Of a DNA stretch of 64,000 nucleotides, positions 1 to 64,000 are shown one piece after another. Source of the stretch: an uncultured Saprospiraceae bacterium. Lineage in GTDB: Bacteria; Bacteroidota; Bacteroidia; Chitinophagales; Saprospiraceae. The stretch spans positions 1 through 64,000 of the forward strand of contig CALLPN010000043.1 in NCBI GenBank assembly GCA_938015435.1, read 5' to 3'. The notes under the pieces were generated by a model. It saw only the letters and a program-made list of their open reading frames with translations, did not search any database and was not told where the DNA came from. The translations under genes and the position numbers were made by a program. Within the stretch, counting starts at the first letter, position 1, and each line of letters opens with the position of its first letter.

Positions 1-3000
1 ACTAATGCTTCAGGACCAAACTGTCCTAGTGCAGAACTGTTTGAAAGAAACGAAGGTATCACTTTCGGATATTTCAATTACCCATCAGTTGGTTGTGATG
101 GAAATGTTTATGACCGTCAAGTAGATAACAACGTATGTAATATATATACTTCTTACACAGATCAAGAAATCCCAGCATGTGCGCCAGGATGTAACGGTAA
201 TGTGAAAGTGATCAGAACATGGACTATATTAGACTGGTGTACTCCTGATGCAGAACCATTTACGTTTGTTCAAATAATTAAAGCGATAGATATAGAAGCA
301 CCAACAATTGGAGTATTAGATAGTGATCCTGCTACAATTGATGCAATGACTATTAGTGTAGACCCATGGATATGTACAGGAAATTTCTCTTTACCAATTC
401 CTGTACTATTACATGATTTATGTACTGACGATCTTTCTTACTCAGTAAGTGGACCTGCAGGAACAACATTGTTAGCACCTAACACACCAGCAAATTCAAC
501 TAATTTCTGGGTAGTATTCGGAGCACCTAAGACAATGCCAGGAGTACCTAACTTATTTACTTATACTGCAAGTGATTGTTGTGGAAACACTGCAAGTGCT
601 ACTTTAGAAGTAAGTGTATTTGATACTACACCACCCGTACCAGTAGCTACACAGAATATCGTAGTTAACTTAACTACAAGTGGTCAGCCAGATGAAGACG
701 GTAACGCAGTTGGAGTAGCAAAAGTATTTGCTAATTCAGTAAACAACGGTTCATATGACGGTTGTAGTGATGTGAAAATTGAGATCAGAAGAGAAGAAAC
801 TTCTGTAGCTTGTGGTTACACAGGAAACAGCACTTATGCTACTAACAGTGACTTCCCTAATGCGGGAAGTTCAAATCCAACTAGACCAAATTTTGATCCA
901 GATAATGGTGAGTATGTTAAATTCTGTTGTACAGATATCACAGACGTAGATCCAGTAACGGGAATTGAATATGGATTAGTACCAGTAAGGATGAGAGTAT
1001 TCGATGATGGAAACATGAATGGAATATTTGGAGATTGGGTTGATGTTAATGGAGATGGTGTACAAGATGCTGGGGAATATGATAACTACAATGAGACATG
1101 GATAACAGTTAGAGTGGAAGGCAAAACAATTGCAAGTATTGTATGCCCACCAGATGTAACTTTAGCATGTGATATGGACTATACAGATCCATTACTAATC
1201 GGAAGTGCGACTACATTAGCACTTTGTGGTAGCGAGTCAGTAAGTGTATCATTTACGCCACAGCTTGATGCATGTGGAATTGGTTTTGTAATTGCAACCT
1301 ATTCTGTAGACGGATCAAGTCCTTTGATTTCATGCAATCAGCGAATAGATATAGAGAACCCTTACCCAGCATTTGATCCAGCAGGAATCAGATACCCAAG
1401 AAACTTACCAACTTCTCCGACAGGACAACTAGCTTGTACTGATGATATTACATATGCGGCTCCAACATGGACAGCAGGCGCATGTGACTTCATCGGTTAT
1501 ACTGAAGAAGTAGATACATTCTTCTTTGAAGTAGATCCAGCAACAGGCATTACAAGTGATGCATGTTTCAAGATCTTAAGACAATTTACAGTAATTGACT
1601 GGTGTGTTTATGACGCAACTAACGGAACTGACGGATTATATTTCGGATCACAAACTATCAAGATCACAGACAGAGATGCACCGACACTATTAAATTGTGA
1701 AAATGCAATGTTTGGTGTGGATGATAATTCTGATGCTAATGGCAATGGAAATATCTGTGAGAAAATTGGTGTGACTCTTACTAATTCGGCAATTGATAAT
1801 GGAGATTGTTCTAGTGATTGGTTAAAGTGGCAAGTATTTGTAGATACATGGGGAGACGGCATAATTGATTTTGAATATAGTTCATTTTTACCGAGTAACG
1901 ATAGTAATATCAACAACGATACAAACGGTAATGGAATTAATGATAGGTATATAGCTCCGACTTCTAGTGAGCAAGAAATAGAAATTTTTGTTCCAGAAAC
2001 TATTGAGTCTAGCATGTCTAACCATAGTGTGGTTTGGAAAGTAACAGATGGATGTGGAAATGTTTCTTCATGTACAACTACGTTTATGGTAGTGGATAAG
2101 AAGGCTCCAACACCATATTGTATTAGCGTGCATACTGCACTTATGGCGGATCCAGATGGTGATGGTCCACTTATGCCTATGGTAGAATTATGGGCTAAGG
2201 ATTTTGATCAAGGCGCTTATGATAACTGCACCGAACAAGAAGATTTATTATTCACTTTTGGTGATTCATTTCCGGTACTAACATTACTTGACGAAGTACA
2301 CTATTTTAAAGGTGAAGGCCAATTGGCAACAGAAGCAGAATATCTAGCAGGTAATGCTCAGTTATGGGACCCTGTGGAGCAGACATCAGGAATTGTATTT
2401 GATTGTAATGATCGCCCTTCCGTTAATATAATTGTCAGTGTTACTGACGAGAAAGGTAATACAAGTTCATGTCTAATTTACATAGCTATAATAGATAATC
2501 AAGATGGATGCCAAAACGCAGGTTCAAAAGCAACTATTGCAGGAAATATATCTACTACTTATGGAGAGTTTGTAGAGGGTGCCGCAGTGAATCTAGATGC
2601 GCTTTTACCTGAATATCCGAGGTTTACAGAATTGGTAGATGGTGCATTTGCATTTGCAGATAATGAATTATTTGTAGATTATGATTTGACGGCTACATTT
2701 AATGATAATCCGACTAATGGTGTCAGTACGCTTGATTTGGTTCTTATTCAAAGACATATTGTGGGCCTTTCGGAATTAGATTCGCCATACAAAATAATCG
2801 CAGCAGATATCTCTAATGACGAGAAGTTATCAGCTCTTGATGTTATTGAACTCAGAAAAGTAATCTTAGGAGTTCAAGATGAATTTAATTCTGTAGATAG
2901 CTGGACATTTATTAATGCGTCCCAAAATTTTGCAGATGCGATGAGTCCTTGGCCAGTAGATTATTCAGTTGATGTAGATTACTTAGAGTCAAATGTGAAC

Positions 3001-3765
3001 TCTGCAGATATGATAGCCATCAAAATGGGAGATGTAAATGGTACATATTCTAATATAAGTAGTGTGTCTACAGATGTAAGGTCAGCTCATACTGTAATGC
3101 TTAGTATTGCGGATGAAACGCTTACTTCTGGTAACCAAGAAAGAATAAGTATTATAAATGATAAGCAACTAGCCACTCAGGGTTTACAGATAACGATCGA
3201 GTTTAACGATGTAACTCCATTGGCTATAGAATCTTCTCTTATAGGATTTGGAGATGCTAATTACATGATCAATGGTAATTTTGTTTCTATTAGCTGGAAC
3301 GCTAACACGATTCAAGAAGTAGAAGCTGGTGAGGTACTATTTACGATTATCTCCGACATAGATGCCGATACGAATATCGCTAATGCAGTGACAATCACTG
3401 ATAGGAAATTAAGGTCTGAAATATATGTAGGAGAATCTTTAGATATCAACAATGTGGAGCTAATACTTAGAGATGAAAATGGATCTAAAATAGAATTATC
3501 TAGTAAGGCACTTCTACAGAATGAACCGAATCCATTTACTAATGAGACTACTATTTCATATTATCTAGGGAGTACTGAGAAATCAGCAACTATTAAAGTA
3601 ATGGATGTAATGGGCAAGGTAATCTATAATCAATCTGTGAATGCGGCCAAGGGATGGAATACTCATTCTATATCAAAATCAGATCTTTCTGCTAGTGGAG
3701 TATACTATTATCAGTTAGATGCAGGAAACGTAAGTGAAAGAAAAAGTATGATACTAGTAAAGTAG
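1..3765 (+). CDS. Large secreted T9SS cargo protein, 5' end outside window
   Basis: The reading frame is open from base 1, so the gene begins upstream of the window; about 1,254 codons are visible. The visible part is a chain of Ig/HYR-like modules with cysteine-containing signatures such as DCCGNTA and TDGCGNVSSC, which are typical of giant Bacteroidota surface adhesins. Near the C-terminus, segments around STLDLVLIQRHIVG and SALDVIELRKVILG form a pair of dockerin-like calcium-loop helices. The last ~80 residues (from LLQNEPNPFTNETTISYYL to the terminal SMILVK) are a type A T9SS sorting domain, so the protein is expected to cross the outer membrane through T9SS and be anchored or released. 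A GTG at 202 is in frame but is internal. The ligand or function is unknown. Confidence 0.85.
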   Translation, partial: TNASGPNCPSAELFERNEGITFGYFNYPSVGCDGNVYDRQVDNNVCNIYTSYTDQEIPACAPGCNGNVKVIRTWTILDWCTPDAEPFTFVQIIKAIDIEAPTIGVLDSDPATIDAMTISVDPWICTGNFSLPIPVLLHDLCTDDLSYSVSGPAGTTLLAPNTPANSTNFWVVFGAPKTMPGVPNLFTYTASDCCGNTASATLEVSVFDTTPPVPVATQNIVVNLTTSGQPDEDGNAVGVAKVFANSVNNGSYDGCSDVKIEIRREETSVACGYTGNSTYATNSDFPNAGSSNPTRPNFDPDNGEYVKFCCTDITDVDPVTGIEYGLVPVRMRVFDDGNMNGIFGDWVDVNGDGVQDAGEYDNYNETWITVRVEGKTIASIVCPPDVTLACDMDYTDPLLIGSATTLALCGSESVSVSFTPQLDACGIGFVIATYSVDGSSPLISCNQRIDIENPYPAFDPAGIRYPRNLPTSPTGQLACTDDITYAAPTWTAGACDFIGYTEEVDTFFFEVDPATGITSDACFKILRQFTVIDWCVYDATNGTDGLYFGSQTIKITDRDAPTLLNCENAMFGVDDNSDANGNGNICEKIGVTLTNSAIDNGDCSSDWLKWQVFVDTWGDGIIDFEYSSFLPSNDSNINNDTNGNGINDRYIAPTSSEQEIEIFVPETIESSMSNHSVVWKVTDGCGNVSSCTTTFMVVDKKAPTPYCISVHTALMADPDGDGPLMPMVELWAKDFDQGAYDNCTEQEDLLFTFGDSFPVLTLLDEVHYFKGEGQLATEAEYLAGNAQLWDPVEQTSGIVFDCNDRPSVNIIVSVTDEKGNTSSCLIYIAIIDNQDGCQNAGSKATIAGNISTTYGEFVEGAAVNLDALLPEYPRFTELVDGAFAFADNELFVDYDLTATFNDNPTNGVSTLDLVLIQRHIVGLSELDSPYKIIAADISNDEKLSALDVIELRKVILGVQDEFNSVDSWTFINASQNFADAMSPWPVDYSVDVDYLESNVNSADMIAIKMGDVNGTYSNISSVSTDVRSAHTVMLSIADETLTSGNQERISIINDKQLATQGLQITIEFNDVTPLAIESSLIGFGDANYMINGNFVSISWNANTIQEVEAGEVLFTIISDIDADTNIANAVTITDRKLRSEIYVGESLDINNVELILRDENGSKIELSSKALLQNEPNPFTNETTISYYLGSTEKSATIKVMDVMGKVIYNQSVNAAKGWNTHSISKSDLSASGVYYYQLDAGNVSERKSMILVK

Positions 3766-3788
3766 TGTTCTCTAAATAGAATAAATTC

Positions 3789-3827
3789 GGGTGGACCTAG
3801 TTAATTCTAGGTTCACCATTTTTTTGT
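3789..3827 (+). terminator. Rho-independent terminator after the T9SS cargo gene
   Basis: An 11-bp stem (GGTGGACCTAG / CTAGGTTCACC, one G-U pair) with a 6-nt loop is followed by a run of seven T residues. It sits 24 bases after the stop codon. Confidence 0.85.
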
Positions 3828-3893
3828 GTCACTATTAAAATGAATGATGACTCATATAAACTATATAACTTAGCATCATCAATTAATACGTCT

Positions 3894-4631
3894 ATGAGAT
3901 ATTTTATCAAGTTACAATATGATGGCTCTAAGCATCACGGATGGCAATCTCAGCCTACAGATATTGCTACGATACAAGGTGATATTGAGAAGGCGTTTAG
4001 CAAGATACTTAGAGAAAAGGTAGAAGTGTTAGGTTGTGGACGTACGGATACAGGAGTACATGCAAAAGATTATTATATGCATATGGATCTCGATAGTTTG
4101 GATTGGAAACTTTTCGGTAGAGTCAATAGATTACTATCTGATAATATTGCACTATTAAGTTTCAAAGCGGTAGCAGCGGATGCACATGCGCGCTTTGATG
4201 CGACTAGTCGATCTTATGAGTACCATATTCACTTCAATAAAAATCCATTTCTTAATGGTAGGTCGTATCTCTTTCCTTTTAAAAAATTTGATAAAGAGAA
4301 AATGAAAGAGGCTGTAGCGATGCTTACTGATTATACACACTTTGATACTTTCTGTAAAAGCAATACTGATGTAATAGAAAAGGTCTGTGATATCACACGA
4401 AGCGAATGGGTCTTCAGCGAAGAGGGTGCCGTTTATTATGTATCTGCCAATAGATTTCTCAGAGGGATGATCAGATTAATAGTGGGTATGAGTTTACAAG
4501 TGGCAAGAGGCCAAATGGATCTAGATTATGTAAAGGATCAGTTGTCTAAGCAAGCAAGGTTAGAAAAGGCATTGAGTGCTCCTGCTCATGCTTTATATCT
4601 ATGTGACATTAAGTATCCGTTTATTGACTAG
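3894..4631 (+). CDS. truA: tRNA pseudouridine(38-40) synthase TruA
   Basis: TruA isomerises uridines 38-40 in the anticodon arm of many tRNAs to pseudouridine. The protein (245 aa from this start) begins MRYFIKLQYDG, the usual TruA N-terminus. It carries the catalytic motif GRTDTGVHA, with the nucleophilic aspartate at about residue 52, and the family motif FDATSRSYEYHI further on. The open frame extends upstream to an ATG at 3840, but those 18 extra residues do not look like TruA, so 3894 is preferred. Terminators lie on both sides, so it is probably transcribed alone. Confidence 0.93.
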   Translation: MRYFIKLQYDGSKHHGWQSQPTDIATIQGDIEKAFSKILREKVEVLGCGRTDTGVHAKDYYMHMDLDSLDWKLFGRVNRLLSDNIALLSFKAVAADAHARFDATSRSYEYHIHFNKNPFLNGRSYLFPFKKFDKEKMKEAVAMLTDYTHFDTFCKSNTDVIEKVCDITRSEWVFSEEGAVYYVSANRFLRGMIRLIVGMSLQVARGQMDLDYVKDQLSKQARLEKALSAPAHALYLCDIKYPFID

Positions 4632-4690
4632 ACAGTCGTATTGAGAAAAAATCAAATTCAATCACGAATAAATATTAGTTCTTCTAAAAT

Positions 4691-4729
4691 AAAAAAGCGA
4701 ATTCCAACTCAGTCAGAATTCGCTTTTTT
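4691..4729. terminator. Bidirectional terminator between truA and glyA
   Basis: A perfect 14-bp stem starts AAAAAAGCGAATTC (4691-4704) and closes GAATTCGCTTTTTT (4716-4729) around an 11-nt loop. The A-run and T-run let it serve both converging genes. Confidence 0.9.
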
Positions 4730-4744
4730 GTTCTTCTATATAGA

Positions 4745-6028
4745 TTAGACTATCTCAGGGTAAAGAGAATAATTTTCCATCCTCTTGTTGATTTTTGATT
4801 TTATGTCAGCGATGTAGGTATCATTATCTATATGCGTCAATACACCATCTATCCATTCTACTATATCTGTACAATCGGCTTCGTTCATACCTCTACTTGT
4901 GATTGCAGCAGTTCCGATTCTGATTCCAGATGTTACAAAAGGACTTCGAGTATCGTAAGGCACCATATTTTTATTGATTGTAATATCAGCTTTGATGAGA
5001 GCGTTTTCGGCATCACGACCGGTTACGTCGCCTTTAGATCTGAGATCAATTAGCATCAGATGATTATCTGTGCCACCGGAAATTACCTTATAAGATTTAT
5101 CTACAAATGCCTGGGCCATTACTTGAGCATTTTTCATTACTTGCTTTCCATATATTTTGAAGTCATCAGATAGCGCTTCGCCGAATGCTACAGCTTTGGC
5201 TGCGATAACATGCTCAAGTGGTCCACCTTGCATCCCAGGAAATACACCACTATTCAATATTGATGACATCTTGATAGGTGTACCTTTTTTAGTAGTACGC
5301 CCCCATGGATTTACAAAGTCTTTCCCCATCATAATTATTCCTCCTCTAGGTCCTCTAAGCGTCTTATGAGTAGTGGAGCTAATGATATGACAATGTGGTA
5401 CAGGATCATTAAGTAGACCCTTAGCAATCATCCCAGCTGGATGTGCTATATCGGCAAGTAATAGTGCACCTACTTCATCCGCTATGGCTCGGAATTGTGC
5501 ATAATCCCAATCTCTAGAGTATGCAGAGGCTCCACAGATAATTAATTTAGGTTGATGCTCTCTTGCTTGTGCTGCTACCTTTTCCATGTCTATCAAACCA
5601 GAATCTTCTTCTACACCGTAGAATACAGGATTGTAAACCTTACCTGAAAAATTCACCGGAGATCCATGAGATAAATGGCCACCATGAGATAAATCGAACC
5701 CTAGAATTGTATCACCTGGTTGCAGCACTGCTAAGAAGATAGCTGCATTTGCCTGAGCGCCAGAGTGGGGTTGTACATTGGCATATTCTGCTCCAAACAA
5801 TTCACATAATCTATTAATGGCTATTGACTCCACCTTATCAACTACTTCACATCCTCCATAGTATCTTTTTCCAGGATAGCCTTCCGCGTATTTATTTGTA
5901 AGGCAGGTACCCATGGTTGTCATTACTTGATAGCTTGTAAAGTTTTCAGACGCTATTAGTTCTACGCCTTCTCTTTGTCTGTGTAACTCTTGATTGATCA
6001 GATTACTGATAATTGGATCGTTGATCAT
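4745..6028 (-). CDS. glyA: Serine hydroxymethyltransferase
   Basis: GlyA is a PLP enzyme that interconverts serine and glycine while loading tetrahydrofolate with a one-carbon unit. The 427-aa product has the normal family length. The PLP-lysine motif [12 protein letters not shown] is present, and so are the N-terminal [10 protein letters not shown] and [15 protein letters not shown] signatures. The start ATG at 6028 gives the usual short N-terminal helix. It converges on truA with a shared terminator and appears monocistronic. Confidence 0.97.
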
Positions 6029-6171
6029 GTTAGTATCTCTAGTTTATAATTGTTGATTATGTTCTCGTCAAAGTACTTTGCAATAATATGACTTTCGTGT
6101 ATATATAAGCTATGTAATCGAGGGAAAGTTTTTAGAGCTGTGAGGTTTTTGGAAAGCGCTAGCTAAAAAAA

Positions 6172-6201
6172 AGCCCTGTATCAAATTAATGATACAGGGC
6201 T
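6172..6201 (-). terminator. Terminator of the OmpA-repeat gene
   Basis: An 11-bp perfect stem (AGCCCTGTATC / GATACAGGGCT) with an 8-nt loop is followed on the minus strand by a run of T residues (the A-run at 6165-6172 on the plus strand). Confidence 0.85.
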
Positions 6202-6237
6202 CAATATGATTTAAAGTCTTAGTAGACTAATAATATC

Positions 6238-9200
6238 TTATTGTACTCCAAGAGCTCTTAAAGTTTCCACGTCTAACTGACCTACTGGAAGTCCGTTATC
6301 TTTTTGGAATTTAACTAAAGCGTTCTTAGTAGCAGTTCCGATTCTTCCATCAGCACCTGCAGATCCAACATTGTATCCTCTGCTGATAAGAGCAGATTGA
6401 ACTCTTCTGTAAAGATCTGGAGTGATGTCAGCATCACAAACAACTTCTTTCCATTCAGTAAATCCACCTGCTTTTACTAACTGTCTCTTAGTTACAGTTT
6501 TGTATTGAGCGTCTACAGCGATAGAGTTCGTTGTAGGAGCGATTACTTTTTGGTAAGATCTGTTTTCATACTTAGCTTCTATTGCTGAAGAGTTAGTAGT
6601 AGCAGGACTTGCCAATTTCTTGTAAGTTCTGTTCGTGTACTTAGCTTCGATAGAGTTACTAGTAGTAGTAGCTGGGCTAGCTAACTTCTGGAATGTTCTG
6701 TTTTCGTATCTAGCAGGCACATCTACAGATGTAGTAGTAGCTGGGCTAGATAGTTTTTGATAAGTACGTGTTGTGTACTGAGCGTCACCAGTTGACTGGT
6801 TTGCAGCAGCATCAGTTACTAATCTTTGGTAAGATCTAGTAGTGTACTTCTTACAATCTCCGTTTCCAGCATTTGCATTAGGTACAGTACTTCCTCCAGA
6901 AGAAACTAATTCTACTCTTCTGTTAGTAGCCCTTCCTGATGCAGTGTTGTTATCAGCGATTGGAGAAGCTTCACCTCTACCTTCGTAAGATAATCTTGAA
7001 GCGTTAACTCCAGCAGCAACTAGTGCATCATATACAGCTTTCGCTCTGTTTCTAGATAGTGATTGGTTAGCATCAGCTCCACCTTGGCTATCTGTGTGTC
7101 CTACTATTCTTGCAGACATAGCAGCATCGCTACTCATCATCGCTGATACTCTTGAGATCTCAGAAGATGATCCTCCAGTTAAGATCGCTGATCCTGATTG
7201 GAAGTTTACGTTAAGAGTAGTAGCATTACGACTACCACTTCCGCTTGCACAATCTCTTGCTTCGCTAGATGCGTCAGAAACTAATTTCTGGTAAGTTCTT
7301 GTTGTGTATTTAGCATCACCAGTTGTAGCGTTTGCTTGAGCACCGTTAGCTAATTGTTGGTATGTTCTAGTTGTGTACTGAGGTCCTCCATATACAGGCT
7401 CTGTAGTAGCATCGTTTACTAATTTCTGCATAGTTACTGTTGTGTAAGATGCATCTCCAGTTGTTGCTTCTGATGTTGCATCTGATGCAAGCTTCTGGTA
7501 TGTTCTGTTAGTATAAGTAGCGTCACCAGTAGTTACGTTAGCAGATGCTACGTTTGCTACTTTTTGGTAAGATCTAGTTGTATACTTAGCAGGTACTTCT
7601 ACTACTTCAGTAGTTGCAGGAGTAACTAACTTTTGGAACGTTCTATTTTCATATCTAGCAGGAACAGTTACTGACTCAGACGTAGCAGGAGTAACTAATT
7701 TCTTGTAAGATCTAGTTTCATATTTAGCAGGTACTTCTACAGCTTCAGTAGTTGCAGGTGTTACAAGCTTCTTGTAAGATCTAGTTGTATATTCAGCTGG
7801 TACAGTTACTGATGTAGTACTTGCTGGAGTAACTAATTTCTTGTAAGATCTAGTTGTGTACTTAGCAGGTACTTCTACAGTTGTAGATGTAGCTGGAGTA
7901 ACTAATTTCTTGTAAGATCTAGTTTCATATTTAGCAGGTACAGTAGTAGATGTTGTAGTTGCAGGTGTTACTAACTTTCTGTAAGAGATAGTTTCGTAAG
8001 TTGCAGGTACAGTAGTAGATGTTGTAGTTGCTGGAGTAACTAGTTTCTTGTAAGATCTAGTTGTGTACTTAGCAGGTACCTCTACAGTATTAGTAGTAGC
8101 TGGGCTAGCTAATTTCTTGTAAGATCTGTTAGTGTATTTAGCATCGATATCGTTTGACATTGTTGTCGCATCAGAAACTAACTTCTGGTAAGTTCTGTTT
8201 TCATATCTAGCAGGAACTTCTACTACTTCAGTTGTAGCATCAGAAACTAACTTTTGGTAAGTTCTAGTTTTGTACGTTGCAGGTACTTCGATAGTTTTGA
8301 TACACTCACCATTGTCAGTGTAACCATCATCACATCCTACTCTTACTTGCTTAGTTACAGTTCTGAACTGTGCAGGAGTCTCAACGAGACACCAAACTAA
8401 ACAATCGTTAGGATCTGCAGATAAACAGTTTCTATCCGCTTTTTTCTTAACCCACTTGCTTGAAGCTGGCTGAGTTTCGATTTGCTCAGATTGAGTTTCG
8501 AATTTAGCTGGTCTAGTTTCTATTCTTGTAGTAGCTTCTCTTACTAATACTTGCTCTGAGATAGTCTCATATTGAGCAGGTACAGTTCTGATCGTAGTAT
8601 AAGCATCTTGTACTAATACTTGCTCAGTTACAGTCTCGTAAGTAGCAGGCTTAGTAGATAGTGACGTACTTGCTTCTTTAACTAATACTTGCTCTGACAT
8701 TGTTTCGAATGTTGCAGGTATTACAGATAAAGTTGTGTAAGCATCTTTAGTCATTACTTGCTCAGATACAGTTTCATATACAGCAGGTACAGTCTTAAGT
8801 ACTGTGTAAGAGTCTTTCTTAAGTTTTTGCTCAGATACAGTTTCGTATACAGCAGGTACTTTAGATAGAGTAGTGTAAGCATCTTTAGCTAATACTTGCT
8901 CAGATACAGTTTCGTATACAGCAGGTACTGCTCTTAATTCAGTATAAGCCGCTTTAACTAATACTTGCTCAGATACAGTTTCGTATGTAGCAGGTACAAC
9001 TCTTAGCGTAGAGTAAGCATCTTTTTTAAGTACTTCCTCAGTAACAGTTTCATATGTTGCAGGTACTGCCCTTAAAGTAGTGTAAGCATCTTTAACTAAT
9101 ACTTGCTCAGATACAGTTTCGTATACAGCAGGTACAGCTCTCAACTGCTCATATGCTTCAGCAACTAATACTTGCTCAGTTACAGTTTCGAATGATGCAG

Positions 9201-10482
9201 GTACAACTCTTAAAGTAGTATAAGCATCTTTTGATAATACTTGCTCAGATACTGTCTCCATTTGTGCAGGAGAGATAGATACGCTAGACGCACCTTCAGC
9301 AGTTAATACTTGCTCAGTCATAGTTTCGAATGATGCAGGTATAACTCTTACAGATGAAGCACCTTCAGCAGATAACATTTGCTGAGAAGCAGTTTCAAAC
9401 TGTGCAGGTCTTACTCTGATATCGATGATAGAATTAGGATCAGCACAATCAGGAGCAGCAGCTACAGTACCTCCGTAAGAGATAAGTTCTACTCTTCTGT
9501 TAGTTGCTCTTCCAGATGCTGTATTGTTATCAGCAATAGGAGAAGACTCTCCCATACCATCATAGCTTAGACAAGAAGCTGATACTCCTGATGCAACTAA
9601 TGCATCATAAACAGCTTTTGCTCTATTTCTTGATAAATTTCTGTTAGCATCTTCAGCACCTTGGCTATCAGTGTGACCTACTATCTTTGCAGTAGCTCCA
9701 CTTGCACAGTCAAGCGTTCCCGCTAATCTTGCAATTTCTGAACTAGATCCACCTGTAAGAACGGCTGATCCAGAGTTGAAATTAACGTTTAGGAAAGAAG
9801 AGTTTCCCCCAGATGAACCACAGATAGCACCGTGAGTGCTTACCATTACTTGCTCAGACATTGTTTCGAATGTCGCTGGTGAAATACTAATTCTAGACTC
9901 TCCTTCAGATGCTAATACTTGCTCAGATACAGTTTCGAATCTTGCTGGTATAATAGCAAGATCAGATTCTCCATCGCTAGTAAGTACTTGCTCAGATGCA
10001 GTTTCGAATTGTGCAGGAGTAACGCTCACTGACGATGCACCTTCCGCAGACAGTACTTGCTCCGAAATAGTCTCGAATTGTGCAGGTACTACTCTTAGTT
10101 CAGTGTAACCGTCTTGAGCTAATACTTGCTCAGTTACAGTTTCATATTGAGCAGGTACAACATTTAATGTTGATCCTCCTTCTTTTGAAAGTACTTGCTC
10201 AGTCATTGTTTCGAACTGTGCAGGCACCACAGAAAGTACGCTTCCGCCTTCCTTAGATAGAACTTGCTCGGTTACGTTCTCGTATTGAGCAGGTACAACT
10301 TCTACCCTTGTTGTTGCATCTTTAACTAGTACTTGCTCAGTGACAGTCTCGTATTGATCCTGAATTAAACACTTTGCGTAGCACTTACCCGGTACAGAAG
10401 GCATACCTGCCTCTGGTTGAGCGTAAGTTACAAATGCAGCCATAAGGAGAAGTAGAGTACAGATTAAGTTCAGTTTTCTCAT
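6238..10482 (-). CDS. Giant repeat protein with two OmpA-C domains and a peptidoglycan-binding domain
   Basis: The 1,414-aa protein starts MRKLNLICTLLLLMAAFVTYAQ, a clear Sec signal peptide. An upstream ATG at 10593 would add 37 non-signal residues and overlap the next gene, so it is rejected. The mature protein opens with a Cys pair (GKCYAKC). It then has about 44 imperfect 22-23-residue repeats of the form VPAxYETVSEQVLxKDAxTxL. Two OmpA-C peptidoglycan-binding domains are embedded at roughly residues 230-335 and 1090-1190 (GHTDSQG, LSRNRAKAVYDALV, GRATNRRVEL). A PG_binding_1 domain ends the protein at about 1346-1414. Repeats in the first half are acidic (SEQVL); those in the second half are basic (TRSYKKLVTPATT). 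A Cys-rich insert near residues 675-735 marks the switch. It is probably a periplasmic or cell-envelope scaffold; its partner is unknown. Confidence 0.85.
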   Translation of the reverse strand: MRKLNLICTLLLLMAAFVTYAQPEAGMPSVPGKCYAKCLIQDQYETVTEQVLVKDATTRVEVVPAQYENVTEQVLSKEGGSVLSVVPAQFETMTEQVLSKEGGSTLNVVPAQYETVTEQVLAQDGYTELRVVPAQFETISEQVLSAEGASSVSVTPAQFETASEQVLTSDGESDLAIIPARFETVSEQVLASEGESRISISPATFETMSEQVMVSTHGAICGSSGGNSSFLNVNFNSGSAVLTGGSSSEIARLAGTLDCASGATAKIVGHTDSQGAEDANRNLSRNRAKAVYDALVASGVSASCLSYDGMGESSPIADNNTASGRATNRRVELISYGGTVAAAPDCADPNSIIDIRVRPAQFETASQQMLSAEGASSVRVIPASFETMTEQVLTAEGASSVSISPAQMETVSEQVLSKDAYTTLRVVPASFETVTEQVLVAEAYEQLRAVPAVYETVSEQVLVKDAYTTLRAVPATYETVTEEVLKKDAYSTLRVVPATYETVSEQVLVKAAYTELRAVPAVYETVSEQVLAKDAYTTLSKVPAVYETVSEQKLKKDSYTVLKTVPAVYETVSEQVMTKDAYTTLSVIPATFETMSEQVLVKEASTSLSTKPATYETVTEQVLVQDAYTTIRTVPAQYETISEQVLVREATTRIETRPAKFETQSEQIETQPASSKWVKKKADRNCLSADPNDCLVWCLVETPAQFRTVTKQVRVGCDDGYTDNGECIKTIEVPATYKTRTYQKLVSDATTEVVEVPARYENRTYQKLVSDATTMSNDIDAKYTNRSYKKLASPATTNTVEVPAKYTTRSYKKLVTPATTTSTTVPATYETISYRKLVTPATTTSTTVPAKYETRSYKKLVTPATSTTVEVPAKYTTRSYKKLVTPASTTSVTVPAEYTTRSYKKLVTPATTEAVEVPAKYETRSYKKLVTPATSESVTVPARYENRTFQKLVTPATTEVVEVPAKYTTRSYQKVANVASANVTTGDATYTNRTYQKLASDATSEATTGDASYTTVTMQKLVNDATTEPVYGGPQYTTRTYQQLANGAQANATTGDAKYTTRTYQKLVSDASSEARDCASGSGSRNATTLNVNFQSGSAILTGGSSSEISRVSAMMSSDAAMSARIVGHTDSQGGADANQSLSRNRAKAVYDALVAAGVNASRLSYEGRGEASPIADNNTASGRATNRRVELVSSGGSTVPNANAGNGDCKKYTTRSYQRLVTDAAANQSTGDAQYTTRTYQKLSSPATTTSVDVPARYENRTFQKLASPATTTSNSIEAKYTNRTYKKLASPATTNSSAIEAKYENRSYQKVIAPTTNSIAVDAQYKTVTKRQLVKAGGFTEWKEVVCDADITPDLYRRVQSALISRGYNVGSAGADGRIGTATKNALVKFQKDNGLPVGQLDVETLRALGVQ
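6470..10365 (-). repeat. About 44 coding repeats with a period near 66-69 bp
   Basis: The DNA encodes tandem 22-23-residue units in four blocks: 8 before the first OmpA domain, about 15 acidic-type and 15 basic-type between the two OmpA domains, and 6 after the second. Neighbouring units are similar at DNA level (recurring TACTTGCTCAGATACAGT on the plus strand), which suggests growth by unequal recombination. The repeats also create open antisense frames that are not genes. Confidence 0.85.
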
Positions 10483-10565
10483 GGTTGATTTAAATTTGAT
10501 GAATAAATGATTTTTATGAATATAATTCCTAATAAAATAAATATACAAGCTTTGTTGATCCGGCC

Positions 10566-11780
10566 TTATGCCAAGATCGATTTCGGAGTGCAAATATAGT
10601 GTTTAACTATAGATTTACTGCTAATGCTGTAATCCGAAATTTCTTCTAATGGATATATTTCACCATTTTTCATAAGAATGAGAATCTTTTCCTTATCCTT
10701 ATTGTATGTCTGATTCGATTCACTCCCAGTTAAAACTAAGAAATCTAGATCAGATTGGCTAAATCCATGATTATTCAATAATTGAGACCTCATATTTACT
10801 ATGATTTCTTCGTCTATCGTTTCATTCTGCAAATATACCTTAAATAAGGCTCTATTTAGAATAGAAGCGGATAAAAATTGTAGGACTTTATCGTCGCTGT
10901 TGCCCTGTATTTTAAGGGTGTAGACCACATCTGTGTCATCGACTCTACAAAAGCTTTCGATTATCTCCTTAGTTATTCTCGAATTGACGTTTTTACTCAG
11001 CTCAAGTAACTCTTTTAATGGTTGTGATATATGCTCAACTTTTCCCTTATTAAACTCCTGTTTTAGCTTCTTCATAAATGAAATAAGCATCTGCTCTGCC
11101 GCTATGCCAGTCTTATGTAAATACACTTGCCAATACATGAATCTACGAGCTACGAGAAATTTTTCAATTGAGTATATTCCTTTTTCCTCTATTACCAAAC
11201 GATTATCTCTAACGTCAAGCATAGATATAATGCGGTCATAACTTACAGCACCTTCTGCCACTCCAGTGAAGAAACTATCTCTATTGAGATAATCTAGCCT
11301 GTCCATATCGATCTGACCACTGATAAGCTCATGCAGAAATGGCTTACTATATTGACCTTTGAAAATTTCAATCCCTAAACTAAGCTTCCCATCAAATTCT
11401 GAATTAAGTGCTTCCATTATAGCTAGTGACATCTCCTCATGGTGGAAAGGAAGAATAATATGTTCCAAGGCATGTGAAAAAGGTCCGTGACCTACATCAT
11501 GCAGAAGTATAGCTAAACATACACCTTCAAATTCCTCATCACTAATTTCTATATTCTTTGATCTCAATGTATTAACAGCCTCACATGTAAGATGTAATGC
11601 TCCTAAGGCATGGTGGAATCTAGTATGCATTGCACCTGGATACACTAAATGGGAAAGACCTTGTTGTGATATACGACGAAGTCGTTGAAAGAACGGATGC
11701 TCAATGATATCATAAAGAATTTCAAACGGAAATGTGATAAATCCGTAGATAGGGTCATTAAAAAGTTTCTTTTTACTCAA
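10566..11780 (-). CDS. HD-domain phosphohydrolase
   Basis: The 404-aa protein belongs to the HD superfamily of metal-dependent phosphohydrolases (SAMHD1/dGTPase-like, YpgQ-type in bacteria). The metal ligands are visible as TRFHHALGALHL, ILLHDVGHGPFSHALEH and a later DMDRLDYLNRD. The N-terminal YGFITFPFEILYDIIEHPFF and FQRLRRISQQGL are also typical of the family. A nucleotide substrate is likely but not shown by sequence alone. The gene is divergent from porX and lies just upstream of the giant OmpA gene in the same direction. Confidence 0.85.
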   Translation of the reverse strand: MSKKKLFNDPIYGFITFPFEILYDIIEHPFFQRLRRISQQGLSHLVYPGAMHTRFHHALGALHLTCEAVNTLRSKNIEISDEEFEGVCLAILLHDVGHGPFSHALEHIILPFHHEEMSLAIMEALNSEFDGKLSLGIEIFKGQYSKPFLHELISGQIDMDRLDYLNRDSFFTGVAEGAVSYDRIISMLDVRDNRLVIEEKGIYSIEKFLVARRFMYWQVYLHKTGIAAEQMLISFMKKLKQEFNKGKVEHISQPLKELLELSKNVNSRITKEIIESFCRVDDTDVVYTLKIQGNSDDKVLQFLSASILNRALFKVYLQNETIDEEIIVNMRSQLLNNHGFSQSDLDFLVLTGSESNQTYNKDKEKILILMKNGEIYPLEEISDYSISSKSIVKHYICTPKSILA

Positions 11781-11894
11781 TAGTTGTAATATTAAAAATC
11801 ATAAGTCCGTTATGGTAACTTAGACGCACTAAAGCTGACCAAGTCACGCTTTATGGACAATTATTTAAAGATACAAAATCAAAGAGTTAACTAC

Positions 11895-13451
11895 ATGGAT
11901 AATAAGATAAAGATACTTTGGGCTGATGATGAGATAGATTTGTTGAAGCCGCAGCTGTTTTTTCTAGAGAAGAAGGGATATGAAGTAATAACTGTAACTA
12001 ATGGGCATGATGCTTTAGACGTAATAGCAGAAGATGCAAGTATCGATGTGGTATTCTTGGATGAAAGTATGCCAGGGCTTACCGGACTAGAGACCTTATC
12101 TCGTATCAAGGAGACTAAAGGCAGTATTCCGATAGTGATGATCACTAAGAACGAAGCTGAAAATTTGATGGAAGAGGCTATTGGTTCTCAGATAGATGAT
12201 TATCTGATTAAGCCTGTGAATCCTAATCAAATATTATTGACACTCAAAAAATTAATCGATAATAAGAGATTGGTAAGTGAAAAAACAGCAACGGACTACC
12301 AACAGGAGTTCAGGAATATATCGATGGATATCTCTAGTGGTCCTGATCATGAAGAATGGACAGCGATCTATAAGCGTATTATCAATTGGGAGCTCAAACT
12401 CGACGAAAGTAACAATCCGCAACTCAAGGAGATTCTTGATATGCAAAAAAGTGAAGCCAATAAAGAGTTTTCGCGATATGTGACCAAAAACTACGAAAAT
12501 TGGATCAATGGAGAAAATGGACCAGTCCTCTCGCATAACATGATGAGAGAAAAGATATTCACCAAAATGGATAGAACTAAGCCGGTTTTCTTTCTTCTAT
12601 TAGATAATTTGAGATATGACCAATGGAAAGTCATAGAACCATTAATAACAGAGCTATTTAGAGTAGATAATGAAGATCACTTCTATAGTATGCTTCCCAC
12701 AGCTACCCAATATAGTCGTAATGCAATATTCGCAGGTATGACTCCAGCTGATATACAAAAAAAATATAAAGACAAATGGCTCAATGATAATGAGAAGGGA
12801 GGTAAGAATATGCACGAGAAATTCTTCTTCCAAGAGCAAGTGGGTCGTATTGTTAGAGATGATATTAAAACGGACTATGTAAAGATTACGAATGTCAGTA
12901 AGGCGAAGCACTTACAGGATAATATTTTAAACTTTATGCAGAATGATATGTCTGTGATCGTATACAATTTTATAGATATGCTATCTCATAGCCGTACTGA
13001 AATGGAAGTTATAAAAGAGTTGGCTGGAGATGAAAAAGCATATAGATCCTTGACCAAATCTTGGTTTCTTAATTCTCCACTCTATGGTGCACTTGAAAAA
13101 TTGGCAGAAAAAGACATTCAATTGTTTGTTTCTACGGATCATGGTACAATCAGGGTTAAGCAGCCTAGTAAGGTAATTGCAGACAGAGATACTTCAACTA
13201 ATCTTCGTTACAAAGTGGGTAAAAATCTACAGTTTGATCCTAAAGATGTATTGGCTTTCCGTGATCCGCATAAAGCTGGGTTACCTACACCTAACATTAG
13301 CTCTACCTTCATATTTGCCAACGAGGATAAATTTTTCCTTTATCCAAACAACTATAACCACTTCAAACAATACTATAACGATACCTTTCAGCATGGTGGA
13401 ATTAGCTTAGAGGAAGTCATATGTCCTGTTATCACATTATCAAGCAAGTAA
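11895..13451 (+). CDS. porX: PorX: response regulator with PglZ phosphodiesterase domain, T9SS regulator
   Basis: In Bacteroidota PorX works with the kinase PorY and a sigma factor to control type IX secretion genes. From the second ATG the product is 518 aa, starting MDNKIKILWADDEID. The receiver domain occupies about residues 1-125 with phospho-acceptor Asp56 (VVFLDESMPG) and the conserved Lys in DDYLIKPVNP. A helical linker follows. The PglZ/alkaline-phosphatase-like domain then shows LLLDNLRYDQW, a nucleophile threonine near 271 (PTATQYSRNA) and the metal motif STDHGTIRV. An ATG at 11853 adds 14 residues and is less likely. The several T9SS cargo genes in this window fit its role. Confidence 0.92.
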   Translation: MDNKIKILWADDEIDLLKPQLFFLEKKGYEVITVTNGHDALDVIAEDASIDVVFLDESMPGLTGLETLSRIKETKGSIPIVMITKNEAENLMEEAIGSQIDDYLIKPVNPNQILLTLKKLIDNKRLVSEKTATDYQQEFRNISMDISSGPDHEEWTAIYKRIINWELKLDESNNPQLKEILDMQKSEANKEFSRYVTKNYENWINGENGPVLSHNMMREKIFTKMDRTKPVFFLLLDNLRYDQWKVIEPLITELFRVDNEDHFYSMLPTATQYSRNAIFAGMTPADIQKKYKDKWLNDNEKGGKNMHEKFFFQEQVGRIVRDDIKTDYVKITNVSKAKHLQDNILNFMQNDMSVIVYNFIDMLSHSRTEMEVIKELAGDEKAYRSLTKSWFLNSPLYGALEKLAEKDIQLFVSTDHGTIRVKQPSKVIADRDTSTNLRYKVGKNLQFDPKDVLAFRDPHKAGLPTPNISSTFIFANEDKFFLYPNNYNHFKQYYNDTFQHGGISLEEVICPVITLSSK

Positions 13452-13522
13452 TATGGTTAGATGGTAAGGGATATTTTTGACTAGTAATCTGTACTACTTA
13501 GAAAATATAGATAGAATATATT

Positions 13523-13558
13523 AAGCCTAGTGGATTTATTTCTGCTGGGCTTTTTTTA
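13523..13558 (+). terminator. Terminator after porX
   Basis: An 8-bp stem (AAGCCTAG / CTGGGCTT, one G-U pair) with a 14-nt loop runs into seven T residues. Confidence 0.65.
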
Positions 13559-13608
13559 TATTGGAATTGTGAAAATTTGGCATCCTTCAAATCAAGGTGT
13601 CTAAAACT

Positions 13609-14067
13609 CTAATCTTCTTGATCTAGGAGACCTGTGAAAATATGTGGATGTTCAGCTACGAAGTCGTTATACCAAGCTTTGCTTTTAAGAAAGTAGATAT
13701 TTTTTCCATGCTTAGTAACTCCGCGCATTTTGATGCATACTACTGTTTTGAGTATGAGATTGTATTCTTTTATTTTATCTATATCCTCATATCGGTATTG
13801 ATAGGTTTGGAAATAGTTGCTCGCCGAAAAAGTAGGATCACTAAATTCTACTCTTAGTAATTTCATCAGAGTGAAATAAATGAAGAATAAGAATACTAGG
13901 AAAAATCCAAGTACACTTAGCTTGAAAGTCCAATCGCCGAATAGTAGATTTTCTTCTCCTGATGAAAAGAAAATGGCTACGGTTAACAATCCAAAGAATG
14001 CTATCCATAGGGTAGGCAAAAAGATTTTGAGTACTAATGTTAGATTAGAACTTACTCTTGTGCTCAT
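13609..14067 (-). CDS. Small membrane protein of unknown function
   Basis: This 152-aa product is not recognised. It has two hydrophobic segments (about residues 12-31 and 46-66) and a soluble C-terminal half that contains a PH-like mixed pattern (RYEDIDKIKEYN...VVCIKMRGVTKHGKNIYFL). Its ATG overlaps the tatC stop by four bases (ATGA), so the two are translationally coupled. It may act at the membrane alongside TatC or simply share its transcript. Confidence 0.75.
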   Translation of the reverse strand: MSTRVSSNLTLVLKIFLPTLWIAFFGLLTVAIFFSSGEENLLFGDWTFKLSVLGFFLVFLFFIYFTLMKLLRVEFSDPTFSASNYFQTYQYRYEDIDKIKEYNLILKTVVCIKMRGVTKHGKNIYFLKSKAWYNDFVAEHPHIFTGLLDQED

Positions 14068-14897
14068 GAGTTTTCCTTTATTTGGTTTGCTTTTTCGACT
14101 CTGCGACTAATGTGTATACTGATCTCATACAAGAAGAATAGTGGCACTCCGATTAGAAACTGAGAAGTAACATCTGGTGGAGTGATAACTGCTGCTAACA
14201 CGAGTATAATTATTAATGCATGCTTTCGATATTTCCTCATAAAATCAGGCGTAAGTAAGCCTACCTTAGATAAGAAATATACGACTATCGGCAGCTCAAA
14301 TACGATGCCTGTAGGGATGGTAAACATGGTAAGGTAGCTCACATAAGAGGCTAGGGTAGGATCTATGATGATCTCAGAGCTCAGATTGTATCCCACCAGA
14401 AATTTAATAGCAAATGGAGAGATAACAAAGTATCCAAACAGTGCGCCGGCTATAAACAGAAAAGAGCAATACGCTACTATTCCTCTAGCTGCTTTTTGTT
14501 CTCCAGGATACAATCCTGGCTTGAGAAATTGCCAAAATTCCCAAAATATATAAGGAAATGCGCCGATGAAACCTAAGCTCATACAGACCTTAAGGCTGGT
14601 GAAAAACTGCTCGCCAAGTTCTTTAACTTGTAGTCCAAATACCGGTGGTTGGAAGCACGTGGCATCCGACAAACCGCAAAAGAATCGATAAGTAAGGAAA
14701 GAATCTTGCTTGGGCCAAAAGATAATATTATCAAATACCCAAGATTCGAAGATGTAGCAAATTATCGCCAACAATACAATAGCTAACAAAGACCTAATAA
14801 TATGCCATCTGAGCTCCTCAAGGTGCTGTAAGAAACCCATTTCTCCCTCATCTTCCTTAGCAGGTGAGTTATTTTTCTTTTTGGCTAGTCCGAGCAT
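14064..14897 (-). CDS. tatC: Twin-arginine translocase subunit TatC
   Basis: TatC is the receptor for twin-arginine signal peptides in the Tat export system. The 277-aa protein has the usual six membrane segments. Family signatures include MGFLQHLEELRWHIIRSL near the N-terminus, FPYIFWEFWQFLKPGLYPGEQ and the late segment AAVITPPDVTSQFLIGVPLF. No tatA/B gene is adjacent, which is common in Bacteroidota. The coupled small membrane-protein gene lies directly downstream. Confidence 0.95.
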   Translation of the reverse strand: MLGLAKKKNNSPAKEDEGEMGFLQHLEELRWHIIRSLLAIVLLAIICYIFESWVFDNIIFWPKQDSFLTYRFFCGLSDATCFQPPVFGLQVKELGEQFFTSLKVCMSLGFIGAFPYIFWEFWQFLKPGLYPGEQKAARGIVAYCSFLFIAGALFGYFVISPFAIKFLVGYNLSSEIIIDPTLASYVSYLTMFTIPTGIVFELPIVVYFLSKVGLLTPDFMRKYRKHALIIILVLAAVITPPDVTSQFLIGVPLFFLYEISIHISRRVEKANQIKENS

Positions 14898-14990
14898 TTG
14901 TAATCTATATCAATGAATCGAAGTGCAAATATAAGCTACAATGTCTTGTGAAGTTGTCTATTCCTTGTAATAGTTTGACAGCATTGAATG

Positions 14991-15917
14991 CTATATCTTT
15001 CCTATAAGCTGAGAAATAAAGAATAGGTAAAAGATAATCAACATTGCTCCTTCCCATTTGCTAATCTTACGAGTAAGGCAAATCATTCCAAATAAGATGG
15101 TAGCGGCAAGCATAAAAGGAGTGTCAAAAGTCAATGTTTCTTTAGGAATAGTAAGATCTCCGAAGAGTCTAGGTATACTCATGACAGCAAACGTATTAAA
15201 CATATTACTACCCAATACATTACCTATTGCCATTCCGTGATTACCTGCTTTTGCAGCTTTAACGCTCACTACTACCTCAGGTAAAGATGTACCCAAAGCA
15301 ACGGCTCCTAATGCGATAATATGTGGATCTATAGACATAATAGTGGCTATCTCTGTCATAGCTTTGATCGTATAAGTCGCGCCAAAATATACTAAGATTG
15401 CTCCTAATACTAACATGGCATATGACTTTGCATCAGGTTTGTCGCCTCGATCTTCATCTTCACTTTTTTTACCTGAAAAAGAATTCAACAAAAATACAAT
15501 GAGTGCGATGAGGAATATTCCTGCCTCTATTAATGTAAATTGAAGGTCATACAAAGCGAAGTATAGGAGGAATGCAGACCCAAAGAGCAATGGCATATCA
15601 ATATCCATTACATCGAAATCGATTTTCATCTTACCCGCTACAAATGCAGACAAGCCAAGAACAAGAAGAATATTGGTAATATTGGAACCGATAACATTAC
15701 CCACGACAATCTCAGAGGTGCCATCCATTACGGCTGCAATCGAGGCGGCTAACTCAGGTAACGATGTACCAAAGGCTACAATAGTCACACCGATGATAAA
15801 TGACGGTATTCCCATGTAAGTACCAATCTTTTCTGCGGCACCTATAAACCAATCTGAGGCTATTACTAGAGCTGTCAAACTCACCACAAATACTACAATA
15901 GCTAATGTTAATCCCAA
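14991..15917 (-). CDS. CaCA-family calcium/sodium antiporter
   Basis: This 308-aa integral membrane protein has the two inverted alpha-repeats of the Ca2+/cation antiporter family. The first repeat shows FGTSLPELAASI and GNVIGSNITNILLVLG; the second shows ALGTSLPEVVVSV and GNVLGSNMFNTFAV. These are the ion-binding motifs of YrbG/NCX-type exchangers. It is probably an inner-membrane exporter of calcium in exchange for sodium or protons. It lies 93 bases upstream of tatC in the same direction and could share a transcript. Confidence 0.92.
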   Translation of the reverse strand: MGLTLAIVVFVVSLTALVIASDWFIGAAEKIGTYMGIPSFIIGVTIVAFGTSLPELAASIAAVMDGTSEIVVGNVIGSNITNILLVLGLSAFVAGKMKIDFDVMDIDMPLLFGSAFLLYFALYDLQFTLIEAGIFLIALIVFLLNSFSGKKSEDEDRGDKPDAKSYAMLVLGAILVYFGATYTIKAMTEIATIMSIDPHIIALGAVALGTSLPEVVVSVKAAKAGNHGMAIGNVLGSNMFNTFAVMSIPRLFGDLTIPKETLTFDTPFMLAATILFGMICLTRKISKWEGAMLIIFYLFFISQLIGKI

Positions 15918-16371
15918 TTCTTATAAATTTTTATTTTAAGAGAAAGCAAAACTAACTATTTATTAGTCTATAATTATATAATAAGATTCATACTCCATCG
16001 ATTTGTGACGGACGCCATTTAATATTGGACTAACTAAAGAGAATCTAAGATAATTGCAGCCAAACTGCTTTGAGAATGAACTGAAGTCTAGATATCTAGG
16101 TGAAAGGATAGGCCTATTGGACATTGATTTTTCTGTATTGTTATAATGTATTTGGGTAACAAAAGAAATGAAAAGCTTCTGGATTTGATATTTGGAAATG
16201 CTGTAGTTTTGAAATATAAGACTAAGGCAATGTAATTGCCTTCCTTTTTGATTAAAGTAACTTGATCGGAAAATCTCAAGCTATTGCTATAATTGACTAC
16301 TTTTAAGCTAGCTCTAATACCACCGTGATACGGTATCAAGCTTTAATTTTAAAAACAACTATAATTATAAA
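15918..16371. other. Intergenic region without a supported gene
   Basis: This 454-base AT-rich gap separates the divergent antiporter and TPR-protein genes and presumably holds both promoters. A minus-strand open frame (16088-16339) has no recognisable features. I see no RNA gene or clear repeat. Confidence 0.5.
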
Positions 16372-17091
16372 ATGCTCTTTTCTCCTATAGTAATATTACA
16401 GCTCTATTGTGCATATCAGATATATACTAACAGGCATGAACCGTATTGGTATTTTATTGTATTCTTTTTACCTCTTATAGGATCTCTGATATTCTTATAT
16501 GCGACAGTCATTCGTAGTATGAATGTGGATGATGTTACTAATACGATTAAAGATGCATTTTCGGAAGATCCAGAATTAGATAGACTCAAAAAAGAACTCT
16601 CGTTTGCTGATACGATGAAGAATAGATTGAATCTCGCCAATGCATTTCTAGTAAGGGGAAATGGAGAATGGGCAGAGAAAGAATACAAGTCCTGTCTAGT
16701 GGGAGCATACAGCGACGATGCTTCCATATTAATCAAATTATTACATGCCCTTCACATTCAAGACAAGCACAAAGAAGCAGTTGATGTTGGAGGGAAACTA
16801 ACTACAGATCCGTTATTCAAAAAGAGTAAAGAGCGAATTTCATACGCGATCTCATTAGGTCGATTAGGTAAGAATAATGAGGCTATAAAGGAATTTAATT
16901 CGATGAATACTCGATACTCTAATTACGAACACAGATTGGCTTACGTCCAGTTTCTTAAGAGTGTCGATGATACAAATGGAGCCAAGTCATTGTTGGAATC
17001 TCTAGGTACAGAAGTAGATCAAATGAATGGTAATGAAAAGAGGACTAATAGAGAAGTAATAAAGAGGATTAAAGTGGAAGTGAAAGCTTAG
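16372..17091 (+). CDS. Membrane-anchored TPR-like protein
   Basis: The 239-aa product starts with two hydrophobic segments (about residues 1-20 and 24-48) resembling the N-terminal membrane domain found on phospholipase-D-like and related anchored proteins. A cytoplasmic helical part follows. The pattern LANAFLVRGNGEWAEKEY, LLHALHIQDKHKEAVDVG and ISLGRLGKNNEAIKEF suggests three or four tetratricopeptide-like helix pairs. It probably mediates protein contacts at the inner membrane. The partner is unknown. Confidence 0.75.
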   Translation: MLFSPIVILQLYCAYQIYTNRHEPYWYFIVFFLPLIGSLIFLYATVIRSMNVDDVTNTIKDAFSEDPELDRLKKELSFADTMKNRLNLANAFLVRGNGEWAEKEYKSCLVGAYSDDASILIKLLHALHIQDKHKEAVDVGGKLTTDPLFKKSKERISYAISLGRLGKNNEAIKEFNSMNTRYSNYEHRLAYVQFLKSVDDTNGAKSLLESLGTEVDQMNGNEKRTNREVIKRIKVEVKA

Positions 17092-17251
17092 GATGGTTTT
17101 ATTTTTAATAGAAATTAGAAAGCAATATAATTGAGATTTAATATTTCTAGAGCAAAGCGTTGAAAACGAAAGGTTTAATAAATCTTTATTTTTTGAATAT
17201 TGCTAAATAGGTATATACTAAATATTTTATAATAAATTAAATAGTAATTTT

Positions 17252-18493
17252 ATGAAATTCACATTTACGTTTGTTTTTTATTTTATGCTTTTTTCAAGCT
17301 CAATTTTTGCTCAAAGTTGGACAGTAATTCCTTATGCAGATGTCAGTGATGAGAACCTAAGAATCATTTCTTTATATGAAGATAGTGATGGAAATGTTTG
17401 GGGTGGTAATGCTTATGCTGGACGAATAGTGCGTTGGAATGGTACGGTTTGGGAAACGTTTAATAATTCTATTACTGGTATGACGGATAATTCACCATGG
17501 GTAGGTAAAATGCTTCAAGATTCGTCTGGTAAAATGTGGTTTTGCTCTGGGGATGGCGTGGCAACGTGGGAAAACGGAAGTTGGATTAATTACAAAACTA
17601 GTAATTCTGACATTCCAGCGAATTCAGCTTCAGGCATTATTGAAGAAGATGGTAAACTATGGTTTACTATGAGGAAAAATTTAGCTTCTTTTGATGGTGT
17701 AACTTGGGCGAATACTGTAATCCCTGATGCTGATTGGAATTCAGGAGGATTAGCTTCTATGGGAAATGGCAGCTTTTTTGTGTCAATGGTTAATGGTGAT
17801 CCTGTTCGTCAATTTGATGGTACGGATTGGGAGATTTTCAGTACCGATAATTCAAATATTAATTCGAATTATCAATATCATATTGCAAAAGTAGATGATC
17901 AAACATTCTGGTTTGGAGGCCCTAGCGGTAGAGGGAATCTATATGAAAACGGAGTATGGACTCCTTCGGCTGATATAACAGGATGGTCTTTGGGCTTCAG
18001 TGAATATATTACAAGTATTGCAGTAAACGGTTCCAAAGATGACGTTTGGTTTTCGACTGGTGATGGATTATTTCATTTAAAAGATGGTGTTGGAACAGAA
18101 TTTAAATCAAGTAATTCGCCAATGACTTCTAATGAAGTACATACTGTTATGTTGGCTTCCGATGGTCGTGTTTGGTGTGCTACGGAAAACGAAATTCTTA
18201 TTTATGACGAAGGGGATATAAGCCCTACTAGGGATTTGACGAATGCTGGATTTTTGAAAATTTTGACAAACCCTGTTCAAGGAATGGTCAATTTAACTAT
18301 TGAAAATAATGGGGATCCTGTGGGTCGTAACGGATTGATTACGATATATAATAATGTAGGACAGCCGATGGAAATTCTAGAAGTAACTAGCGATCAAATG
18401 AGTATTGGTGTGGATGATTTTCTAGTGGGGAAGTACATTTTGCAATATACAGATGACAACGTAAACGCAGTTACTCAGTTTTTGAAACAGTAA
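17252..18493 (+). CDS. Secreted beta-propeller protein with T9SS sorting domain
   Basis: The 413-aa protein has a signal peptide (MKFTFTFVFYFMLFSSSIFAQ). It then has repeated propeller blades of the two-component-regulator-propeller kind (DSDGNVWGG, DSSGKMWFCSGDGVATW, SKDDVWFSTGDGLFHL, ASDGRVWCAT). The last ~80 residues form a T9SS-type C-terminal domain (LTNPVQGMVNL ... GKYILQYTDD). It is therefore probably exported to the cell surface or medium by T9SS. No catalytic motif is visible. Confidence 0.82.
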   Translation: MKFTFTFVFYFMLFSSSIFAQSWTVIPYADVSDENLRIISLYEDSDGNVWGGNAYAGRIVRWNGTVWETFNNSITGMTDNSPWVGKMLQDSSGKMWFCSGDGVATWENGSWINYKTSNSDIPANSASGIIEEDGKLWFTMRKNLASFDGVTWANTVIPDADWNSGGLASMGNGSFFVSMVNGDPVRQFDGTDWEIFSTDNSNINSNYQYHIAKVDDQTFWFGGPSGRGNLYENGVWTPSADITGWSLGFSEYITSIAVNGSKDDVWFSTGDGLFHLKDGVGTEFKSSNSPMTSNEVHTVMLASDGRVWCATENEILIYDEGDISPTRDLTNAGFLKILTNPVQGMVNLTIENNGDPVGRNGLITIYNNVGQPMEILEVTSDQMSIGVDDFLVGKYILQYTDDNVNAVTQFLKQ

Positions 18494-18746
18494 ATTAATG
18501 TAATCTGTTTTTAGGTTTTGTAAAATGGTTTGAATAAAAATATTTGAGGTATAGTCAAAAAGAAGACGATTTATAAACCTCTGGTTATATTATCTTGATT
18601 TGAAATTTGTCTGAGGCTAAGTAATCAGGAAATCATGACAATGTATTGCGACTATTGTATAATGTAGATTAATAGTACTAAGTGATATGTAAGTGAAAAA
18701 TAAGATCAAGGAAATGTAAATAGTATTTCGTGTCGAAACAAAAAAT

Positions 18747-18778
18747 AAAAGGAAGAATCATGTTCGATTCTTCCTTTT
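18747..18778. terminator. Terminator hairpin after the acyl-CoA dehydrogenase gene
   Basis: A perfect 13-bp stem (AAAAGGAAGAATC / GATTCTTCCTTTT) with a 6-nt loop lies 28 bases beyond the stop of the minus-strand gene. The symmetric A/T ends allow use in both directions. The rest of the 312-base gap (18494-18805) shows nothing else. Confidence 0.8.
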
Positions 18779-18805
18779 AATATTCAAATTTATTAATCTT
18801 TAATC

Positions 18806-20581
18806 TTATAAAGCATTCGCAATTGACCTTCTCAATTCTTTAGTGTTCTTAAGAGGATAAGTCGTGTATTTTCTAAGCGCATGAACAAAATCTCCTTGCT
18901 TCGATGGTGAGACTAATGCAGAGATTGCGTCGATACCAAACTTGTGGATAGAACTATTGTATTCATGGAATGAAACCTGCATTATATTCTCTGCATGAGG
19001 CAGATCTTTATGGTTTTTATCTTTCATCCTACTTACTCTTAAGTGAATAGATTCTGCTAGGAATATATGTATAACGATGTCTGATAGATTCATCAATATT
19101 TCTTGTTCTTCTTTGAGATCTAATTTACCCCCCATTGCTTTTTGCGCAGCAGTTCCAAGAAGCATTAGCAGTACTTTTTTATACTTCTGAATAGATTCTG
19201 CTTCTTCAGGGTATGATCCATCAGTAGCGTAGTTGGCATCTTTTCCTTCAGTCAATTCAGATTGAATAGCAAGTGCAGGAGTAGCGATGTCTAGTTGCCC
19301 TTTCATTGCCAGCTTAAGTATGCTACTCATGATCACCATACGATTGATTTCGTTGGTGCCTTCAAATATTCTATTGATACGAGCATCCCTATATGCTCTG
19401 GCGGCAAAGCCCTCTTCAGAATATCCCATTCCGCCATGTATCTGTACCGTCTCGTCTACTGTATAGTCTAGTGATTCTGATCCATCGACTTTGATGATTG
19501 AGCACTCGATAGCATATTCTTCAGCGGCCTGTAATTTGGCTTGAGCTGTATCTACACCTTCTGATTTGAGAACGGCTATTCGGTCATTGATCAATGATGA
19601 ACATCTGTATAATCCACTCTCTGATGCGAATGTTCTAGTGGCTTGCTCTGCTAATTTGTGCTTGATGGCACCGAAGTCATAAATTGGCTTGCTGAATTGC
19701 TCTCTGGTTTTAGCATACTTCACAGATTCTGCGGTCAATACTTTCGATCCACCTATTACAGATGCGCCTAGTTTAAATCTTCCAGTATTCAGTACGTTAA
19801 AGGCTATTTTATGTCCTTTGCCCAATTGACCTAATAAGTAATTGGCTGGTATTTTTACATTTTCAAAGTATACTTGTCTCGTAGATGATCCTTTGATACC
19901 TAGCTTTTCTTCCTCAGCACCTAAGGTGAAACCTTCCATTCCTTTCTCTACTATAAACCCAGTAAATCCATGTCCAGGTACTTGTGCGAATACAGTAAAC
20001 ACATCTGCAAATCCAGCATTGGTTATCCACATTTTCTGCCCATTAAGAACATAGTGAGTTTCATCTTCTGATAGTATTGCGGTGGACTTAGCAGATAATG
20101 CATCAGATCCACTACTAGGCTCAGTAAGACAGTAGGCGGCCTTCCATTCTCCAGAAGATAGTTTGGGTAGGTATTTATCTTTTTGTTCCTGAGTACCAAA
20201 GTATAGTATAGGTAACATGCCGATACCTGTATGGGCATTATATGTTACTGAAAATGATGACGCATTGCCGATCTCTACTCCTATGATCGTATTGGTGTTA
20301 AAGTCCATATCCATACCGCCATATTGTTCCGGCATGTGTGTCCCCATAAATCCAAGCTCTCCGAACTTCTCAACAAGGGTGGAAGCGATATTATCTTCTT
20401 GCTTTTCCATCTTAGCTATATTAGGAGTAATCTCCTTAGCTATGAAGTCTCTCACCGTTTCGATGATCATATGTTGTTCTTCTGAGAAGTCTTCTGGGAA
20501 GAATCCTTCTGAGGCATTCACTGATTTAATGAGGAATTCTCCTCCTTTCAGTGATTTTGAATTAGCTGCTGTTGTAGACAT
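18806..20581 (-). CDS. Acyl-CoA dehydrogenase, very-long-chain (VLCAD/ACAD9) type
   Basis: This 591-aa flavoenzyme performs the first step of fatty-acid beta-oxidation. The standard ACAD core occupies about residues 20-420. It shows YCLTEPSSGSDA (substrate/FAD loop), GQKMWITNAG, QVYFENVKIPANYLLG, YAKTREQFSKPI and QIHGGMGYSEE. The catalytic glutamate is in RIFEGTNEINR. About 170 further C-terminal residues form the extra helical domain seen in VLCAD/ACAD9 proteins, longer than the short/medium-chain family. It stands alone between terminators, with no beta-oxidation partners nearby. Confidence 0.93.
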   Translation of the reverse strand: MSTTAANSKSLKGGEFLIKSVNASEGFFPEDFSEEQHMIIETVRDFIAKEITPNIAKMEKQEDNIASTLVEKFGELGFMGTHMPEQYGGMDMDFNTNTIIGVEIGNASSFSVTYNAHTGIGMLPILYFGTQEQKDKYLPKLSSGEWKAAYCLTEPSSGSDALSAKSTAILSEDETHYVLNGQKMWITNAGFADVFTVFAQVPGHGFTGFIVEKGMEGFTLGAEEEKLGIKGSSTRQVYFENVKIPANYLLGQLGKGHKIAFNVLNTGRFKLGASVIGGSKVLTAESVKYAKTREQFSKPIYDFGAIKHKLAEQATRTFASESGLYRCSSLINDRIAVLKSEGVDTAQAKLQAAEEYAIECSIIKVDGSESLDYTVDETVQIHGGMGYSEEGFAARAYRDARINRIFEGTNEINRMVIMSSILKLAMKGQLDIATPALAIQSELTEGKDANYATDGSYPEEAESIQKYKKVLLMLLGTAAQKAMGGKLDLKEEQEILMNLSDIVIHIFLAESIHLRVSRMKDKNHKDLPHAENIMQVSFHEYNSSIHKFGIDAISALVSPSKQGDFVHALRKYTTYPLKNTKELRRSIANAL

Positions 20582-20925
20582 AGTCTGAGGTATTAATTAT
20601 GCGATTTATTCATTTATTTAACTCAAAGTTAAATAAATAAATTTTAGGATTCTAATATTATTTCAATATTGTATGTAAGTAACTGATATAATGCCATTTA
20701 TGGATAATTTAGTTAATTAACTTGCAGTATAATTAATGTTTCTGTAGTTTGTATTTTACGTTGATATTAAGCGTGGTATATATTAGGATAATTAGTATAT
20801 AACCTATTGAGTAATAGACGTATATATTATAAGGAAATACTAGTTGTTTATTTGCTTGATATTAATTACTTTTGCAATCCCTTAAAACGAGGGGTTAATA
20901 TTACATAACAAATACACGGAGATAC
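20582..20925 (+). promoter_or_regulatory. Upstream region of rpsU with Bacteroidota-type promoter
   Basis: In this 344-base AT-rich gap the only clear signal is a -7 element TACTTTTG at 20867-20874, matching TAnnTTTG. An imperfect -33 box (TTGT at 20844-20847) lies 19 bases before it. Transcription would start near 20881, giving a leader of about 45 bases to the rpsU ATG. Confidence 0.5.
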
Positions 20926-21126
20926 ATGCTTATCATCAATGTAAAGGACGAAGAGTCAATAGACAGAGCACTTAAGAGATACAAGAGAAAAGTTTTCTCA
21001 ACAGGTATCATTAAGGAAGTAAGAAAAAGAAAGACTTACACTAAGCCATCTGTTGCTAGAAGAGAGCAAATAATGGGAGCGGCATACAGACTAGGTAAGT
21101 TTGGAGCAGCTAATAGTAATAGATAG
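20926..21126 (+). CDS. rpsU: 30S ribosomal protein S21
   Basis: The 66-aa product matches bS21: MLIINVKDEESIDRALKRY, then a basic stretch (KRKVFSTGIIKEVRKRKTY) and a Bacteroidota-style tail. S21 sits near the anti-Shine-Dalgarno region of the 30S subunit. It is a single gene followed by hairpins at 21131-21151 and 21276-21309. Confidence 0.95.
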   Translation: MLIINVKDEESIDRALKRYKRKVFSTGIIKEVRKRKTYTKPSVARREQIMGAAYRLGKFGAANSNR

Positions 21127-21130
21127 ACAA

Positions 21131-21151
21131 GTCGATTTATTTTAAATCGAC
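21131..21151 (+). terminator. Hairpin just after rpsU
   Basis: A 9-bp stem (GTCGATTTA / TAAATCGAC) with a 3-nt loop begins four bases after the stop codon. It lacks a long T run, so it may be an attenuating or 3'-protecting hairpin rather than a full terminator. Confidence 0.45.
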
Positions 21152-21275
21152 CACTATAAAGTTTGATCTTCAAACAATCTTGATTTGACAAAATCTATTG
21201 CCGATAGGAGTGTAATTATTTCTTTGTCGCTTTGGTCAATTCGTATTTAGTCAAGATTTGGTTTACAATATATAA

Positions 21276-21309
21276 GGGGCAATTCGCTACATGCGGATTG
21301 ACCCTTTTT
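21276..21309 (+). terminator. Second hairpin terminator downstream of rpsU
   Basis: A stem GGGGCAATTCGC / GCGGATTGACCC (one mismatch, one G-U pair) with a 5-nt loop is followed by TTTTT. Between rpsU and this point there is no supported gene, so it may end the rpsU transcript or a small unrecognised RNA. Confidence 0.55.
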
Positions 21310-21607
21310 AGGTTACTGGTATTTTGCTGTAGGTTTATCGTTGTATGATAAATGATAATTTATTGTTTCTGAATTGTACTTCGAGGGTATCAAATTTGAA
21401 TGTAGATGAAATTGAAGACTCCTAATTCTGCTAGTTGTTCACCACCATATATAATGTTCTTGATTTGGCAGAATAGCCTCAGTTCTTGGAATGTAAGAGT
21501 AATCGCAGATAGAGTAGAGTCCTTCGGTTTGTATCTCAGTTGTGTTACGTTAGTAAGTGAGTAACTTGGCGGAGGTAGTTTAATTGATACGAACAAAGGT
21601 AAAAGCG

Positions 21608-21641
21608 AAAAGCCTTCAAATCTTTCGAAATGAAGGCTTTT
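21608..21641 (-). terminator. Ancestral terminator of tRNA-Asp, now displaced
   Basis: A perfect 11-bp stem (AAAAGCCTTCA / TGAAGGCTTTT) with a 12-nt loop directly abuts the displaced tRNA 3'-end fragment. On the minus strand it is followed by a T-rich run. Its place suggests that it terminated tRNA-Asp before the island inserted. Confidence 0.65.
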
Positions 21642-21654
21642 GCGGTCTGGACGG
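21639..21654. repeat. Distal attachment site: copy of the tRNA-Asp 3' end
   Basis: TTTGCGGTCTGGACGG is identical to 32567-32582, where it covers the last 12 bases of the intact tRNA-Asp plus 4 flanking bases. This is the direct repeat expected of site-specific integration into a tRNA gene. Confidence 0.85.
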
Positions 21655-21767
21655 ATACCGAATATAGAGCCTTAAGTCGTTGATTATCTGATGTTTGTGT
21701 ATTTGGGTGCAATTTTGGGTACAACTCCTTACATTATATTGTACTTTCCAAAATAGAAAAAATCATA

Positions 21768-22463
21768 CTAGATTAATATGAGAAATACTGAAATTGCTAT
21801 TAAAACAAGTGCTAATAACAATAATGACATTGTTTTTTTCTGAAACTTTGGGTTGTCCTCTTTTGAAAGATCTTCTTTACTGTAAAAATCATGAAACTCT
21901 GGAAACCCTTCTTTTTTTAGTTTTTCAGGCAAATCATTCTTAGCATAATGGAATACAAAATTAGAAAATTGGAATCTCATTTTATTTCTAACAGTCTTAA
22001 AAAAACCTTTTTTGTTGCTTAATAGTGAACCGTCGTAATTGTCTTTATTTAGAGTGATTGAAAAAGCTTCATGATCTTTATATTCTAAGGCTGGTTCGTA
22101 TTTATGTATAATATCTATTACTGCATGTGAATAATCATCTTCAAGTTTATCGTGTCTTATGTTGAAATTAAATGTATGTACACCTAAATAGTGTCCATCT
22201 TTTTTAATTTCTTGGATTTGTATATTACTAATAATGTTGTTGCAAGTGTTATATGAGAATTTGTCTCCTAAGAATGGCTTTGCTTCTAATATATCTTTTG
22301 GAATACACAGTAAGGTTGAATTCATAGAATAATCTATCAATCCTATTCCTGGATAGACAATTTCATTCTTATTACTATCTCTGACTCTCAATACAGAGTA
22401 TTTAACAACTTCTTTAGAAATGTTTTTTCGACCGTTAGAATTTAGGTAATTCAAACTTTGCAT
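21768..22463 (-). CDS. Cassette protein 3, tail-anchored membrane protein
   Basis: The 231-aa product is not recognised. It is mostly soluble and mixed alpha/beta, and ends in one hydrophobic segment (KTMSLLLLALVLIAISVFLI) with almost nothing after it. That makes it a candidate C-tail-anchored inner-membrane protein. A basic amphipathic stretch (KTVRNKMRFQFSNFVFHYAK) precedes the tail. It starts 5 bases after the stop of the preceding gene, so the three cassette genes form one operon. It is the last gene before the distal att site. Confidence 0.7.
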   Translation of the reverse strand: MQSLNYLNSNGRKNISKEVVKYSVLRVRDSNKNEIVYPGIGLIDYSMNSTLLCIPKDILEAKPFLGDKFSYNTCNNIISNIQIQEIKKDGHYLGVHTFNFNIRHDKLEDDYSHAVIDIIHKYEPALEYKDHEAFSITLNKDNYDGSLLSNKKGFFKTVRNKMRFQFSNFVFHYAKNDLPEKLKKEGFPEFHDFYSKEDLSKEDNPKFQKKTMSLLLLALVLIAISVFLILI

Positions 22464-22468
22464 TCATG

Positions 22469-22936
22469 TTATTTTAGAAAATCCAAAACTGTAGTTATTA
22501 TGTTCTTTGAATCTAGATCTTCGTAAAACTCTGATATGCTTTCTGTAGGATTTGGAGCTATGAAAAGGAGATTTAAATCATCTTCACTTAAAATCACATT
22601 TTTGTATTGTTCTTTTCCAATATTTCTATGAAGAACTAGTTCATCTTCATTTGTTCTATCAATTAAAATGTTCAATATTCCATTTGAATAACATGCATTG
22701 ATGATACTTAATCCCAAGTCTCTAACTTTTGTTGAAGAATAACAGAGAGAATTATAAACTTCTGTAAATCTTGATTCAGTTGTCTCAATAAGCGTTGCGT
22801 GTAGATTATTGTGATAGACAAAAGAATCATCGTTTTCGTAAATTACAACGTGCTCAATGGATTCTCCTGCTTTTAAGGAAAATGCTCCTATACTTCCAAT
22901 AAAACCTGCTTTTATAAAATCTGGAATGTTATTCAT
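22469..22936 (-). CDS. Cassette protein 2, unknown
   Basis: The 155-aa soluble product is not recognised and has no signal peptide or membrane segment. The composition is acidic, with a mixed beta/alpha pattern (IEHVVIYENDDSFVYHNN, NGILNILIDRTNEDELVL). Two bases separate it from the upstream gene and five from the downstream gene, so translation is probably coupled. It lies in the cargo end of the island. Confidence 0.7.
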   Translation of the reverse strand: MNNIPDFIKAGFIGSIGAFSLKAGESIEHVVIYENDDSFVYHNNLHATLIETTESRFTEVYNSLCYSSTKVRDLGLSIINACYSNGILNILIDRTNEDELVLHRNIGKEQYKNVILSEDDLNLLFIAPNPTESISEFYEDLDSKNIITTVLDFLK

Positions 22937-22938
22937 AA

Positions 22939-23649
22939 TTATTGTATGTCTTTAAGTGCTTTATCAGTAAGCATTTCTTGAAAAATATTATTGATCTCAG
23001 TACTTGAGTTTAACATAGATTCCTTTAAAGGAAAGTAGGATTTCAAAGTTTGCTTTGCTCCTATTCTATTTGAGGAGATTACTAAATCAACAATACAGCT
23101 TTCTATTGATTTTTGATCTATTTTCACAATGTACTTAACCTGATCTAAAATCTTTGTGAAATTTACATTAACGCTACCTTTTTCATAAAAAGAAAATTCT
23201 TTCTCTTCAATTTCTGGAACAAACTTTAAATAGTCCGTCATTTTAACATCTTTCTCAAAATTGAATCTGTTCGCTTTTGTTAGAGAAAAATTAAGAACTT
23301 CTAATTCTCCTTTAGTTTTAAAAAGTTTATCCGTAAAGAAGCTGATTTCTTCGAAAAAACTATTTAAGCTGACATAGTTACCCACTTTTCTCATTACCAA
23401 ACTAGTACTAGTAATTTCAATAATACATCCAGTACTTTCGTTTTGGATTTTAAAACCAATTGTATTTTTGACTTGAGGCGTACTATTAAAACTTACTGTT
23501 AACGTATTATAAGAACTCACATTGTTATAACCTCTCATAGGGTCTATTGAAAAATCCTTCAATTGTATAACGCTATTTTCATTTAGAGGTTTAACGAAAT
23601 TGAGAGATACAATTACTTCAAAGACTTTATTGTTCTGGAATTGTGTCAA
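22939..23649 (-). CDS. Cassette protein 1, weakly TIGR04255-like
   Basis: The 236-aa product is the first gene of the three-gene cassette. Its layout resembles the sporadic TIGR04255 family: an N-terminal beta-rich half, a central strand pair near LNFSLTKANRFNF where that family has its conserved R-Y-x-N-R strand, and a C-terminal helix (STEINNIFQEMLTDKAL) like the family's final helix. Similarity is by eye and weak, so this is inference only. Its promoter region would lie in the iteron-bearing gap upstream. Confidence 0.68.
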   Translation of the reverse strand: MTQFQNNKVFEVIVSLNFVKPLNENSVIQLKDFSIDPMRGYNNVSSYNTLTVSFNSTPQVKNTIGFKIQNESTGCIIEITSTSLVMRKVGNYVSLNSFFEEISFFTDKLFKTKGELEVLNFSLTKANRFNFEKDVKMTDYLKFVPEIEEKEFSFYEKGSVNVNFTKILDQVKYIVKIDQKSIESCIVDLVISSNRIGAKQTLKSYFPLKESMLNSSTEINNIFQEMLTDKALKDIQ

Positions 23650-24037
23650 TTAATTGGTTTTAGCATTACAAAAGTGCTTATAGGCTCTATATTACAGGTA
23701 ATATACTATAAAAGTTGCAAAAGTATTAAACTTTTCTTTTATACCTATTATTTCATCAACCATTACTGGCAGATAGAGATGTCCTTACGTTACTAACGTA
23801 TAAAGGGTAAAACGAATTGTACATTCCCAAAATATAACTATTTGTGAATCAGTTGTTTAGAATTTATTGGGAAAAACGAATTGTACATGTTCCTTTAAAG
23901 AATTTTGATCAGACGGTGAGTTATTGTGTTGAATGTCAGTGTGTTGTGACATGTACAGTTCGTTTTTCCAAAAGTGCACATTTCGTTTTTCCGATTATAG
24001 ACAGTGAAATACAATGATATCGGATATTTGCAGAACG
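23650..24037. repeat. Non-coding gap with four iteron-like repeats
   Basis: Four copies of a ~19-bp motif close to GGAAAAACGAATTGTACAT lie here. Two are on the plus strand (23805-23828, 23869-23893) and two on the minus strand (23951-23969, 23974-23992). The two halves face each other around an AT-rich centre. The gap lies between the cassette operon and the CoiA-like gene and contains no credible ORF. It could be a replication origin or a regulator-binding region. Confidence 0.7.
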
Positions 24038-25159
24038 CTAGACCTTCACTTTAGTAATTCCATTTTCAATATAAAACTCCGCTATAATTTCATTTCCTTC
24101 AGAAATAATGACTGTAGCAAATCTGTAAGTGAATTTTTTACTTTCTTTTTGCCCCCATCTAGTATGATAGGATTCTTTTGAATAGGTTGAAAATGTTGAA
24201 TATGAAATGCATAAGTTGCTATCTTCAGATTGATAAATGTGAAATTTTTCATGACATTTACCATCATAATCTTCAATGTATGACCTGTAATTGAAAAGTT
24301 CTTTTCCTCTGTCATCTATTAGAACCCGTATAGTACCGTTTTGATAGCATTTCCTAAAGTATTTGTACTCTTCACTTTTAAATTTCTCTTCCCTGTTTCT
24401 AAATTTTCTGTCTACTAATTCTTGTTTTCTGTCCCATTCTTGTTGAATAGCTCTCTCTTCTTCTTTTCGAACAGCGCGTATTTCTCTTTCTTTCTTCTCT
24501 GCAAGCTGTATGTCCTTTATTTCAGAAAATCTTGTTTGAAGATTGAGTAGATCATTTTCAAATGATGGAGATTCTAATTTGTAAAAGCCCCTATAGAATG
24601 CTTTAGACATCCAAATCATAGAGCATTTGAATTCAACGAATAGCCCGTTGTTGTGATAGTATTCTGTATCTAGCCATTTCTCTAGTTTAGCAATTACCTT
24701 AGAATCAATCCTTGCGCTAAACTTTTTAAAGCTAGAATTAGTAAAGTCAAGAACGAGGTAAGGTTGAAACCCTAATGCCCTATGAGCATAATGCCTTTTG
24801 TCCATTTCTTCAGTATCTACACCTAATGAATGTTGAAATTCTACAGCTATTTTATTATCAACTAAGCTATCTATTACGTGTTTTTCACCATTATGATAAA
24901 CCACTTGTTCATATGTTCGGGTATTACTCATTGGAATACCATATTTAGCTTCTATAATTTCATATTGCCATTTCAGGTGCCATTCAGAAGTTCTACTATC
25001 CTTTTTATTACTGCTTTCCGAAATTTTTCTTCTTATGTGATGCGCTTTTTTTCTTGGGATTACAGAGACGAATATATCACCATAGTAATCATACCATTGA
25101 CCTTTGATAGGTCTAGCCTGTTGTATTGATGTGATTCGGATGATTTTACTACTATTCAT
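24038..25159 (-). CDS. CoiA-like nuclease-domain protein
   Basis: The 373-aa protein resembles the competence-CoiA nuclease family. The segment EWHLKWQYEIIEAKYG, then HVIDSLVDNKIAVEFQHSLG and EEMDKRHYAH reproduces the family's W-H, D and E-F-Q-H-S residues of a PD-(D/E)XK-like fold (about residues 60-125). A long charged coiled coil follows (about 205-265), then a beta-rich C-terminal domain of unknown type. In an integrative element it might process DNA or act in inter-element competition; neither is shown by the sequence. The gene lies between the iteron gap and small hypothetical genes. Confidence 0.7.
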   Translation of the reverse strand: MNSSKIIRITSIQQARPIKGQWYDYYGDIFVSVIPRKKAHHIRRKISESSNKKDSRTSEWHLKWQYEIIEAKYGIPMSNTRTYEQVVYHNGEKHVIDSLVDNKIAVEFQHSLGVDTEEMDKRHYAHRALGFQPYLVLDFTNSSFKKFSARIDSKVIAKLEKWLDTEYYHNNGLFVEFKCSMIWMSKAFYRGFYKLESPSFENDLLNLQTRFSEIKDIQLAEKKEREIRAVRKEEERAIQQEWDRKQELVDRKFRNREEKFKSEEYKYFRKCYQNGTIRVLIDDRGKELFNYRSYIEDYDGKCHEKFHIYQSEDSNLCISYSTFSTYSKESYHTRWGQKESKKFTYRFATVIISEGNEIIAEFYIENGITKVKV

Positions 25160-25181
25160 TGAATTGGTTTGCCTTACTAAG

Positions 25182-25406
25182 TTATCTAAAATACTTATAA
25201 CAACTCTTTACAGTTGTACGAAATGATAATCCGGCAACATCACCATTCCCAACTATACCAGCTCTAAACAAAAATCTCCACCTTATACATAACCAGTACC
25301 ACATGATATGAATAACATCTGGTCTGTCTGAACTGACTCCGAGCATATCTCTTCTTAGGCGTGTAGATACGCTCATATTCAACCTCTCGATTATTCTCAC
25401 GAACAT
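25182..25406 (-). CDS. Possible small protein, uncertain
   Basis: A 74-aa frame that is in the same direction as its neighbours, overlaps the stop of the upstream gene by 10 bases and ends 22 bases before the CoiA-like gene. The product is rich in Arg and Trp and has no recognisable motif. The tight packing in an operon is the only support. Confidence 0.35.
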   Translation of the reverse strand: MFVRIIERLNMSVSTRLRRDMLGVSSDRPDVIHIMWYWLCIRWRFLFRAGIVGNGDVAGLSFRTTVKSCYKYFR

Positions 25407-25768
25407 TGCCCTATATAATCATTCACATTAAAGCTAGGATAAAGTTTCAAAAGAGTAGGATAGGAGTAGTGTCGGATCTTCTTAAATTGATGTTGAGTAT
25501 AACCTCTCTTTGGTGTATACAATCTAGTATACTCAATTACACGCTTGATTTCTTGTTCTATATTTATAATTATTGGAGCGCAGTATTTTGTCTTGTCGGC
25601 AGAATGAAATATATCCTTTTGGTTGCGTCTGTATTCCCTGGCTGTGAAATATATGAAAAGAGCTTCTTTGACATTCGTCGCTGGGATCTTTAAGTCCACT
25701 GTTATCCAGTTTGATCTAGTTGATTTTTCCTGACCTATGAGGAAACTATAGTATTTGATTGTTGTCAT
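25397..25768 (-). CDS. Hypothetical element protein
   Basis: A 123-aa basic protein from the ATG at 25768 (MTTIKYYSFLIGQEKSTRSN). An earlier ATG at 25846 is in frame, but it would place the terminator hairpin at 25800-25830 inside the gene, so the later start is preferred. The C-terminal part is basic and tyrosine-rich (TPKRGYTQHQFKKIRHYSYP), suggesting a nucleic-acid contact. The family is not recognised. Confidence 0.6.
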   Translation of the reverse strand: MTTIKYYSFLIGQEKSTRSNWITVDLKIPATNVKEALFIYFTAREYRRNQKDIFHSADKTKYCAPIIINIEQEIKRVIEYTRLYTPKRGYTQHQFKKIRHYSYPTLLKLYPSFNVNDYIGQCS

Positions 25769-25794
25769 ATGTAATTGGTTGATTGATATGAATA

Positions 25795-25830
25795 AAAAAG
25801 GGTGTCTAGTAATCAAACTAAACACCCTCG
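25795..25830 (-). terminator. Terminator inside the element
   Basis: On the minus strand GAGGGTGTTTAG pairs with CTAGACACCC and is followed by a T run (AAAAAAG on the plus strand at 25795-25801). It ends the transcript that carries the zinc-finger protein and the small downstream ORF. Confidence 0.75.
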
Positions 25831-25854
25831 ATATAATACGTGTCACGGTATATT

Positions 25855-26025
25855 TTAAAACCCTATTTCGTTTTGCTCATCCTCTTCATGGATGGTATAG
25901 TCAAATTCTTGTTTTGTGCTGTAGATAGTAAAACCTAGTAGCTTTACGGTAATATCTTTTGCTAGTACTTCAGTCTCGTTTACTACATGTAGGAATACAT
26001 TTCTGGTAACAGATATTAATTTCAT
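25855..26025 (-). CDS. Small acidic protein
   Basis: A 56-aa product (MKLISVTRNVFLHVVNE... acidic tail HEEDEQNEIGF) starts four bases after the stop of the zinc-finger gene. A terminator follows 24 bases after its own stop. The position supports a real coupled gene; the function is unknown. An in-frame ATG at 26067 would overlap the upstream gene. Confidence 0.5.
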   Translation of the reverse strand: MKLISVTRNVFLHVVNETEVLAKDITVKLLGFTIYSTKQEFDYTIHEEDEQNEIGF

Positions 26026-26029
26026 AACT

Positions 26030-26590
26030 CTATCCTGGTGTATTTTTATCTGCCACAGCAGGAGCATTCTTAGTAGCTAAATTTCCTAGTAAAGTAGTTA
26101 CACCCATCATTATAGCTGGTGCATTTGCTTCAAATATTCCCGCAATTGTTCCCCCTATACTCTTATTCTTTTCAACTTGAATATCTAATTTTTCAATGAG
26201 GGCTTCTTGTTCAGCAACTTTCTTTTCGGCAATTGCGAGATCACGTTCTACAAACATGAGTTGTATTTCCAATTTTGATCTGTCTGATTTTATGTCTCCA
26301 GATAAGTCCTTTTCTGACAGCAAATGGTTTAGTACCTCTTGATTCGTATTAGCTCCATTTAGCATTCGTTGTATATTTGCGTTATTCATCGCAAAAGGAG
26401 CAGAGGCGTTTCGACGGTTATGACTACTAATGACCCCTAGAGCTGCCTGTTCTGACTGCCCTGTCGCTGTGTAGGGGATGGCTTTACGTGCTAGATAAGC
26501 ATCGTTTTTACATGTCTTACTACAGTATTTGGAGTCTCTCCTTGTCGCTTCATATGTTGATGCGCAGTACTCACATTCTTTCTCTATCAT
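26030..26590 (-). CDS. Zinc-finger protein with coiled coil
   Basis: The 186-aa product from the ATG at 26590 opens with a compact treble-clef-like finger, ECEYCASTYEATRRDSKYCS followed by KTCKN, seen in many phage and island proteins. The middle is a charged coiled coil (about residues 80-140). The C-terminus is a Gly/Ala-rich hydrophobic stretch (GTIAGIFEANAPAIMMGV) that could insert in a membrane or oligomerise. Earlier ATGs at 26656 and 26623 add only unremarkable residues. It sits beside the TGASTCA array. Confidence 0.65.
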   Translation of the reverse strand: MIEKECEYCASTYEATRRDSKYCSKTCKNDAYLARKAIPYTATGQSEQAALGVISSHNRRNASAPFAMNNANIQRMLNGANTNQEVLNHLLSEKDLSGDIKSDRSKLEIQLMFVERDLAIAEKKVAEQEALIEKLDIQVEKNKSIGGTIAGIFEANAPAIMMGVTTLLGNLATKNAPAVADKNTPG

Positions 26591-26740
26591 AATATTGTTT
26601 TTATCAAATGTAATAGACGTCATTGGATCAGTCAAGTAATTTAGGGGTGCGCACAAGAGATACTAACTATTACTAGAAACTAATTGTGTGACGGCTAGCT
26701 AAAGGTCAGATAAGATTCACTGAAAATATATCTCTAAAAG

Positions 26741-26940
26741 TGGCTGACTCACGTGACTCACTGTCTCAAATCGTTGTAAAGTGTTGATAGTCAATAGATA
26801 TTTAAAAATTAGTGAGTCAGAGGTGAGTCAGAGGTCTGAGACAGATGAGTCAGAGGTGAGTCACTTAGGTTTTGGTACCTCTGACTCACTTTAATTTACT
26901 GTTAGTCAACGTTTTAACTATAGTTGAGTCACGTGAGTCA
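26741..26940. repeat. TGASTCA iteron array
   Basis: Nine copies of TGASTCA (S = C or G) fall within 196 bases, at 26745, 26754, 26813, 26824, 26846, 26857, 26882, 26925 and 26934. Outer pairs (26745-26760 and 26925-26940) are perfect 16-bp inverted copies of each other, each holding two units 9 bases apart. Inner pairs are spaced 11 bases (GTGAGTCAGAG units). The right end overlaps the last codons and stop of the primase gene. Confidence 0.85.
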
Positions 26941-29060
26941 CTAATTATGTCTACAAAAAGTTTTTTTAGATAATATCCCTTACGTCTTACTTTCATTTTG
27001 ATTCCTTTGGAGTTTTCTCGCTTGTATCCAAGATGGGTAAGCGCTCTACCTATCATTTGTCGGCGAAGCTTAAGATTTGGATATTCTCTAGTAAGGTCAT
27101 TTTCTATATCTGTGGTGGTATAGAAATTCTTCGCATCTTTATCTGGATCTAGTTCATAGTGTTCGTTCACTAGATCAAGCTCTGTAAAACTTACTATGTG
27201 TTCTTTATTGTTGTCTTCTGATTCTCTGACTTCATTTACACTCAATAGATATTTATACCCTGTGTTAAGTAGGTGTATTGCCTGTGAGTATACCAAGTCA
27301 ATATCTATGTTCTGGTTATATCCTTTGGAGCCACCGTTATCATGTATGATCCTGATTACTTCGAATATCAACCAACGAACATTACCAGTCGAATCTGTAA
27401 GGATCTCTTCATCGTTAGTACTAGCGAAAAAATTGGCAATTCGGTTAATCTTTACTGGCTTAGTACCAAATGGCAATCTCTCTTTTATATTCTCAGTACT
27501 TATAAGGGCTTTGATTTTGTTTCTATCATGATACGATATCGTTGCGATCTCATCAAGGTTTATAAATACGTTTTGAGCTAGTGAGATCCTACCATCTTTA
27601 TCAAGACTCATGTTTTCTGTGTAATAGTCTTTTAGTGTAAGTGGGCATAAGAATCTAATGAAGCTAGTTTTACCATCATTTTGATTTCCAATGATGGTAA
27701 AGCAATGCTTATTGAATGGTATTCTGCCTAGTGAGCAAGCCAAAGACCTCACTAGCATTTTTTTAAATTGAACATTAAACCACCTTTGCTTTTTAGCTTC
27801 TACAAAACCTGCCAATTGTTCAATGTAGTCTGGTTTTGTTTCATCCCAATCAGGAAGACCATCCAAGTAATCTTTAAGTGGGTTGAATGTTCTGATTAGA
27901 CTACTATTAAGTATTGCTTTCAATACTCTGTCTACAGACTTAAAATTGGCTTCCATCAACTCACAGATAATATCGTTTTCGTTAAGCACTCCCCAGAATG
28001 GTTTACCGTTTTCTTTTACTTCGATATCAAGTGAAATCTCATTACGTTTGAACGTGTATTTGTTAAATAGGTATTCTTTGATTTGTACGTATTGATTGTT
28101 CTTAGTGATCTTTTCATTTTCCTCTTTTTCATCACTCTTTTGGATATCTGATAATTGAAACGATTCTCCCAGATGCATTTTTGCATATTTCAATATCTGA
28201 GGATCATCATATCTCTTAGTTGTACTTTTAATATTTCGATTAACGGTACTTACTATTTCACTTTCTGTAAACGATGGCTCTGCAAGAGGTTTGCAATACG
28301 TGTGAATATGTAGAGAAGACAATCCATACTCAGTAGCTAGCTTGGTGTATTGCATCACAAAATTATTCCTACCTGAGATCCTACGCTTATCTAATACCTG
28401 TATTATTATTTCATGCTTATCATCATCACTGATAATGATGGTGCTGGCCGTAGAAATATATGTTTCCTTATTTTCATTTTTTTGTATATCTACTTCAACA
28501 TGATATACTCTAGATATTTCATTGATATAGATCTCATAACGATCTACAGCAGCATAATACCAAAGCCTAGAAGCATTCTTAGTGCTAGGATCTAGCTTAG
28601 CCCTGCCTAGCTCTATCAAGTCACTTAGGTCGTCCGCTATGGCCTTGTAATACGCTTTGTGTGTGTCGATAGTTGAATCAGTAAATACCAATATCCTAAT
28701 ACCATGTCCTGATACAGATGGGAAGGCAGCAAATACAAAATCTATTTTCTGCAGTACCTGTAATAGTGATACTAGATCTTCATAATTAGCTATCCCATCT
28801 ATATCAAATCCCATGCAAGGCGAGTACCTTATACATCCTGAGTCTTTCCGTTCTGAAAATTCACCAAACACTGCCCCCGGCAATTGTTTTTTGAGCTTGT
28901 CATATTGGATCTTATCCGTAGAATATAATCTCCTGAGCTGAGGATCATATTCATCATGCTTACTTACTAGATCTATGAAATATTGTAAGTCTCTGACTAT
29001 TGGTTTCTTTGTGTTAGTTATCTTATCAAAAAAGCTAACAGGTGTTTTTAGTCTATTCAT
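26886..29060 (-). CDS. Primase-helicase (BT4734-like N-domain plus VapE/SF3-type ATPase)
   Basis: The 724-aa replication protein has an N-terminal BT4734/VirE-N-like domain (about residues 45-190; MGFDIDGI, VSGHGIRILV, SRLWYYAAVD). A linker with PriCT-like helices follows. The C-terminal helicase domain has Walker A GNQNDGKTSF (about 455), Walker B INLDEIATI and sensor FFASTNDEEIL. This resembles the replication initiators of VapE-type islands and satellites. Its start overlaps the upstream stop (TAATG), so translation is coupled. The stop codon lies inside a TGASTCA unit, which puts a candidate origin at the gene's 3' edge. Confidence 0.88.
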   Translation of the reverse strand: MNRLKTPVSFFDKITNTKKPIVRDLQYFIDLVSKHDEYDPQLRRLYSTDKIQYDKLKKQLPGAVFGEFSERKDSGCIRYSPCMGFDIDGIANYEDLVSLLQVLQKIDFVFAAFPSVSGHGIRILVFTDSTIDTHKAYYKAIADDLSDLIELGRAKLDPSTKNASRLWYYAAVDRYEIYINEISRVYHVEVDIQKNENKETYISTASTIIISDDDKHEIIIQVLDKRRISGRNNFVMQYTKLATEYGLSSLHIHTYCKPLAEPSFTESEIVSTVNRNIKSTTKRYDDPQILKYAKMHLGESFQLSDIQKSDEKEENEKITKNNQYVQIKEYLFNKYTFKRNEISLDIEVKENGKPFWGVLNENDIICELMEANFKSVDRVLKAILNSSLIRTFNPLKDYLDGLPDWDETKPDYIEQLAGFVEAKKQRWFNVQFKKMLVRSLACSLGRIPFNKHCFTIIGNQNDGKTSFIRFLCPLTLKDYYTENMSLDKDGRISLAQNVFINLDEIATISYHDRNKIKALISTENIKERLPFGTKPVKINRIANFFASTNDEEILTDSTGNVRWLIFEVIRIIHDNGGSKGYNQNIDIDLVYSQAIHLLNTGYKYLLSVNEVRESEDNNKEHIVSFTELDLVNEHYELDPDKDAKNFYTTTDIENDLTREYPNLKLRRQMIGRALTHLGYKRENSKGIKMKVRRKGYYLKKLFVDIISDSRDSTIVKTLTNSKLK

Positions 29061-29227
29061 TATTCAGATTCAAATAAATAAGGACTACCAATTCGATCAA
29101 CTAGTTTTCCAACATACCCTCGTTCTAGTCGTTCAATCATATTTCGGAGAAATGATATTGATTTGCTGTAGATCCAGTATGAACCTTTGAATAATACATA
29201 TCGAGGTGTGTATTTATATTTTTTCAT
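29060..29227 (-). CDS. Small basic protein coupled to the primase gene
   Basis: A 55-aa basic product (MKKYKYTPRYVLFKGSYWIY...) overlaps the upstream gene by 14 bases and shares a TAATG stop-start with the primase gene. The overlap on both sides supports a real coding sequence. No family is recognised. Confidence 0.55.
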   Translation of the reverse strand: MKKYKYTPRYVLFKGSYWIYSKSISFLRNMIERLERGYVGKLVDRIGSPYLFESE

Positions 29228-29903
29228 CGTCGTTGTTTTCGAGTTTAGAAATGTTTTCAATAGTTTGATTTACTATAGACGAAATTTCGCTTTCACTTAT
29301 TGATTCATCTGACAACTGATACATTTTGTTAAGTATAGATTCTGGAGATAGGTCTAATTCTATAGCGGACTCTGTATATTCCTCTATGTATATGCTTTTG
29401 TCTTGAGTTACTTCAATGCTTAAAATATCTAATCCAATTTCTACGACATTATGCTTTTGTTGATCGGTTAGAAATACTTCTATAGGAGTAGGATTGTTTT
29501 TTTCATTATATATTTTGGCTCTTTCTCTTCTACTTAAAGGTTTAACTTGTGGCTCATTAAATGCGTAGGAGATAAAGTATTGAATTACTTTACCTACCAT
29601 AGTATTCAACTCTGAGGATTCATACGTTTTCTTTACTAGTTGATTAATTCTTTTTTCATATTTCTTCTCTAACGCTTCTCCTATTTTTTCCTTATCGGCG
29701 AGTGTGGTATATGGCTCTATCTTGTCTAATGGAAGAGTAATTTCTTGCAGGTGTTTTCCATTATTTAAGGTTGTTAATATGTATTTTGAGTTTACTCTTT
29801 TTTTAAATTCGTATATCGTTGGATTGGAAGAAGTGTCATGCTTCCATTTTACTTTTTTACATATCTCAATAATGTCGATTTTGATTTTTTTGTTACTAAG
29901 CAT
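29214..29903 (-). CDS. Hypothetical element protein
   Basis: The 229-aa soluble product has a basic N-terminal half and an acidic helical C-terminal half (from about residue 165), and no recognised domain. It precedes the primase in the same overlapping gene cluster, so a role in replication or its control is possible but is inference only. Confidence 0.7.
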   Translation of the reverse strand: MLSNKKIKIDIIEICKKVKWKHDTSSNPTIYEFKKRVNSKYILTTLNNGKHLQEITLPLDKIEPYTTLADKEKIGEALEKKYEKRINQLVKKTYESSELNTMVGKVIQYFISYAFNEPQVKPLSRRERAKIYNEKNNPTPIEVFLTDQQKHNVVEIGLDILSIEVTQDKSIYIEEYTESAIELDLSPESILNKMYQLSDESISESEISSIVNQTIENISKLENNDDEKI

Positions 29904-29995
29904 AATTGCTAGATTTTAGGCATTAGCTTATCAGGTATCGTAGATACACGATACAGCTAATGAGTGAATGAAATTGTTTGTGAATTAGTAGATCT

Positions 29996-30322
29996 CTATG
30001 AAGCGATCTTTTTGGTGGGTGCGATTAATCCTTTTTCGATCTGATCAATGATCTCTGAGTACTTGTAGAATGATTTACTCATTTTTCCTCCTAGCTTATA
30101 TCGACTTATAAGATTTTTCTTGTGAAGATTGTTAAGAGACGTGTAGCTTAGTCCGAACATAGATTCCATATCCAGATCGTCTAAATACTCTTTGCGTTTG
30201 GGATTAATTTTCTCTTGAATAAGAGCTCTAATGTTACTCATGTCTGATTCGAACATTGTAACTTTTGCTAGTAGGGCTTGAAGCAATTCGTTGTTGCGTA
30301 GTGCAATGTGTTCCATTGTCAT
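29996..30322 (-). CDS. Helix-turn-helix protein, excisionase-like
   Basis: The 108-aa protein has an N-terminal coiled coil followed by a winged HTH (LDMESMFGLSYTSLNNLHKKN, then LISRYKLGGKMSKSFYKYSE), the layout of the DNA-binding excisionase/HTH_17 proteins of Bacteroidota islands. It lies next to inverted repeats (30328-30400) that could be its operators. It may regulate the element and help excision. Confidence 0.78.
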   Translation of the reverse strand: MTMEHIALRNNELLQALLAKVTMFESDMSNIRALIQEKINPKRKEYLDDLDMESMFGLSYTSLNNLHKKNLISRYKLGGKMSKSFYKYSEIIDQIEKGLIAPTKKIAS

Positions 30323-30327
30323 TTATT

Positions 30328-30400
30328 ATGTTTGCAATAATTATATCGTTGCAAACATAGTGCATAATTGTTTGTAATGCAAATAATTGTGCAAACAATT
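30328..30400. promoter_or_regulatory. Two inverted repeats, candidate operators
   Basis: ATGTTTGCAA (30328-30337) and TTGCAAACAT (30349-30358) form a perfect 10-bp inverted repeat, and AATTGTTTG (30366-30374) and CAAACAATT (30392-30400) form a 9-bp one. All four half-sites share the TTTG/CAAA core. They fill the gap between the HTH gene and the integrase-partner gene. Confidence 0.6.
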
Positions 30401-30418
30401 AGACTAAATTGTCATTTA

Positions 30419-31183
30419 TTAAGTAGTCCAGAGGTAAAGATTTGTACAGTAAATAGGCGACAATTCTACTATTTGTCCACCAATTAATAAATCATCTATA
30501 TGAGTATAAATAGTTTTAAAATCATTTGGGTAGGAATTAGCATCATCATTAATAGAAGCTAAAATTTTCTTATAGTTGGATAAGTACTTTTCAGTAGCTT
30601 CCTCAGTAACATCATGAATGTTTCGAATCCAGTCAAGATATCTAATGTTTTTACCATTGCAATGATCATTAATAATCTTATCTAAAATTATTAAGAGCTT
30701 TGATTTAGCTGGAAGGTTTGAAATAAGTCTTTGAAAATCTGATTTAGAAAGTCTTTTTAAATTATCAAGAATGGATGGCCTTTTATTGTCAGAATAGTTG
30801 TAGTGTAGTTGACTAAAATAATGTTGAAAGAGTTTGAGGTAATTATTTAAAGAAATATAAGTACCCAAATCTAAGTAGATTTCATTCATTACATTTTGAG
30901 AGAACGACCATTCAATTCTTGTTAAAGAATTGAGTAAAATGGGCTTTATCCCCACTATTTCAAAATTTTCGTCAATTTCTTCGTTATACCTAATGAAAGA
31001 TATAATATCTTCTTCTAAATCATTGATATATAAATCAGGTAGATCAGTTACTTTTTGTATATCATTTCCAATTGAAAAATTTGTGGTTTTTCTTTTATAA
31101 GTTAAGCGAACATAAGTCGTTGCAAATCCTTCTGAATCAATTCTTTCTGATATAACAACATTAACTTTTTTTTCTTTTTTCAT
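30419..31183 (-). CDS. Integrase-coupled protein of unknown function
   Basis: The 254-aa product begins one base after the integrase stop codon (TGATATG), so the two are translationally coupled. Its first ~40 residues (VNVVISERIDSEGFATTYVRLTYKRKTTNFSIG) look like the three-stranded arm DNA-binding domain of Bacteroidota integrases. No tyrosine-recombinase catalytic residues follow; the remainder is helical. It could bind arm sites and modulate integration or excision; this is inference. Confidence 0.7.
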   Translation of the reverse strand: MKKEKKVNVVISERIDSEGFATTYVRLTYKRKTTNFSIGNDIQKVTDLPDLYINDLEEDIISFIRYNEEIDENFEIVGIKPILLNSLTRIEWSFSQNVMNEIYLDLGTYISLNNYLKLFQHYFSQLHYNYSDNKRPSILDNLKRLSKSDFQRLISNLPAKSKLLIILDKIINDHCNGKNIRYLDWIRNIHDVTEEATEKYLSNYKKILASINDDANSYPNDFKTIYTHIDDLLIGGQIVELSPIYCTNLYLWTT

Positions 31184-31184
31184 A

Positions 31185-32405
31185 TCACCAATTTACGTTG
31201 TCTAATCCTTCAGATATCATCTTTTCATTAAGATGCACATATTTCATAGTAGTTGATATTTTACTGTGCTGCATAAGTGCTTGTAGTATATGATGAGGAA
31301 TTCTATTCGCCATATATGTACCAAATGTATGCCTACCTACATGCGTAGTCAATACTTTGTTTAATACAGCTCTTTTGCCTATTATTTTGAGCTGCTTATT
31401 GCTTGCCTGATTCGTCACGTTCCCAAAGATAGGCTTTGATCTGTATTGTTGACCATATAAGTCTTTCAATAACTTTTCGTAGCGTAGTATCATGCTATTA
31501 GGCTTAGATATTCCAGTATCATCTATAAAGAGTTTTGATATAGGGACGGTAATATACTTACTCGTTTTATTGGATCTAGTACGTAGGTAATATTCACCGT
31601 CTTTCTTATCGAACATGCTCAAAGTAAGTTCCTTATTACTTTCATTTCTTAGCGCAGTCCAGCAGCTAAATAGAAAAGCATCTCTGTAGATCTCCAGATA
31701 CATCTCCTCCGGTTTGAATTTTAGATCCTCTATCTTCTTTACTTCCTCCATAGTAAGGTAAGTTCTAGGTTTAGCCTGCCCATGCTTTACTTTGAATTTC
31801 AGATATGGATTACCATTTGGTAGCGTTACATCTTTGCGTAAAGCTTGATTGATAAAGTACTTGATATTCTTGTGATTCTTAGCTCTCGATGTTGCTCCTA
31901 CACTTTTCATAGCTAGATATCCTTCAAAACCCTCTATCGTTCTGAATGTGAGATCTGAGAAGTATAATTGACTCTTATATTCCTTGAGATGCGATAGGGT
32001 AGTGTTATAGGTGACTATTGTGCTTTTGGCCTTAGTTCTTTTGCTAATTTCTATTTCGGATTCCACGAACTCAAAGAACGAGTTATAATTAGATCCTGCA
32101 TCCCTTTCGAGATCTTCGAGCTCACATCGCCCTAATCGATTCATGATCGTCATAGCTTTCTCCTGGTACTGTTGCATCAGTTTCAGTAGTCTGATATTAT
32201 ACCTGGCTTCTAGCTCATGATTGATTACACGATTATTGGAGCTATCCCATTGCTCTGGAGATACATAGATCTCAGTAGATATGTATTTGTGTTTAGTATT
32301 GCGCTTAGAGTTGGGCTTATATGCTACCAGTTGTATCACAGCTTCGCCATGTTTATTGAGTTTGCGCTTCTTGTTATGTACAAGAGAAAATCTTATTGGT
32401 TTCAT
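31185..32405 (-). CDS. Tyrosine site-specific integrase
   Basis: The 406-aa protein has an arm-type DNA-binding N-domain (residues 1-90), a SAM-like core-binding domain (about 105-200) and a catalytic domain. The catalytic residues appear as TALRNES (first Arg, about 248), HVGRHTF (His-x-x-Arg, about 355) and QHSKISTTMKYVHL (His and the nucleophile Tyr near 388). It lies 166 bases from the 3' end of the intact tRNA-Asp and reads away from it, as expected for a tRNA-targeting integrase. Confidence 0.95.
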   Translation of the reverse strand: MKPIRFSLVHNKKRKLNKHGEAVIQLVAYKPNSKRNTKHKYISTEIYVSPEQWDSSNNRVINHELEARYNIRLLKLMQQYQEKAMTIMNRLGRCELEDLERDAGSNYNSFFEFVESEIEISKRTKAKSTIVTYNTTLSHLKEYKSQLYFSDLTFRTIEGFEGYLAMKSVGATSRAKNHKNIKYFINQALRKDVTLPNGNPYLKFKVKHGQAKPRTYLTMEEVKKIEDLKFKPEEMYLEIYRDAFLFSCWTALRNESNKELTLSMFDKKDGEYYLRTRSNKTSKYITVPISKLFIDDTGISKPNSMILRYEKLLKDLYGQQYRSKPIFGNVTNQASNKQLKIIGKRAVLNKVLTTHVGRHTFGTYMANRIPHHILQALMQHSKISTTMKYVHLNEKMISEGLDNVNW

Positions 32406-32533
32406 AGTTAGTACTTTGTCAAAAGACGGTACAACAACTAGTACACCACAAAAACGAATTAATACAAGTAATTACGAATTGATTCAAAACCCTACTAATG
32501 AATAACTCGTTATTTATCAACTACTTATAACAG

Positions 32534-32569
32534 AAAGAGGAAAAAGCAAACTATTGCTTTCTCCTCTTT
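32534..32569 (-). terminator. Island-supplied terminator of tRNA-Asp
   Basis: A 15-bp stem (32534-32548 with 32555-32569) has one position that pairs as G-U only in the minus-strand RNA, fitting transcription from the tRNA. The loop is 6 nt. Confidence 0.7.
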
Positions 32570-32582
32570 GCGGTCTGGACGG
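32567..32582. repeat. Proximal attachment site in the tRNA-Asp 3' end
   Basis: It is identical over 16 bp to 21639-21654 and covers the acceptor-stem 3' strand of the tRNA. The integrase gene and this site are on the same side, so the tRNA remains intact after integration. Confidence 0.85.
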
Positions 32583-32644
32583 GACTCGAACCCGCGACCC
32601 CCTGCGTGACAGGCAGGTATTCTAACCAGCTGAACTACCAGACC
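32571..32644 (-). tRNA. tRNA-Asp (GUC)
   Basis: The 74-base cloverleaf has acceptor stem GGTCTGG/CCAGACC, D-arm GTTCAGCTGGTTAGA, and anticodon stem-loop CTGCCTGTCACGCAG with anticodon GTC at 32608-32610 (complement). The T-arm is GCGGGTTCGAGTCCCGT. CCA is not encoded. It is the integration site of the island. Confidence 0.97.
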
Positions 32645-32663
32645 ATTGCTGTTGTTAGCGATG

Positions 32664-32694
32664 CAAAAGTAATATCATTTTTCATTTTTGCAAA
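32664..32694 (-). promoter_or_regulatory. Canonical Bacteroidota promoter for tRNA-Asp
   Basis: On the minus strand TTTG (32691-32694) and TACTTTTG (32664-32671) are separated by exactly 19 bases, matching TTTG-N19-TAnnTTTG. The tRNA begins about 20 bases downstream. Confidence 0.8.
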
Positions 32695-32813
32695 CATCTA
32701 AGAGATAAAAAACACAATTAATTTCAAGTGATAAATTAAGTGATTGACATTCAAGTGTATAGAGGATAAGGTTTTTCTAATCATTACTTAATTACTGTGA
32801 TTAAGCGCACTTA

Positions 32814-33842
32814 TCAGTCATGAATACTGCCTTTTCTTTCCCTTAGATACCCACCTAATCGCTTAGAAAAGATTGATCTGATCTCCGCGATGACGGATAT
32901 AGCTATTTCTTCTGGTGTATTAGCTCCAATATCAAGTCCCATCGGCGCATAAATGTTGTCTGGAGCTATGGAATGGTTTTCTGAGCGCAACTCTTCCACT
33001 ATCTGATTGCTTCGCTTCTTTGGACCTAATATGCCTACATAACTAAGATTGTGCTTTTGGATCTTCTGGAGGTTATGTTTATCGGTCTTGTAGTCATGTG
33101 ACATAAGCAACGCCACTGAGTAATTATCCAAATGTTCAATATTCGTTTCTATAGGTATAACTTGATCTGTTACTTCAAAAATCGATTTTGAGACTTTGAG
33201 GGGATTGGCTACAACATGGACATTCCAACCGACTTCTTTAGCTAGTTTGCTCAATGGGATGACGTCATAATTTTTGCCAAATATGTATAGAGATAGGGTA
33301 GGCGGCAAGAATTCAATGAAATGACCACCATCAATTTGGGTCATGATTGATCGCCCCAGAGATTTTACATTCTCTATTTGGTCAGTCAATAGATCTAAGC
33401 CTTCGTTGGTAAAAGTACAATCGGTGACTGCTCCTGTTAATAAGTTCGTTATCAATATGCTGGGATACCTTCTTTGAATTACCTCTTTGAGCTGATTGAT
33501 ACTCGGATTATCTCTTTCACTAAGCGGTGTGATCAGTACATCTATCAAGCCATTACATCCTAAGCCGACACCAAACTGACTCGGGTCGCCATCTCTAGTG
33601 TCGTAAGTGACTTTTACGGGTTTGTTATGAATGATGGCGTGCTTAGCTTTCTTTAGCGTATCGCCTTCTAGGCATCCACCGCTGATTCCTCCAATCCAAT
33701 TACCATCTTCCGTAATCAGCATTCTTGCTCCTGATCGTCTGTAAGAAGATTGTTCTACGTTGACCACTGTTGCCATGGCCATTTTTAAACCTTGGGATTT
33801 GTAATCTTCGTATTTAGCTATAATGGATTTTATTTCTTTCAT
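32814..33842 (-). CDS. XdhC/CoxI family protein
   Basis: XdhC-family proteins bind and insert sulfurated molybdenum cofactor into xanthine-dehydrogenase-type enzymes. From the ATG at 33842 the protein is 342 aa, starting MKEIKSIIAKYEDYKSQGLK. It has the N-terminal XdhC_CoxI motif (SSYRRSGARMLI, GGISGGCLEGD) and a C-terminal Rossmann-like half (LLMSHDYKTDKHNL, YVGILGPKKRSNQI, DIGANTPEEIAISVIAEI). In-frame ATGs up to 33977 exist, but the first 45 residues are unlike the family and overlap the neighbour. No molybdenum hydroxylase gene is in the window. Confidence 0.88.
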   Translation of the reverse strand: MKEIKSIIAKYEDYKSQGLKMAMATVVNVEQSSYRRSGARMLITEDGNWIGGISGGCLEGDTLKKAKHAIIHNKPVKVTYDTRDGDPSQFGVGLGCNGLIDVLITPLSERDNPSINQLKEVIQRRYPSILITNLLTGAVTDCTFTNEGLDLLTDQIENVKSLGRSIMTQIDGGHFIEFLPPTLSLYIFGKNYDVIPLSKLAKEVGWNVHVVANPLKVSKSIFEVTDQVIPIETNIEHLDNYSVALLMSHDYKTDKHNLQKIQKHNLSYVGILGPKKRSNQIVEELRSENHSIAPDNIYAPMGLDIGANTPEEIAISVIAEIRSIFSKRLGGYLRERKGSIHD

Positions 33843-33955
33843 CGAACCACTAATGTAGTGATAATGGATTGAAGGTATTAGCTCTAGATTGAGCTTTAGC
33901 TTATGCTCTTTCCAAGGCTGGATGTCTCGATGTTTTTCCATCAAGACCTCTCCCA

Positions 33956-35401
33956 TCATTCTACACCTCCCCAGCACATATACTTGATGTTGAGATATTC
34001 ATCAATACCATATTTAGATCCTTCTCTACCAAATCCACTTTCTTTTACTCCGCCAAACGGTGCCGCGACAGTAGACATTACTCCTGTATTGATACCTACC
34101 ATTCCAAATTCTAGTGCTTCAGCAACTCTCCAAATCAATGCATAGTCACGGCCGTAGAAATAAGAAGCAAGACCATAATTCGTATTGTTGGCCATCTCGA
34201 TTACATCAGATTCGGAATCAAACTTGTATATCGCTGCAATTGGTCCAAATATTTCAGACGAAAATATATCCATCTGAGAATCTAAATCGCAAATGACAGT
34301 TGGCTCTAAGAATAACCCTTCTTTACGTTGACCACCAGTGATTATTGTAGCGCCTTTACTCGTGGCATCCTTGAGTAGGTTTATATCTTTAGTGACGGCA
34401 TCTTCATTAATCATGGGACCTATTTGGATACCTTCTTCTAATCCGTAACCCGTTTTTATTGATTTTACCTTAGCTGTGAATTTTTCGACAAATTCGTCAT
34501 GGATAGATTCATGCAGAAATATTCTATTAGTACAAACACAGGTCTGTCCACCATTTCTAAATTTTGAAGCGAAACAACCTTCAACGGCAGCATCGATATC
34601 TGCATCTGCAAATACAATGAAAGGTGCGTTGCCTCCAAGTTCTAATGTTACTTTTTTGACTTGGTCTGCAGATTGCTTGAGTATTAATTTTCCTACTCTT
34701 GTCGATCCAGTAAATGATATTTTTTTAACCTTAGAATTTGAAGTCAATGTTTCTCCAATTTCTTGAGCATTATTGCTAGGAAGTATATTAATCACACCTT
34801 TAGGGAAACCTGCTCTATCTGCCAATTCGGCTAATGCTAGTGCGGATAATGGAGTATACTCTGATGGCTTTACTATGACGGTACATCCAGCGGCTAATGC
34901 AGGAGCGATCTTTCGAGTAATCATCGCACTTGGAAAATTCCATGGTGTGATGGCACCGACAATTCCAACGGGTTGCTTGATTACTGTAATTCTATTTTTT
35001 TTACTTTGCCCTGGGATTACATCTCCATATACACGCTTCGCTTCTTCAGCAAACCATTCTATATATGACGCTCCATATTTGATTTCTCCGATCGCTTCAG
35101 GCAATGGTTTGCCTTGTTCGACAGTAAGGATATGTGCTAGGTCTTTTACATTTTCAATAATGAGCTTGTACCAGTTCTGTAAAATTCTACTTCGCTTGTT
35201 AGCCGTGTATGTACTCCAGATTTTGAATGCTTTATCTGCAGCTGAAATAGCTAAGTCTGTATCTGCTTGTGTGCAATCAGACACTTGGGCAATCTCTTCA
35301 TTATTGAATGGATTGTAAACAGAAAAAGAAGTTTCCTTTTTGATCCATTCTCCATTTATATAAGCTTCACTTTTGAGTAGTGATTGATCTTTTATTTTCA
35401 T
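33956..35401 (-). CDS. gabD: Succinate-semialdehyde dehydrogenase-type aldehyde dehydrogenase
   Basis: The 481-aa NAD(P)-dependent aldehyde dehydrogenase has the GabD-type active site. KISFTGSTRVGK is the cofactor loop, TLELGGNAPFIVF carries the general-base Glu, and GGQTCVCTNR holds the catalytic Cys with a second Cys two residues later. The C-terminal end also resembles GabD. It most likely oxidises succinate semialdehyde; other short semialdehydes remain possible given the meta-cleavage genes upstream. ATGs at 35401 and 35410 are both possible. Confidence 0.85.
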   Translation of the reverse strand: MKIKDQSLLKSEAYINGEWIKKETSFSVYNPFNNEEIAQVSDCTQADTDLAISAADKAFKIWSTYTANKRSRILQNWYKLIIENVKDLAHILTVEQGKPLPEAIGEIKYGASYIEWFAEEAKRVYGDVIPGQSKKNRITVIKQPVGIVGAITPWNFPSAMITRKIAPALAAGCTVIVKPSEYTPLSALALAELADRAGFPKGVINILPSNNAQEIGETLTSNSKVKKISFTGSTRVGKLILKQSADQVKKVTLELGGNAPFIVFADADIDAAVEGCFASKFRNGGQTCVCTNRIFLHESIHDEFVEKFTAKVKSIKTGYGLEEGIQIGPMINEDAVTKDINLLKDATSKGATIITGGQRKEGLFLEPTVICDLDSQMDIFSSEIFGPIAAIYKFDSESDVIEMANNTNYGLASYFYGRDYALIWRVAEALEFGMVGINTGVMSTVAAPFGGVKESGFGREGSKYGIDEYLNIKYMCWGGVE

Positions 35402-35410
35402 ATACGGCAT

Positions 35411-35696
35411 TTATTTTGAATGCTGCCCAAATGTTTTTATCACCGAGATAAGTCTCAGTATTACTACAGACGAACAAGCATTTTAACGGAGTTAATTAGA
35501 ATCTTCGGAGTGAGACCAGCAGCGGCTTGCGCAGACCAGCAGCGGCTTGCTCAGCAAACGCGCGAAGTCGGAGTGAGAATGTGGCTTTCGTAGAAAACAC
35601 ATGGACTCCGAAACACATCGACTCGGAAGAAAATTAAACTCTGATTATTTTGAATTCAATAATTAAAACTCACTTATATCGATAAATGTTTCCTAA
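35411..35696. repeat. Intergenic region with 20-bp tandem duplication
   Basis: Two adjacent copies of a 20-bp unit (AGACCAGCAGCGGCTTGCGC, second copy ending CTC) lie at 35513-35532 and 35533-35552. The surrounding stretch up to 35620 is more GC-rich than the chromosome and repeats CGGAGTGAGA on both sides. No gene or terminator is clear in this 286-base gap. Confidence 0.6.
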
Positions 35697-36713
35697 TCAG
35701 CTTTTATTCTTAGCCAACATATCTAACGCCACATCTACAATCATATCTTCTTGTCCGCCGACCATATTTCTTTTACCTAGTTCTTCCAGTATTGCTCTTG
35801 TATCAAGACCATATTTCTTAGCCGCTCTTTCGGAGTGAAGTAAAAAACTAGAATATACACCAGCATAACCTAGTGAAAGTGTCTCACGATCTACTCTCAC
35901 TGGTCTCTCTTGTAATGGTCTGATCATATCGTCTGCTGCATCCATTAATTTATATACATCAGAATTGTGCTTGACACCCATTTTATTGATGACTGCGATC
36001 AATACTTCCAGAGGTGCATTTCCTGCTCCAGCACCCATGCCTGCCAATGAAGCATCGAGCCTTGTGGCTCCGTGTTGCATGGCTACTACTGTATTAGCTA
36101 CGCCCAGGGATAGATTATGATGACAATGAATACCAATCTCAGTTTCCTCCTTCAATACATCTTTAAATGCCTTTATTCTATCTACTACACCATCCATAAG
36201 TAATGCTCCGGCAGAGTCAGTTACATATACGCAATCCGCTCCAGCATCTTCCATTATTTTGGCTTGCTCTGCGAGTTGCTTAGGTTCGTTCATATGAGAC
36301 ATCATGAGGAAACCTCCCACATCCATCCCTAGATCTTTGGCTGCAGCAATATGCTGAGGAGCAATATCTGCCTCTGTACAATGGGTAGCAATCCTAACCG
36401 ACTGGACACCAAGATCACGTGCTTTTTTTAGATCGTGAATAGTGGCGATCCCTGGCAAGATAAGGGTAGTCAATTTTGCATGTGTCAGTACGTCACTTAT
36501 TCCTTCTAACCAATCCCAATCTGTATGCGCACCAAATCCATAATTGAAACTTCCACCAGCGAGTCCATCTCCGTATGAGATTTCGATGGCATCTACTCCA
36601 GCTTGATCGAGAGCTATTGCTATTTCTCTTATTTTCTCTTTAGAATATTGATGACGAATGGCGTGCATACCATCTCTTAAGGTTACATCGACTATTTTGA
36701 TATTATTTTTCAT
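35697..36713 (-). CDS. mhpE: 4-hydroxy-2-oxovalerate aldolase
   Basis: This 338-aa DmpG/MhpE-type aldolase splits 4-hydroxy-2-oxovalerate to pyruvate and acetaldehyde. The TIM-barrel start [15 protein letters not shown] carries the catalytic Arg and metal Asp and the catalytic His. The metal motif [15 protein letters not shown] is intact, and the C-terminal communication domain (about 275-338) ends normally. It would channel acetaldehyde to the acetaldehyde dehydrogenase encoded upstream, from which it is separated by the element at 36733-37258. Confidence 0.94.
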
Positions 36714-36732
36714 AGTTGGAGAGAATTAATTT

Positions 36733-37258
36733 AAATTCCAAATTTTAAAATTCCAAATTCCAAACCTATTACATGGCTCGAGCATGGATTAATTTGATCA
36801 TTCGTTATTTTAGTTTATTGATTATTGCAGATAATATTCTTTGTAATTGTTCTGCTTCATCAATTAGATATTCATTTTCGATAAATATCTCTGCTTTTAA
36901 GTCATTACTCCCTTCGATTACTATTTAACCAATAGACAGTTTCTTTTGCTTCTTTTCTTGCAATTTTCATTCGATAGCTAAGATCTTTAAGTCCTAATTT
37001 TTCATTCGCTTCGATATAGTTAGCACCTATAGACCCAGATGACCTTATTACTTGCTTTCCATCTTCAAAATTAGCAGTCACCTTAGGAAGTCGCGCTATA
37101 AAGCGTCTAACTCTAATAGCAAATGCTAAAGTCCTTTTTCCAAATTTTGCATTCTTATTATTTTTGTATTTAATAATTCCAATGTACAAACCAATTTCAA
37201 TACACTTTTGAACAAGAAACAGGTTTGGAATTTGGAATTTTATTTTCCTTTGGAATTT
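36733..37258. mobile_element. IVS-like element: inverted repeats around a four-helix-bundle ORF
   Basis: A perfect 22-bp inverted repeat (36746-36767 and 37221-37242) plus an outer 10-bp extension (36733-36742 and 37249-37258) encloses the whole region. It exactly fills the space between the acetaldehyde dehydrogenase stop and the aldolase start. Inside is the frameshifted ORF described separately. The RNA would form a long stem like those of 23S rRNA intervening sequences. Confidence 0.72.
36805..37189 (-). pseudogene. Four-helix-bundle (23S rRNA-IVP/S23-type) protein, frameshifted
   Basis: The first frame gives 94 residues (36905-37189) with clear family signature: ARLPKVTANFEDGKQVIRSS, GSIGANYIEANEKLG and RMKIARKEAKETVYWLN. 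It stops at 36905 after SNRRE. A single-base shift near 36908-36914 restores the missing last helix (DLKAEIFIENEYLIDEAEQL ... down to a TAA at 36805-36807). Full length would be about 127 aa, the family norm. The product is an orphan structural protein of IVS elements; its biochemical role is not settled. A sequencing error or programmed shift in the GGG run cannot be excluded. Confidence 0.8.
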
Positions 37259-37260
37259 CT

Positions 37261-38196
37261 CTATCTGTCTTTTGAAATTTGAAGCGAAATCATTCTCTCA
37301 GCAGTCGCTCGCGCCGCACTAGTCATGATATCCAAATTACCAGCATACTCCGGTAAGTAATGTCCTGCTCCTACGACTTTCAAAAAGACCGTCGTCTTAA
37401 GACCATGTCTTTTACCTAAGCCTTCTATAAATACAGGATCAGATTCTGGGATATCATCAAATTGTACTTCTTGATGTAGTTCATATCCTGGAACATATTT
37501 TTGTACTTCGGCTACCATCTTATGTACGCTTGCTCTTATAGCTTCTCGATCTGCTTGCTCTGATAAAGTGAATACCGTATCACGCATAACTAACGGTGGT
37601 TCTGCTGGATTCAATACGATAATTGCTTTTCCTTTTTCTGCACCTCCAACCTTCTCTATCGCTTGAGAAGTCGTCTCTGTAAACTCATCTATGTTGGCTC
37701 TTGTTCCTGGTCCAGCGGACTTACTTGCGATAGAAGCTACGATCTCTCCGTAATGTACTTTAGCTACTTGATTGACAGCAGCAACAATAGGTATAGTAGC
37801 TTGCCCTCCACAGGTAACCATATTGACATTTGGGACATCTATATTATCCGAAAAATTAACTGGTGGAACTAAGAATGGTCCAACTGCCGCTGGAGTCAAA
37901 TCTATCATCTTCTTATCTGGAAAGGCTTTGATCTTATCCCAATTGTATAGATGAGCTCTAGCGGATGTAGCATCGAATACTATTTTGATATCTTTCCATT
38001 CATCCATTTGGATAAGGCCATCTACACCAGTATGACAGGTGGTGATACCCATTCTTTTGGCTCTAGCTAATCCATCAGATTCAGGATCTATTCCTACAAA
38101 CACGGACATTTCTAAAGACTCAGATAATCTTATGATTTTGATCATTAAATCTGTTCCGATATTTCCTGATCCTATAATAGCTACTTTCGTCTTCAT
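37261..38196 (-). CDS. mhpF: Acetaldehyde dehydrogenase (acylating)
   Basis: This 311-aa DmpF/MhpF-type enzyme turns acetaldehyde, NAD+ and CoA into acetyl-CoA. The NAD fold is at [13 protein letters not shown] (residues 5-17). The catalytic Cys129 lies in [12 protein letters not shown], and the family segment [14 protein letters not shown] is present. It normally forms a heterotetramer with the aldolase and is normally encoded directly upstream of it. The gene order is kept here, but an inserted element parts the two. Confidence 0.95.
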
Positions 38197-38548
38197 AAGT
38201 TTAAGTTTAAGAAGAAGATTAATTTCGTCCTTCTCTTTTTATGGTAATAGTAGTTAGTATTTTAATGAGTTCTAATGTTCTCAGAATGTAATTTTTCCCT
38301 TTCTGGCCAGGCATACGTTTATGCCTTATTGTTCTCAAATTGACTTCGGTATATCGACGTTCTGCTTAAAATTAGGCCTCCGATTTAAAGTTAGCTTATT
38401 GTTAAGTAACCTAAAATTACTTAACTATCTCTTAATCTAGATTACACTTACCGGCAATACTTGACATCTACATTTGTAGTATTAAAGCATTTGAAAAAAC
38501 AAAAGTTTCAAACAAGATCAAATTATTAATCAACTACAATTAAGTTTT
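38197..38548 (+). promoter_or_regulatory. Intergenic region before the beta-helix gene
   Basis: This 352-base divergent gap has a -7-like TACATTTG at 38469-38476 upstream of the T9SS cargo gene, giving a leader of about 65 bases. No matching -33 box is at the ideal distance. Nothing else is recognised. Confidence 0.4.
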
Positions 38549-40171
38549 ATGAAAACAACAATACTCTTTATGTTTTTGTCATCATTTCTAAGTGCACAGG
38601 TGACAATAACAGACTCTAATATAAGCAGTAATCTTAACTGGTCTGCAGATAATGTATATATTCTAGATGGCTATGTATTTGTACCAGTGGGGCAAACTCT
38701 AAATATAGAAGCAGGGACTGTAATCAAAGGTGTATCTACACCAAATATGGGTGATGCGGCATCAGCTCTCATAGTCCCAATAGGATCTAAGATCGATGCA
38801 ACGGGTACTCCAGAAGCTCCCATTATATTTACCTCCGAATTTGATGATATATCGGTAGATAATGATTTAACAAAAGATGATAAAGGACTTTGGGGAGGGT
38901 TAATCATCTTAGGGGATGGTATCGTAGGAGTAGATGGAGGTGTGCAGAATGTTGAAGGCATACCATCTACAGAAGGCAGGGCTTCTTATGGAGGTTTTGA
39001 TAATGAAGATGATTCTGGTACACTCCAGTATGTATCTATCAGACATGGAGGTGCTAAATTGGAAGCGAATAATGAGATAAATGGATTAACATTGGCAGGC
39101 GTTGGTTCGCAGACTACGATCAATTATATAGAAGTTTTCGCCAATCTTGATGACGGCATTGAATTTTTTGGAGGGGCAGTAAGCGTTAAACATGCAGTGG
39201 TTTCATTCTGTGGTGATGATAGTTTTGACTATGATCAGTCATGGGACGGCAATGGTCAATTTTGGTTTTCTCTCCAAGATGAAGAGTCTAATAGAGCAGG
39301 AGAGTGGGACGGCAGCGAAGCAGCGGATCTTTCACCGCAAGTGTCTCCAATAATCTCTAATGCAACATTCATAGGGGGAGGAGATACTTCAGATAATGAA
39401 GATAATAATGATGCTATGCGCATACGTGATGATGCTGCAGTAAAATTGTATAACTCTGTTTTTTCAGGATTTGCAAGGAGAGCTATCGTAATCGATAATG
39501 ACGCAGCTCAAGACTCTTATCAGAGATTAGTTGACGGAGATATCGAATTTATAAATAATGTATTTTTTGATTTTGGAGCAGGTGATACTTTCGCAGAATT
39601 AGTAACTACAGACGGTGGAGATGATAATCTTTTAATTAATCACCTAATCGATAATGGTAGTGTAATTGCAGATCCTAATATGGGAGGTGTGAGCAGATTA
39701 CCTGATGGTGGACTTGATCCAAGAGTTGCATTTGGACCCGCTTTTTCAGGCGCAGTAACTATCCCCAATGCTACTTCATTTTTTGATGTAGTAAATTATA
39801 AAGGAGCATTTGATAATGAAAATAATTGGGCATTATCATGGACTGCATTATCGGATAATGGATATTTTGCTGATCTAGTATCGAGCACTAGTGAGCCTTT
39901 ATCTCTAGTAGATCAATCGATAAATTTATATCCTAATCCAGTAACGGATGACATGACTATTTCGTTTGACCTACAGTCCTCTAGTTCTCTAACTATTCAA
40001 GTGCGAGATCTCACAGGTAGAGTAATATTTACTCCCGTGGTGGATTTGCAATATGGAATAGGAAGACAAACAGAAAATATCAATATAGCAAACCTTCAAT
40101 CAGGTACTTATATCGTATTACTATCTGACCGACAAGGAGTGATCGCAAAGAGCACATTGATCAAAGGTTAG
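38549..40171 (+). CDS. Secreted beta-helix protein with T9SS sorting domain
   Basis: The 540-aa product has a signal peptide (MKTTILFMFLSSFLSAQ). The central region resembles right-handed beta-helix surface proteins of Bacteroidota and Planctomycetes: GYVFVPVGQTLNIEAGTVIK, APIIFTSEFDD, LWGGLIILGDG, LQYVSIRHGGAKLEANNEIN, LDDGIEFFGG. The C-terminal ~75 residues (NLYPNPVTDDMTISFDL ... SGTYIVLLSDRQG) are a T9SS type A sorting domain. It is probably a surface or secreted protein with acidic, calcium-binding-like repeats. No enzymatic residues are evident. Confidence 0.85.
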   Translation: MKTTILFMFLSSFLSAQVTITDSNISSNLNWSADNVYILDGYVFVPVGQTLNIEAGTVIKGVSTPNMGDAASALIVPIGSKIDATGTPEAPIIFTSEFDDISVDNDLTKDDKGLWGGLIILGDGIVGVDGGVQNVEGIPSTEGRASYGGFDNEDDSGTLQYVSIRHGGAKLEANNEINGLTLAGVGSQTTINYIEVFANLDDGIEFFGGAVSVKHAVVSFCGDDSFDYDQSWDGNGQFWFSLQDEESNRAGEWDGSEAADLSPQVSPIISNATFIGGGDTSDNEDNNDAMRIRDDAAVKLYNSVFSGFARRAIVIDNDAAQDSYQRLVDGDIEFINNVFFDFGAGDTFAELVTTDGGDDNLLINHLIDNGSVIADPNMGGVSRLPDGGLDPRVAFGPAFSGAVTIPNATSFFDVVNYKGAFDNENNWALSWTALSDNGYFADLVSSTSEPLSLVDQSINLYPNPVTDDMTISFDLQSSSSLTIQVRDLTGRVIFTPVVDLQYGIGRQTENINIANLQSGTYIVLLSDRQGVIAKSTLIKG

Positions 40172-40199
40172 AAATGAGATAATACTAAATCTTTAGTAA

Positions 40200-40237
40200 T
40201 GCCATAGATGACTTAAGTTGTCTATGGTATTTTTATT
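40200..40237 (+). terminator. Terminator after the beta-helix gene
   Basis: A 12-bp stem (GCCATAGATGAC / GTTGTCTATGGT with wobble pairs) and TTAA loop is followed by ATTTTTAT. The remaining gap to 40655 is AT-rich and holds no supported gene. Confidence 0.6.
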
Positions 40238-40655
40238 GATAACATATTTAGTGAAGTAATTTATCAACAAAGTATAGTTGATTGTTTTTAATATTTTTCA
40301 TTGTATTTTAAATATCAATTTATTTCATTTATGCCTAATTAAAATACGTATATATTTCTGTAAACAAGAATATTATTTCAAATAAGTAAGTTCAATGGAG
40401 GAGGCTTTATTCGATATATATTTACCTGTTTGCATCTATCTAATTTTCAATCAATATTACCTTAATGTTAATGATATGGTCAAATCCTTAACACACTCTT
40501 TATCTGGCATTTACATTGATTACATTACTCGATTATACTTTTACATTATACTAATGAGGAATTGTTTTTCATCAATTTCCTTTTTAAATAGGATCTAATA
40601 TTGATTGGATTCTAAGTTCTATCATATTTGTAAAACGGATTAATTGAAAATCATA

Positions 40656-43514
40656 ATGTTAAAGCGACTTCTAATATTTACATTTTTTACCTGCCTTGGA
40701 TTCACCGCTATAGCACAGCAAGGATCTATTTCTGGTATAGTTACGGACGAAGATTTAGGAGAGACTCTTATTTCTGCTTATGTGTTCGTAGATGGGACTT
40801 CTGCTGCAGAGGCTACAGATTTTGATGGTAAGTATACGGTTAAATTAATGCCAGGCATTTATACAATCAAAGTAACGTATATTGGATTTGAAGACAAATT
40901 AGTAGAGGGTATAGAAGTAAAAGAAGGTGAGATAACGAATGTAAATATATCTATGTCCTCAGGATCTCAATTGATAGAGCAAGTAGTAGTTTCAGCTAAA
41001 GCCATTACTCGAGGAGAAAATGCAGTAATGCAGTTACAAAAGAAATCATATAAAATACAAGATGGGATCTCTGCGCAAGAGATGAACAAGTTGGCTTCAG
41101 GAACAGTAGCATCAGCTATGACCAAAGTAACAGGCGCAACGGTAGAAGATGGTAAGTATATCAATGTTCGAGGATTGGGCGACAGGTACTCTTTGACACA
41201 GCTAGATGGATTGATTATGCCAGGAGCAGATCCATATCGCAATAGTGCTTCTCTTGATTTAATTCCTACTTCTATATTGGACAATGTGATTACATCTAAG
41301 ACTTTTACTCCAGATCAACCAGGTACATTTACTGGAGGTAATGTAGACGTAAAGACAAAGAGTTTTCCAGAGTCAGAGACACTTACGCTGTCTTTGTCAG
41401 CCGGATATAATACTGTAGATAATGGACAAGTAGGGTTTCTTACTTATGAGGGAGGGAGTAGAGATTGGCTCGGGTACGACGATGGATCGAGAGCTAGACC
41501 ATCAATACTGAATGAAAAAGACATTAGTCAATACTTAACAAAGGATGTAGAGTTTAACGCAAGATTTGGGGACAAGGTGGCTGCAGATAAAGCCACGGCA
41601 GTAGTGAATTCATTTAATAGGAATTTTGAGAGTGATACTCGATCTTCAGGTATTAATCAAGGAGTATCTCTAAACTATGGAAATACATTTAAAACTGGAT
41701 CTAATAGTGAATTAGGTTTGATCTTATCGACGCAATATAAAAGAGATTGGGAACATAGAAATGATCGAATTCGTAATAACTGGTTACTCTTTAATATAGA
41801 TAGTGGTGTGTTGGATAATAGAGGAGCATATACTGAAGATGTAAGTACGGAATCTCCAACTGTAAATGGGCTTGTGGGGTTGGCCTATAAGTTTAATAAC
41901 GCTCATACGATTGAATTTAAAACGATATATAGCCACACAGCAGAAAAGCAAGGAAGATATGTATTTGGAGAAGATGGTAATAATATAGAAGCGCCTTTAT
42001 ATAAAATTGGTAGATATAATGGTTTTATTGAAACTGAATTATTGAATGTTCAGCTATCTGGTAAGCATACTTTCGAAAATATACTTAACGGTATGAAATT
42101 AGATTGGTCAGTTGTAAATACTTCTACAAATAGAGAAGAGCCAAATTTAAGATTTTTCACGAGTCAATATGATAGTGAGTCAGGTGAGGAAGGTATCCCA
42201 TTGGCTAATGTCAATGATCCATTTTGGTTTTGGAGAACATTGCAAGATAAAAGTCAACAAGCAAAAATAGATTTGACTATTCCACTTAAAGCAGGTACAG
42301 AAAATAAAATAAAAATAGGTGCATACGCTTCCAGAAAAGATAGATCATTTGGAGAGCAAAGGTATATTAATAAGACTGCCAGTAAAGGTGAAGATTTTAA
42401 CGGTGACTTCGATTTATTTTTTGGAGAAGATAATATTGGTTTAATGGATACTGAGAGGCTAGTTAATGGAAGTGAAAGATATTATTTAGGTAATTTTATT
42501 GTTGATAATACGATTGCGAAAAATAGCTATAGTGGGACTGAAAATGTCAATTCAGCATATGTAATGACAATATATAATCTCTTCGAAAAACTTAGATTAG
42601 TTGGAGGAGCAAGATTGGAATCTACTAATATGTTTGTGCAGTCCGACGAGACTAATATCGAAGGAATCGTATCTGATAGTACGAATACAGGATCGATTAA
42701 TATTTCAAAACTACTTCCGTCTATTAATGCAATTTATTCAATTCATGATGATATGAACCTCAGGGCTGGATATAATCAAACTATAGCCAGGCCTAATTTG
42801 AGAGAGATTGCACCTTTTGCTTCATTTGATGTGTTGACGGACGAATTTTTATTAGGTAATCCGTTATTGGAGCAGACATCGATATCTAATTTTGATTTAA
42901 GATGGGAGTATTTCTATCAGCCAGGGGAGTTATTTGCAATAAGTATATTTCACAAAGATTTTTCTAATCCAATTGGTTTGACATTACGTAATTCTTCTAA
43001 TATAGAACGTCAATATATTAATGTGGAATCAGGATTTGTATCTGGTCTTGAAATAGAGATGCGTAAGAATTTAAATTTTCTAGGAGAGAAATTTAATAAC
43101 TTCAAGATTACTTCAAACATTGCAATTATTAGAAGTGGTATTGACGTAATGGAACAAGGAGGGTTTACCCCAGAAGATAGACCTTTTTTTGGTCAAGCAC
43201 CAGTCTTGGCCAATGCAGTCTTGGCTTATGATAACCTAGATAAAGGATTTAATGTATCAGCTGCCTATAATTACAAGGGTGACAATTTATCTGTGATAGG
43301 GGATAGTGGGACGGATATTTATACTAGGGCGATTACTACGATAGATATTATTGCTTCTAAAAATATTAGAGACGTTAGTATACGATTTGCAGCTAAAAAC
43401 TTATTGAATCCCAACTATACAGAATCCATTCAATGGGAAGGGAAAGAATACATTAGTAGACAATATAAGAGGGGTGTAGACTTTAGTCTTTCATTAAGCT
43501 ATCGTTTGCGCTAG
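40656..43514 (+). CDS. TonB-dependent outer-membrane receptor
   Basis: The 952-aa product starts at ATG 40656 (MLKRLLIFTFFTCLGFTAIAQ, signal peptide); a TTG at 40644 is in frame but unlikely. It has a carboxypeptidase-like regulatory domain (about residues 25-105; GSISGIVTDEDLGETLI), a plug domain (about 120-240; YINVRGLGDRYSLTQLDGL, NVDVKTKSFPE) and a 22-strand-type barrel with the terminal aromatic motif SLSYRLR. It imports an unidentified large substrate or siderophore. No SusD partner lies downstream, so a glycan-import role is not indicated. Confidence 0.92.
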   Translation: MLKRLLIFTFFTCLGFTAIAQQGSISGIVTDEDLGETLISAYVFVDGTSAAEATDFDGKYTVKLMPGIYTIKVTYIGFEDKLVEGIEVKEGEITNVNISMSSGSQLIEQVVVSAKAITRGENAVMQLQKKSYKIQDGISAQEMNKLASGTVASAMTKVTGATVEDGKYINVRGLGDRYSLTQLDGLIMPGADPYRNSASLDLIPTSILDNVITSKTFTPDQPGTFTGGNVDVKTKSFPESETLTLSLSAGYNTVDNGQVGFLTYEGGSRDWLGYDDGSRARPSILNEKDISQYLTKDVEFNARFGDKVAADKATAVVNSFNRNFESDTRSSGINQGVSLNYGNTFKTGSNSELGLILSTQYKRDWEHRNDRIRNNWLLFNIDSGVLDNRGAYTEDVSTESPTVNGLVGLAYKFNNAHTIEFKTIYSHTAEKQGRYVFGEDGNNIEAPLYKIGRYNGFIETELLNVQLSGKHTFENILNGMKLDWSVVNTSTNREEPNLRFFTSQYDSESGEEGIPLANVNDPFWFWRTLQDKSQQAKIDLTIPLKAGTENKIKIGAYASRKDRSFGEQRYINKTASKGEDFNGDFDLFFGEDNIGLMDTERLVNGSERYYLGNFIVDNTIAKNSYSGTENVNSAYVMTIYNLFEKLRLVGGARLESTNMFVQSDETNIEGIVSDSTNTGSINISKLLPSINAIYSIHDDMNLRAGYNQTIARPNLREIAPFASFDVLTDEFLLGNPLLEQTSISNFDLRWEYFYQPGELFAISIFHKDFSNPIGLTLRNSSNIERQYINVESGFVSGLEIEMRKNLNFLGEKFNNFKITSNIAIIRSGIDVMEQGGFTPEDRPFFGQAPVLANAVLAYDNLDKGFNVSAAYNYKGDNLSVIGDSGTDIYTRAITTIDIIASKNIRDVSIRFAAKNLLNPNYTESIQWEGKEYISRQYKRGVDFSLSLSYRLR

Positions 43515-43543
43515 TAAAATTGGATCACCTTGATAGTAATTCA

Positions 43544-43590
43544 ATTCCTTAGCTCTCAGTAAACTATGATATTACTGAGAGCTAAGGAAT
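43544..43590. terminator. Long perfect hairpin between convergent genes
   Basis: A perfect 19-bp stem (43544-43562 with 43572-43590) and 9-nt loop lies between the convergent TonB receptor and hydratase genes. A clear T run is missing on both sides, so it may act by structure alone or protect 3' ends. Confidence 0.55.
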
Positions 43591-43632
43591 ATTGGATGTT
43601 AAGAAGTTTTATTTTTTGACATTTCAGTTTCG

Positions 43633-44406
43633 TTATTTAAACGAAACAGATACAGTTCCCAATCCTTCAAATACGGCCTCGACATGATCACCTTCATCTA
43701 CTACAACCATCGGTCCGAGTGATCCAGATAATATCAATTCTCCAGCTTGTAGTGGTTGACCAAGTGATTGCATCTTACGAGCAAGCCAAAGAACAGCATT
43801 AAGAGGTGATCCCATACAGTCTTTTCCACTTCCTGCGGATTTGAGCTCTCCATTGATAGTCATATTCATCTTACAGTTTACGATATCAATATCATCAAGC
43901 ATCTTAGGTGTATGGCCCAATACGTAATGACTTGCTGAAGCATTGTCAGCTACAGTATCTGTGATACGGATATTCCAGTTTTCTATACGGCTACCTACGA
44001 TTTCTATTGAAGGCAATACATAGTCTATCGCGTTGATGATGTCTATGATTGTTAGATTTTCGGTATCTAGACTTCCACCTAAGACAAAAGCTAATTCACC
44101 TTCCACCTTTGGTTGCATAGTTTCCGATATTGGTAACGACAGCCCATTCAACACTTCCATATCATCGAATAGTATCCCAAAATCAGGAGTAGATATCCCA
44201 AATTGCTCTTGTACTTTGAGAGAAGTAAGTCCTATTTTCTTACCTACTATACGAGCACCGTCGACTAGTTTATGGTTGGTGTTGATATTCTGTATCGCAT
44301 ATGCCATCTCTTCATTATGCTCACCAATCTCATCTCTGATCGGTCCCATAGTTGTTTTAGTGGCTTGCGCTTGTCTTAGTTTTGCTGCGTAATCTTTCGC
44401 TTCCAT
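43633..44406 (-). CDS. 2-oxopent-4-enoate hydratase / 4-oxalocrotonate decarboxylase family enzyme
   Basis: The 257-aa product (from ATG 44406, MEAKDYAAKLRQAQ) belongs to the MhpD/DmpE/DmpH hydratase-decarboxylase family. Signatures include GKKIGLTS, a metal-binding E-x-E pair in QPKVEGELAFVLG, PSIEIVGSRIENW and SGSLGPMVVVDEGD. A hydratase would make 4-hydroxy-2-oxovalerate, the substrate of the aldolase at 35.7-36.7 kb; a decarboxylase would act one step before. Sequence alone does not separate the two here. An upstream ATG at 44463 adds 19 unlikely residues. Confidence 0.85.
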   Translation of the reverse strand: MEAKDYAAKLRQAQATKTTMGPIRDEIGEHNEEMAYAIQNINTNHKLVDGARIVGKKIGLTSLKVQEQFGISTPDFGILFDDMEVLNGLSLPISETMQPKVEGELAFVLGGSLDTENLTIIDIINAIDYVLPSIEIVGSRIENWNIRITDTVADNASASHYVLGHTPKMLDDIDIVNCKMNMTINGELKSAGSGKDCMGSPLNAVLWLARKMQSLGQPLQAGELILSGSLGPMVVVDEGDHVEAVFEGLGTVSVSFK

Positions 44407-44505
44407 TGCTTTATTCTTTGTTAATAGTATTACTCTATTTTTTTCCAAATGTACAATAGGCAATTGGTAAACGAAAGAAATAAAGAGTTGTCATGATTTT
44501 ATAGC

Positions 44506-44548
44506 ATAAAATCAGGCTTAGCCATCAATTAAGATAACTAAGCCTGAT
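44506..44548 (-). terminator. Terminator of the lipoprotein gene
   Basis: A perfect 11-bp stem (ATCAGGCTTAG / CTAAGCCTGAT) with a 16-nt loop is followed on the minus strand by TTTTATGC. Confidence 0.75.
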
Positions 44549-44585
44549 GTATTAAATCTTTAATGTAAATAGTTGGAACTCTATT

Positions 44586-45470
44586 CTATAATCCATCGAT
44601 CACATGAACGCCCTTAGGCATATCAAATTCCTTCTTCTTAGTCTTAGGTAAGAACTTAATATTAGATACTGTGATATCAGTGACGTATTCTCCTAAGTTT
44701 TCATCCTCTGCTGTCATATATGTTTTGTAGCTAGTAGGTAATGAAATACCATTTACAGTCTTATATCCGCCAAGGGTCATGATCTTCTCTGGAGAATGGC
44801 CTCCATCTTTAAAGTACTTCGGGTACGATACTATATATCTTAATGCCGCAAGTTGATGGGTTGTTTTGTCATAATAGTTGATGTAATAATCTCCAGACGC
44901 ATCTCCTGTTCCTTTTTCAAATGATATTTTTACAGCATTGTAAGTAACGTTGTTTAACGTTTTATCATCCAGTTTTTCGAGTATTACTCCAGCACCATCA
45001 AAGTTAAATGGTTGAGCCAAAAAGAATATTGGAGTCAATGCCCAGAACCTAAGATTATAATCAAATGTAGCGGTGTCTTTCATGGTGACCCAAGCATCCT
45101 TACCGTCCCAGCCGTACTTGGCACTATGGTCAACCATATCGTGGTGGACAGCTTTGTTGCTCCATGTATCTACTACTTGAGACGAATTTCGCCTTGCACC
45201 TTTACCGCGTGGTACGTAATCAAATTGAAAACTTATAGGCCCATTAGAATACCATTTGTCTAACCCTCCAGCGGACTCCATCGCTTGCCAAACTAATTTT
45301 CCAGCTTCGGATTGATCTAGCTTTGCTTTAGCATTAGCCACTCGTTCATCGATCCACTTTTGTGGTACGAGTACGGTATCTGATACTTCTATAATTGGAG
45401 CGTCAGTTGGTTTTTGATTGCAAGATGAGAATGCAATTATTGTAAATAATAGGAATGTAAAATGTTTCAT
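44586..45470 (-). CDS. Lipoprotein, DUF6503-like
   Basis: The 294-aa product starts MKHFTFLLFTIIAFSSCNQK, a lipoprotein signal with lipobox FSSC. The body (MESAGGLDKWYSNGPISFQF, TWSNKAVHHDM, GGYKTVNGISLPTSYKTY) resembles a Bacteroidota family of outer-membrane-associated lipoproteins annotated as DUF6503. It has a LolA-like beta-rich pattern. The function is unknown. It lies downstream of a TonB receptor in the same direction, with a 127-base gap. Confidence 0.75.
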   Translation of the reverse strand: MKHFTFLLFTIIAFSSCNQKPTDAPIIEVSDTVLVPQKWIDERVANAKAKLDQSEAGKLVWQAMESAGGLDKWYSNGPISFQFDYVPRGKGARRNSSQVVDTWSNKAVHHDMVDHSAKYGWDGKDAWVTMKDTATFDYNLRFWALTPIFFLAQPFNFDGAGVILEKLDDKTLNNVTYNAVKISFEKGTGDASGDYYINYYDKTTHQLAALRYIVSYPKYFKDGGHSPEKIMTLGGYKTVNGISLPTSYKTYMTAEDENLGEYVTDITVSNIKFLPKTKKKEFDMPKGVHVIDGL

Positions 45471-45597
45471 TGATGTGTGGTTATAGTTAATAGCTTCTAA
45501 AGTATTTTACGTTTAGATTTGTTGGCGACTTGCCAACTTAATGATGTCCGTCAGTGGATAGTTATGATCTTCTTATTGAGTAGTCCGACTTAGTTGT

Positions 45598-47988
45598 TTA
45601 TCTACGTCTTCCGCCTCCACCATATTGCATAGCTTCACCTTTGCCAAATCCATAGCTAAATCCAAGAGATAAAAACCTCCCTCTTTGTCTAAAGCTATAA
45701 GCATAAAAATCTGCACCTTCACTGATGCTCTCTCTTATCCTAGAAGCGAATACATCTCTGACACTAAGGTTAAATACTGCACGTCCGTTCATGAGTTTGT
45801 ACCGCAATCCAAAATCAGCAAATAGATTGTCCGATCTTATACCTTGGATAGTTTGTTCTTCTGACTGATACCTTCCGGTAATTTCGAAATCTACTTTCTT
45901 ATTCAACTTAAATTTTGATGTCACTTTACTCGACCATTGGTCCGCACTAAAGTCGAAGTCTTGCTCATTGAATTTTCCTTTTCTAATAAAGTAATTGTAG
46001 TTGGCATCTCCATTTATCGTAATCTTTTTAGTAGGAGAATATTTGAAGTTTAATTCTAATCCTGTTAAATTATTAGTTCCAATGTTTTCAGGAGTAAAAG
46101 TATTTACATTGTTCTCAAAAGTGGATACTCTCTCAATTACTTCTGTGGTATATCTATGGTAGATATTAGCATTGAACGATACTTTCTCATATATAAAAAT
46201 ACTTCCAATCTCATACGAGTCAGTAAACTCTGGTTGGAGATCAGGATTTCCTGTTCGCACACTAAAGTTGTTTCGGATATTGAAAAAAGGATTGAGATCC
46301 CATAGTCTTGGTCTATATATCCTTCTACTATATCCGGCTTGTAGCGAAACTCTATCAGATAATTTATAAGAGGTATGAGCAGAAGGGAATAGATTATTAA
46401 AATTTTGATCATTGCTTTCTCCAGTATTGGCCAGGAGGGTAGAGAGTTCTGTATTCTCATTCCTTAGACCTAATTTGATTCCCCAGAGATCTCCTTCGTA
46501 TGATGCTGTACCATATACTCCCAATACTTTTTGATAGTATTCAAATAAATTTGTAAGCCCTGGATCTACTACAAATTCGCCATTTACTTCGTCACTTACA
46601 GTATAGTCATTGCTTACAGTGTTGTCTACATATTGAGCGCCTGTTTCTATAGTCCAGTTTTTTGAAAACGGCTTAGTATAGTCTAAGTTGAAAGTGTATT
46701 TTCCTTCTTCAAATTTGGTGTCTGTAGTTTGATTAGTAATTAGGTCAGCTCCGGATATATTAGTTTCATTAAACACTGAAGATTGATCTTTTCCAAAGTA
46801 TCTTCCTATAGCACTGAAGAGAAGTTTGTGTTCTTTATGGTCAGTAAAATCCCTTTTGTATTGTAGTTCATATTGTAGTTTAGGATTGGTCGCTTCGGTT
46901 ACTTCTTCTCTTTTCCATTCTCGATTAACGATATTGTTTTCATCTAACGATTTGAAGTTCGTCAATGAAGGTTGATCCTCTATTTCGTACGCAAAACTTC
47001 CAGAAAGCGTAATCGTATTTTGAGCGTTGATATAATAGTCAGTACCAAGTATTACATTGTAGTATTTCTCATTTCTATTTTCTTCACCTTCTGTAGTGAC
47101 GGAATTACCAGTTGTTAGATCTCTATTGATATTTTCTGTATCTGTCGGTTGCACTTTGTAACCTACTCCTAATTGGGTAAAGAGATTAAAATTTTCTGTA
47201 CGTTTATTGAGACTGACTCCGACACTATGATTGTTAGGTAATCCAGTATTTACAGTAAACGATCCATTGATTCCCGTTTTCTCATTTTTCTTAAGTATCA
47301 GATTGATAATGCCTGACGTACCTTCTGCTTCGTATTTGGCAGATGGATTAGTGATTACTTCTATGCTCTGCAACATATCAGCTGTAATGGTTCCCAATGC
47401 TCCTCCATCATCCGCCATAACTGATGGCTTGCCATTGATCAATATCTGTACACCGCCACTTCCCCTGAGCGTCACATCACCTTCGATACTTACATTGACA
47501 GACGGTACATTATTGAGTACTTCTAAAGCACTAGCTCCAGTAGAGCTCAAGTCGGTACCTACATTAAAGACTCGCTTATCTAATTTAAATTCTGTCGAAG
47601 ACTTCTCTGCAGTCACTACGATCTCATCCAGTTGCTGAGAATCTTCACCTAACTTAATGATCCCCAAGTCAGCTTGCCTGCCTTTGAACTGAATGTCATC
47701 TATCCGCTTAGTGGCATATCCTATAAAGCTTATTTCGACGTATATATCTTTGCTCTTGGTAGATAATTCGAATTTTCCACCATTTTCTGTCGTCGTTCCT
47801 GTAATTACTTTATCCGTGCTCTTGTCAAAAATAGTCGCAGTTGCATAATCTATTGAGAGATTTGAACTTGCCTCTACAACTTGGGCTACGATTGTGTAGC
47901 CTTTATCATTTCCTTTTTTACCGTTTCCTCTTTGGGCGGATACAATAGTCGTTAAGATGAGTAGGCTTAGAGTAAAAAAATACTTCAT
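45598..47988 (-). CDS. TonB-dependent receptor of the OMP_b-brl_3 type
   Basis: The 796-aa product has a signal peptide (MKYFFTLSLLILTTIVSAQ), a carboxypeptidase-like domain (about 30-115), a plug (about 125-240; LRGSGGVQILINGKPSVM, SIEVITNPSAKYEAEG) and a beta-barrel ending in an aromatic strand (FLSLGFSYGFGKG). The tail MQYGGGGRRR is basic. Such receptors lack a SusD partner and are often next to LytS/LytTR regulators, as here: the regulator operon is divergent 224 bases away. The ligand is unknown, and metal or peptide transport is a guess. Confidence 0.9.
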   Translation of the reverse strand: MKYFFTLSLLILTTIVSAQRGNGKKGNDKGYTIVAQVVEASSNLSIDYATATIFDKSTDKVITGTTTENGGKFELSTKSKDIYVEISFIGYATKRIDDIQFKGRQADLGIIKLGEDSQQLDEIVVTAEKSSTEFKLDKRVFNVGTDLSSTGASALEVLNNVPSVNVSIEGDVTLRGSGGVQILINGKPSVMADDGGALGTITADMLQSIEVITNPSAKYEAEGTSGIINLILKKNEKTGINGSFTVNTGLPNNHSVGVSLNKRTENFNLFTQLGVGYKVQPTDTENINRDLTTGNSVTTEGEENRNEKYYNVILGTDYYINAQNTITLSGSFAYEIEDQPSLTNFKSLDENNIVNREWKREEVTEATNPKLQYELQYKRDFTDHKEHKLLFSAIGRYFGKDQSSVFNETNISGADLITNQTTDTKFEEGKYTFNLDYTKPFSKNWTIETGAQYVDNTVSNDYTVSDEVNGEFVVDPGLTNLFEYYQKVLGVYGTASYEGDLWGIKLGLRNENTELSTLLANTGESNDQNFNNLFPSAHTSYKLSDRVSLQAGYSRRIYRPRLWDLNPFFNIRNNFSVRTGNPDLQPEFTDSYEIGSIFIYEKVSFNANIYHRYTTEVIERVSTFENNVNTFTPENIGTNNLTGLELNFKYSPTKKITINGDANYNYFIRKGKFNEQDFDFSADQWSSKVTSKFKLNKKVDFEITGRYQSEEQTIQGIRSDNLFADFGLRYKLMNGRAVFNLSVRDVFASRIRESISEGADFYAYSFRQRGRFLSLGFSYGFGKGEAMQYGGGGRRR

Positions 47989-48212
47989 TATACTTAGTTT
48001 TGATTAGTACAATACAAAGATGGAATAATATAGTTTAGTACATTGGTATTTTCCATCAACGACAGAGTTGTACAGCTCAACTACGATTTATGATCTATTT
48101 AGTCATTATGCTCGTCGATTAGTGGGTTGAGAGTGTCGTTTAGGGATTAGATATCTAGTTTATCGAGCTTTCGTATTATTATTGTAGCAAATTCAGTAAC
48201 CCAGTTATATCG

Positions 48213-49223
48213 ATGCAAAAGAGAATTACTACAAAGGAAGTGTTTTATCAAATAATAGTTCACATACTATTTTTTATGACCATCGCCTTGACTAAGCGTG
48301 ATCCTTATATAAGTATTGGTGAGTGCTTTATTTTTATCAATTATGCTGTAGCTGCATTTTTGATCGGTTTTATATTGGTTCCAAAATTTTATCGAGATCG
48401 TAATATTTTATTTTTAGTGATTACGACGGTTCTAATAGTAATCCTATCTATACTCGTGGAGGAATTGTTTTTGGAGCGGATATTTTTTTCGGATAATAGA
48501 GGAAAAAGTTTAAACGTATTTTATACGATCTTCCAAGTATTTCCAAAGATAATGATGTTGGTCGGTTTTAAATTAGGCTGGGATACTCTCAATATAAGAA
48601 AAGAAATGGATGAACTAAAAGACTTAGCACGTCAAAGTGAATTACAGTTTCTTCAATCCCAAATCAACCCACACTTCCTATTCAATAATTTGAATAATCT
48701 TTACTCTTATGCAATAGAAGGATCTAGCAGGACGCCAGAGATTATTTTGGAACTTTCTGGATTCTTAAGATATATGCTTTACGAATGTAAAGATGAATAT
48801 GTGTCGCTGCAAAAGGATGTCAATCAACTGGAGAATTTTATAAATCTCAATGAGCTACAAGTAGAAGATCGTGGAGAAGTTTCTTTTACTCAGTCTGGTG
48901 TGAATAATGGTTTTATGATAGCACCGCTTATTCTTATTGTATTTGTAGAAAACGCATTTAAGCACAGCGTTAGTAGTCAATCCAATAATATTGATATCTC
49001 TGTCGACGTCAAAGTGGATGACGAAGGCGAATTGATTTTTAGCTGTAAAAATAACTATTCATCTAATAGTAATACAGATAGTTTAGCTCATGGAATAGGC
49101 TTAGATAATGTTCGCAAACGATTAAAGTTGATATACGGTGATGATTATGAATTGGTGTGTAATACGCAGAACAATATCTACCATGTAGTATTGAAAGTAA
49201 AATTAAATAAACGATCTATATGA
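48213..49223 (+). CDS. LytS-type sensor histidine kinase
   Basis: The 336-aa membrane kinase has four hydrophobic segments in the first ~125 residues, then the His_kinase motif QSELQFLQSQINPHFLFNNL (phospho-acceptor His in NPHFLFN) and an ATPase domain (VFVENAFKHS, GIGLDNVRKRLKLIYG). It signals to the LytTR regulator, whose ATG overlaps its stop (ATGA at 49220-49223). The stimulus is unknown. Confidence 0.93.
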   Translation: MQKRITTKEVFYQIIVHILFFMTIALTKRDPYISIGECFIFINYAVAAFLIGFILVPKFYRDRNILFLVITTVLIVILSILVEELFLERIFFSDNRGKSLNVFYTIFQVFPKIMMLVGFKLGWDTLNIRKEMDELKDLARQSELQFLQSQINPHFLFNNLNNLYSYAIEGSSRTPEIILELSGFLRYMLYECKDEYVSLQKDVNQLENFINLNELQVEDRGEVSFTQSGVNNGFMIAPLILIVFVENAFKHSVSSQSNNIDISVDVKVDDEGELIFSCKNNYSSNSNTDSLAHGIGLDNVRKRLKLIYGDDYELVCNTQNNIYHVVLKVKLNKRSI

Positions 49224-49906
49224 GATGTATCATCATAGAAGATCAACCGCCAGCACAGCGGATACTTAAGAAGTATATAGCAGACTACGGATCGTTAGAA
49301 CTGATAGGGACATTTACTGATGCGATACAAGCATTAGAGTTCCTTAAGCATGATGATGTGGACCTAATGTTCTTGGATGTCCACTTACCTAAGTTGTCGG
49401 GTATTGATTTTCTAAAAGCCTTGGACAATCCTCCGGCAGTGATTTTAACGACTGCGTTTCCTGACTTTGCATTAGAGAGCTATGATCTCAATGTCGTAGA
49501 CTATCTGCTAAAGCCATTTTCATTTTTGAGATTTATAAAAGGAGTTTCGAAAATAGAAGAAAGGAAATCGGCAGAGCAATCGTCCAAAGTACTAGAGCCT
49601 ATTTATATTAAATCTGGGCATGAGTACCATAAAGTAGAAATAGATAAAATACTATATATACATTCAGATAGGGATTATACAGAATTGCAAACAAGTACAA
49701 TTAAGTATCTCTCAAGCGAATCACTCAAGTATTGGGAATCGTATTTACTTGAACATAAATTTGTGCGAGTGCATAAATCTTATCTTGTAAATGGAAACGA
49801 AATAGTTAAAGTAAAATCTACAACTTTGGAGTTATCCGACCGGTATATTGTTCCTATTGGTAGGGTATACAAAGACAACGTAAATAATCTGTTGAATAAT
49901 AAATGA
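49220..49906 (+). CDS. LytTR-family response regulator
   Basis: The 228-aa regulator has a receiver domain (about 1-120; acceptor Asp in DLMFLDVHLPKLSG, conserved Lys in VVDYLLKPF) and a C-terminal LytTR DNA-binding domain (about 130-228; IYIKSGHEYHKVEIDKIL, KFVRVHKSYLVN). It is coupled to the kinase gene. The divergent TonB receptor and the downstream YHYH gene are plausible targets. Confidence 0.94.
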   Translation: MRCIIIEDQPPAQRILKKYIADYGSLELIGTFTDAIQALEFLKHDDVDLMFLDVHLPKLSGIDFLKALDNPPAVILTTAFPDFALESYDLNVVDYLLKPFSFLRFIKGVSKIEERKSAEQSSKVLEPIYIKSGHEYHKVEIDKILYIHSDRDYTELQTSTIKYLSSESLKYWESYLLEHKFVRVHKSYLVNGNEIVKVKSTTLELSDRYIVPIGRVYKDNVNNLLNNK

Positions 49907-49915
49907 CTTAGTAGA

Positions 49916-50875
49916 ATGGATAAGAATATTTACTTCTTTTTAGGAATGTCTTTAGTGGCTATTTTACATTCATGTGGACCGAGTAGTAGATCGCAAGTTA
50001 TTTCCAATGTTAAGAGTATACCTCTTGATATTTCGCATTTTAATGACACTAAATTATACGAGCCGATATCTGTTGTGAAGTGTGAACTTTCACGAGGAGC
50101 TATAGCAGATTGTTACAAAATATCAGTTACTTCTGTGCCTCACGAACATAAGATGGGGCCTTGGTGTCCAACGCATATTGATGATAGTAAGGATAAAGGA
50201 GGAATATGGTTTGAAGGTGGAAAAGTGTATGATGTAGATGGACATTTCGTATCCAATATAGGAGAGTTTTACAAAGATGAAAAATGGAAACTTTACAATG
50301 ATGATGGTTCTATCAAAGTCACCGTTACTCAAAAAGCTTGCGAAGGAGCAGCAAAGCCTAGAGTAGAGGAGATATATAAAAATCATTGTGTAGAATGTCA
50401 GCCTTCATTCTATCACGATCACATCACTACGTATCTTATTCCTAAGACGCCTTTTTATAATACAACAGGAGGACGATTTGGTCGAGGTGAACCCGTAGGA
50501 ATTGCACTTAATGGAGTCAACTATGATTCACCAGCACCAACAGAAGCGATCTTAAAGGCTCACACTTTAGCACCGTTAGACGATTGCGGTGGTCATGTCA
50601 ATCCTCATGTCGGATATCATTATCATGCGGCTACCGGCTGTACTGTTGAAGTGGAACAAGCAGATGGGCATGCTCCACTTATTGGATATGCCATGGATGG
50701 ATATGGCATATACGCTTTGTTAGATACTAATGGCCAAAGCTCTATAAACTTAGACGAATGCAGAGGGCATGAAGACGCTACCAGAGGCTATCATTATCAT
50801 GTAGGTGAGCCGGGTGGAAATCAGATCATCGGTTGCCTAAGTGGTCAATACGGAAGCATGAAAGTCAGCCATTAA
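49916..50875 (+). CDS. YHYH-domain lipoprotein
   Basis: The 319-aa product begins MDKNIYFFLGMSLVAILHSCG, a lipoprotein signal. The YHYH domain is clear: two histidine motifs HVGYHYHAATGC and TRGYHYHVGEPG, with further GHAP, DGYGIY and DECRGH residues. This suggests a metal-binding extracytoplasmic protein. It starts nine bases after the regulator stop, so all three genes form one operon. The substrate is unknown. Confidence 0.88.
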   Translation: MDKNIYFFLGMSLVAILHSCGPSSRSQVISNVKSIPLDISHFNDTKLYEPISVVKCELSRGAIADCYKISVTSVPHEHKMGPWCPTHIDDSKDKGGIWFEGGKVYDVDGHFVSNIGEFYKDEKWKLYNDDGSIKVTVTQKACEGAAKPRVEEIYKNHCVECQPSFYHDHITTYLIPKTPFYNTTGGRFGRGEPVGIALNGVNYDSPAPTEAILKAHTLAPLDDCGGHVNPHVGYHYHAATGCTVEVEQADGHAPLIGYAMDGYGIYALLDTNGQSSINLDECRGHEDATRGYHYHVGEPGGNQIIGCLSGQYGSMKVSH

Positions 50876-50917
50876 CTGGCTATCATTATTGTCATGTAGT
50901 TAGTTTGTTAGCGTATT

Positions 50918-51691
50918 CTACTTAGCTAGATTTTGCTGAAAGGCTTTCGCCAATACTTTATACAATTGAGGATGCTTTGATCTCAACATCTTCGGTCTCT
51001 CAAAGAAATATTCAGATACAACAGATAGAAACTCGGCTTGATTGGTAGCACCATAGGGTCTTATGTCTGACTTTCCCTCATATATATCTTCTATCTTATG
51101 ATGGATTAGATCCAGCCAAGGAATAGTATACTGATGTTCCATTATGATTTTTGGGATCCCATCTACTTCGCCATCAAGCATATCTATGAGATGTACAAAT
51201 TCATGTATCGCAGTATTGTATCTATCTTTTCTATTGGAGAAACCTAACCTCAAGGCATGACGAGACAGTATCATACGATTGGCCATATCTCCAGTTCCTA
51301 CCATACCAGCAATCCGTGTTTTGGATTTGTCTTTGATGTATTCATAGTCAGCACCGAAATATTCTGGATATAGTAATACGTAATCGAGATTGTTATAATG
51401 CCATTCCTCAAAACCGAAAACAGGAATAATGGCGCTAGCAGCAATAAGTACTTTGTCAAGATCTTCTACCTCTAATTCGATCCCTTCGATTTTGACTTCA
51501 CTCAGAAATATCATCATTCTAGATTGGAATCTTAGTTGATCTTTCTTATTCAACTCGCGATAGTAATGGACGTTGGATTTTAGTAAACGCTCCCATTTGG
51601 AAGGAAAGGGTTTCACCTCTTTTTTGAAAAGACGGAAGACAAATAATATTAGTGCGATTCCAATTAAGGATATGATAAGAATAGGGCTCAT
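50918..51691 (-). CDS. MtfA-like zinc-dependent peptidase (M90)
   Basis: The 257-aa protein has one N-terminal membrane segment (about 1-20) and the MtfA core: AIHEFVHLIDMLDGEVDG carries the HExxH zinc motif, YGATNQAEFLSVVSEYFFE the third ligand region, and a late LYKVLAKAFQQN helix. MtfA of E. coli is a cytoplasmic zinc peptidase linked to Mlc/glucose PTS control. The membrane-anchored form is common in Bacteroidota, so the target may differ. Confidence 0.9.
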   Translation of the reverse strand: MSPILIISLIGIALILFVFRLFKKEVKPFPSKWERLLKSNVHYYRELNKKDQLRFQSRMMIFLSEVKIEGIELEVEDLDKVLIAASAIIPVFGFEEWHYNNLDYVLLYPEYFGADYEYIKDKSKTRIAGMVGTGDMANRMILSRHALRLGFSNRKDRYNTAIHEFVHLIDMLDGEVDGIPKIIMEHQYTIPWLDLIHHKIEDIYEGKSDIRPYGATNQAEFLSVVSEYFFERPKMLRSKHPQLYKVLAKAFQQNLAK

Positions 51692-52408
51692 GTAATATAA
51701 AGGTATGTATTGAGTTGGAATATCGAAACATTGATTACTAACATGATACTTTAAGGTTTTAAGTTGCGATAAACCTTATGTCCTTGTCTACTTCAGGAGC
51801 AAGCGAACAAATTGGTTATGTAATTCAAATTAAGTTATTCGATCTCTCCTAATGTCGAGCATTTTTTGATACTTCGTAGTACGCGTGTTTACTGCGTAAG
51901 CCTCTCTGTCACTACGACGATGCACGTTTGCTACGCAAGCCGTTGCTGGTCGAATAAATTCAAAGTGAGAATAGGAAGCGTCGAGATCCATTATTCGCAA
52001 AGCAAATATCCGCGTAAATCTGCGTTGATCCGTCTAATCCGCGTTCCATTCACACCTAATTGGCATTTGTACAAAGCATGAATTTTTGAATAAAAAAAGC
52101 AGTTCACATTAATATATTATTGACTTGGATAAACCCAATCAAATTCCATAAACCAATAATTTGCAAAGCAAATATCCACGTAAATCTGCGTTGATCCGTC
52201 TAATCCGCGTTCCATTCACACCTAACAGCATCGTGTCCAATAACAGGTGATTTTATTAAAATAACGCAACAAAGCAGTCATTTATACCATTGATATTACT
52301 AGGAAAAGTTCTAAATAGACGGAATGCCTTGTCTAGATAGGCTTTGAAGCCTAGTATTACGCGAGATTTTTTAATTTTGCAATACTTGTTAACAATTAAA
52401 TATACGCA
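51692..52408. repeat. Repeat-bearing intergenic region upstream of aconitase
   Basis: This 717-base gap holds two direct copies of a 63-bp unit (51997-52059 and 52163-52225; one mismatch). The unit has an internal ATCYGCGT rhythm (ATCCGCGTAAATCTGCGT). The first part (51870-51960) shows another repeated pattern (ACTGCGTAAGCC, CTACGCAAGCC). A -7-like TAATTTTG at 52372-52379 may serve the aconitase gene. A short open frame at 51866-52081 reads across the first repeat and is not accepted. Confidence 0.7.
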
Positions 52409-54685
52409 ATGGCATTTGACATAGATATGATTAAGGCTCATTATGAGACCTTAGGCGAGAAGATACTCGTAGCGAAAGAGAAGCTAGGTAGACCACTTAC
52501 ACTATCAGAAAAGATATTGTATTCTCACCTTCACGAAGAGAGTCCTCTTAAGGATTACGGTAGAGGAAAGGATTACGTGATGTTTGCTCCAGATAGAGTA
52601 GCGATGCAAGATGCTACAGCTCAGATGGCATTATTACAATTTATGATGGCAGGTAAAAGCAAGGTAGCAGTACCTTCGACAGTACACTGTGATCACTTGA
52701 TCCAAGCTAAAATCGGTGCAGATGCCGATCTTCAAAATGCGATCAACACAAGTAATGAAGTATTCAATTTTTTAGAATCTGTATCAGATAAGTATGGTAT
52801 CGGATTCTGGAAGCCAGGTGCAGGTATCATTCACCAAGTAGTACTAGAAAATTATGCATTCCCTGGAGGAATGATGATCGGTACTGATAGTCACACTGTA
52901 AACGCTGGTGGTTTAGGAATGGTAGCGATAGGTGTCGGTGGAGCAGATGCAGTAGACGTAATGGCTGGTATGCCATGGGAGCTAAAGAATCCTAAGCTTA
53001 TCGGTGTCAAGCTTACTGGTAAACTATCAGGATGGTCATCTCCAAAAGATGTAATCCTCAAAGTAGCAGATATCCTTACTGTAAAAGGTGGAACTGGTGC
53101 AATCGTGGAATACTTCGGTGACGGAGCTATCAACTTAAGTTGTACAGGTAAAGGTACGATCTGTAATATGGGAGCTGAGATAGGAGCAACGACTTCTACG
53201 TTTGGCTATGACGATAGTATGGACAGATACCTAAGAGCTACAGATAGAGCTGATATCGCAGATGCGGCTAACGATGTACGTGAGCACTTGACTGCAGATG
53301 CAGAGTGTTATGCTGAACCAGAAAAATACTTCGACCAAGTAATCGAAATTGATTTATCTACTCTTAAGCCATTAATCAACGGACCTTTCACACCAGATTT
53401 ATCTACTTCTGTAGGTTCTGATATGACTGAGAAAGCGACCCAAAACGATTGGCCATTAGATGTAGAGTGGGGATTGATAGGATCATGTACTAACTCTAGT
53501 TACGAAGATCTTTCAAGAGCGGCTTCTATCGCTAAACAAGCAGTAGATAAAGGACTGACAACTAAAGCAGAATTTGGTATCAATCCAGGATCTGAGCAAG
53601 TTAGATTTACAACAGAGAGAGACGGTATCATCAAAGTATTTGAAGATCTTAATGCTAAGATATTTACTAATGCATGTGGACCATGTATCGGCCAATGGGC
53701 GAGATATAAAGATCCTATGAATGCAGCTAAGAATAGTATTATCCACTCATTCAACAGGAACTTCTCTAAGCGAGCAGATGGTAATCCTAATACTCACGCA
53801 TTCGTAGCGTCTCCAGAGATGGTAGCTGCTATTGCAATAGCAGGTAGATTAGATTTCAATCCGATGACGGATACGCTTACTAATGATAAAGGGGAGCAAG
53901 TTAAATTCGATGAGCCAACAGGATTCGAATTACCACCAAATGGATTTGCAGTAGAAGACAGAGGATTCAATGCACCGGCAGAAGATGGAAGCGGAATCAA
54001 TGTAGTCATAGATCCTTCATCAGATAGAATACAGGCACTTACACCATTTATTCCTATCACGAAAGATGATATGACCGATATGAGAATATTGATCAAAGTG
54101 AAAGGTAAGTGTACTACAGATCACATCTCTATGGCTGGACCGTGGTTGACTTATAGAGGTCACTTACAGAATATCTCTGAGAACTGTTATACTGGTGCGA
54201 TTAATTACTTTAATGACAAAGCGAATTCAGTAATCAACTATGTAAATAATGATTATGTGCCTGTACCAGATTCAGCTAAAGCTTACCAAGCTAAAGGAAT
54301 CGGAACAGTAGTATTCGGTGAAGAAAACCTAGGAGAAGGATCTTCTAGAGAGCATGCAGCGATGGAGCCAAGGTTCTTAGGAGTCAACGCTGTAATCGTC
54401 AAGTCATTTGCACGTATCCATGAGACTAACCTTAAGAAGCAAGGTATGTTAGCATTGACATTTGTCGATAAAGCAGATTACGATTTAGTAAGACAAGATG
54501 ATCTTGTGACTATAAAAGATTTCGATCAGATGGCTCCAGGTACTCCGCTTACGATCAAGTTAGATCACCACGATGGTACTAATGACGAATTTAAAGTAGC
54601 GCACACATATAATCAAGCTCAGATCGACTGGGTAAGAGCAGGTAGTGCATTAAATAAAATTAGAGAAGAGCAAGGCATTAGCTAA
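52409..54685 (+). CDS. Aconitate hydratase
   Basis: The 758-aa TCA-cycle enzyme converts citrate to isocitrate through cis-aconitate using a [4Fe-4S] cluster. Cluster cysteines lie in [11 protein letters not shown] and [10 protein letters not shown]. Active-site segments [28 protein letters not shown] and [17 protein letters not shown] are intact. The length and layout match the mitochondrial-type (AcnA-like) aconitase. It is followed by a strong terminator and appears monocistronic. Confidence 0.96.
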
Positions 54686-54707
54686 GATCTTTTCTATATA
54701 AAATTAC

Positions 54708-54742
54708 AAAGCCTCTGGAGACTTTTCTTCAGGGGCTTTTTT
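54708..54742 (+). terminator. Terminator after aconitase
   Basis: A 13-bp stem (AAAGCCTCTGGAG / CTTCAGGGGCTTT, two G-U pairs) with a 7-nt loop is followed by further T residues. Confidence 0.85.
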
Positions 54743-54953
54743 AATAAGCGAAAGCCAAATCTATTTTGTTGTGTCTCTTTTAAAAACCTAAAGAGAAGGT
54801 GGACAAATGATAAGAAACTTTAATGATTAAGAAATTCAGATTGTAAATTTTGTCTTTTCAACATCGATTTTTTTAAATAGCTTTATGAAATTATAAACTT
54901 ACCTTCTTACAACTTACCTAGAACAGATATAGTTATAGCAGAGAACATTGTTT

Positions 54954-56132
54954 ATGCAAAAAATCAGTCCATATAGTTTTTACTTCTTAGCCATGACTCT
55001 CATGGTAAGTAGTTGTGCTACATCAAATCTGAAACTAAGTCAAGAAGACAAAGCTTGGAAAGAAACTGTTTTACCTCAATCAATAGAAATATATCACTCT
55101 ATATATTTAATAGGAGATGTCGGCGGTGCTGAAGAAAATGAATCTACTATTCCGCTAATAGAATTAAAAAAACATCTTGCCGTAGATAATAGGGTAGATG
55201 ATGCCACGGATGTAGTATTCTTAGGGGACAATATCTATCCAGTAGGAATGCCTCCGGTGGATCATGAAAATAGAACGATGGCTGAGCATAAACTCAACGT
55301 CCAATTAGAGTCTGTAAGAGACTTTGCAGGTAATGTGACATTTGTGCCTGGTAACCATGATTGGTATGAGTATGGTCGAGAAGGGCTCAAAAGACAAGAA
55401 GATTATATAGAAAAATATTTATCTCAGTACAATGAAGACTTTACAGATTACTTCAGACCAAGTAATGGATGCGGAAGCGTAGATGTATTACACATTGCAC
55501 ATGATATAGCGATGGTGTCGATTGATTCTCATTGGTTTTTGACAGAGCAAGAAAATAATTACGATTATTCTGATTGCGATATTCAGACTAGAAAACAATT
55601 CATCGCCGCATTTAGAGATACGATGCTCAATCTGAAAGATAAGCAAGTAATGTTGACTATGCACCATCCACTATATACTACAGGAAAGCATGGAGGGAAA
55701 TTGAATTTTTCCAGCCTGATGTTTCCACTGTCTCAATACAAAAAGGGTCTGATGGTACCGCTTCCTTTCTCTGGAGTGATTATGGGCAAGATGCGTGGAA
55801 GAATGAATGCTCAAGATAGTCGAAGTGCAAGTTATGTTGGGTATAAAAAACAATTGATACCTTATATCGAATCTCATGGAAATACCATAGTGGCTGCAGG
55901 ACATGAACACACCTTACAATATCATAAAGTAAATAATGTCGATTATATAGTAAGTGGATCTGGTTCTAAAAGGGGAGTAGTAGGCATAGAAGAATTTACT
56001 AAGTTTGCTTATGGAAAATATGGCTACGGACTAGTAGATTACTATAAAGATGGAAGCGTATGGCTATCTTTCTACGCGGAGTCAAAAGACGAATCAAATT
56101 TTGGATTGGTATATAGAACTAGATTAAAATGA
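54954..56132 (+). CDS. Metallophosphoesterase lipoprotein
   Basis: The 392-aa product from ATG 54954 (MQKISPYSFYFLAMTLMVSSCATS) has a lipobox (SSCA). The calcineurin-like core is complete: YLIGDVGG, VFLGDNIYPVG, VPGNHDWYE, LTMHHPLYTTG and AAGHEHTLQYH supply the two-metal ligands. It is probably an extracytoplasmic phosphatase; the substrate is not evident. A TTG at 54948 is less likely. The stop overlaps the next ATG (56129-56132), so the two are translated together. Confidence 0.9.
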   Translation: MQKISPYSFYFLAMTLMVSSCATSNLKLSQEDKAWKETVLPQSIEIYHSIYLIGDVGGAEENESTIPLIELKKHLAVDNRVDDATDVVFLGDNIYPVGMPPVDHENRTMAEHKLNVQLESVRDFAGNVTFVPGNHDWYEYGREGLKRQEDYIEKYLSQYNEDFTDYFRPSNGCGSVDVLHIAHDIAMVSIDSHWFLTEQENNYDYSDCDIQTRKQFIAAFRDTMLNLKDKQVMLTMHHPLYTTGKHGGKLNFSSLMFPLSQYKKGLMVPLPFSGVIMGKMRGRMNAQDSRSASYVGYKKQLIPYIESHGNTIVAAGHEHTLQYHKVNNVDYIVSGSGSKRGVVGIEEFTKFAYGKYGYGLVDYYKDGSVWLSFYAESKDESNFGLVYRTRLK

Positions 56133-57073
56133 TAAGAAATGTATTAATATTTGGCAGTGTATTGTTATTGCTCATTAGCTGTGGTGAAAGCAAGCGAAAT
56201 GAAGTGTTAGTAGCAAAAGAGATTAGAGGTGAAACGAAGGTAGAGACTATCGAAAATAAGAGTTCTATGCCTTTCGATGTCAATTCGCCTATCGAAACTT
56301 TTGAGCTTTCAAATGATTTGACTGAAATTTCAGGATTAACATATTCGATGCAAAGCAATAGATTATTGGCAATCAATGATGAACAAGGAATAGTATACGC
56401 TTTAGATCCAAATTCCGGTGCGGTCGTGGATGAAATACAATTTGGTAAGGCCGATGATTACGAAGGGATTGCAAGTCACAATGGGTATATCTATATCACA
56501 GAATCTAATGGGAATATCAAGGTCCTGAAAGAAAAAAGCAAAGCCAAAGTATTAGAATTTAACGATAGGCTTTCTGGAGATAATGACGTTGAGGGTCTAT
56601 GTTACGATCCTTTCACTCAGACAATACTTATTGCCGCCAAAGGAGATAGTGAAACCGAAGGAAACACTAAATATGTAAAGTCAATTTTCACCATGAATAT
56701 CGACAATGGAGCAATAAGAAAGCAAGCATATATACAGGTAAATATGAAGGAGTCGTATCAATCTATGACCTTAGGAGATAATGATGGAATCATTAATAAA
56801 ATGGCGACCTCATCGAGATTCAAAAAGTATGGTCCTTCAGGAATAGCCATAGATCCAGAGACGAATCTTATATATCTACTATCATCTAACAGTAAGAGTT
56901 TGGCAGTGCTAGATCATAATGGTACTGTTCTATCTATAGAATTGTTGGATAAGAATCTACATGCTCAGCCAGAAGGAATAACCTTTGATAAAAATGGTAA
57001 TCTTTTTATTTCCAACGAAGGCAAGAAGGGTAGACCTATGCTATATAAGTATAGTCGGTTGACTAGTAATTAG
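56129..57073 (+). CDS. SdiA-regulated domain lipoprotein
   Basis: The 314-aa product has a lipoprotein signal (MIRNVLIFGSVLLLLISCGE). It carries the SdiA-regulated beta-propeller domain: SNDLTEISGLTYSMQSNRLL, AINDEQGIVYALD, DYEGIASHNGYIYI, EGLCYDPFTQTILIAAKG, YGPSGIAIDPETNLIYLLSS and PEGITFDKNGNLFISNE. It is coupled to the phosphoesterase gene, so both probably act at the envelope together. The ligand is unknown. Confidence 0.85.
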   Translation: MIRNVLIFGSVLLLLISCGESKRNEVLVAKEIRGETKVETIENKSSMPFDVNSPIETFELSNDLTEISGLTYSMQSNRLLAINDEQGIVYALDPNSGAVVDEIQFGKADDYEGIASHNGYIYITESNGNIKVLKEKSKAKVLEFNDRLSGDNDVEGLCYDPFTQTILIAAKGDSETEGNTKYVKSIFTMNIDNGAIRKQAYIQVNMKESYQSMTLGDNDGIINKMATSSRFKKYGPSGIAIDPETNLIYLLSSNSKSLAVLDHNGTVLSIELLDKNLHAQPEGITFDKNGNLFISNEGKKGRPMLYKYSRLTSN

Positions 57074-57298
57074 AACATAGATATTCAATCTGAACATTAG
57101 ATAGCTGAATTGATTTTGCTATAATTGAATATCCAATACCTTAAAAAAATCTCTCCCTGTAGTACTGATTTATTTAAGGGAATCTGTTTGATATCCAGGC
57201 TAAAAACACAATCTTATCCGGCTTTAAAAGTGATTTTGAAATCCATGTAATCGATCAGAATCTATAAATATGAGAGGCAATCTCAAGTAGAAATGCTA

Positions 57299-58426
57299 TT
57301 ATTTATTTTTTGAAAGTAGCTGTTTTTGAGTTAATGCATATACAGCAAAACTCCCTAGCCAATGTGTGCCACTATATTCACCGTCATCTATTAATCCGAT
57401 AGAATGTGATACATGCTTGTCAGCTATTTGTTCTAGATGTGTGTATTCTGGATATTGGCTAACTAAGCCATAAAGTGTCCATGCTCGACTAAAGTTGGCT
57501 CCGTCTAAGTGTACTAGTTTCCCATCGCTACGATCAGTAACCTTCGCTACATCCCAAGCGAAAGAAGGATCTATCAATTGTGGTAAAAAATGTGATAACC
57601 AAGGTTTAAATTCTTCAGCAGGAAGTACGCGTCTCATAATATCTATTTCTTCTAGACATGGAGATAAAAAATCAAAACCACTTGGCTCCCACGTAATAGG
57701 GCAGTTGGTATCATTGATATAGAATTTTCTAGCCTTTTCTTCTATCGTTTTTTTTAGATCTGTACGTTGGAGTGTAACCGCGTAGTCATACGCAAATGTC
57801 AATCCAAATGCCGTGTTACTATGCTCACCAACACGAATAGGATAGCCTAATCTCGGTAAAAAATCTAGATATTTATTTTCGATGAATTTGATTAACGGTT
57901 CCAAAGCAGATTCCATTTCTTGAGCCTGAGGATGGTCCCAGGTATGTAGCTCTTCAGCTAGCTTGAGTAACCAAGCCCAACCATAAGTACGCTCAAATGA
58001 TTTTTCAGTAGATCGATTAAAATATGCGAGTTCGCCAACTATATTTTTACTGTTAATGTTTTGCTGGAGTTTAGAAAGTATTGTATCTCGATTTTGTAAG
58101 TCAGGATACTCTTTTAATATTCTTACCAGTAACCAATGGCCGTGAACTGCAGAGTGCCAATCAAAACAACCATAGAAAGCTGGATGAAGATCTCGAGGGC
58201 TAAGAAGATCTGCATCAGATCCTACAACTTGACCGAGTTTATATGGATACTCCTGTTGCATACAATGAAGTGCCATATTAGATAATCGGTAGGCTTGAGT
58301 TTTATCCAGATTTACATTAAAGATCTGATCAGGAGTTTTATTTTGAGAAGTAGAGTTCTTATGATGTCCATTGATACAGGCTGTAATAGATGTTACTATA
58401 AAAGTAAGGCTGAATATTCTTATCAT
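57299..58426 (-). CDS. DUF2891 family protein, putative lipoprotein
   Basis: The 375-aa product has a lipoprotein-like start (MIRIFSLTFIVTSITACING). It matches the DUF2891 fold: an alpha/alpha barrel with HPAFYGCFDWHSAVHGHWLL, FERTYGWAWLLKLAEEL, YPIRVGEHSNTAFGL and FSRAWTLYGLVSQYP. The family's activity is not established; the His/Asp/Trp-rich pocket suggests a carbohydrate enzyme, which is inference. It stands alone between unrelated genes. Confidence 0.85.
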   Translation of the reverse strand: MIRIFSLTFIVTSITACINGHHKNSTSQNKTPDQIFNVNLDKTQAYRLSNMALHCMQQEYPYKLGQVVGSDADLLSPRDLHPAFYGCFDWHSAVHGHWLLVRILKEYPDLQNRDTILSKLQQNINSKNIVGELAYFNRSTEKSFERTYGWAWLLKLAEELHTWDHPQAQEMESALEPLIKFIENKYLDFLPRLGYPIRVGEHSNTAFGLTFAYDYAVTLQRTDLKKTIEEKARKFYINDTNCPITWEPSGFDFLSPCLEEIDIMRRVLPAEEFKPWLSHFLPQLIDPSFAWDVAKVTDRSDGKLVHLDGANFSRAWTLYGLVSQYPEYTHLEQIADKHVSHSIGLIDDGEYSGTHWLGSFAVYALTQKQLLSKNK

Positions 58427-58587
58427 TTTCTATTTTGTGTTATCTACATTAAGATAGACATTTAACTAAGGACTTGTCCTAAACATTACTAATTTTCAAA
58501 GGCCCAAAACAGAATTTTACCTTTAGACGCAAAATTTATATCACAGCCCAAACCTATTTTGATGGTGAAGTCTACTTAAAGTAAAAA

Positions 58588-58950
58588 TCAACCGAACAGT
58601 AGTGAACCAAAGACCCAAGTGATCCATACTAGGGTAATAATAATATCCAATTTCATTACAGATGGAAAACTTTTAACTAAACTTATACCTAGGATAAAGC
58701 GTAGAAATATTTGACTAATAAAAAATACAAATAGTTTTAATGAATGAGGATTGATTGGCGATGCAAAGTCTAATCTTAAAAATCGAAATATATCACGACT
58801 GACTCCACAGGAAGAACAAGAGATTCCAAATTGACTTTCATATGGACATCTCACTATGCCGGTTATAATCCCAAAAAATAATAGCAGCAATACTACACTG
58901 AGTATTGCTGCTACCATTAAATTTACTTTTTGGTAAGTACTTTTAATCAT
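58588..58950 (-). CDS. DUF2752 membrane protein
   Basis: The 120-aa product from ATG 58950 (MIKSTYQKVNLMVAAILSV) has three to four membrane helices and the DUF2752 hallmark CPYESQFGISCSSCGVSRDI. That start overlaps the stop of the upstream gene by 8 bases, a coupled arrangement; the ATG at 59001 would overlap more. The role is unknown; DUF2752 and DUF4190 genes are often neighbours in Bacteroidota. Confidence 0.82.
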   Translation of the reverse strand: MIKSTYQKVNLMVAAILSVVLLLLFFGIITGIVRCPYESQFGISCSSCGVSRDIFRFLRLDFASPINPHSLKLFVFFISQIFLRFILGISLVKSFPSVMKLDIIITLVWITWVFGSLLFG

Positions 58951-59446
58951 CGATCTGATTAGAAAGTTCTTCCATTTTTGCTTTGAATTCTGGATCATCA
59001 TTACAGCTCATTTCTTCTGCTGCTGATTGTATCGCGACCATTCTAGTGGTAGAATTTATTAATGTCGATATATCACCAAAACCAGTATCCTCGCCCTTAT
59101 CTTGAACTGCCTTTAACTCTTTTACAGTTTTTTCCATCTCGGCTAATACTTCCTCACAAGTTTCTGCCTCTATAGGAGTAGTTGCATTGCTACCCGCTTT
59201 GGCCATAAACGTACCCCATGCTAAAGCAATGATAATAGCTAACGCGGATAATACAATTCCGACAATAGCCATAGTAGTTGGTCCTCCTGAATCTTTTGCA
59301 GAACGATAGCCAATTATGCTTAATATTAGCCCTACTAACGCTAATAGTCCACCAAAAACGCCTATACAAGGGATGAAAGAGACTAGTAAACTTATTATCC
59401 CAACTACCATTCCGCCTATTGAAAGGCCATTTGTTTTGTTTTCCAT
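58943..59446 (-). CDS. DUF4190-type membrane protein
   Basis: The 167-aa product starts with GLSIGGMVVGIISLLVSFIP and a second segment MAIVGIVLSALAIIIALAW, the two-helix DUF4190 pattern. It then has a soluble acidic helical part (about 90-167). It is coupled to the DUF2752 gene. The function is unknown. Confidence 0.82.
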   Translation of the reverse strand: MENKTNGLSIGGMVVGIISLLVSFIPCIGVFGGLLALVGLILSIIGYRSAKDSGGPTTMAIVGIVLSALAIIIALAWGTFMAKAGSNATTPIEAETCEEVLAEMEKTVKELKAVQDKGEDTGFGDISTLINSTTRMVAIQSAAEEMSCNDDPEFKAKMEELSNQIDD

Positions 59447-59714
59447 ATTCTTAATTTAAAATTGGTTATTAACATTCTGATTTTCAGATCAATATATGTA
59501 TTTATTCTGAGTTTAGTTGCGAATCGCAGAAATAGATTTAGGGCTTAGTGATCTATTTCAGTTTTATGATGTTCTCCTATAGGAGGTACTATCAGTATGT
59601 CATTTTAAAGTTAAGAGTTGATTTTGTCATGCGTATCCTTATGAATAGTATTATTTTTGAAAAATAATAAATCTAAATCACCATTATTTATATCTGTTAA
59701 ACTATTAGTGAAAT

Positions 59715-60455
59715 ATGAAAATCGCATATAAATTTTTTGCCCTTCTTTTAATCAGTTTGTCTTTTGTATCCTGTGGAGATGATGGAGAAGGAAGTGTGGA
59801 AATGGCACTTAAAGTAACTTACGATGGACAACCATTAGTATTGTCTAATGATTATATCTACCCAGATGGGAAAGCAATGTATTTTAGTCGGTTTAGTTTC
59901 TATATGTCTGACCTCGTTTTACGTACTGAAAAGACCACAGCTTCGTCTGAAGATGTGAGTTATCTTAAATTAGGTTTAGCGCATAGTAGCGCGGAAGGAG
60001 CAGAGCAAGGATTAAAGTTTAATCTTAATGAAGTGAAGTCTGCAGATTACGAGAGTGTATCTTTTGGCATAGGAGTCCCTGCAGAACTAAATACTAAAAG
60101 CCCAGCGGATTTTTTATCGACCAACGATTTGTCACTTGGTGAACATTGGCCAGGTTGGGGAAGTTATATTTTTTGCAAAGTTGAAGGGGTTATTGATTTA
60201 GATGAAGATGGTATTCCAGAGTCTGATTTTGCCTTACATCTAGGGGCTGATGAAGCTTTCGTGGATATAGAAATCGATATGGATTTTGCAGTGGTTGATG
60301 ATACAAAAACGCAAGTAGTCATTCCTATCGAGCTCAAGAATTTTTTCATTAATGATGGGCTTATTTACGATATCCAAGCAAATCCTAAAATTCATAGTCT
60401 GAATCAACAGGAACAAATACTGGAATTAGCAAACAATCTAAAGACCTGTTTCTAG
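59715..60455 (+). CDS. MbnP-like lipoprotein
   Basis: The 246-aa product has a lipoprotein signal (MKIAYKFFALLLISLSFVSCG). It looks like the MbnP family: SRFSFYMSDLVL, FNLNEVKSADYESVSFGIGV, EHWPGWGSYIFCKVEG and FALHLGADEAFVDIEIDM. Typical members bind copper together with an MbnH di-heme enzyme; no such partner is in the window. The assignment rests on motif memory. Confidence 0.75.
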   Translation: MKIAYKFFALLLISLSFVSCGDDGEGSVEMALKVTYDGQPLVLSNDYIYPDGKAMYFSRFSFYMSDLVLRTEKTTASSEDVSYLKLGLAHSSAEGAEQGLKFNLNEVKSADYESVSFGIGVPAELNTKSPADFLSTNDLSLGEHWPGWGSYIFCKVEGVIDLDEDGIPESDFALHLGADEAFVDIEIDMDFAVVDDTKTQVVIPIELKNFFINDGLIYDIQANPKIHSLNQQEQILELANNLKTCF

Positions 60456-60719
60456 TTAGAGTTAGGTTATTGCGAGTATAGATTAATCCTAATTCCTTTA
60501 AAGGCGCTATAAGTTATAGACTTTTCATTTCGATTAAATGCTTTCCTAAGTCATCTAAAATCGAGCGCTATACTATATTAATGCCTATTTTATTTAAAGT
60601 GACTTTTTTTTGGGTCTTCGTCAAAATTGTAGCACTAAATTTTAATTTTGTGTACGATCTATCTATATTACCAACATTGGCATGTTACTTGATGCTAATA
60701 CATTAATAAATAGGCTAAT

Positions 60720-61829
60720 ATGACTAAACTAGGAATTGTCTTTAAGCTATTTACTCTTCTACTTTTCGCTCAGGCTGGAAATGCAACATTTCTTCAGACT
60801 GATATAGAATTGGCAGAAAAGTATATAGAAAACCATAGCGAGATCGCTATGGCTGAGATGATTCGTACGGGTGTGCCTGCTAGTATTAAACTAGCTCAGG
60901 GAATGCTTGAGTCAGACTGGGGTCGATCTGATCTCGCAAAAAAAGCCAATAACCACTTCGGAATAAAATGCGGAAGCAATTGGAAGGGTGGTACTTTCTT
61001 TAAATCTGATGATGATGTGGATCGTGATGGCAATCTAATAGAGAGTTGTTTTAGATCTTTTGATAATACACATGAATCATTTATCGCACATAGCGATTTT
61101 TTAACAGACCCTAAAAAATCTTATCGTTACGGATTTCTTTTTGATTTCGAAACTACAGATTACAAAAAATGGGCTAAAGGATTACAGAAAGCAGGATACG
61201 CTACCGATAAAAAGTATCCTAAGAAACTCATTAGGATTATTGAAAAATATGGTCTTGATAAATTTGATATCCAAAATGGAGATCATGTATCAGCGACCAA
61301 CAAAGTGGTCAGAAAAGTAGTTCTTGATAGCGAATCAAATGATACAAATAGTTCTTCTTCAGCTGTAGAGCATCATTCGGCAGAGGATTTACGAAAAGGT
61401 AAGGTAAACAGTCTCATGGTCTTGTACGGCGATGGGATAGCTTCGATCAAGGATATTGCTGAAGCTCATAGAAGGAAGGCTATTCAATTGCTTAAGTTCA
61501 ATGAGTTGTTTCCTGATGAGAATTATGTTCCAAAAAAAGATATGGTTGTGTTTCTTCAAAGAAAGAAAACTAGAACAAGTAATAAGCAAACTCACCATAT
61601 TGTGTACGAAGGTGAGACCATGGCCAGTATTGCTCATCAATATGGATTAAAATTGAAAAGTTTATACTCAAAAAATAGAATGCCTAAAGGTGCAGAACCT
61701 GTAGTTGGAGAAAAGCTAAACCTCTATCGTCAAGTGGGATCATCAAACAGACCGAAATTTATAAATCTATTTGAGAATAACAATGAAAATGGAGATCTGT
61801 TATTTCTGGATGATCCAGATTTGAAGTAG
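60720..61829 (+). CDS. Glucosaminidase (GH73) with LysM domains
   Basis: The 369-aa product has a signal peptide (first ~22 residues). The GH73 N-acetylglucosaminidase domain (about 30-175) shows KLAQGMLESDWGRSDLAK with the catalytic Glu, NHFGIKCGSNWKGG and SYRYGFLFDFE. A linker follows, then one degenerate LysM-like segment and a clear LysM (HHIVYEGETMASIAHQYGLK, about 295-345). It cleaves peptidoglycan during growth or division. Confidence 0.9.
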   Translation: MTKLGIVFKLFTLLLFAQAGNATFLQTDIELAEKYIENHSEIAMAEMIRTGVPASIKLAQGMLESDWGRSDLAKKANNHFGIKCGSNWKGGTFFKSDDDVDRDGNLIESCFRSFDNTHESFIAHSDFLTDPKKSYRYGFLFDFETTDYKKWAKGLQKAGYATDKKYPKKLIRIIEKYGLDKFDIQNGDHVSATNKVVRKVVLDSESNDTNSSSSAVEHHSAEDLRKGKVNSLMVLYGDGIASIKDIAEAHRRKAIQLLKFNELFPDENYVPKKDMVVFLQRKKTRTSNKQTHHIVYEGETMASIAHQYGLKLKSLYSKNRMPKGAEPVVGEKLNLYRQVGSSNRPKFINLFENNNENGDLLFLDDPDLK

Positions 61830-61858
61830 CGTTAAAAAAATATAAGAGTTAGAAAAAA

Positions 61859-61892
61859 GAGTGATTATCAGAACAGTGATAGTCACTCTTTT
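61859..61892 (+). terminator. Terminator after the glucosaminidase gene
   Basis: A 12-bp stem (AGAGTGATTATCA / TGATAGTCACTCT, one G-U pair) with loop GAACAG is followed by TTTT. Confidence 0.8.
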
Positions 61893-62002
61893 GTGCTTTA
61901 AATCAAATAGGACATCGGGTTTTCTCTATCAATTGACATTTCTGGATTTTTTGATAGTTGAGGATAATTAGACGATAATAGCTTATATCTATGGGCTATC
62001 AT

Positions 62003-62010
62003 TATCTTTG
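62003..62010 (+). promoter_or_regulatory. Possible -7 element of aspS
   Basis: TATCTTTG matches TAnnTTTG about 75 bases before the aspS ATG. No good -33 box is seen, so support is limited. Confidence 0.4.
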
Positions 62011-62085
62011 CATTCGTTTTAGGATATTGAGTATCTAGATTGATTTAATAATAATTATAAGCTAACTAATAACAAGATAGTTCAC

Positions 62086-63855
62086 ATGTATAGATCACAC
62101 AATTGCGGAGAACTAAGAGCCGCACATATAGGACAAGAAGTGACACTCAGTGGATGGGTACAAAAGGGTAGAGACCTTGGAGGTATGACATTCGTTGATC
62201 TCCGAGATAGATATGGTATCACTCAACTTGTATTTAATCTAGATGCTAATGAGGACCTTACAATGTCTGCACGAAAATTAGGTAGAGAATTCGTGGTACA
62301 GATTAAAGGTCAAGTAGCAGAGCGAAGTAGCAAAAATGCTAACAGACCAACTGGTGATATTGAGATCAATGTAACAGAGCTTTCTGTACTCAATGCATCG
62401 ATGACACCTCCATTTACTATAGAGGATGAAACAGATGGTGGAGATGATATCCGTATGAAGTATAGATATATGGATATCAGACGTAACCCTATTCGTGATA
62501 ACATGATATTCCGTAGTAAGTTGGCTCTAGAGACCCGTAAGTTTCTAGATAGTCAAGATTTTATAGAAGTAGAAACACCATGTCTGATCAAGTCTACGCC
62601 AGAGGGAGCAAGAGACTTTGTGGTCCCAAGTAGACTCAACCCTGGACAATTCTATGCATTGCCTCAGTCGCCACAGACATTTAAGCAGCTGTTAATGATT
62701 GCAGGTATGGATAAGTACTTTCAGATCGTTAAGTGTTTCCGTGATGAAGATCTGAGAGCAGATAGACAACCAGAGTTTTCGCAGATAGATTGCGAAATGT
62801 CTTTCGTAACTATAGAAGATATTCTCAATACATTCGAAGGATTGACGAAGCACTTGTTCAAGCATACATTGGATATAGATCTTGGTGATTTTCCACGTAT
62901 GTCTTACGACGAAGCGATGCAAAGATATGGTAGTGATAAGCCAGATCTAAGATTTGATATGGAATTCGTAGAGCTTAATGATCTAGCTAAAGGACATGAC
63001 TTTCCTATTTTCGATAGTGCGGAGTTAGTAGTAGGAATCTGTGCTAAAGGTATAGCGGATGATTACTCTAATAAAGATATGAAAAAGCTTACAGAGTGGA
63101 TGCAACGTCCTCAAATCGGAGCCAAAGGATTAGTATACGTCAAGTTAATGGCTGACGGAAGTATCAAATCTACGGTAGGTAAATTTTACTCTGATGAGCA
63201 ACTCCGAGAATGGGCTGAGAAGATGGGAGCAAAGACGGGCGATGTTATGTTTTTATTAAGCGGCGAAGAAGAAAAGACTCGTAAGCAGCTTAGTGAACTA
63301 AGATTAGAAATGGCCAATCGTCTAGGTCTTATGAAAGAAGGAGATTTCAAACCTTTATGGGTTATCGATTTCCCTCTACTAGAATGGGATGAGGAGTCAG
63401 AAAGATTCCATGCGATGCATCATCCATTCACATCTCCTAAGCAAGAAGATATGGATAAGATGCTTACTGGAGATCACGAAACTATGAAAGGGCTTAGAGC
63501 TGATGCATATGATCTAGTAATCAATGGATCTGAGATCGGTGGAGGTTCTATCAGAATTCACGATAGAGAATTACAGTCACGTAACTTCGACCTATTAGGA
63601 TTTACTAAAGAAGAAGCTGAAGACCAATTTGGATTCTTAATGGGAGCATTTGAATATGGAGCACCACCTCACGGAGGTATCGCTTTCGGATTTGATAGAC
63701 TATGTGCTGTTATGAATGGCCAGTCTAGTATCCGTGACTTTATTGCATTCCCTAAAAACAATCAAGGTCGTGATATGATGATCGATGCACCAAGTCCTGT
63801 AGATGGGACTCAACTCAATGAGTTGAATCTAGCACTAGACTTGAAGGCTGATTAG
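62086..63855 (+). CDS. aspS: Aspartate--tRNA ligase
   Basis: The 589-aa class II synthetase charges tRNA-Asp. The N-terminal OB fold is at about 1-110 ([20 protein letters not shown]). Class II motif 2 ([18 protein letters not shown]) and motif 3 ([15 protein letters not shown]) are intact, and the bacterial GAD insertion domain (about 290-410) is present. The length fits bacterial AspRS. It is followed by a strong terminator. Confidence 0.97.
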
Positions 63856-63885
63856 TATTATCAGAATAAAGAAATAAATGTAAAG

Positions 63886-63917
63886 AGCATCTTGATTATT
63901 CAAGATGCTTTTTTTTG
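63886..63917 (+). terminator. Terminator after aspS
   Basis: A perfect 9-bp stem (AGCATCTTG / CAAGATGCT) with a 6-nt loop is followed by eight T residues. Confidence 0.9.
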
Positions 63918-63939
63918 GAATAAGTGTCATCTTTGATAT

Positions 63940-64000
63940 GTGAAAGAAGATATAGCATTAATATTCCGAGGATTGGTTATGCTTTTTGGTGAGTTCTGTA
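63940..64000 (+). CDS. Possible start of a further gene, cut by the window edge
   Basis: From GTG at 63940 the frame stays open to the end (VKEDIALIFRGLVMLFGEFC). The hydrophobic content suggests a membrane protein. Twenty codons are too few to name it. Confidence 0.3.
   Translation, partial: MKEDIALIFRGLVMLFGEFC

Follow-up and report, generated by a model that had tools for sequence, protein, structure and literature searches.

Several described systems resemble the element presented here. PICMIs carry the genes int, iolg, alpA and prim, of which iolg overlaps int by 1, 4 or 13 nt and is required for excision (PMC10803314). In PICIs, the replication origin has an AT-rich stretch flanked on both sides by a set of iterons (PMC6092414). 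The marine VEIMEs and tycheposons are integrated islands of environmental bacteria that are thought to be phage-packaged (PMC10803314). In addition, integrative mobilizable elements (IMEs) without a relaxase exist, such as the MGIs that are mobilized by SXT-type ICEs (PMC5704250). In this work, an integrative element of 10,928 bp (att to att) at the 3' end of a host tRNA-Asp gene in an uncultured Saprospiraceae bacterium is compared with these systems. The whole stretch of DNA that was analysed, 64,000 nucleotides long, is referred to as the window.

A preliminary description of the window had proposed a bounded insertion at tRNA-Asp with a 16-bp direct repeat, a stranded ancestral terminator and a replacement hairpin, and these proposals are borne out by the following features:

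21600..21638, minus strand: ancestral tRNA-Asp terminator, stranded (-17.6 kcal/mol, z -4.6), matching the hairpin of the congeners G002 and G003
21639..21654, strand not applicable: att repeat on the far side, exact 16-bp repeat
32534..32569, minus strand: element-borne terminator hairpin serving the tRNA (-21.5 kcal/mol, z -6.7)
32567..32582, strand not applicable: att repeat on the tRNA side, exact 16-bp repeat, equal to the tRNA-Asp 3' end
32570..32644, minus strand: intact tRNA-Asp (GTC), the integration target (ARAGORN, Rfam)

The 16-bp sequence TTTGCGGTCTGGACGG has exactly two copies in the 64-kb window (at 21639 and 32567), and it is recognised as the 3' end of tRNA-Asp because the intact tRNA spans 32570-32644 on the minus strand. 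This gene is the sole strong tRNA-Asp match in the assembly, the others being weak (74-79%), and an Rfam scan of the window returned nothing besides the tRNA. The major genes of the element are all located on the minus strand, co-directional with the tRNA.

In the congeners G002 (contig C97) and G003 (contig C53), tRNA-Asp directly abuts a hairpin that is nearly identical to window positions 21600-21638, while the tRNA of the window ends in the element's own hairpin, which differs from the stranded one and folds more strongly; the claim of a stranded terminator is therefore right. When the two flanks of the window are joined, their alignment with G002 and G003 extends over both the hairpin and the tRNA; substitutions are few and the single gap is 1 bp long, and the empty tRNA-Asp site that the preliminary description had suggested looking for is present in both. 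This comparison is local, covering the junction and the xdhC side, because in relatives the rpsU (left) flank and the tRNA are not in synteny; the G002 contig stops about 60 bp past the terminator. At the level of sequence, the boundaries, the orientation, the empty site and the terminator replacement are established.

The tRNA-Asp site seems to be used repeatedly, since G003 has three tandem copies of the tRNA 3' end plus terminator, spaced by about 248 bp, and a further foreign hairpin is present at tRNA-Asp in G001. The search of related genomes for homologous islands, also suggested earlier, yielded three more elements, all inserted at tRNA-Asp and all in other members of the Saprospiraceae. 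L106 (15.4 kb) has its own stranded terminator and the same geometry as the window, L107 (13.5-13.7 kb) adjoins a damaged tRNA and L119 measures 12.0 kb. In both L106 and L107, an element-borne terminator of like kind is found in a like position. The window, L106 and L107 have in common the integrase gene (int), an int-adjacent open reading frame (ORF), a helix-turn-helix (HTH) gene, vapE, a 149-aa ORF and a zinc-finger gene; L119 shares the first four with the window, and its zinc-finger protein is more distant. The gene order int, adjacent ORF, HTH, vapE is conserved among the tRNA-Asp relatives. Remoter vapE elements of 8.6-12.7 kb are bounded by repeats of Arg, Ala, Val, His and Glu tRNAs. 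Two further vapE relatives, L104 and L146, were set aside from these for phage-like genes recognised by eye (terminase-like and tape-measure-like, respectively).

The genes for integration and excision are located next to the tRNA:

31185..32405, minus strand: tyrosine integrase, 406 aa, with Arm-DNA-bind_5, SAM_5 and Phage_integrase domains (Pfam)
30419..31183, minus strand: integrase-adjacent ORF, 254 aa, of a family found in seven elements, with positional counterparts in L226 and L229
29996..30322, minus strand: HTH protein, AlpA/excisionase-like by family alignment, with relatives matching HTH_17 and phrog_66

The integrase reported beside the intact tRNA carries three tyrosine-recombinase Pfam domains above cut-off. 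It is 45% identical to the island integrase of L107 and 42% to that of L106, and integrases 29-45% identical to it occur at tRNA-Asp, Lys, Arg, Gln, Leu and Met. The adjacent ORF is separated from the end of int by a 1-nt gap in the window and a 6-nt gap in L226; in L106, L107, L099, L119 and L229 the two genes share a few nt, the start of the ORF lying within the end of int. From this position alone, it is proposed as a candidate excision accessory factor. A structure model of the ORF gives a b-b-b-a N-terminus at low confidence and is poor beyond about residue 90. An Arm-DNA-binding domain in this ORF stays a guess, because profile comparison with integrases was nil, Pfam matched one member at E=0.23 and fold matches were weak. 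The HTH protein of the window has no Pfam match itself; its excisionase-like character gains support from its relatives, as HTH_17 is matched by 9/11 members of its alignment and the 'excisionase' family phrog_66 by three proteins in a pool of 66 from six elements.

The replication module follows:

26886..29060, minus strand: PrimPol (BT4734_N)-VapE primase-helicase, 724 aa (Pfam; PDB relative 7pds)
29214..29903, minus strand: 229-aa ORF with weak likeness to the middle of the VapE protein (E 6.6e-4, 27%)
26745..26889, strand not applicable: iteron array of GTGAGTCA, proposed replication origin (six exact copies in two sets, 0/200 shuffles)

The VapE-type primase-helicase was correctly recognised in the preliminary description, with Pfam matches to VapE (E=1.4e-23) and BT4734_N (E=2.4e-11). 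It also matches DUF5906 (31.5 bits, cut-off 27.6) and has no match to DUF3987, and its PDB relative 7pds is entitled 'Similar to D. nodosus vapE'. Among viral proteins, those closest to it (31-35%) are helicases encoded by Flavobacterium and Cellulophaga phages. When the VapE protein sequence alone was used to scan genome and viral contigs for close proteins, nothing was returned; a single-sequence query was insufficient, and relatives were retrieved with an alignment. Directly after vapE, six exact copies of GTGAGTCA are found, of eight in the whole 64 kb, in two sets that flank a 50-bp stretch of 76% AT. Among 95 vapE loci from two collections, whose counts overstate independence because some loci duplicate one another, a repeated 8-mer array was detected downstream of vapE in 71 (P<=0.01, dinucleotide shuffles), and the mean highest 8-mer copy number was 5.3 downstream versus 2.1 upstream. 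At least four copies of an 8-mer were present in 77% of 70 post-vapE gaps, against 7.6% of 406 other intergenic gaps. The unit of the array varies between elements, with usual forms like GTAGTAA, CGAGTAA or CTAAGTAA. By analogy with PICI origins, the array after vapE is proposed to be the replication origin.

The remaining part of the element consists of two further core genes and the cargo:

26030..26656, minus strand: zinc-finger/coiled-coil protein (Zn26), family core gene with 17 matching ORFs in related loci
25397..25846, minus strand: small core ORF, 149 aa, shared with L106 and L107 (phmmer/HMM)
24038..25159, minus strand: cargo protein of 373 aa with an HxID...EFQH motif and a 37% relative in L223
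23805..23993, strand not applicable: four copies of the 20-mer GGGAAAAACGAATTGTACAT, two direct and two inverted (repeat analysis)
22939..23649, minus strand: cargo operon gene 1, TIGR04255 family (NCBIfam 37.2 bits, cut-off 30)
22469..22936, minus strand: cargo operon gene 2, 155 aa, with a relative in L190
21768..22463, minus strand: cargo operon gene 3, 231 aa, with a C-terminal membrane anchor read from the sequence and no relatives found

The Cys motif of Zn26 is invariant among relatives, and a search for this protein in phages gave no match. The 373-aa cargo protein has no Pfam match; from its motif, read by eye, it is a putative CoiA-like nuclease, and its relative in L223 is a lone chromosomal gene. 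The GGGAAAAACGAATTGTACAT cluster is probably an operator of the cargo operon or a second cis site. In L190, the relative of gene 2 lies directly after a broken gene that by eye resembles TIGR04255, and genes 1 and 2 seem to occur as a pair in that genome too. The TIGR04255 operon was looked for in plasmids, phages and papers, and nothing was found. Other elements carry type I restriction-modification (L226), T9SS-sorted proteins, trypsin and SprB repeats (L106 and L107), or an SMC-like ATPase with McrC-like genes recognised by eye (L095); as these loads differ from that of the window, the cargo varies while the core stays. The cargo of the window, with its putative nuclease and TIGR04255 operon, is perhaps anti-phage.

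The lack of transfer and virion genes noted earlier was upheld, as no relaxase, conjugation or virion families were detected in the window element with Pfam, PHROGs, NCBIfam or PADLOC. In a pooled scan of the 66 proteins of this and five related elements, the 25 most shared of 31 families and the 25 most shared of 45 included none for relaxase, T4SS, terminase, portal, capsid or tail. Because several proteins of the element are without a known family, a relaxase or packaging factor may have escaped recognition. Neither a PF03432 relaxase nor a convincing terminase was detected in the host's own assembly (89% complete), which thus yielded no resident helper of one kind or the other; its sole TerL match, of 19 bits within a 1154-aa ORF, was rejected. 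A virus-like provirus in G298 was also rejected as a helper, since the contig on which it lies has 96-99% identity to genus g22 and is probably a binning error or a very recent transfer, and since the provirus and island L106 have no meaningful DNA in common. Relatives in IMG/VR are scarce (two with vapE, one with int), and packaging therefore gets no support from that source.

The element shares with PICMIs the integrase gene, a small gene overlapping or contiguous with it (in the window with the 1-nt gap, in relatives with overlaps), an HTH gene that is AlpA-like through its relatives and a primase with DUF5906, all in matching order, and both are without capsid remodelling genes and have cargo of unknown or defence kind. 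PICMIs, which depend on a virulent phage, differ in that they are located beside fis in Vibrionaceae and measure about 6 kb, whereas this element is located at tRNA-Asp in a member of the Bacteroidota, measures 10.9 kb, has a BT4734_N-VapE primase and contains a recognised iteron array. With PICIs and SaPIs it shares a site-specific integrase with its att site, a size near 10-15 kb, the absence of structural and lytic genes, with ORFs without known family remaining, and a primase-helicase next to which AT-rich DNA flanked by two iteron sets forms the proposed origin. Att sites that prophages never use, and phage-dependent induction and packaging, are further defining features of PICIs. In contrast to these, its main genes occupy one strand with no divergent Stl-type repressor, and no terS, capsid-remodelling, interference or other PICI-exclusive gene is recognisable. 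Non-canonical IMEs and MGIs, which have only an oriT that a conjugative helper recognises, are similar in having an integrase and excision factor (here a putative one) without conjugation proteins, but this element has its own replicon. Canonical IMEs of Bacteroidetes, such as NBU1 and Tn4555, are also small and have a tyrosine integrase with an accessory excision protein, but no relaxase was found in the element with any library. Terminase, portal, capsid and tail genes, which would indicate a prophage, were not recognised either. The likeness to VEIMEs and tycheposons, integrated islands in environmental bacteria, concerns the description of lifestyle. The element is like PICIs and PICMIs in its apparent working, but by their defining features it is a member of neither, nor is it a canonical IME.

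The best explanation, to which a probability of about 0.55 is given, is that this integrative element is site-specific, replicates itself, depends on a helper and belongs to the phage-satellite type. As the sequence shows, the integrase recombines the 16-bp 3' end of tRNA-Asp with the identical site on the element, so that the tRNA stays whole and gains the element-borne terminator. Excision would, by analogy with PICMIs, probably involve Int, the AlpA-like HTH protein and the small int-adjacent gene. The iteron array next to vapE may then serve the excised circle as replication origin, for which the PrimPol-VapE protein would be the putative initiator, primase and helicase. Spread in the particles of a helper phage is proposed because the element is without recognisable transfer or virion genes, and the putative nuclease and TIGR04255 operon, perhaps anti-phage, would pay for its residence. 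The preliminary description had left the choice between a phage satellite and a mobilizable island of Bacteroidota open. The integrative element, its site, its replication module and the Bacteroidota host are supported, and as to the choice, the anatomy read from the sequence favours a satellite, with a PICI-type origin, a PICMI-like gene order and relatives that are likewise bounded, similar in size and devoid of structural genes.

A missing relaxase would also fit an IME with only an oriT mimic, moved in trans by a conjugative element, for which the MGIs are a known precedent and in which the repeat cluster at 23805-23993 could be the cis transfer site. This is unlikely, as canonical Bacteroidetes IMEs encode their own relaxase, the host assembly has no PF03432 relaxase, and both the gene order and the replication module resemble those of satellites. 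A plasmid-like integrative replicon with no dedicated helper, for which transformation or vesicles would be the main routes of spread, is quite unlikely: direct evidence for it is lacking, and the compact tRNA-bounded size and phage-type helicase equally fit satellites. In its favour, the element has the anatomy of an autonomous replicon, and in the sister element L229 a plasmid-type rolling-circle Rep_1 initiator is found within the same frame of int and adjacent ORF. Movement by natural competence is described also for satellites (PMC13376191).

A decayed prophage or relic that is no longer mobile would be in line with the minority of vapE relatives in phage-like elements (L104 and L146), and is very unlikely here. 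The reading frames of integrase and VapE are unbroken and their catalytic positions conserved, the att repeats are perfect, and the relatives at the same site are also without structural genes, which indicates that their absence is probably ancestral.

Within the libraries and literature searched, the element is, as first suggested, undescribed, and it is apparently the reference point of an undescribed Bacteroidota family. A wider proposal is more doubtful: the vapE elements bounded by tRNA repeats across Saprospiraceae and the wider Bacteroidota might together be a large clade of phage satellites that is as yet undescribed. Its members would combine modular replicons, of the PrimPol-VapE or the Rep_1 kind, with exchangeable cargo (restriction systems, surface proteins secreted through T9SS, nuclease and TIGR04255 operons), and would possibly be parasites of membrane-containing viruses without tails that use related integrases. 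Bacteroidota are an ecologically important phylum, for which few satellite-like elements appear to have been described in the literature searched. The present element provides a bounded reference with same-site relatives, a testable origin and a searchable gene order, and it links the tRNA islands of Saprospiraceae to defence and surface-protein cargo.

A virus-like provirus of an unrecognised kind is carried by genus g22 of the Saprospiraceae, where it was found at L230/L231 (G399:C1:3631500-3665900) and also at L238 and L240. Its integrase is 38% identical to that of the window element, and its other genes include a P-loop ATPase, amidase and lysozyme-like genes, together with a row of small proteins that each have a single membrane span. 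Counted by its candidate capsid protein, the provirus is present in 4 to 11 copies per genome.

L231:1930-2619, candidate capsid protein of the g22 provirus

No matches to this candidate capsid were found in phages, IMG/VR, PHROGs or the PDB. By appearance, the provirus looks like a non-tailed, membrane-containing virus. A viral contig from IMG/VR (L186, 3300028178_000030) resembles the g22 provirus in style: alongside a VapE relative at 36% it has muramidase-like genes, an ATPase and several small proteins of membrane type.

In the congener G003, the tRNA-Asp 3' end and terminator are present in three tandem copies spaced about 248 bp apart (L038:7759-8310), probably scars left by repeated insertion. 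In a second congener, G001, the DNA after tRNA-Asp at the contig end (L035) holds a hairpin of foreign origin and an unrelated ORF, and is probably another element. Elsewhere, a tRNA-Asp island carries a complete type I restriction-modification system (L226, G531:C18:192000-208900). In the window element itself, the gap upstream of the TIGR04255 cargo operon contains a repeated sequence.

Window 23805-23993, 20-mer in four copies (two direct, two inverted)

A tRNA-Gln element (L229, G204:C1:3245000-3260500) has the same frame of integrase and int-adjacent ORF as the window element, here paired with a rolling-circle Rep_1 initiator, SSB and RadC, indicating that replication modules are swapped between elements. 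The zinc finger of Zn26, a core protein of the island family, is joined by fusion or adjacency to a membrane coiled-coil protein in several elements (L114:1785-2879, L230:7744-8907, L119 and L051), which suggests a common membrane-linked function.

Follow-up and report, generated by a model that had tools for sequence, protein, structure and literature searches.

A candidate replication origin of short iterons behind the primase-helicase gene of a Saprospiraceae integrative island

Directly behind a primase-helicase gene of an uncultured Saprospiraceae bacterium lies a dense cluster of the heptamer TGASTCA, and the question raised by this locus is what such a cluster does. Across the whole stretch of DNA analysed (the window; 64,000 nucleotides, contig CALLPN010000043.1), the heptamer occurs 13 times against 10 expected, which is no overall excess, and nine of these copies fall within 196 bases. 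The original prediction, made from the sequence letters alone, described a nine-copy array at 26741-26940 and suggested that a mobile island might start its replication there. The array is real: exact units begin at 26745, 26754, 26813, 26824, 26846, 26857, 26882, 26925 and 26934, giving a maximum of nine per 200 bp, while 200 dinucleotide shuffles of the window never gave more than two. The proposed function also finds support, and it is probable (roughly 85%) that replication of a 10.9-kb island starts at this array, with SaPI-like iterons that would be read by the C-terminal domain of the helicase and folded by an IHF-type protein. The support comes from the mapped ends and empty site of the island, the homology of its helicase to SaPI initiator helicases, and the presence of arrays in most relatives.

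The array is carried by an integrative element of 10.9 kb situated in a tRNA-Asp gene. The left end (attL, 21639-21654, plus strand) duplicates 16 bp of the 3' end of tRNA-Asp, TTTGCGGTCTGGACGG, and is an exact direct repeat of the 16-bp core at 32567-32582 (attR, plus strand), found at the 3' end of the tRNA gene (32570-32644, minus strand). In a congener (genome G002, locus L131), sequence matching the flank 21592-21654 stands directly behind tRNA-Asp; this is an empty site, and the 10.9 kb between the repeats is therefore an insertion. The island contains a tyrosine integrase beside the tRNA (31185-32405, minus strand; Pfam Phage_integrase, Arm-DNA-bind_5 and SAM_5), the primase-helicase, a zinc-finger-like protein and several further products that match nothing. 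In another locus (L038), a tRNA-Asp gene likewise adjoins an integrase homologue. An integrase with att sites and a size within about 8-15 kb agree with phage satellites of the PICI, SaPI or P4 kind. However, no packaging or capsid-takeover gene was recognised in the island with Pfam, PHROGs, NCBIfam or PADLOC, most island proteins matching nothing, and the label of phage satellite would thus exceed the evidence. Among the cargo, a gene at 22939-23649 belongs to the TIGR04255 family (above the NCBIfam cut-off) and is the first of three co-directional genes, the others without matches, that are possibly a defence or accessory operon. A second small array lies upstream of this operon, which starts at 23649; it spans 23805-23997 and comprises four repeats of about 20 bp, GGGAAAAACGAATTGTACAT, two per orientation, that are unrelated in sequence to the iterons and operator-like in look.

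Since the integrase has an arm-DNA-binding domain, and att regions also contain IHF sites, the array might be thought to supply arm-type or accessory sites for integrase or excisionase. It lies, however, about 5 kb from either att site, and its constant neighbour in the relatives described below is the helicase (99 loci), an integrase homologue being found in 21 loci, so that such a role is extremely improbable.

The proposed origin extends over 26744-26941 (no strand assigned), and the span originally noted is correct to within a few bases. Two one-mismatch units, CTGTCTCA(R), recognised by a motif model at 26836-26844 and 26761-26769, raise the total to 11 units, whose consensus is CTGACTCAC. 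Read along the helicase strand, they form a pair 9 bp apart, then 43 bp, a single inverted unit, 25 bp, five units, 51 bp, and three inverted units. The first module, the pair, lies within the primase coding tail (26924-26941, minus strand) and is followed by a left spacer of 34 bp with 76% A+T (26890-26923). The single inverted unit (26881-26889, plus strand) holds the helicase stop codon, the TGA of unit 26882-26888 being that codon (26886-26888, minus strand). The central run of five units, one of them with a mismatch, occupies 26812-26864 on the minus strand; beyond it are a right spacer of 42 bp with 79% A+T, a candidate unwinding region (26770-26811), and the closing inverted units, two exact and one with a mismatch (26744-26769, plus strand). 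The geometry claimed at the outset is borne out in each respect: the outer pairs of 16 bp (26745-26760 and 26925-26940) match each other exactly as reverse complements, with their units at 9-bp spacing, inner units stand 11 bp apart at 26813/26824 and 26846/26857, and the stop codon of the primase-helicase lies inside the array. The helicase gene ends with codons that contain the first unit pair and left spacer, and the tail they encode is mostly absent from aligned relatives. The reading frame extends about 20 codons into the origin (26886-26944), and this tail is predicted to be disordered, with low model confidence.

Short and nearly palindromic, TGASTCA could be bound by a host regulator, and a cluster of sites for a host transcription factor might be incidental to replication. 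Yet the paired pattern has no other occurrence in the 4.9-Mb genome, on which ground a host regulator was set aside, and relatives of the same family have other sequences at the same place; there is scarcely any likelihood left to this explanation.

The gene in front of the array (26886-29060, minus strand) encodes the proposed initiator, a primase-helicase with Pfam matches to BT4734-like_N and VapE-like and a predicted C-terminal winged helix at about residues 636-702. A profile search of PDB sequences found 7pds, which we take to be SaPI1 Rep, as the only solved relative (E 1.3e-23). An AlphaFold2 model of the protein (mean pLDDT 90) again matched 7pds by Foldseek (E 4e-16), and this entry (PriRep1 with dsDNA) was the best structural match, with Z 24.5, rmsd 5.2 and 376 aligned residues over 313-706, the next family reaching Z 15.4; the SaPI5 Rep entries 7ola and 7om0 appear in the same match list. 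The alignment to 7pds reaches residue 706, and the predicted winged helix consists in the model of helices 649-659 and 667-676 and strands 682-685 and 692-700, with pLDDT mostly above 90. Profile and model comparison together class the protein as an initiator of the SaPI-Rep type, with a winged helix in its C-terminal part. The structure comparison barely tests the N-terminal domain, and the primase assignment accordingly rests on Pfam and on an NCBIfam match below cut-off. BT4734 is a recognised archaeo-eukaryotic primase family, and the VirE/VapE ATPases are predicted helicases of mobile elements (PMC5862659).

If the array is an origin that belongs with this helicase, related elements should be informative. 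With the window protein as the sole query, no relative was found in genome or viral contigs; with an alignment (A1) as the query, relatives were recovered from both. A discovery set was drawn from 198 related genomes, GTDB contigs and IMG/VR contigs, and a hold-out set was collected later from two wider genome draws. The TGASTCA array is present in none of these relatives. This had the look of a refutation before arrays with other units turned up: close relatives mostly have an array of their own directly behind the helicase, with units such as GTAGTAA, TAAGCCA, CGAGTAA, GTAGACA, GTCACCA, TGGAACA, ATGTAAC and others. Defined as at least five copies of one 7-mer in the 300 bp behind the helicase stop, a cluster was found in 43 of 71 discovery loci versus 16 of 2078 other windows of the same loci (p 2e-57), and in 15 of 45 hold-out loci versus 6 of 467 control windows (p 5e-13). 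The 7-mer methods found no clear array in about a third of discovery loci and in a larger share of hold-out loci. Among cultured phages, Flavobacterium phages lotta8-1 (TGGAACA, seven copies) and FPSV-S1 (GTGTAAC, nine copies) have the array behind the helicase; in Cellulophaga phages phi17:1 and phi18:1 it is weaker, with four copies, and phi12:1 and phi3:1 have none there. Related islands that share the primase and lack any such array had been named as evidence against an origin; most relatives do carry one at this place, in a different unit sequence. Dense 7-mer clusters were also seen away from the helicase, namely CCGTAGC (ten copies) in L110 at about 11141-11345, ACCCTCC (eight) in L053 at about 10420-10597 and AATTGCA (nine) in L047 at about 1645-1803.

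The association with the helicase also bears on a centromere-like partition site or a copy-control (incompatibility) site, with the element replicating from elsewhere. Plasmid iteron clusters also act in partition and copy control. However, Pfam, PHROGs and NCBIfam revealed no ParA/ParB-like gene in the island, and in islands and phages alike the array keeps its position relative to the helicase; we consider this reading very unlikely.

The arrangement of the units is shared more often than their sequence. When oriented unit positions were compared with those of the window, with gap and orientation shuffles as the null, 17 of the 50 loci with other unit sequences agreed with the window layout at p<=0.05, where 2.5 were expected. 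The most coinciding units, eight, were found in L028, despite its different unit sequence. The recurrent module is a pair, 41-48 bp, an inverted single unit, 20-25 bp, and two or three units (hold-out loci L139, L153, L166, L170 and L177, with a single unit in place of the pair in L177). In outline, the arrangement that is often retained runs from a pair over about 43 bp to one inverted unit, and over about 24 bp to a triple and an inverted pair. In some loci, most of them viral contigs whose units are ATGTAAC or TGGAACA, the order of the module is mirrored. The expectation that unit spacing would be conserved in homologous islands thus holds in part: spacing is often kept, but a significant match to the window is confined to a third of loci.

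The spacers between facing units share a further feature. Aligned by position, they reveal a common element, GTTTAA..TTGA..ATCAR....TTA, that contains WATCARNNNNTTR, the IHF consensus of E. coli. An earlier observation that spacers share TTGANNNTCA (in fourfold excess) was superseded when this alignment showed TTGANNNTCA to be part of the IHF-like consensus. Exact matches to the E. coli consensus number 26 in 50 arrays, compared with 1.6 expected from shuffles (largest 5), and 39 of 54 facing-unit spacers have an IHF site at no more than one mismatch. The rate of the consensus in arrays is 8.7-fold that in flanking DNA, as against 1.5-2.0 for variants with a one-base change in the inner gap and at most 3.6 for scrambled words. 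The IHF hypothesis arose on the discovery set and held in the hold-out, with 13 matches versus 2.4 (300 shuffles, largest 9); the cultured phages examined have no exact match. In the window, the right spacer has an exact match, TATCAACACTTTA, at 26777-26789 on the minus strand, and the left spacer has no exact match, with degenerate IHF-like sites (one mismatch) at 26892-26904 on the minus strand and 26904-26916 on the plus strand. The host genome has two genes of the IHF/HU family (PF00216). The putative spacer-binding protein would be IHF-like, as opposed to a bender of another kind.

If the helicase reads the units, then its DNA-binding part should change with them. In the discovery set, the distance between unit sequences tracked the distance between C-terminal domains (residues 636-702) once the ATPase was controlled for (partial r 0.30, p<0.0005, none of 2000 permutations as high), and the reverse test of the ATPase with the C-terminal domain held constant gave a partial r of -0.12. 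In 30-residue windows the signal was seen only in 610-714 and not in equally variable N-terminal helicase windows. These are Mantel tests, which shared ancestry can inflate. In the hold-out (17 loci), the correlation was present for the C-terminal domain (r 0.25, p 0.016) and also for the ATPase (r 0.22, p 0.017), with a non-significant partial test (p 0.14), and for this reason the sequence comparisons support, and do not settle, that the unit sequence follows the C-terminal winged helix rather than the ATPase core.

This covariation is relevant to the most serious alternative, in which the array is an operator through which an island or host regulator controls the zinc-finger gene together with those that follow. 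The array is just upstream of that gene (26030-26656, minus strand; PHROG and tblastn matches), whose coding start is about 90 bp downstream; mobile elements commonly carry repeated operators, and initiators often autoregulate too. Nevertheless, the gene behind the array varies, being a homologue of orf25397 in L028 and L029, a VRR-NUC nuclease in phages and a primase in L058, and the helicase in front is constant. The unit sequence also appears to follow the helicase C-terminal domain, and an array of eleven units, grouped to face one another across IHF-like bends, goes beyond an ordinary operator; we consider this alternative unlikely. Homologues of the zinc-finger-like protein were found in three related islands, with variable adjacency to the array; in L028 and L029 (about 5759-7231), the zinc-finger and orf25397 homologues lie behind the array in swapped order, and the integrases are 41-45% identical. 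In L058 (about 7206-7530) and L027, a gene of its own behind the array encodes the primase domain, and the candidate origin there lies between helicase and primase genes.

Taken as an origin, the array would work as follows. The winged helix of the helicase would bind the CTGACTCAC units, and an IHF/HU-type host protein would bend both A+T-rich spacers (34 and 42 bp), drawing together the units that face each other across each. Helicase rings could then form at the groups of units and melt an A+T-rich spacer, after which the N-terminal BT4734-type primase domain would prime. It is proposed that, because only the winged helix must match the units, these two change together between elements as the layout and the bends stay.

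An iteron origin beside a self-loading initiator helicase is already a known kind. SaPI Rep is described as binding, through its C-terminal domain, iterons directly downstream of its own gene, and the isolated C-terminal domain of SCCmec Cch2 as binding repeats downstream of its operon (PMC7581432). The window island resembles SaPI replicons in its homologous helicase (7pds), the predicted C-terminal winged helix, the short-repeat array directly behind the helicase gene and its integrative nature; it differs in its Bacteroidota host, in the fusion of a BT4734-type primase to the helicase and in having no recognisable packaging genes. The window array also has facing unit groups and IHF-type spacer sites, of which the text consulted makes no mention for staphylococcal origins. 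Cch2 and its putative origin share the initiator helicase with downstream repeats, but Cch2, which has the unit AAGTG and a polymerase-primase pair apart from the helicase, belongs to the SaPI5-Rep/D5-related branch, and SCCmec uses a cassette recombinase whereas the window island uses a tyrosine integrase. The alpha protein of phage P4 is a primase-helicase fusion that recognises iterons of its own element (ori/crr); unlike in the window, the P4 origin parts lie apart and the helicase and primase belong to other families. The pSC101 and R6K origins likewise combine iterons with an IHF bend beside an A+T-rich region, but their Rep_3-type initiators load the host helicase and are not self-loading helicases.

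In the literature searched, nothing relevant was found on VapE with iterons or on Bacteroidota satellites with such origins, nor was a fixed layout with free unit sequence and IHF-type spacers found across the islands and phages of one phylum; most subscription journals lay outside this search, which makes it weak evidence of novelty. The broader reading, to which we give even odds, is that Bacteroidota islands and phages share one origin type, with a fixed architecture behind a VapE-type helicase, in which groups of units face each other across IHF-bent spacers, and a drifting recognition word with which the winged helix keeps register. If so, each element would own a private origin code, readable from sequence, and many could replicate in one cell without cross-reaction. 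With this array, a large set of phages and islands in Bacteroidota, in which the replication gene otherwise bears no annotation but 'virulence-associated protein E', would gain a concrete origin, and dozens of natural pairs of helicase domain and unit would form a data set on how initiators change DNA specificity. The array may also serve as a practical handle for finding origins and building self-replicating vectors in these hosts.
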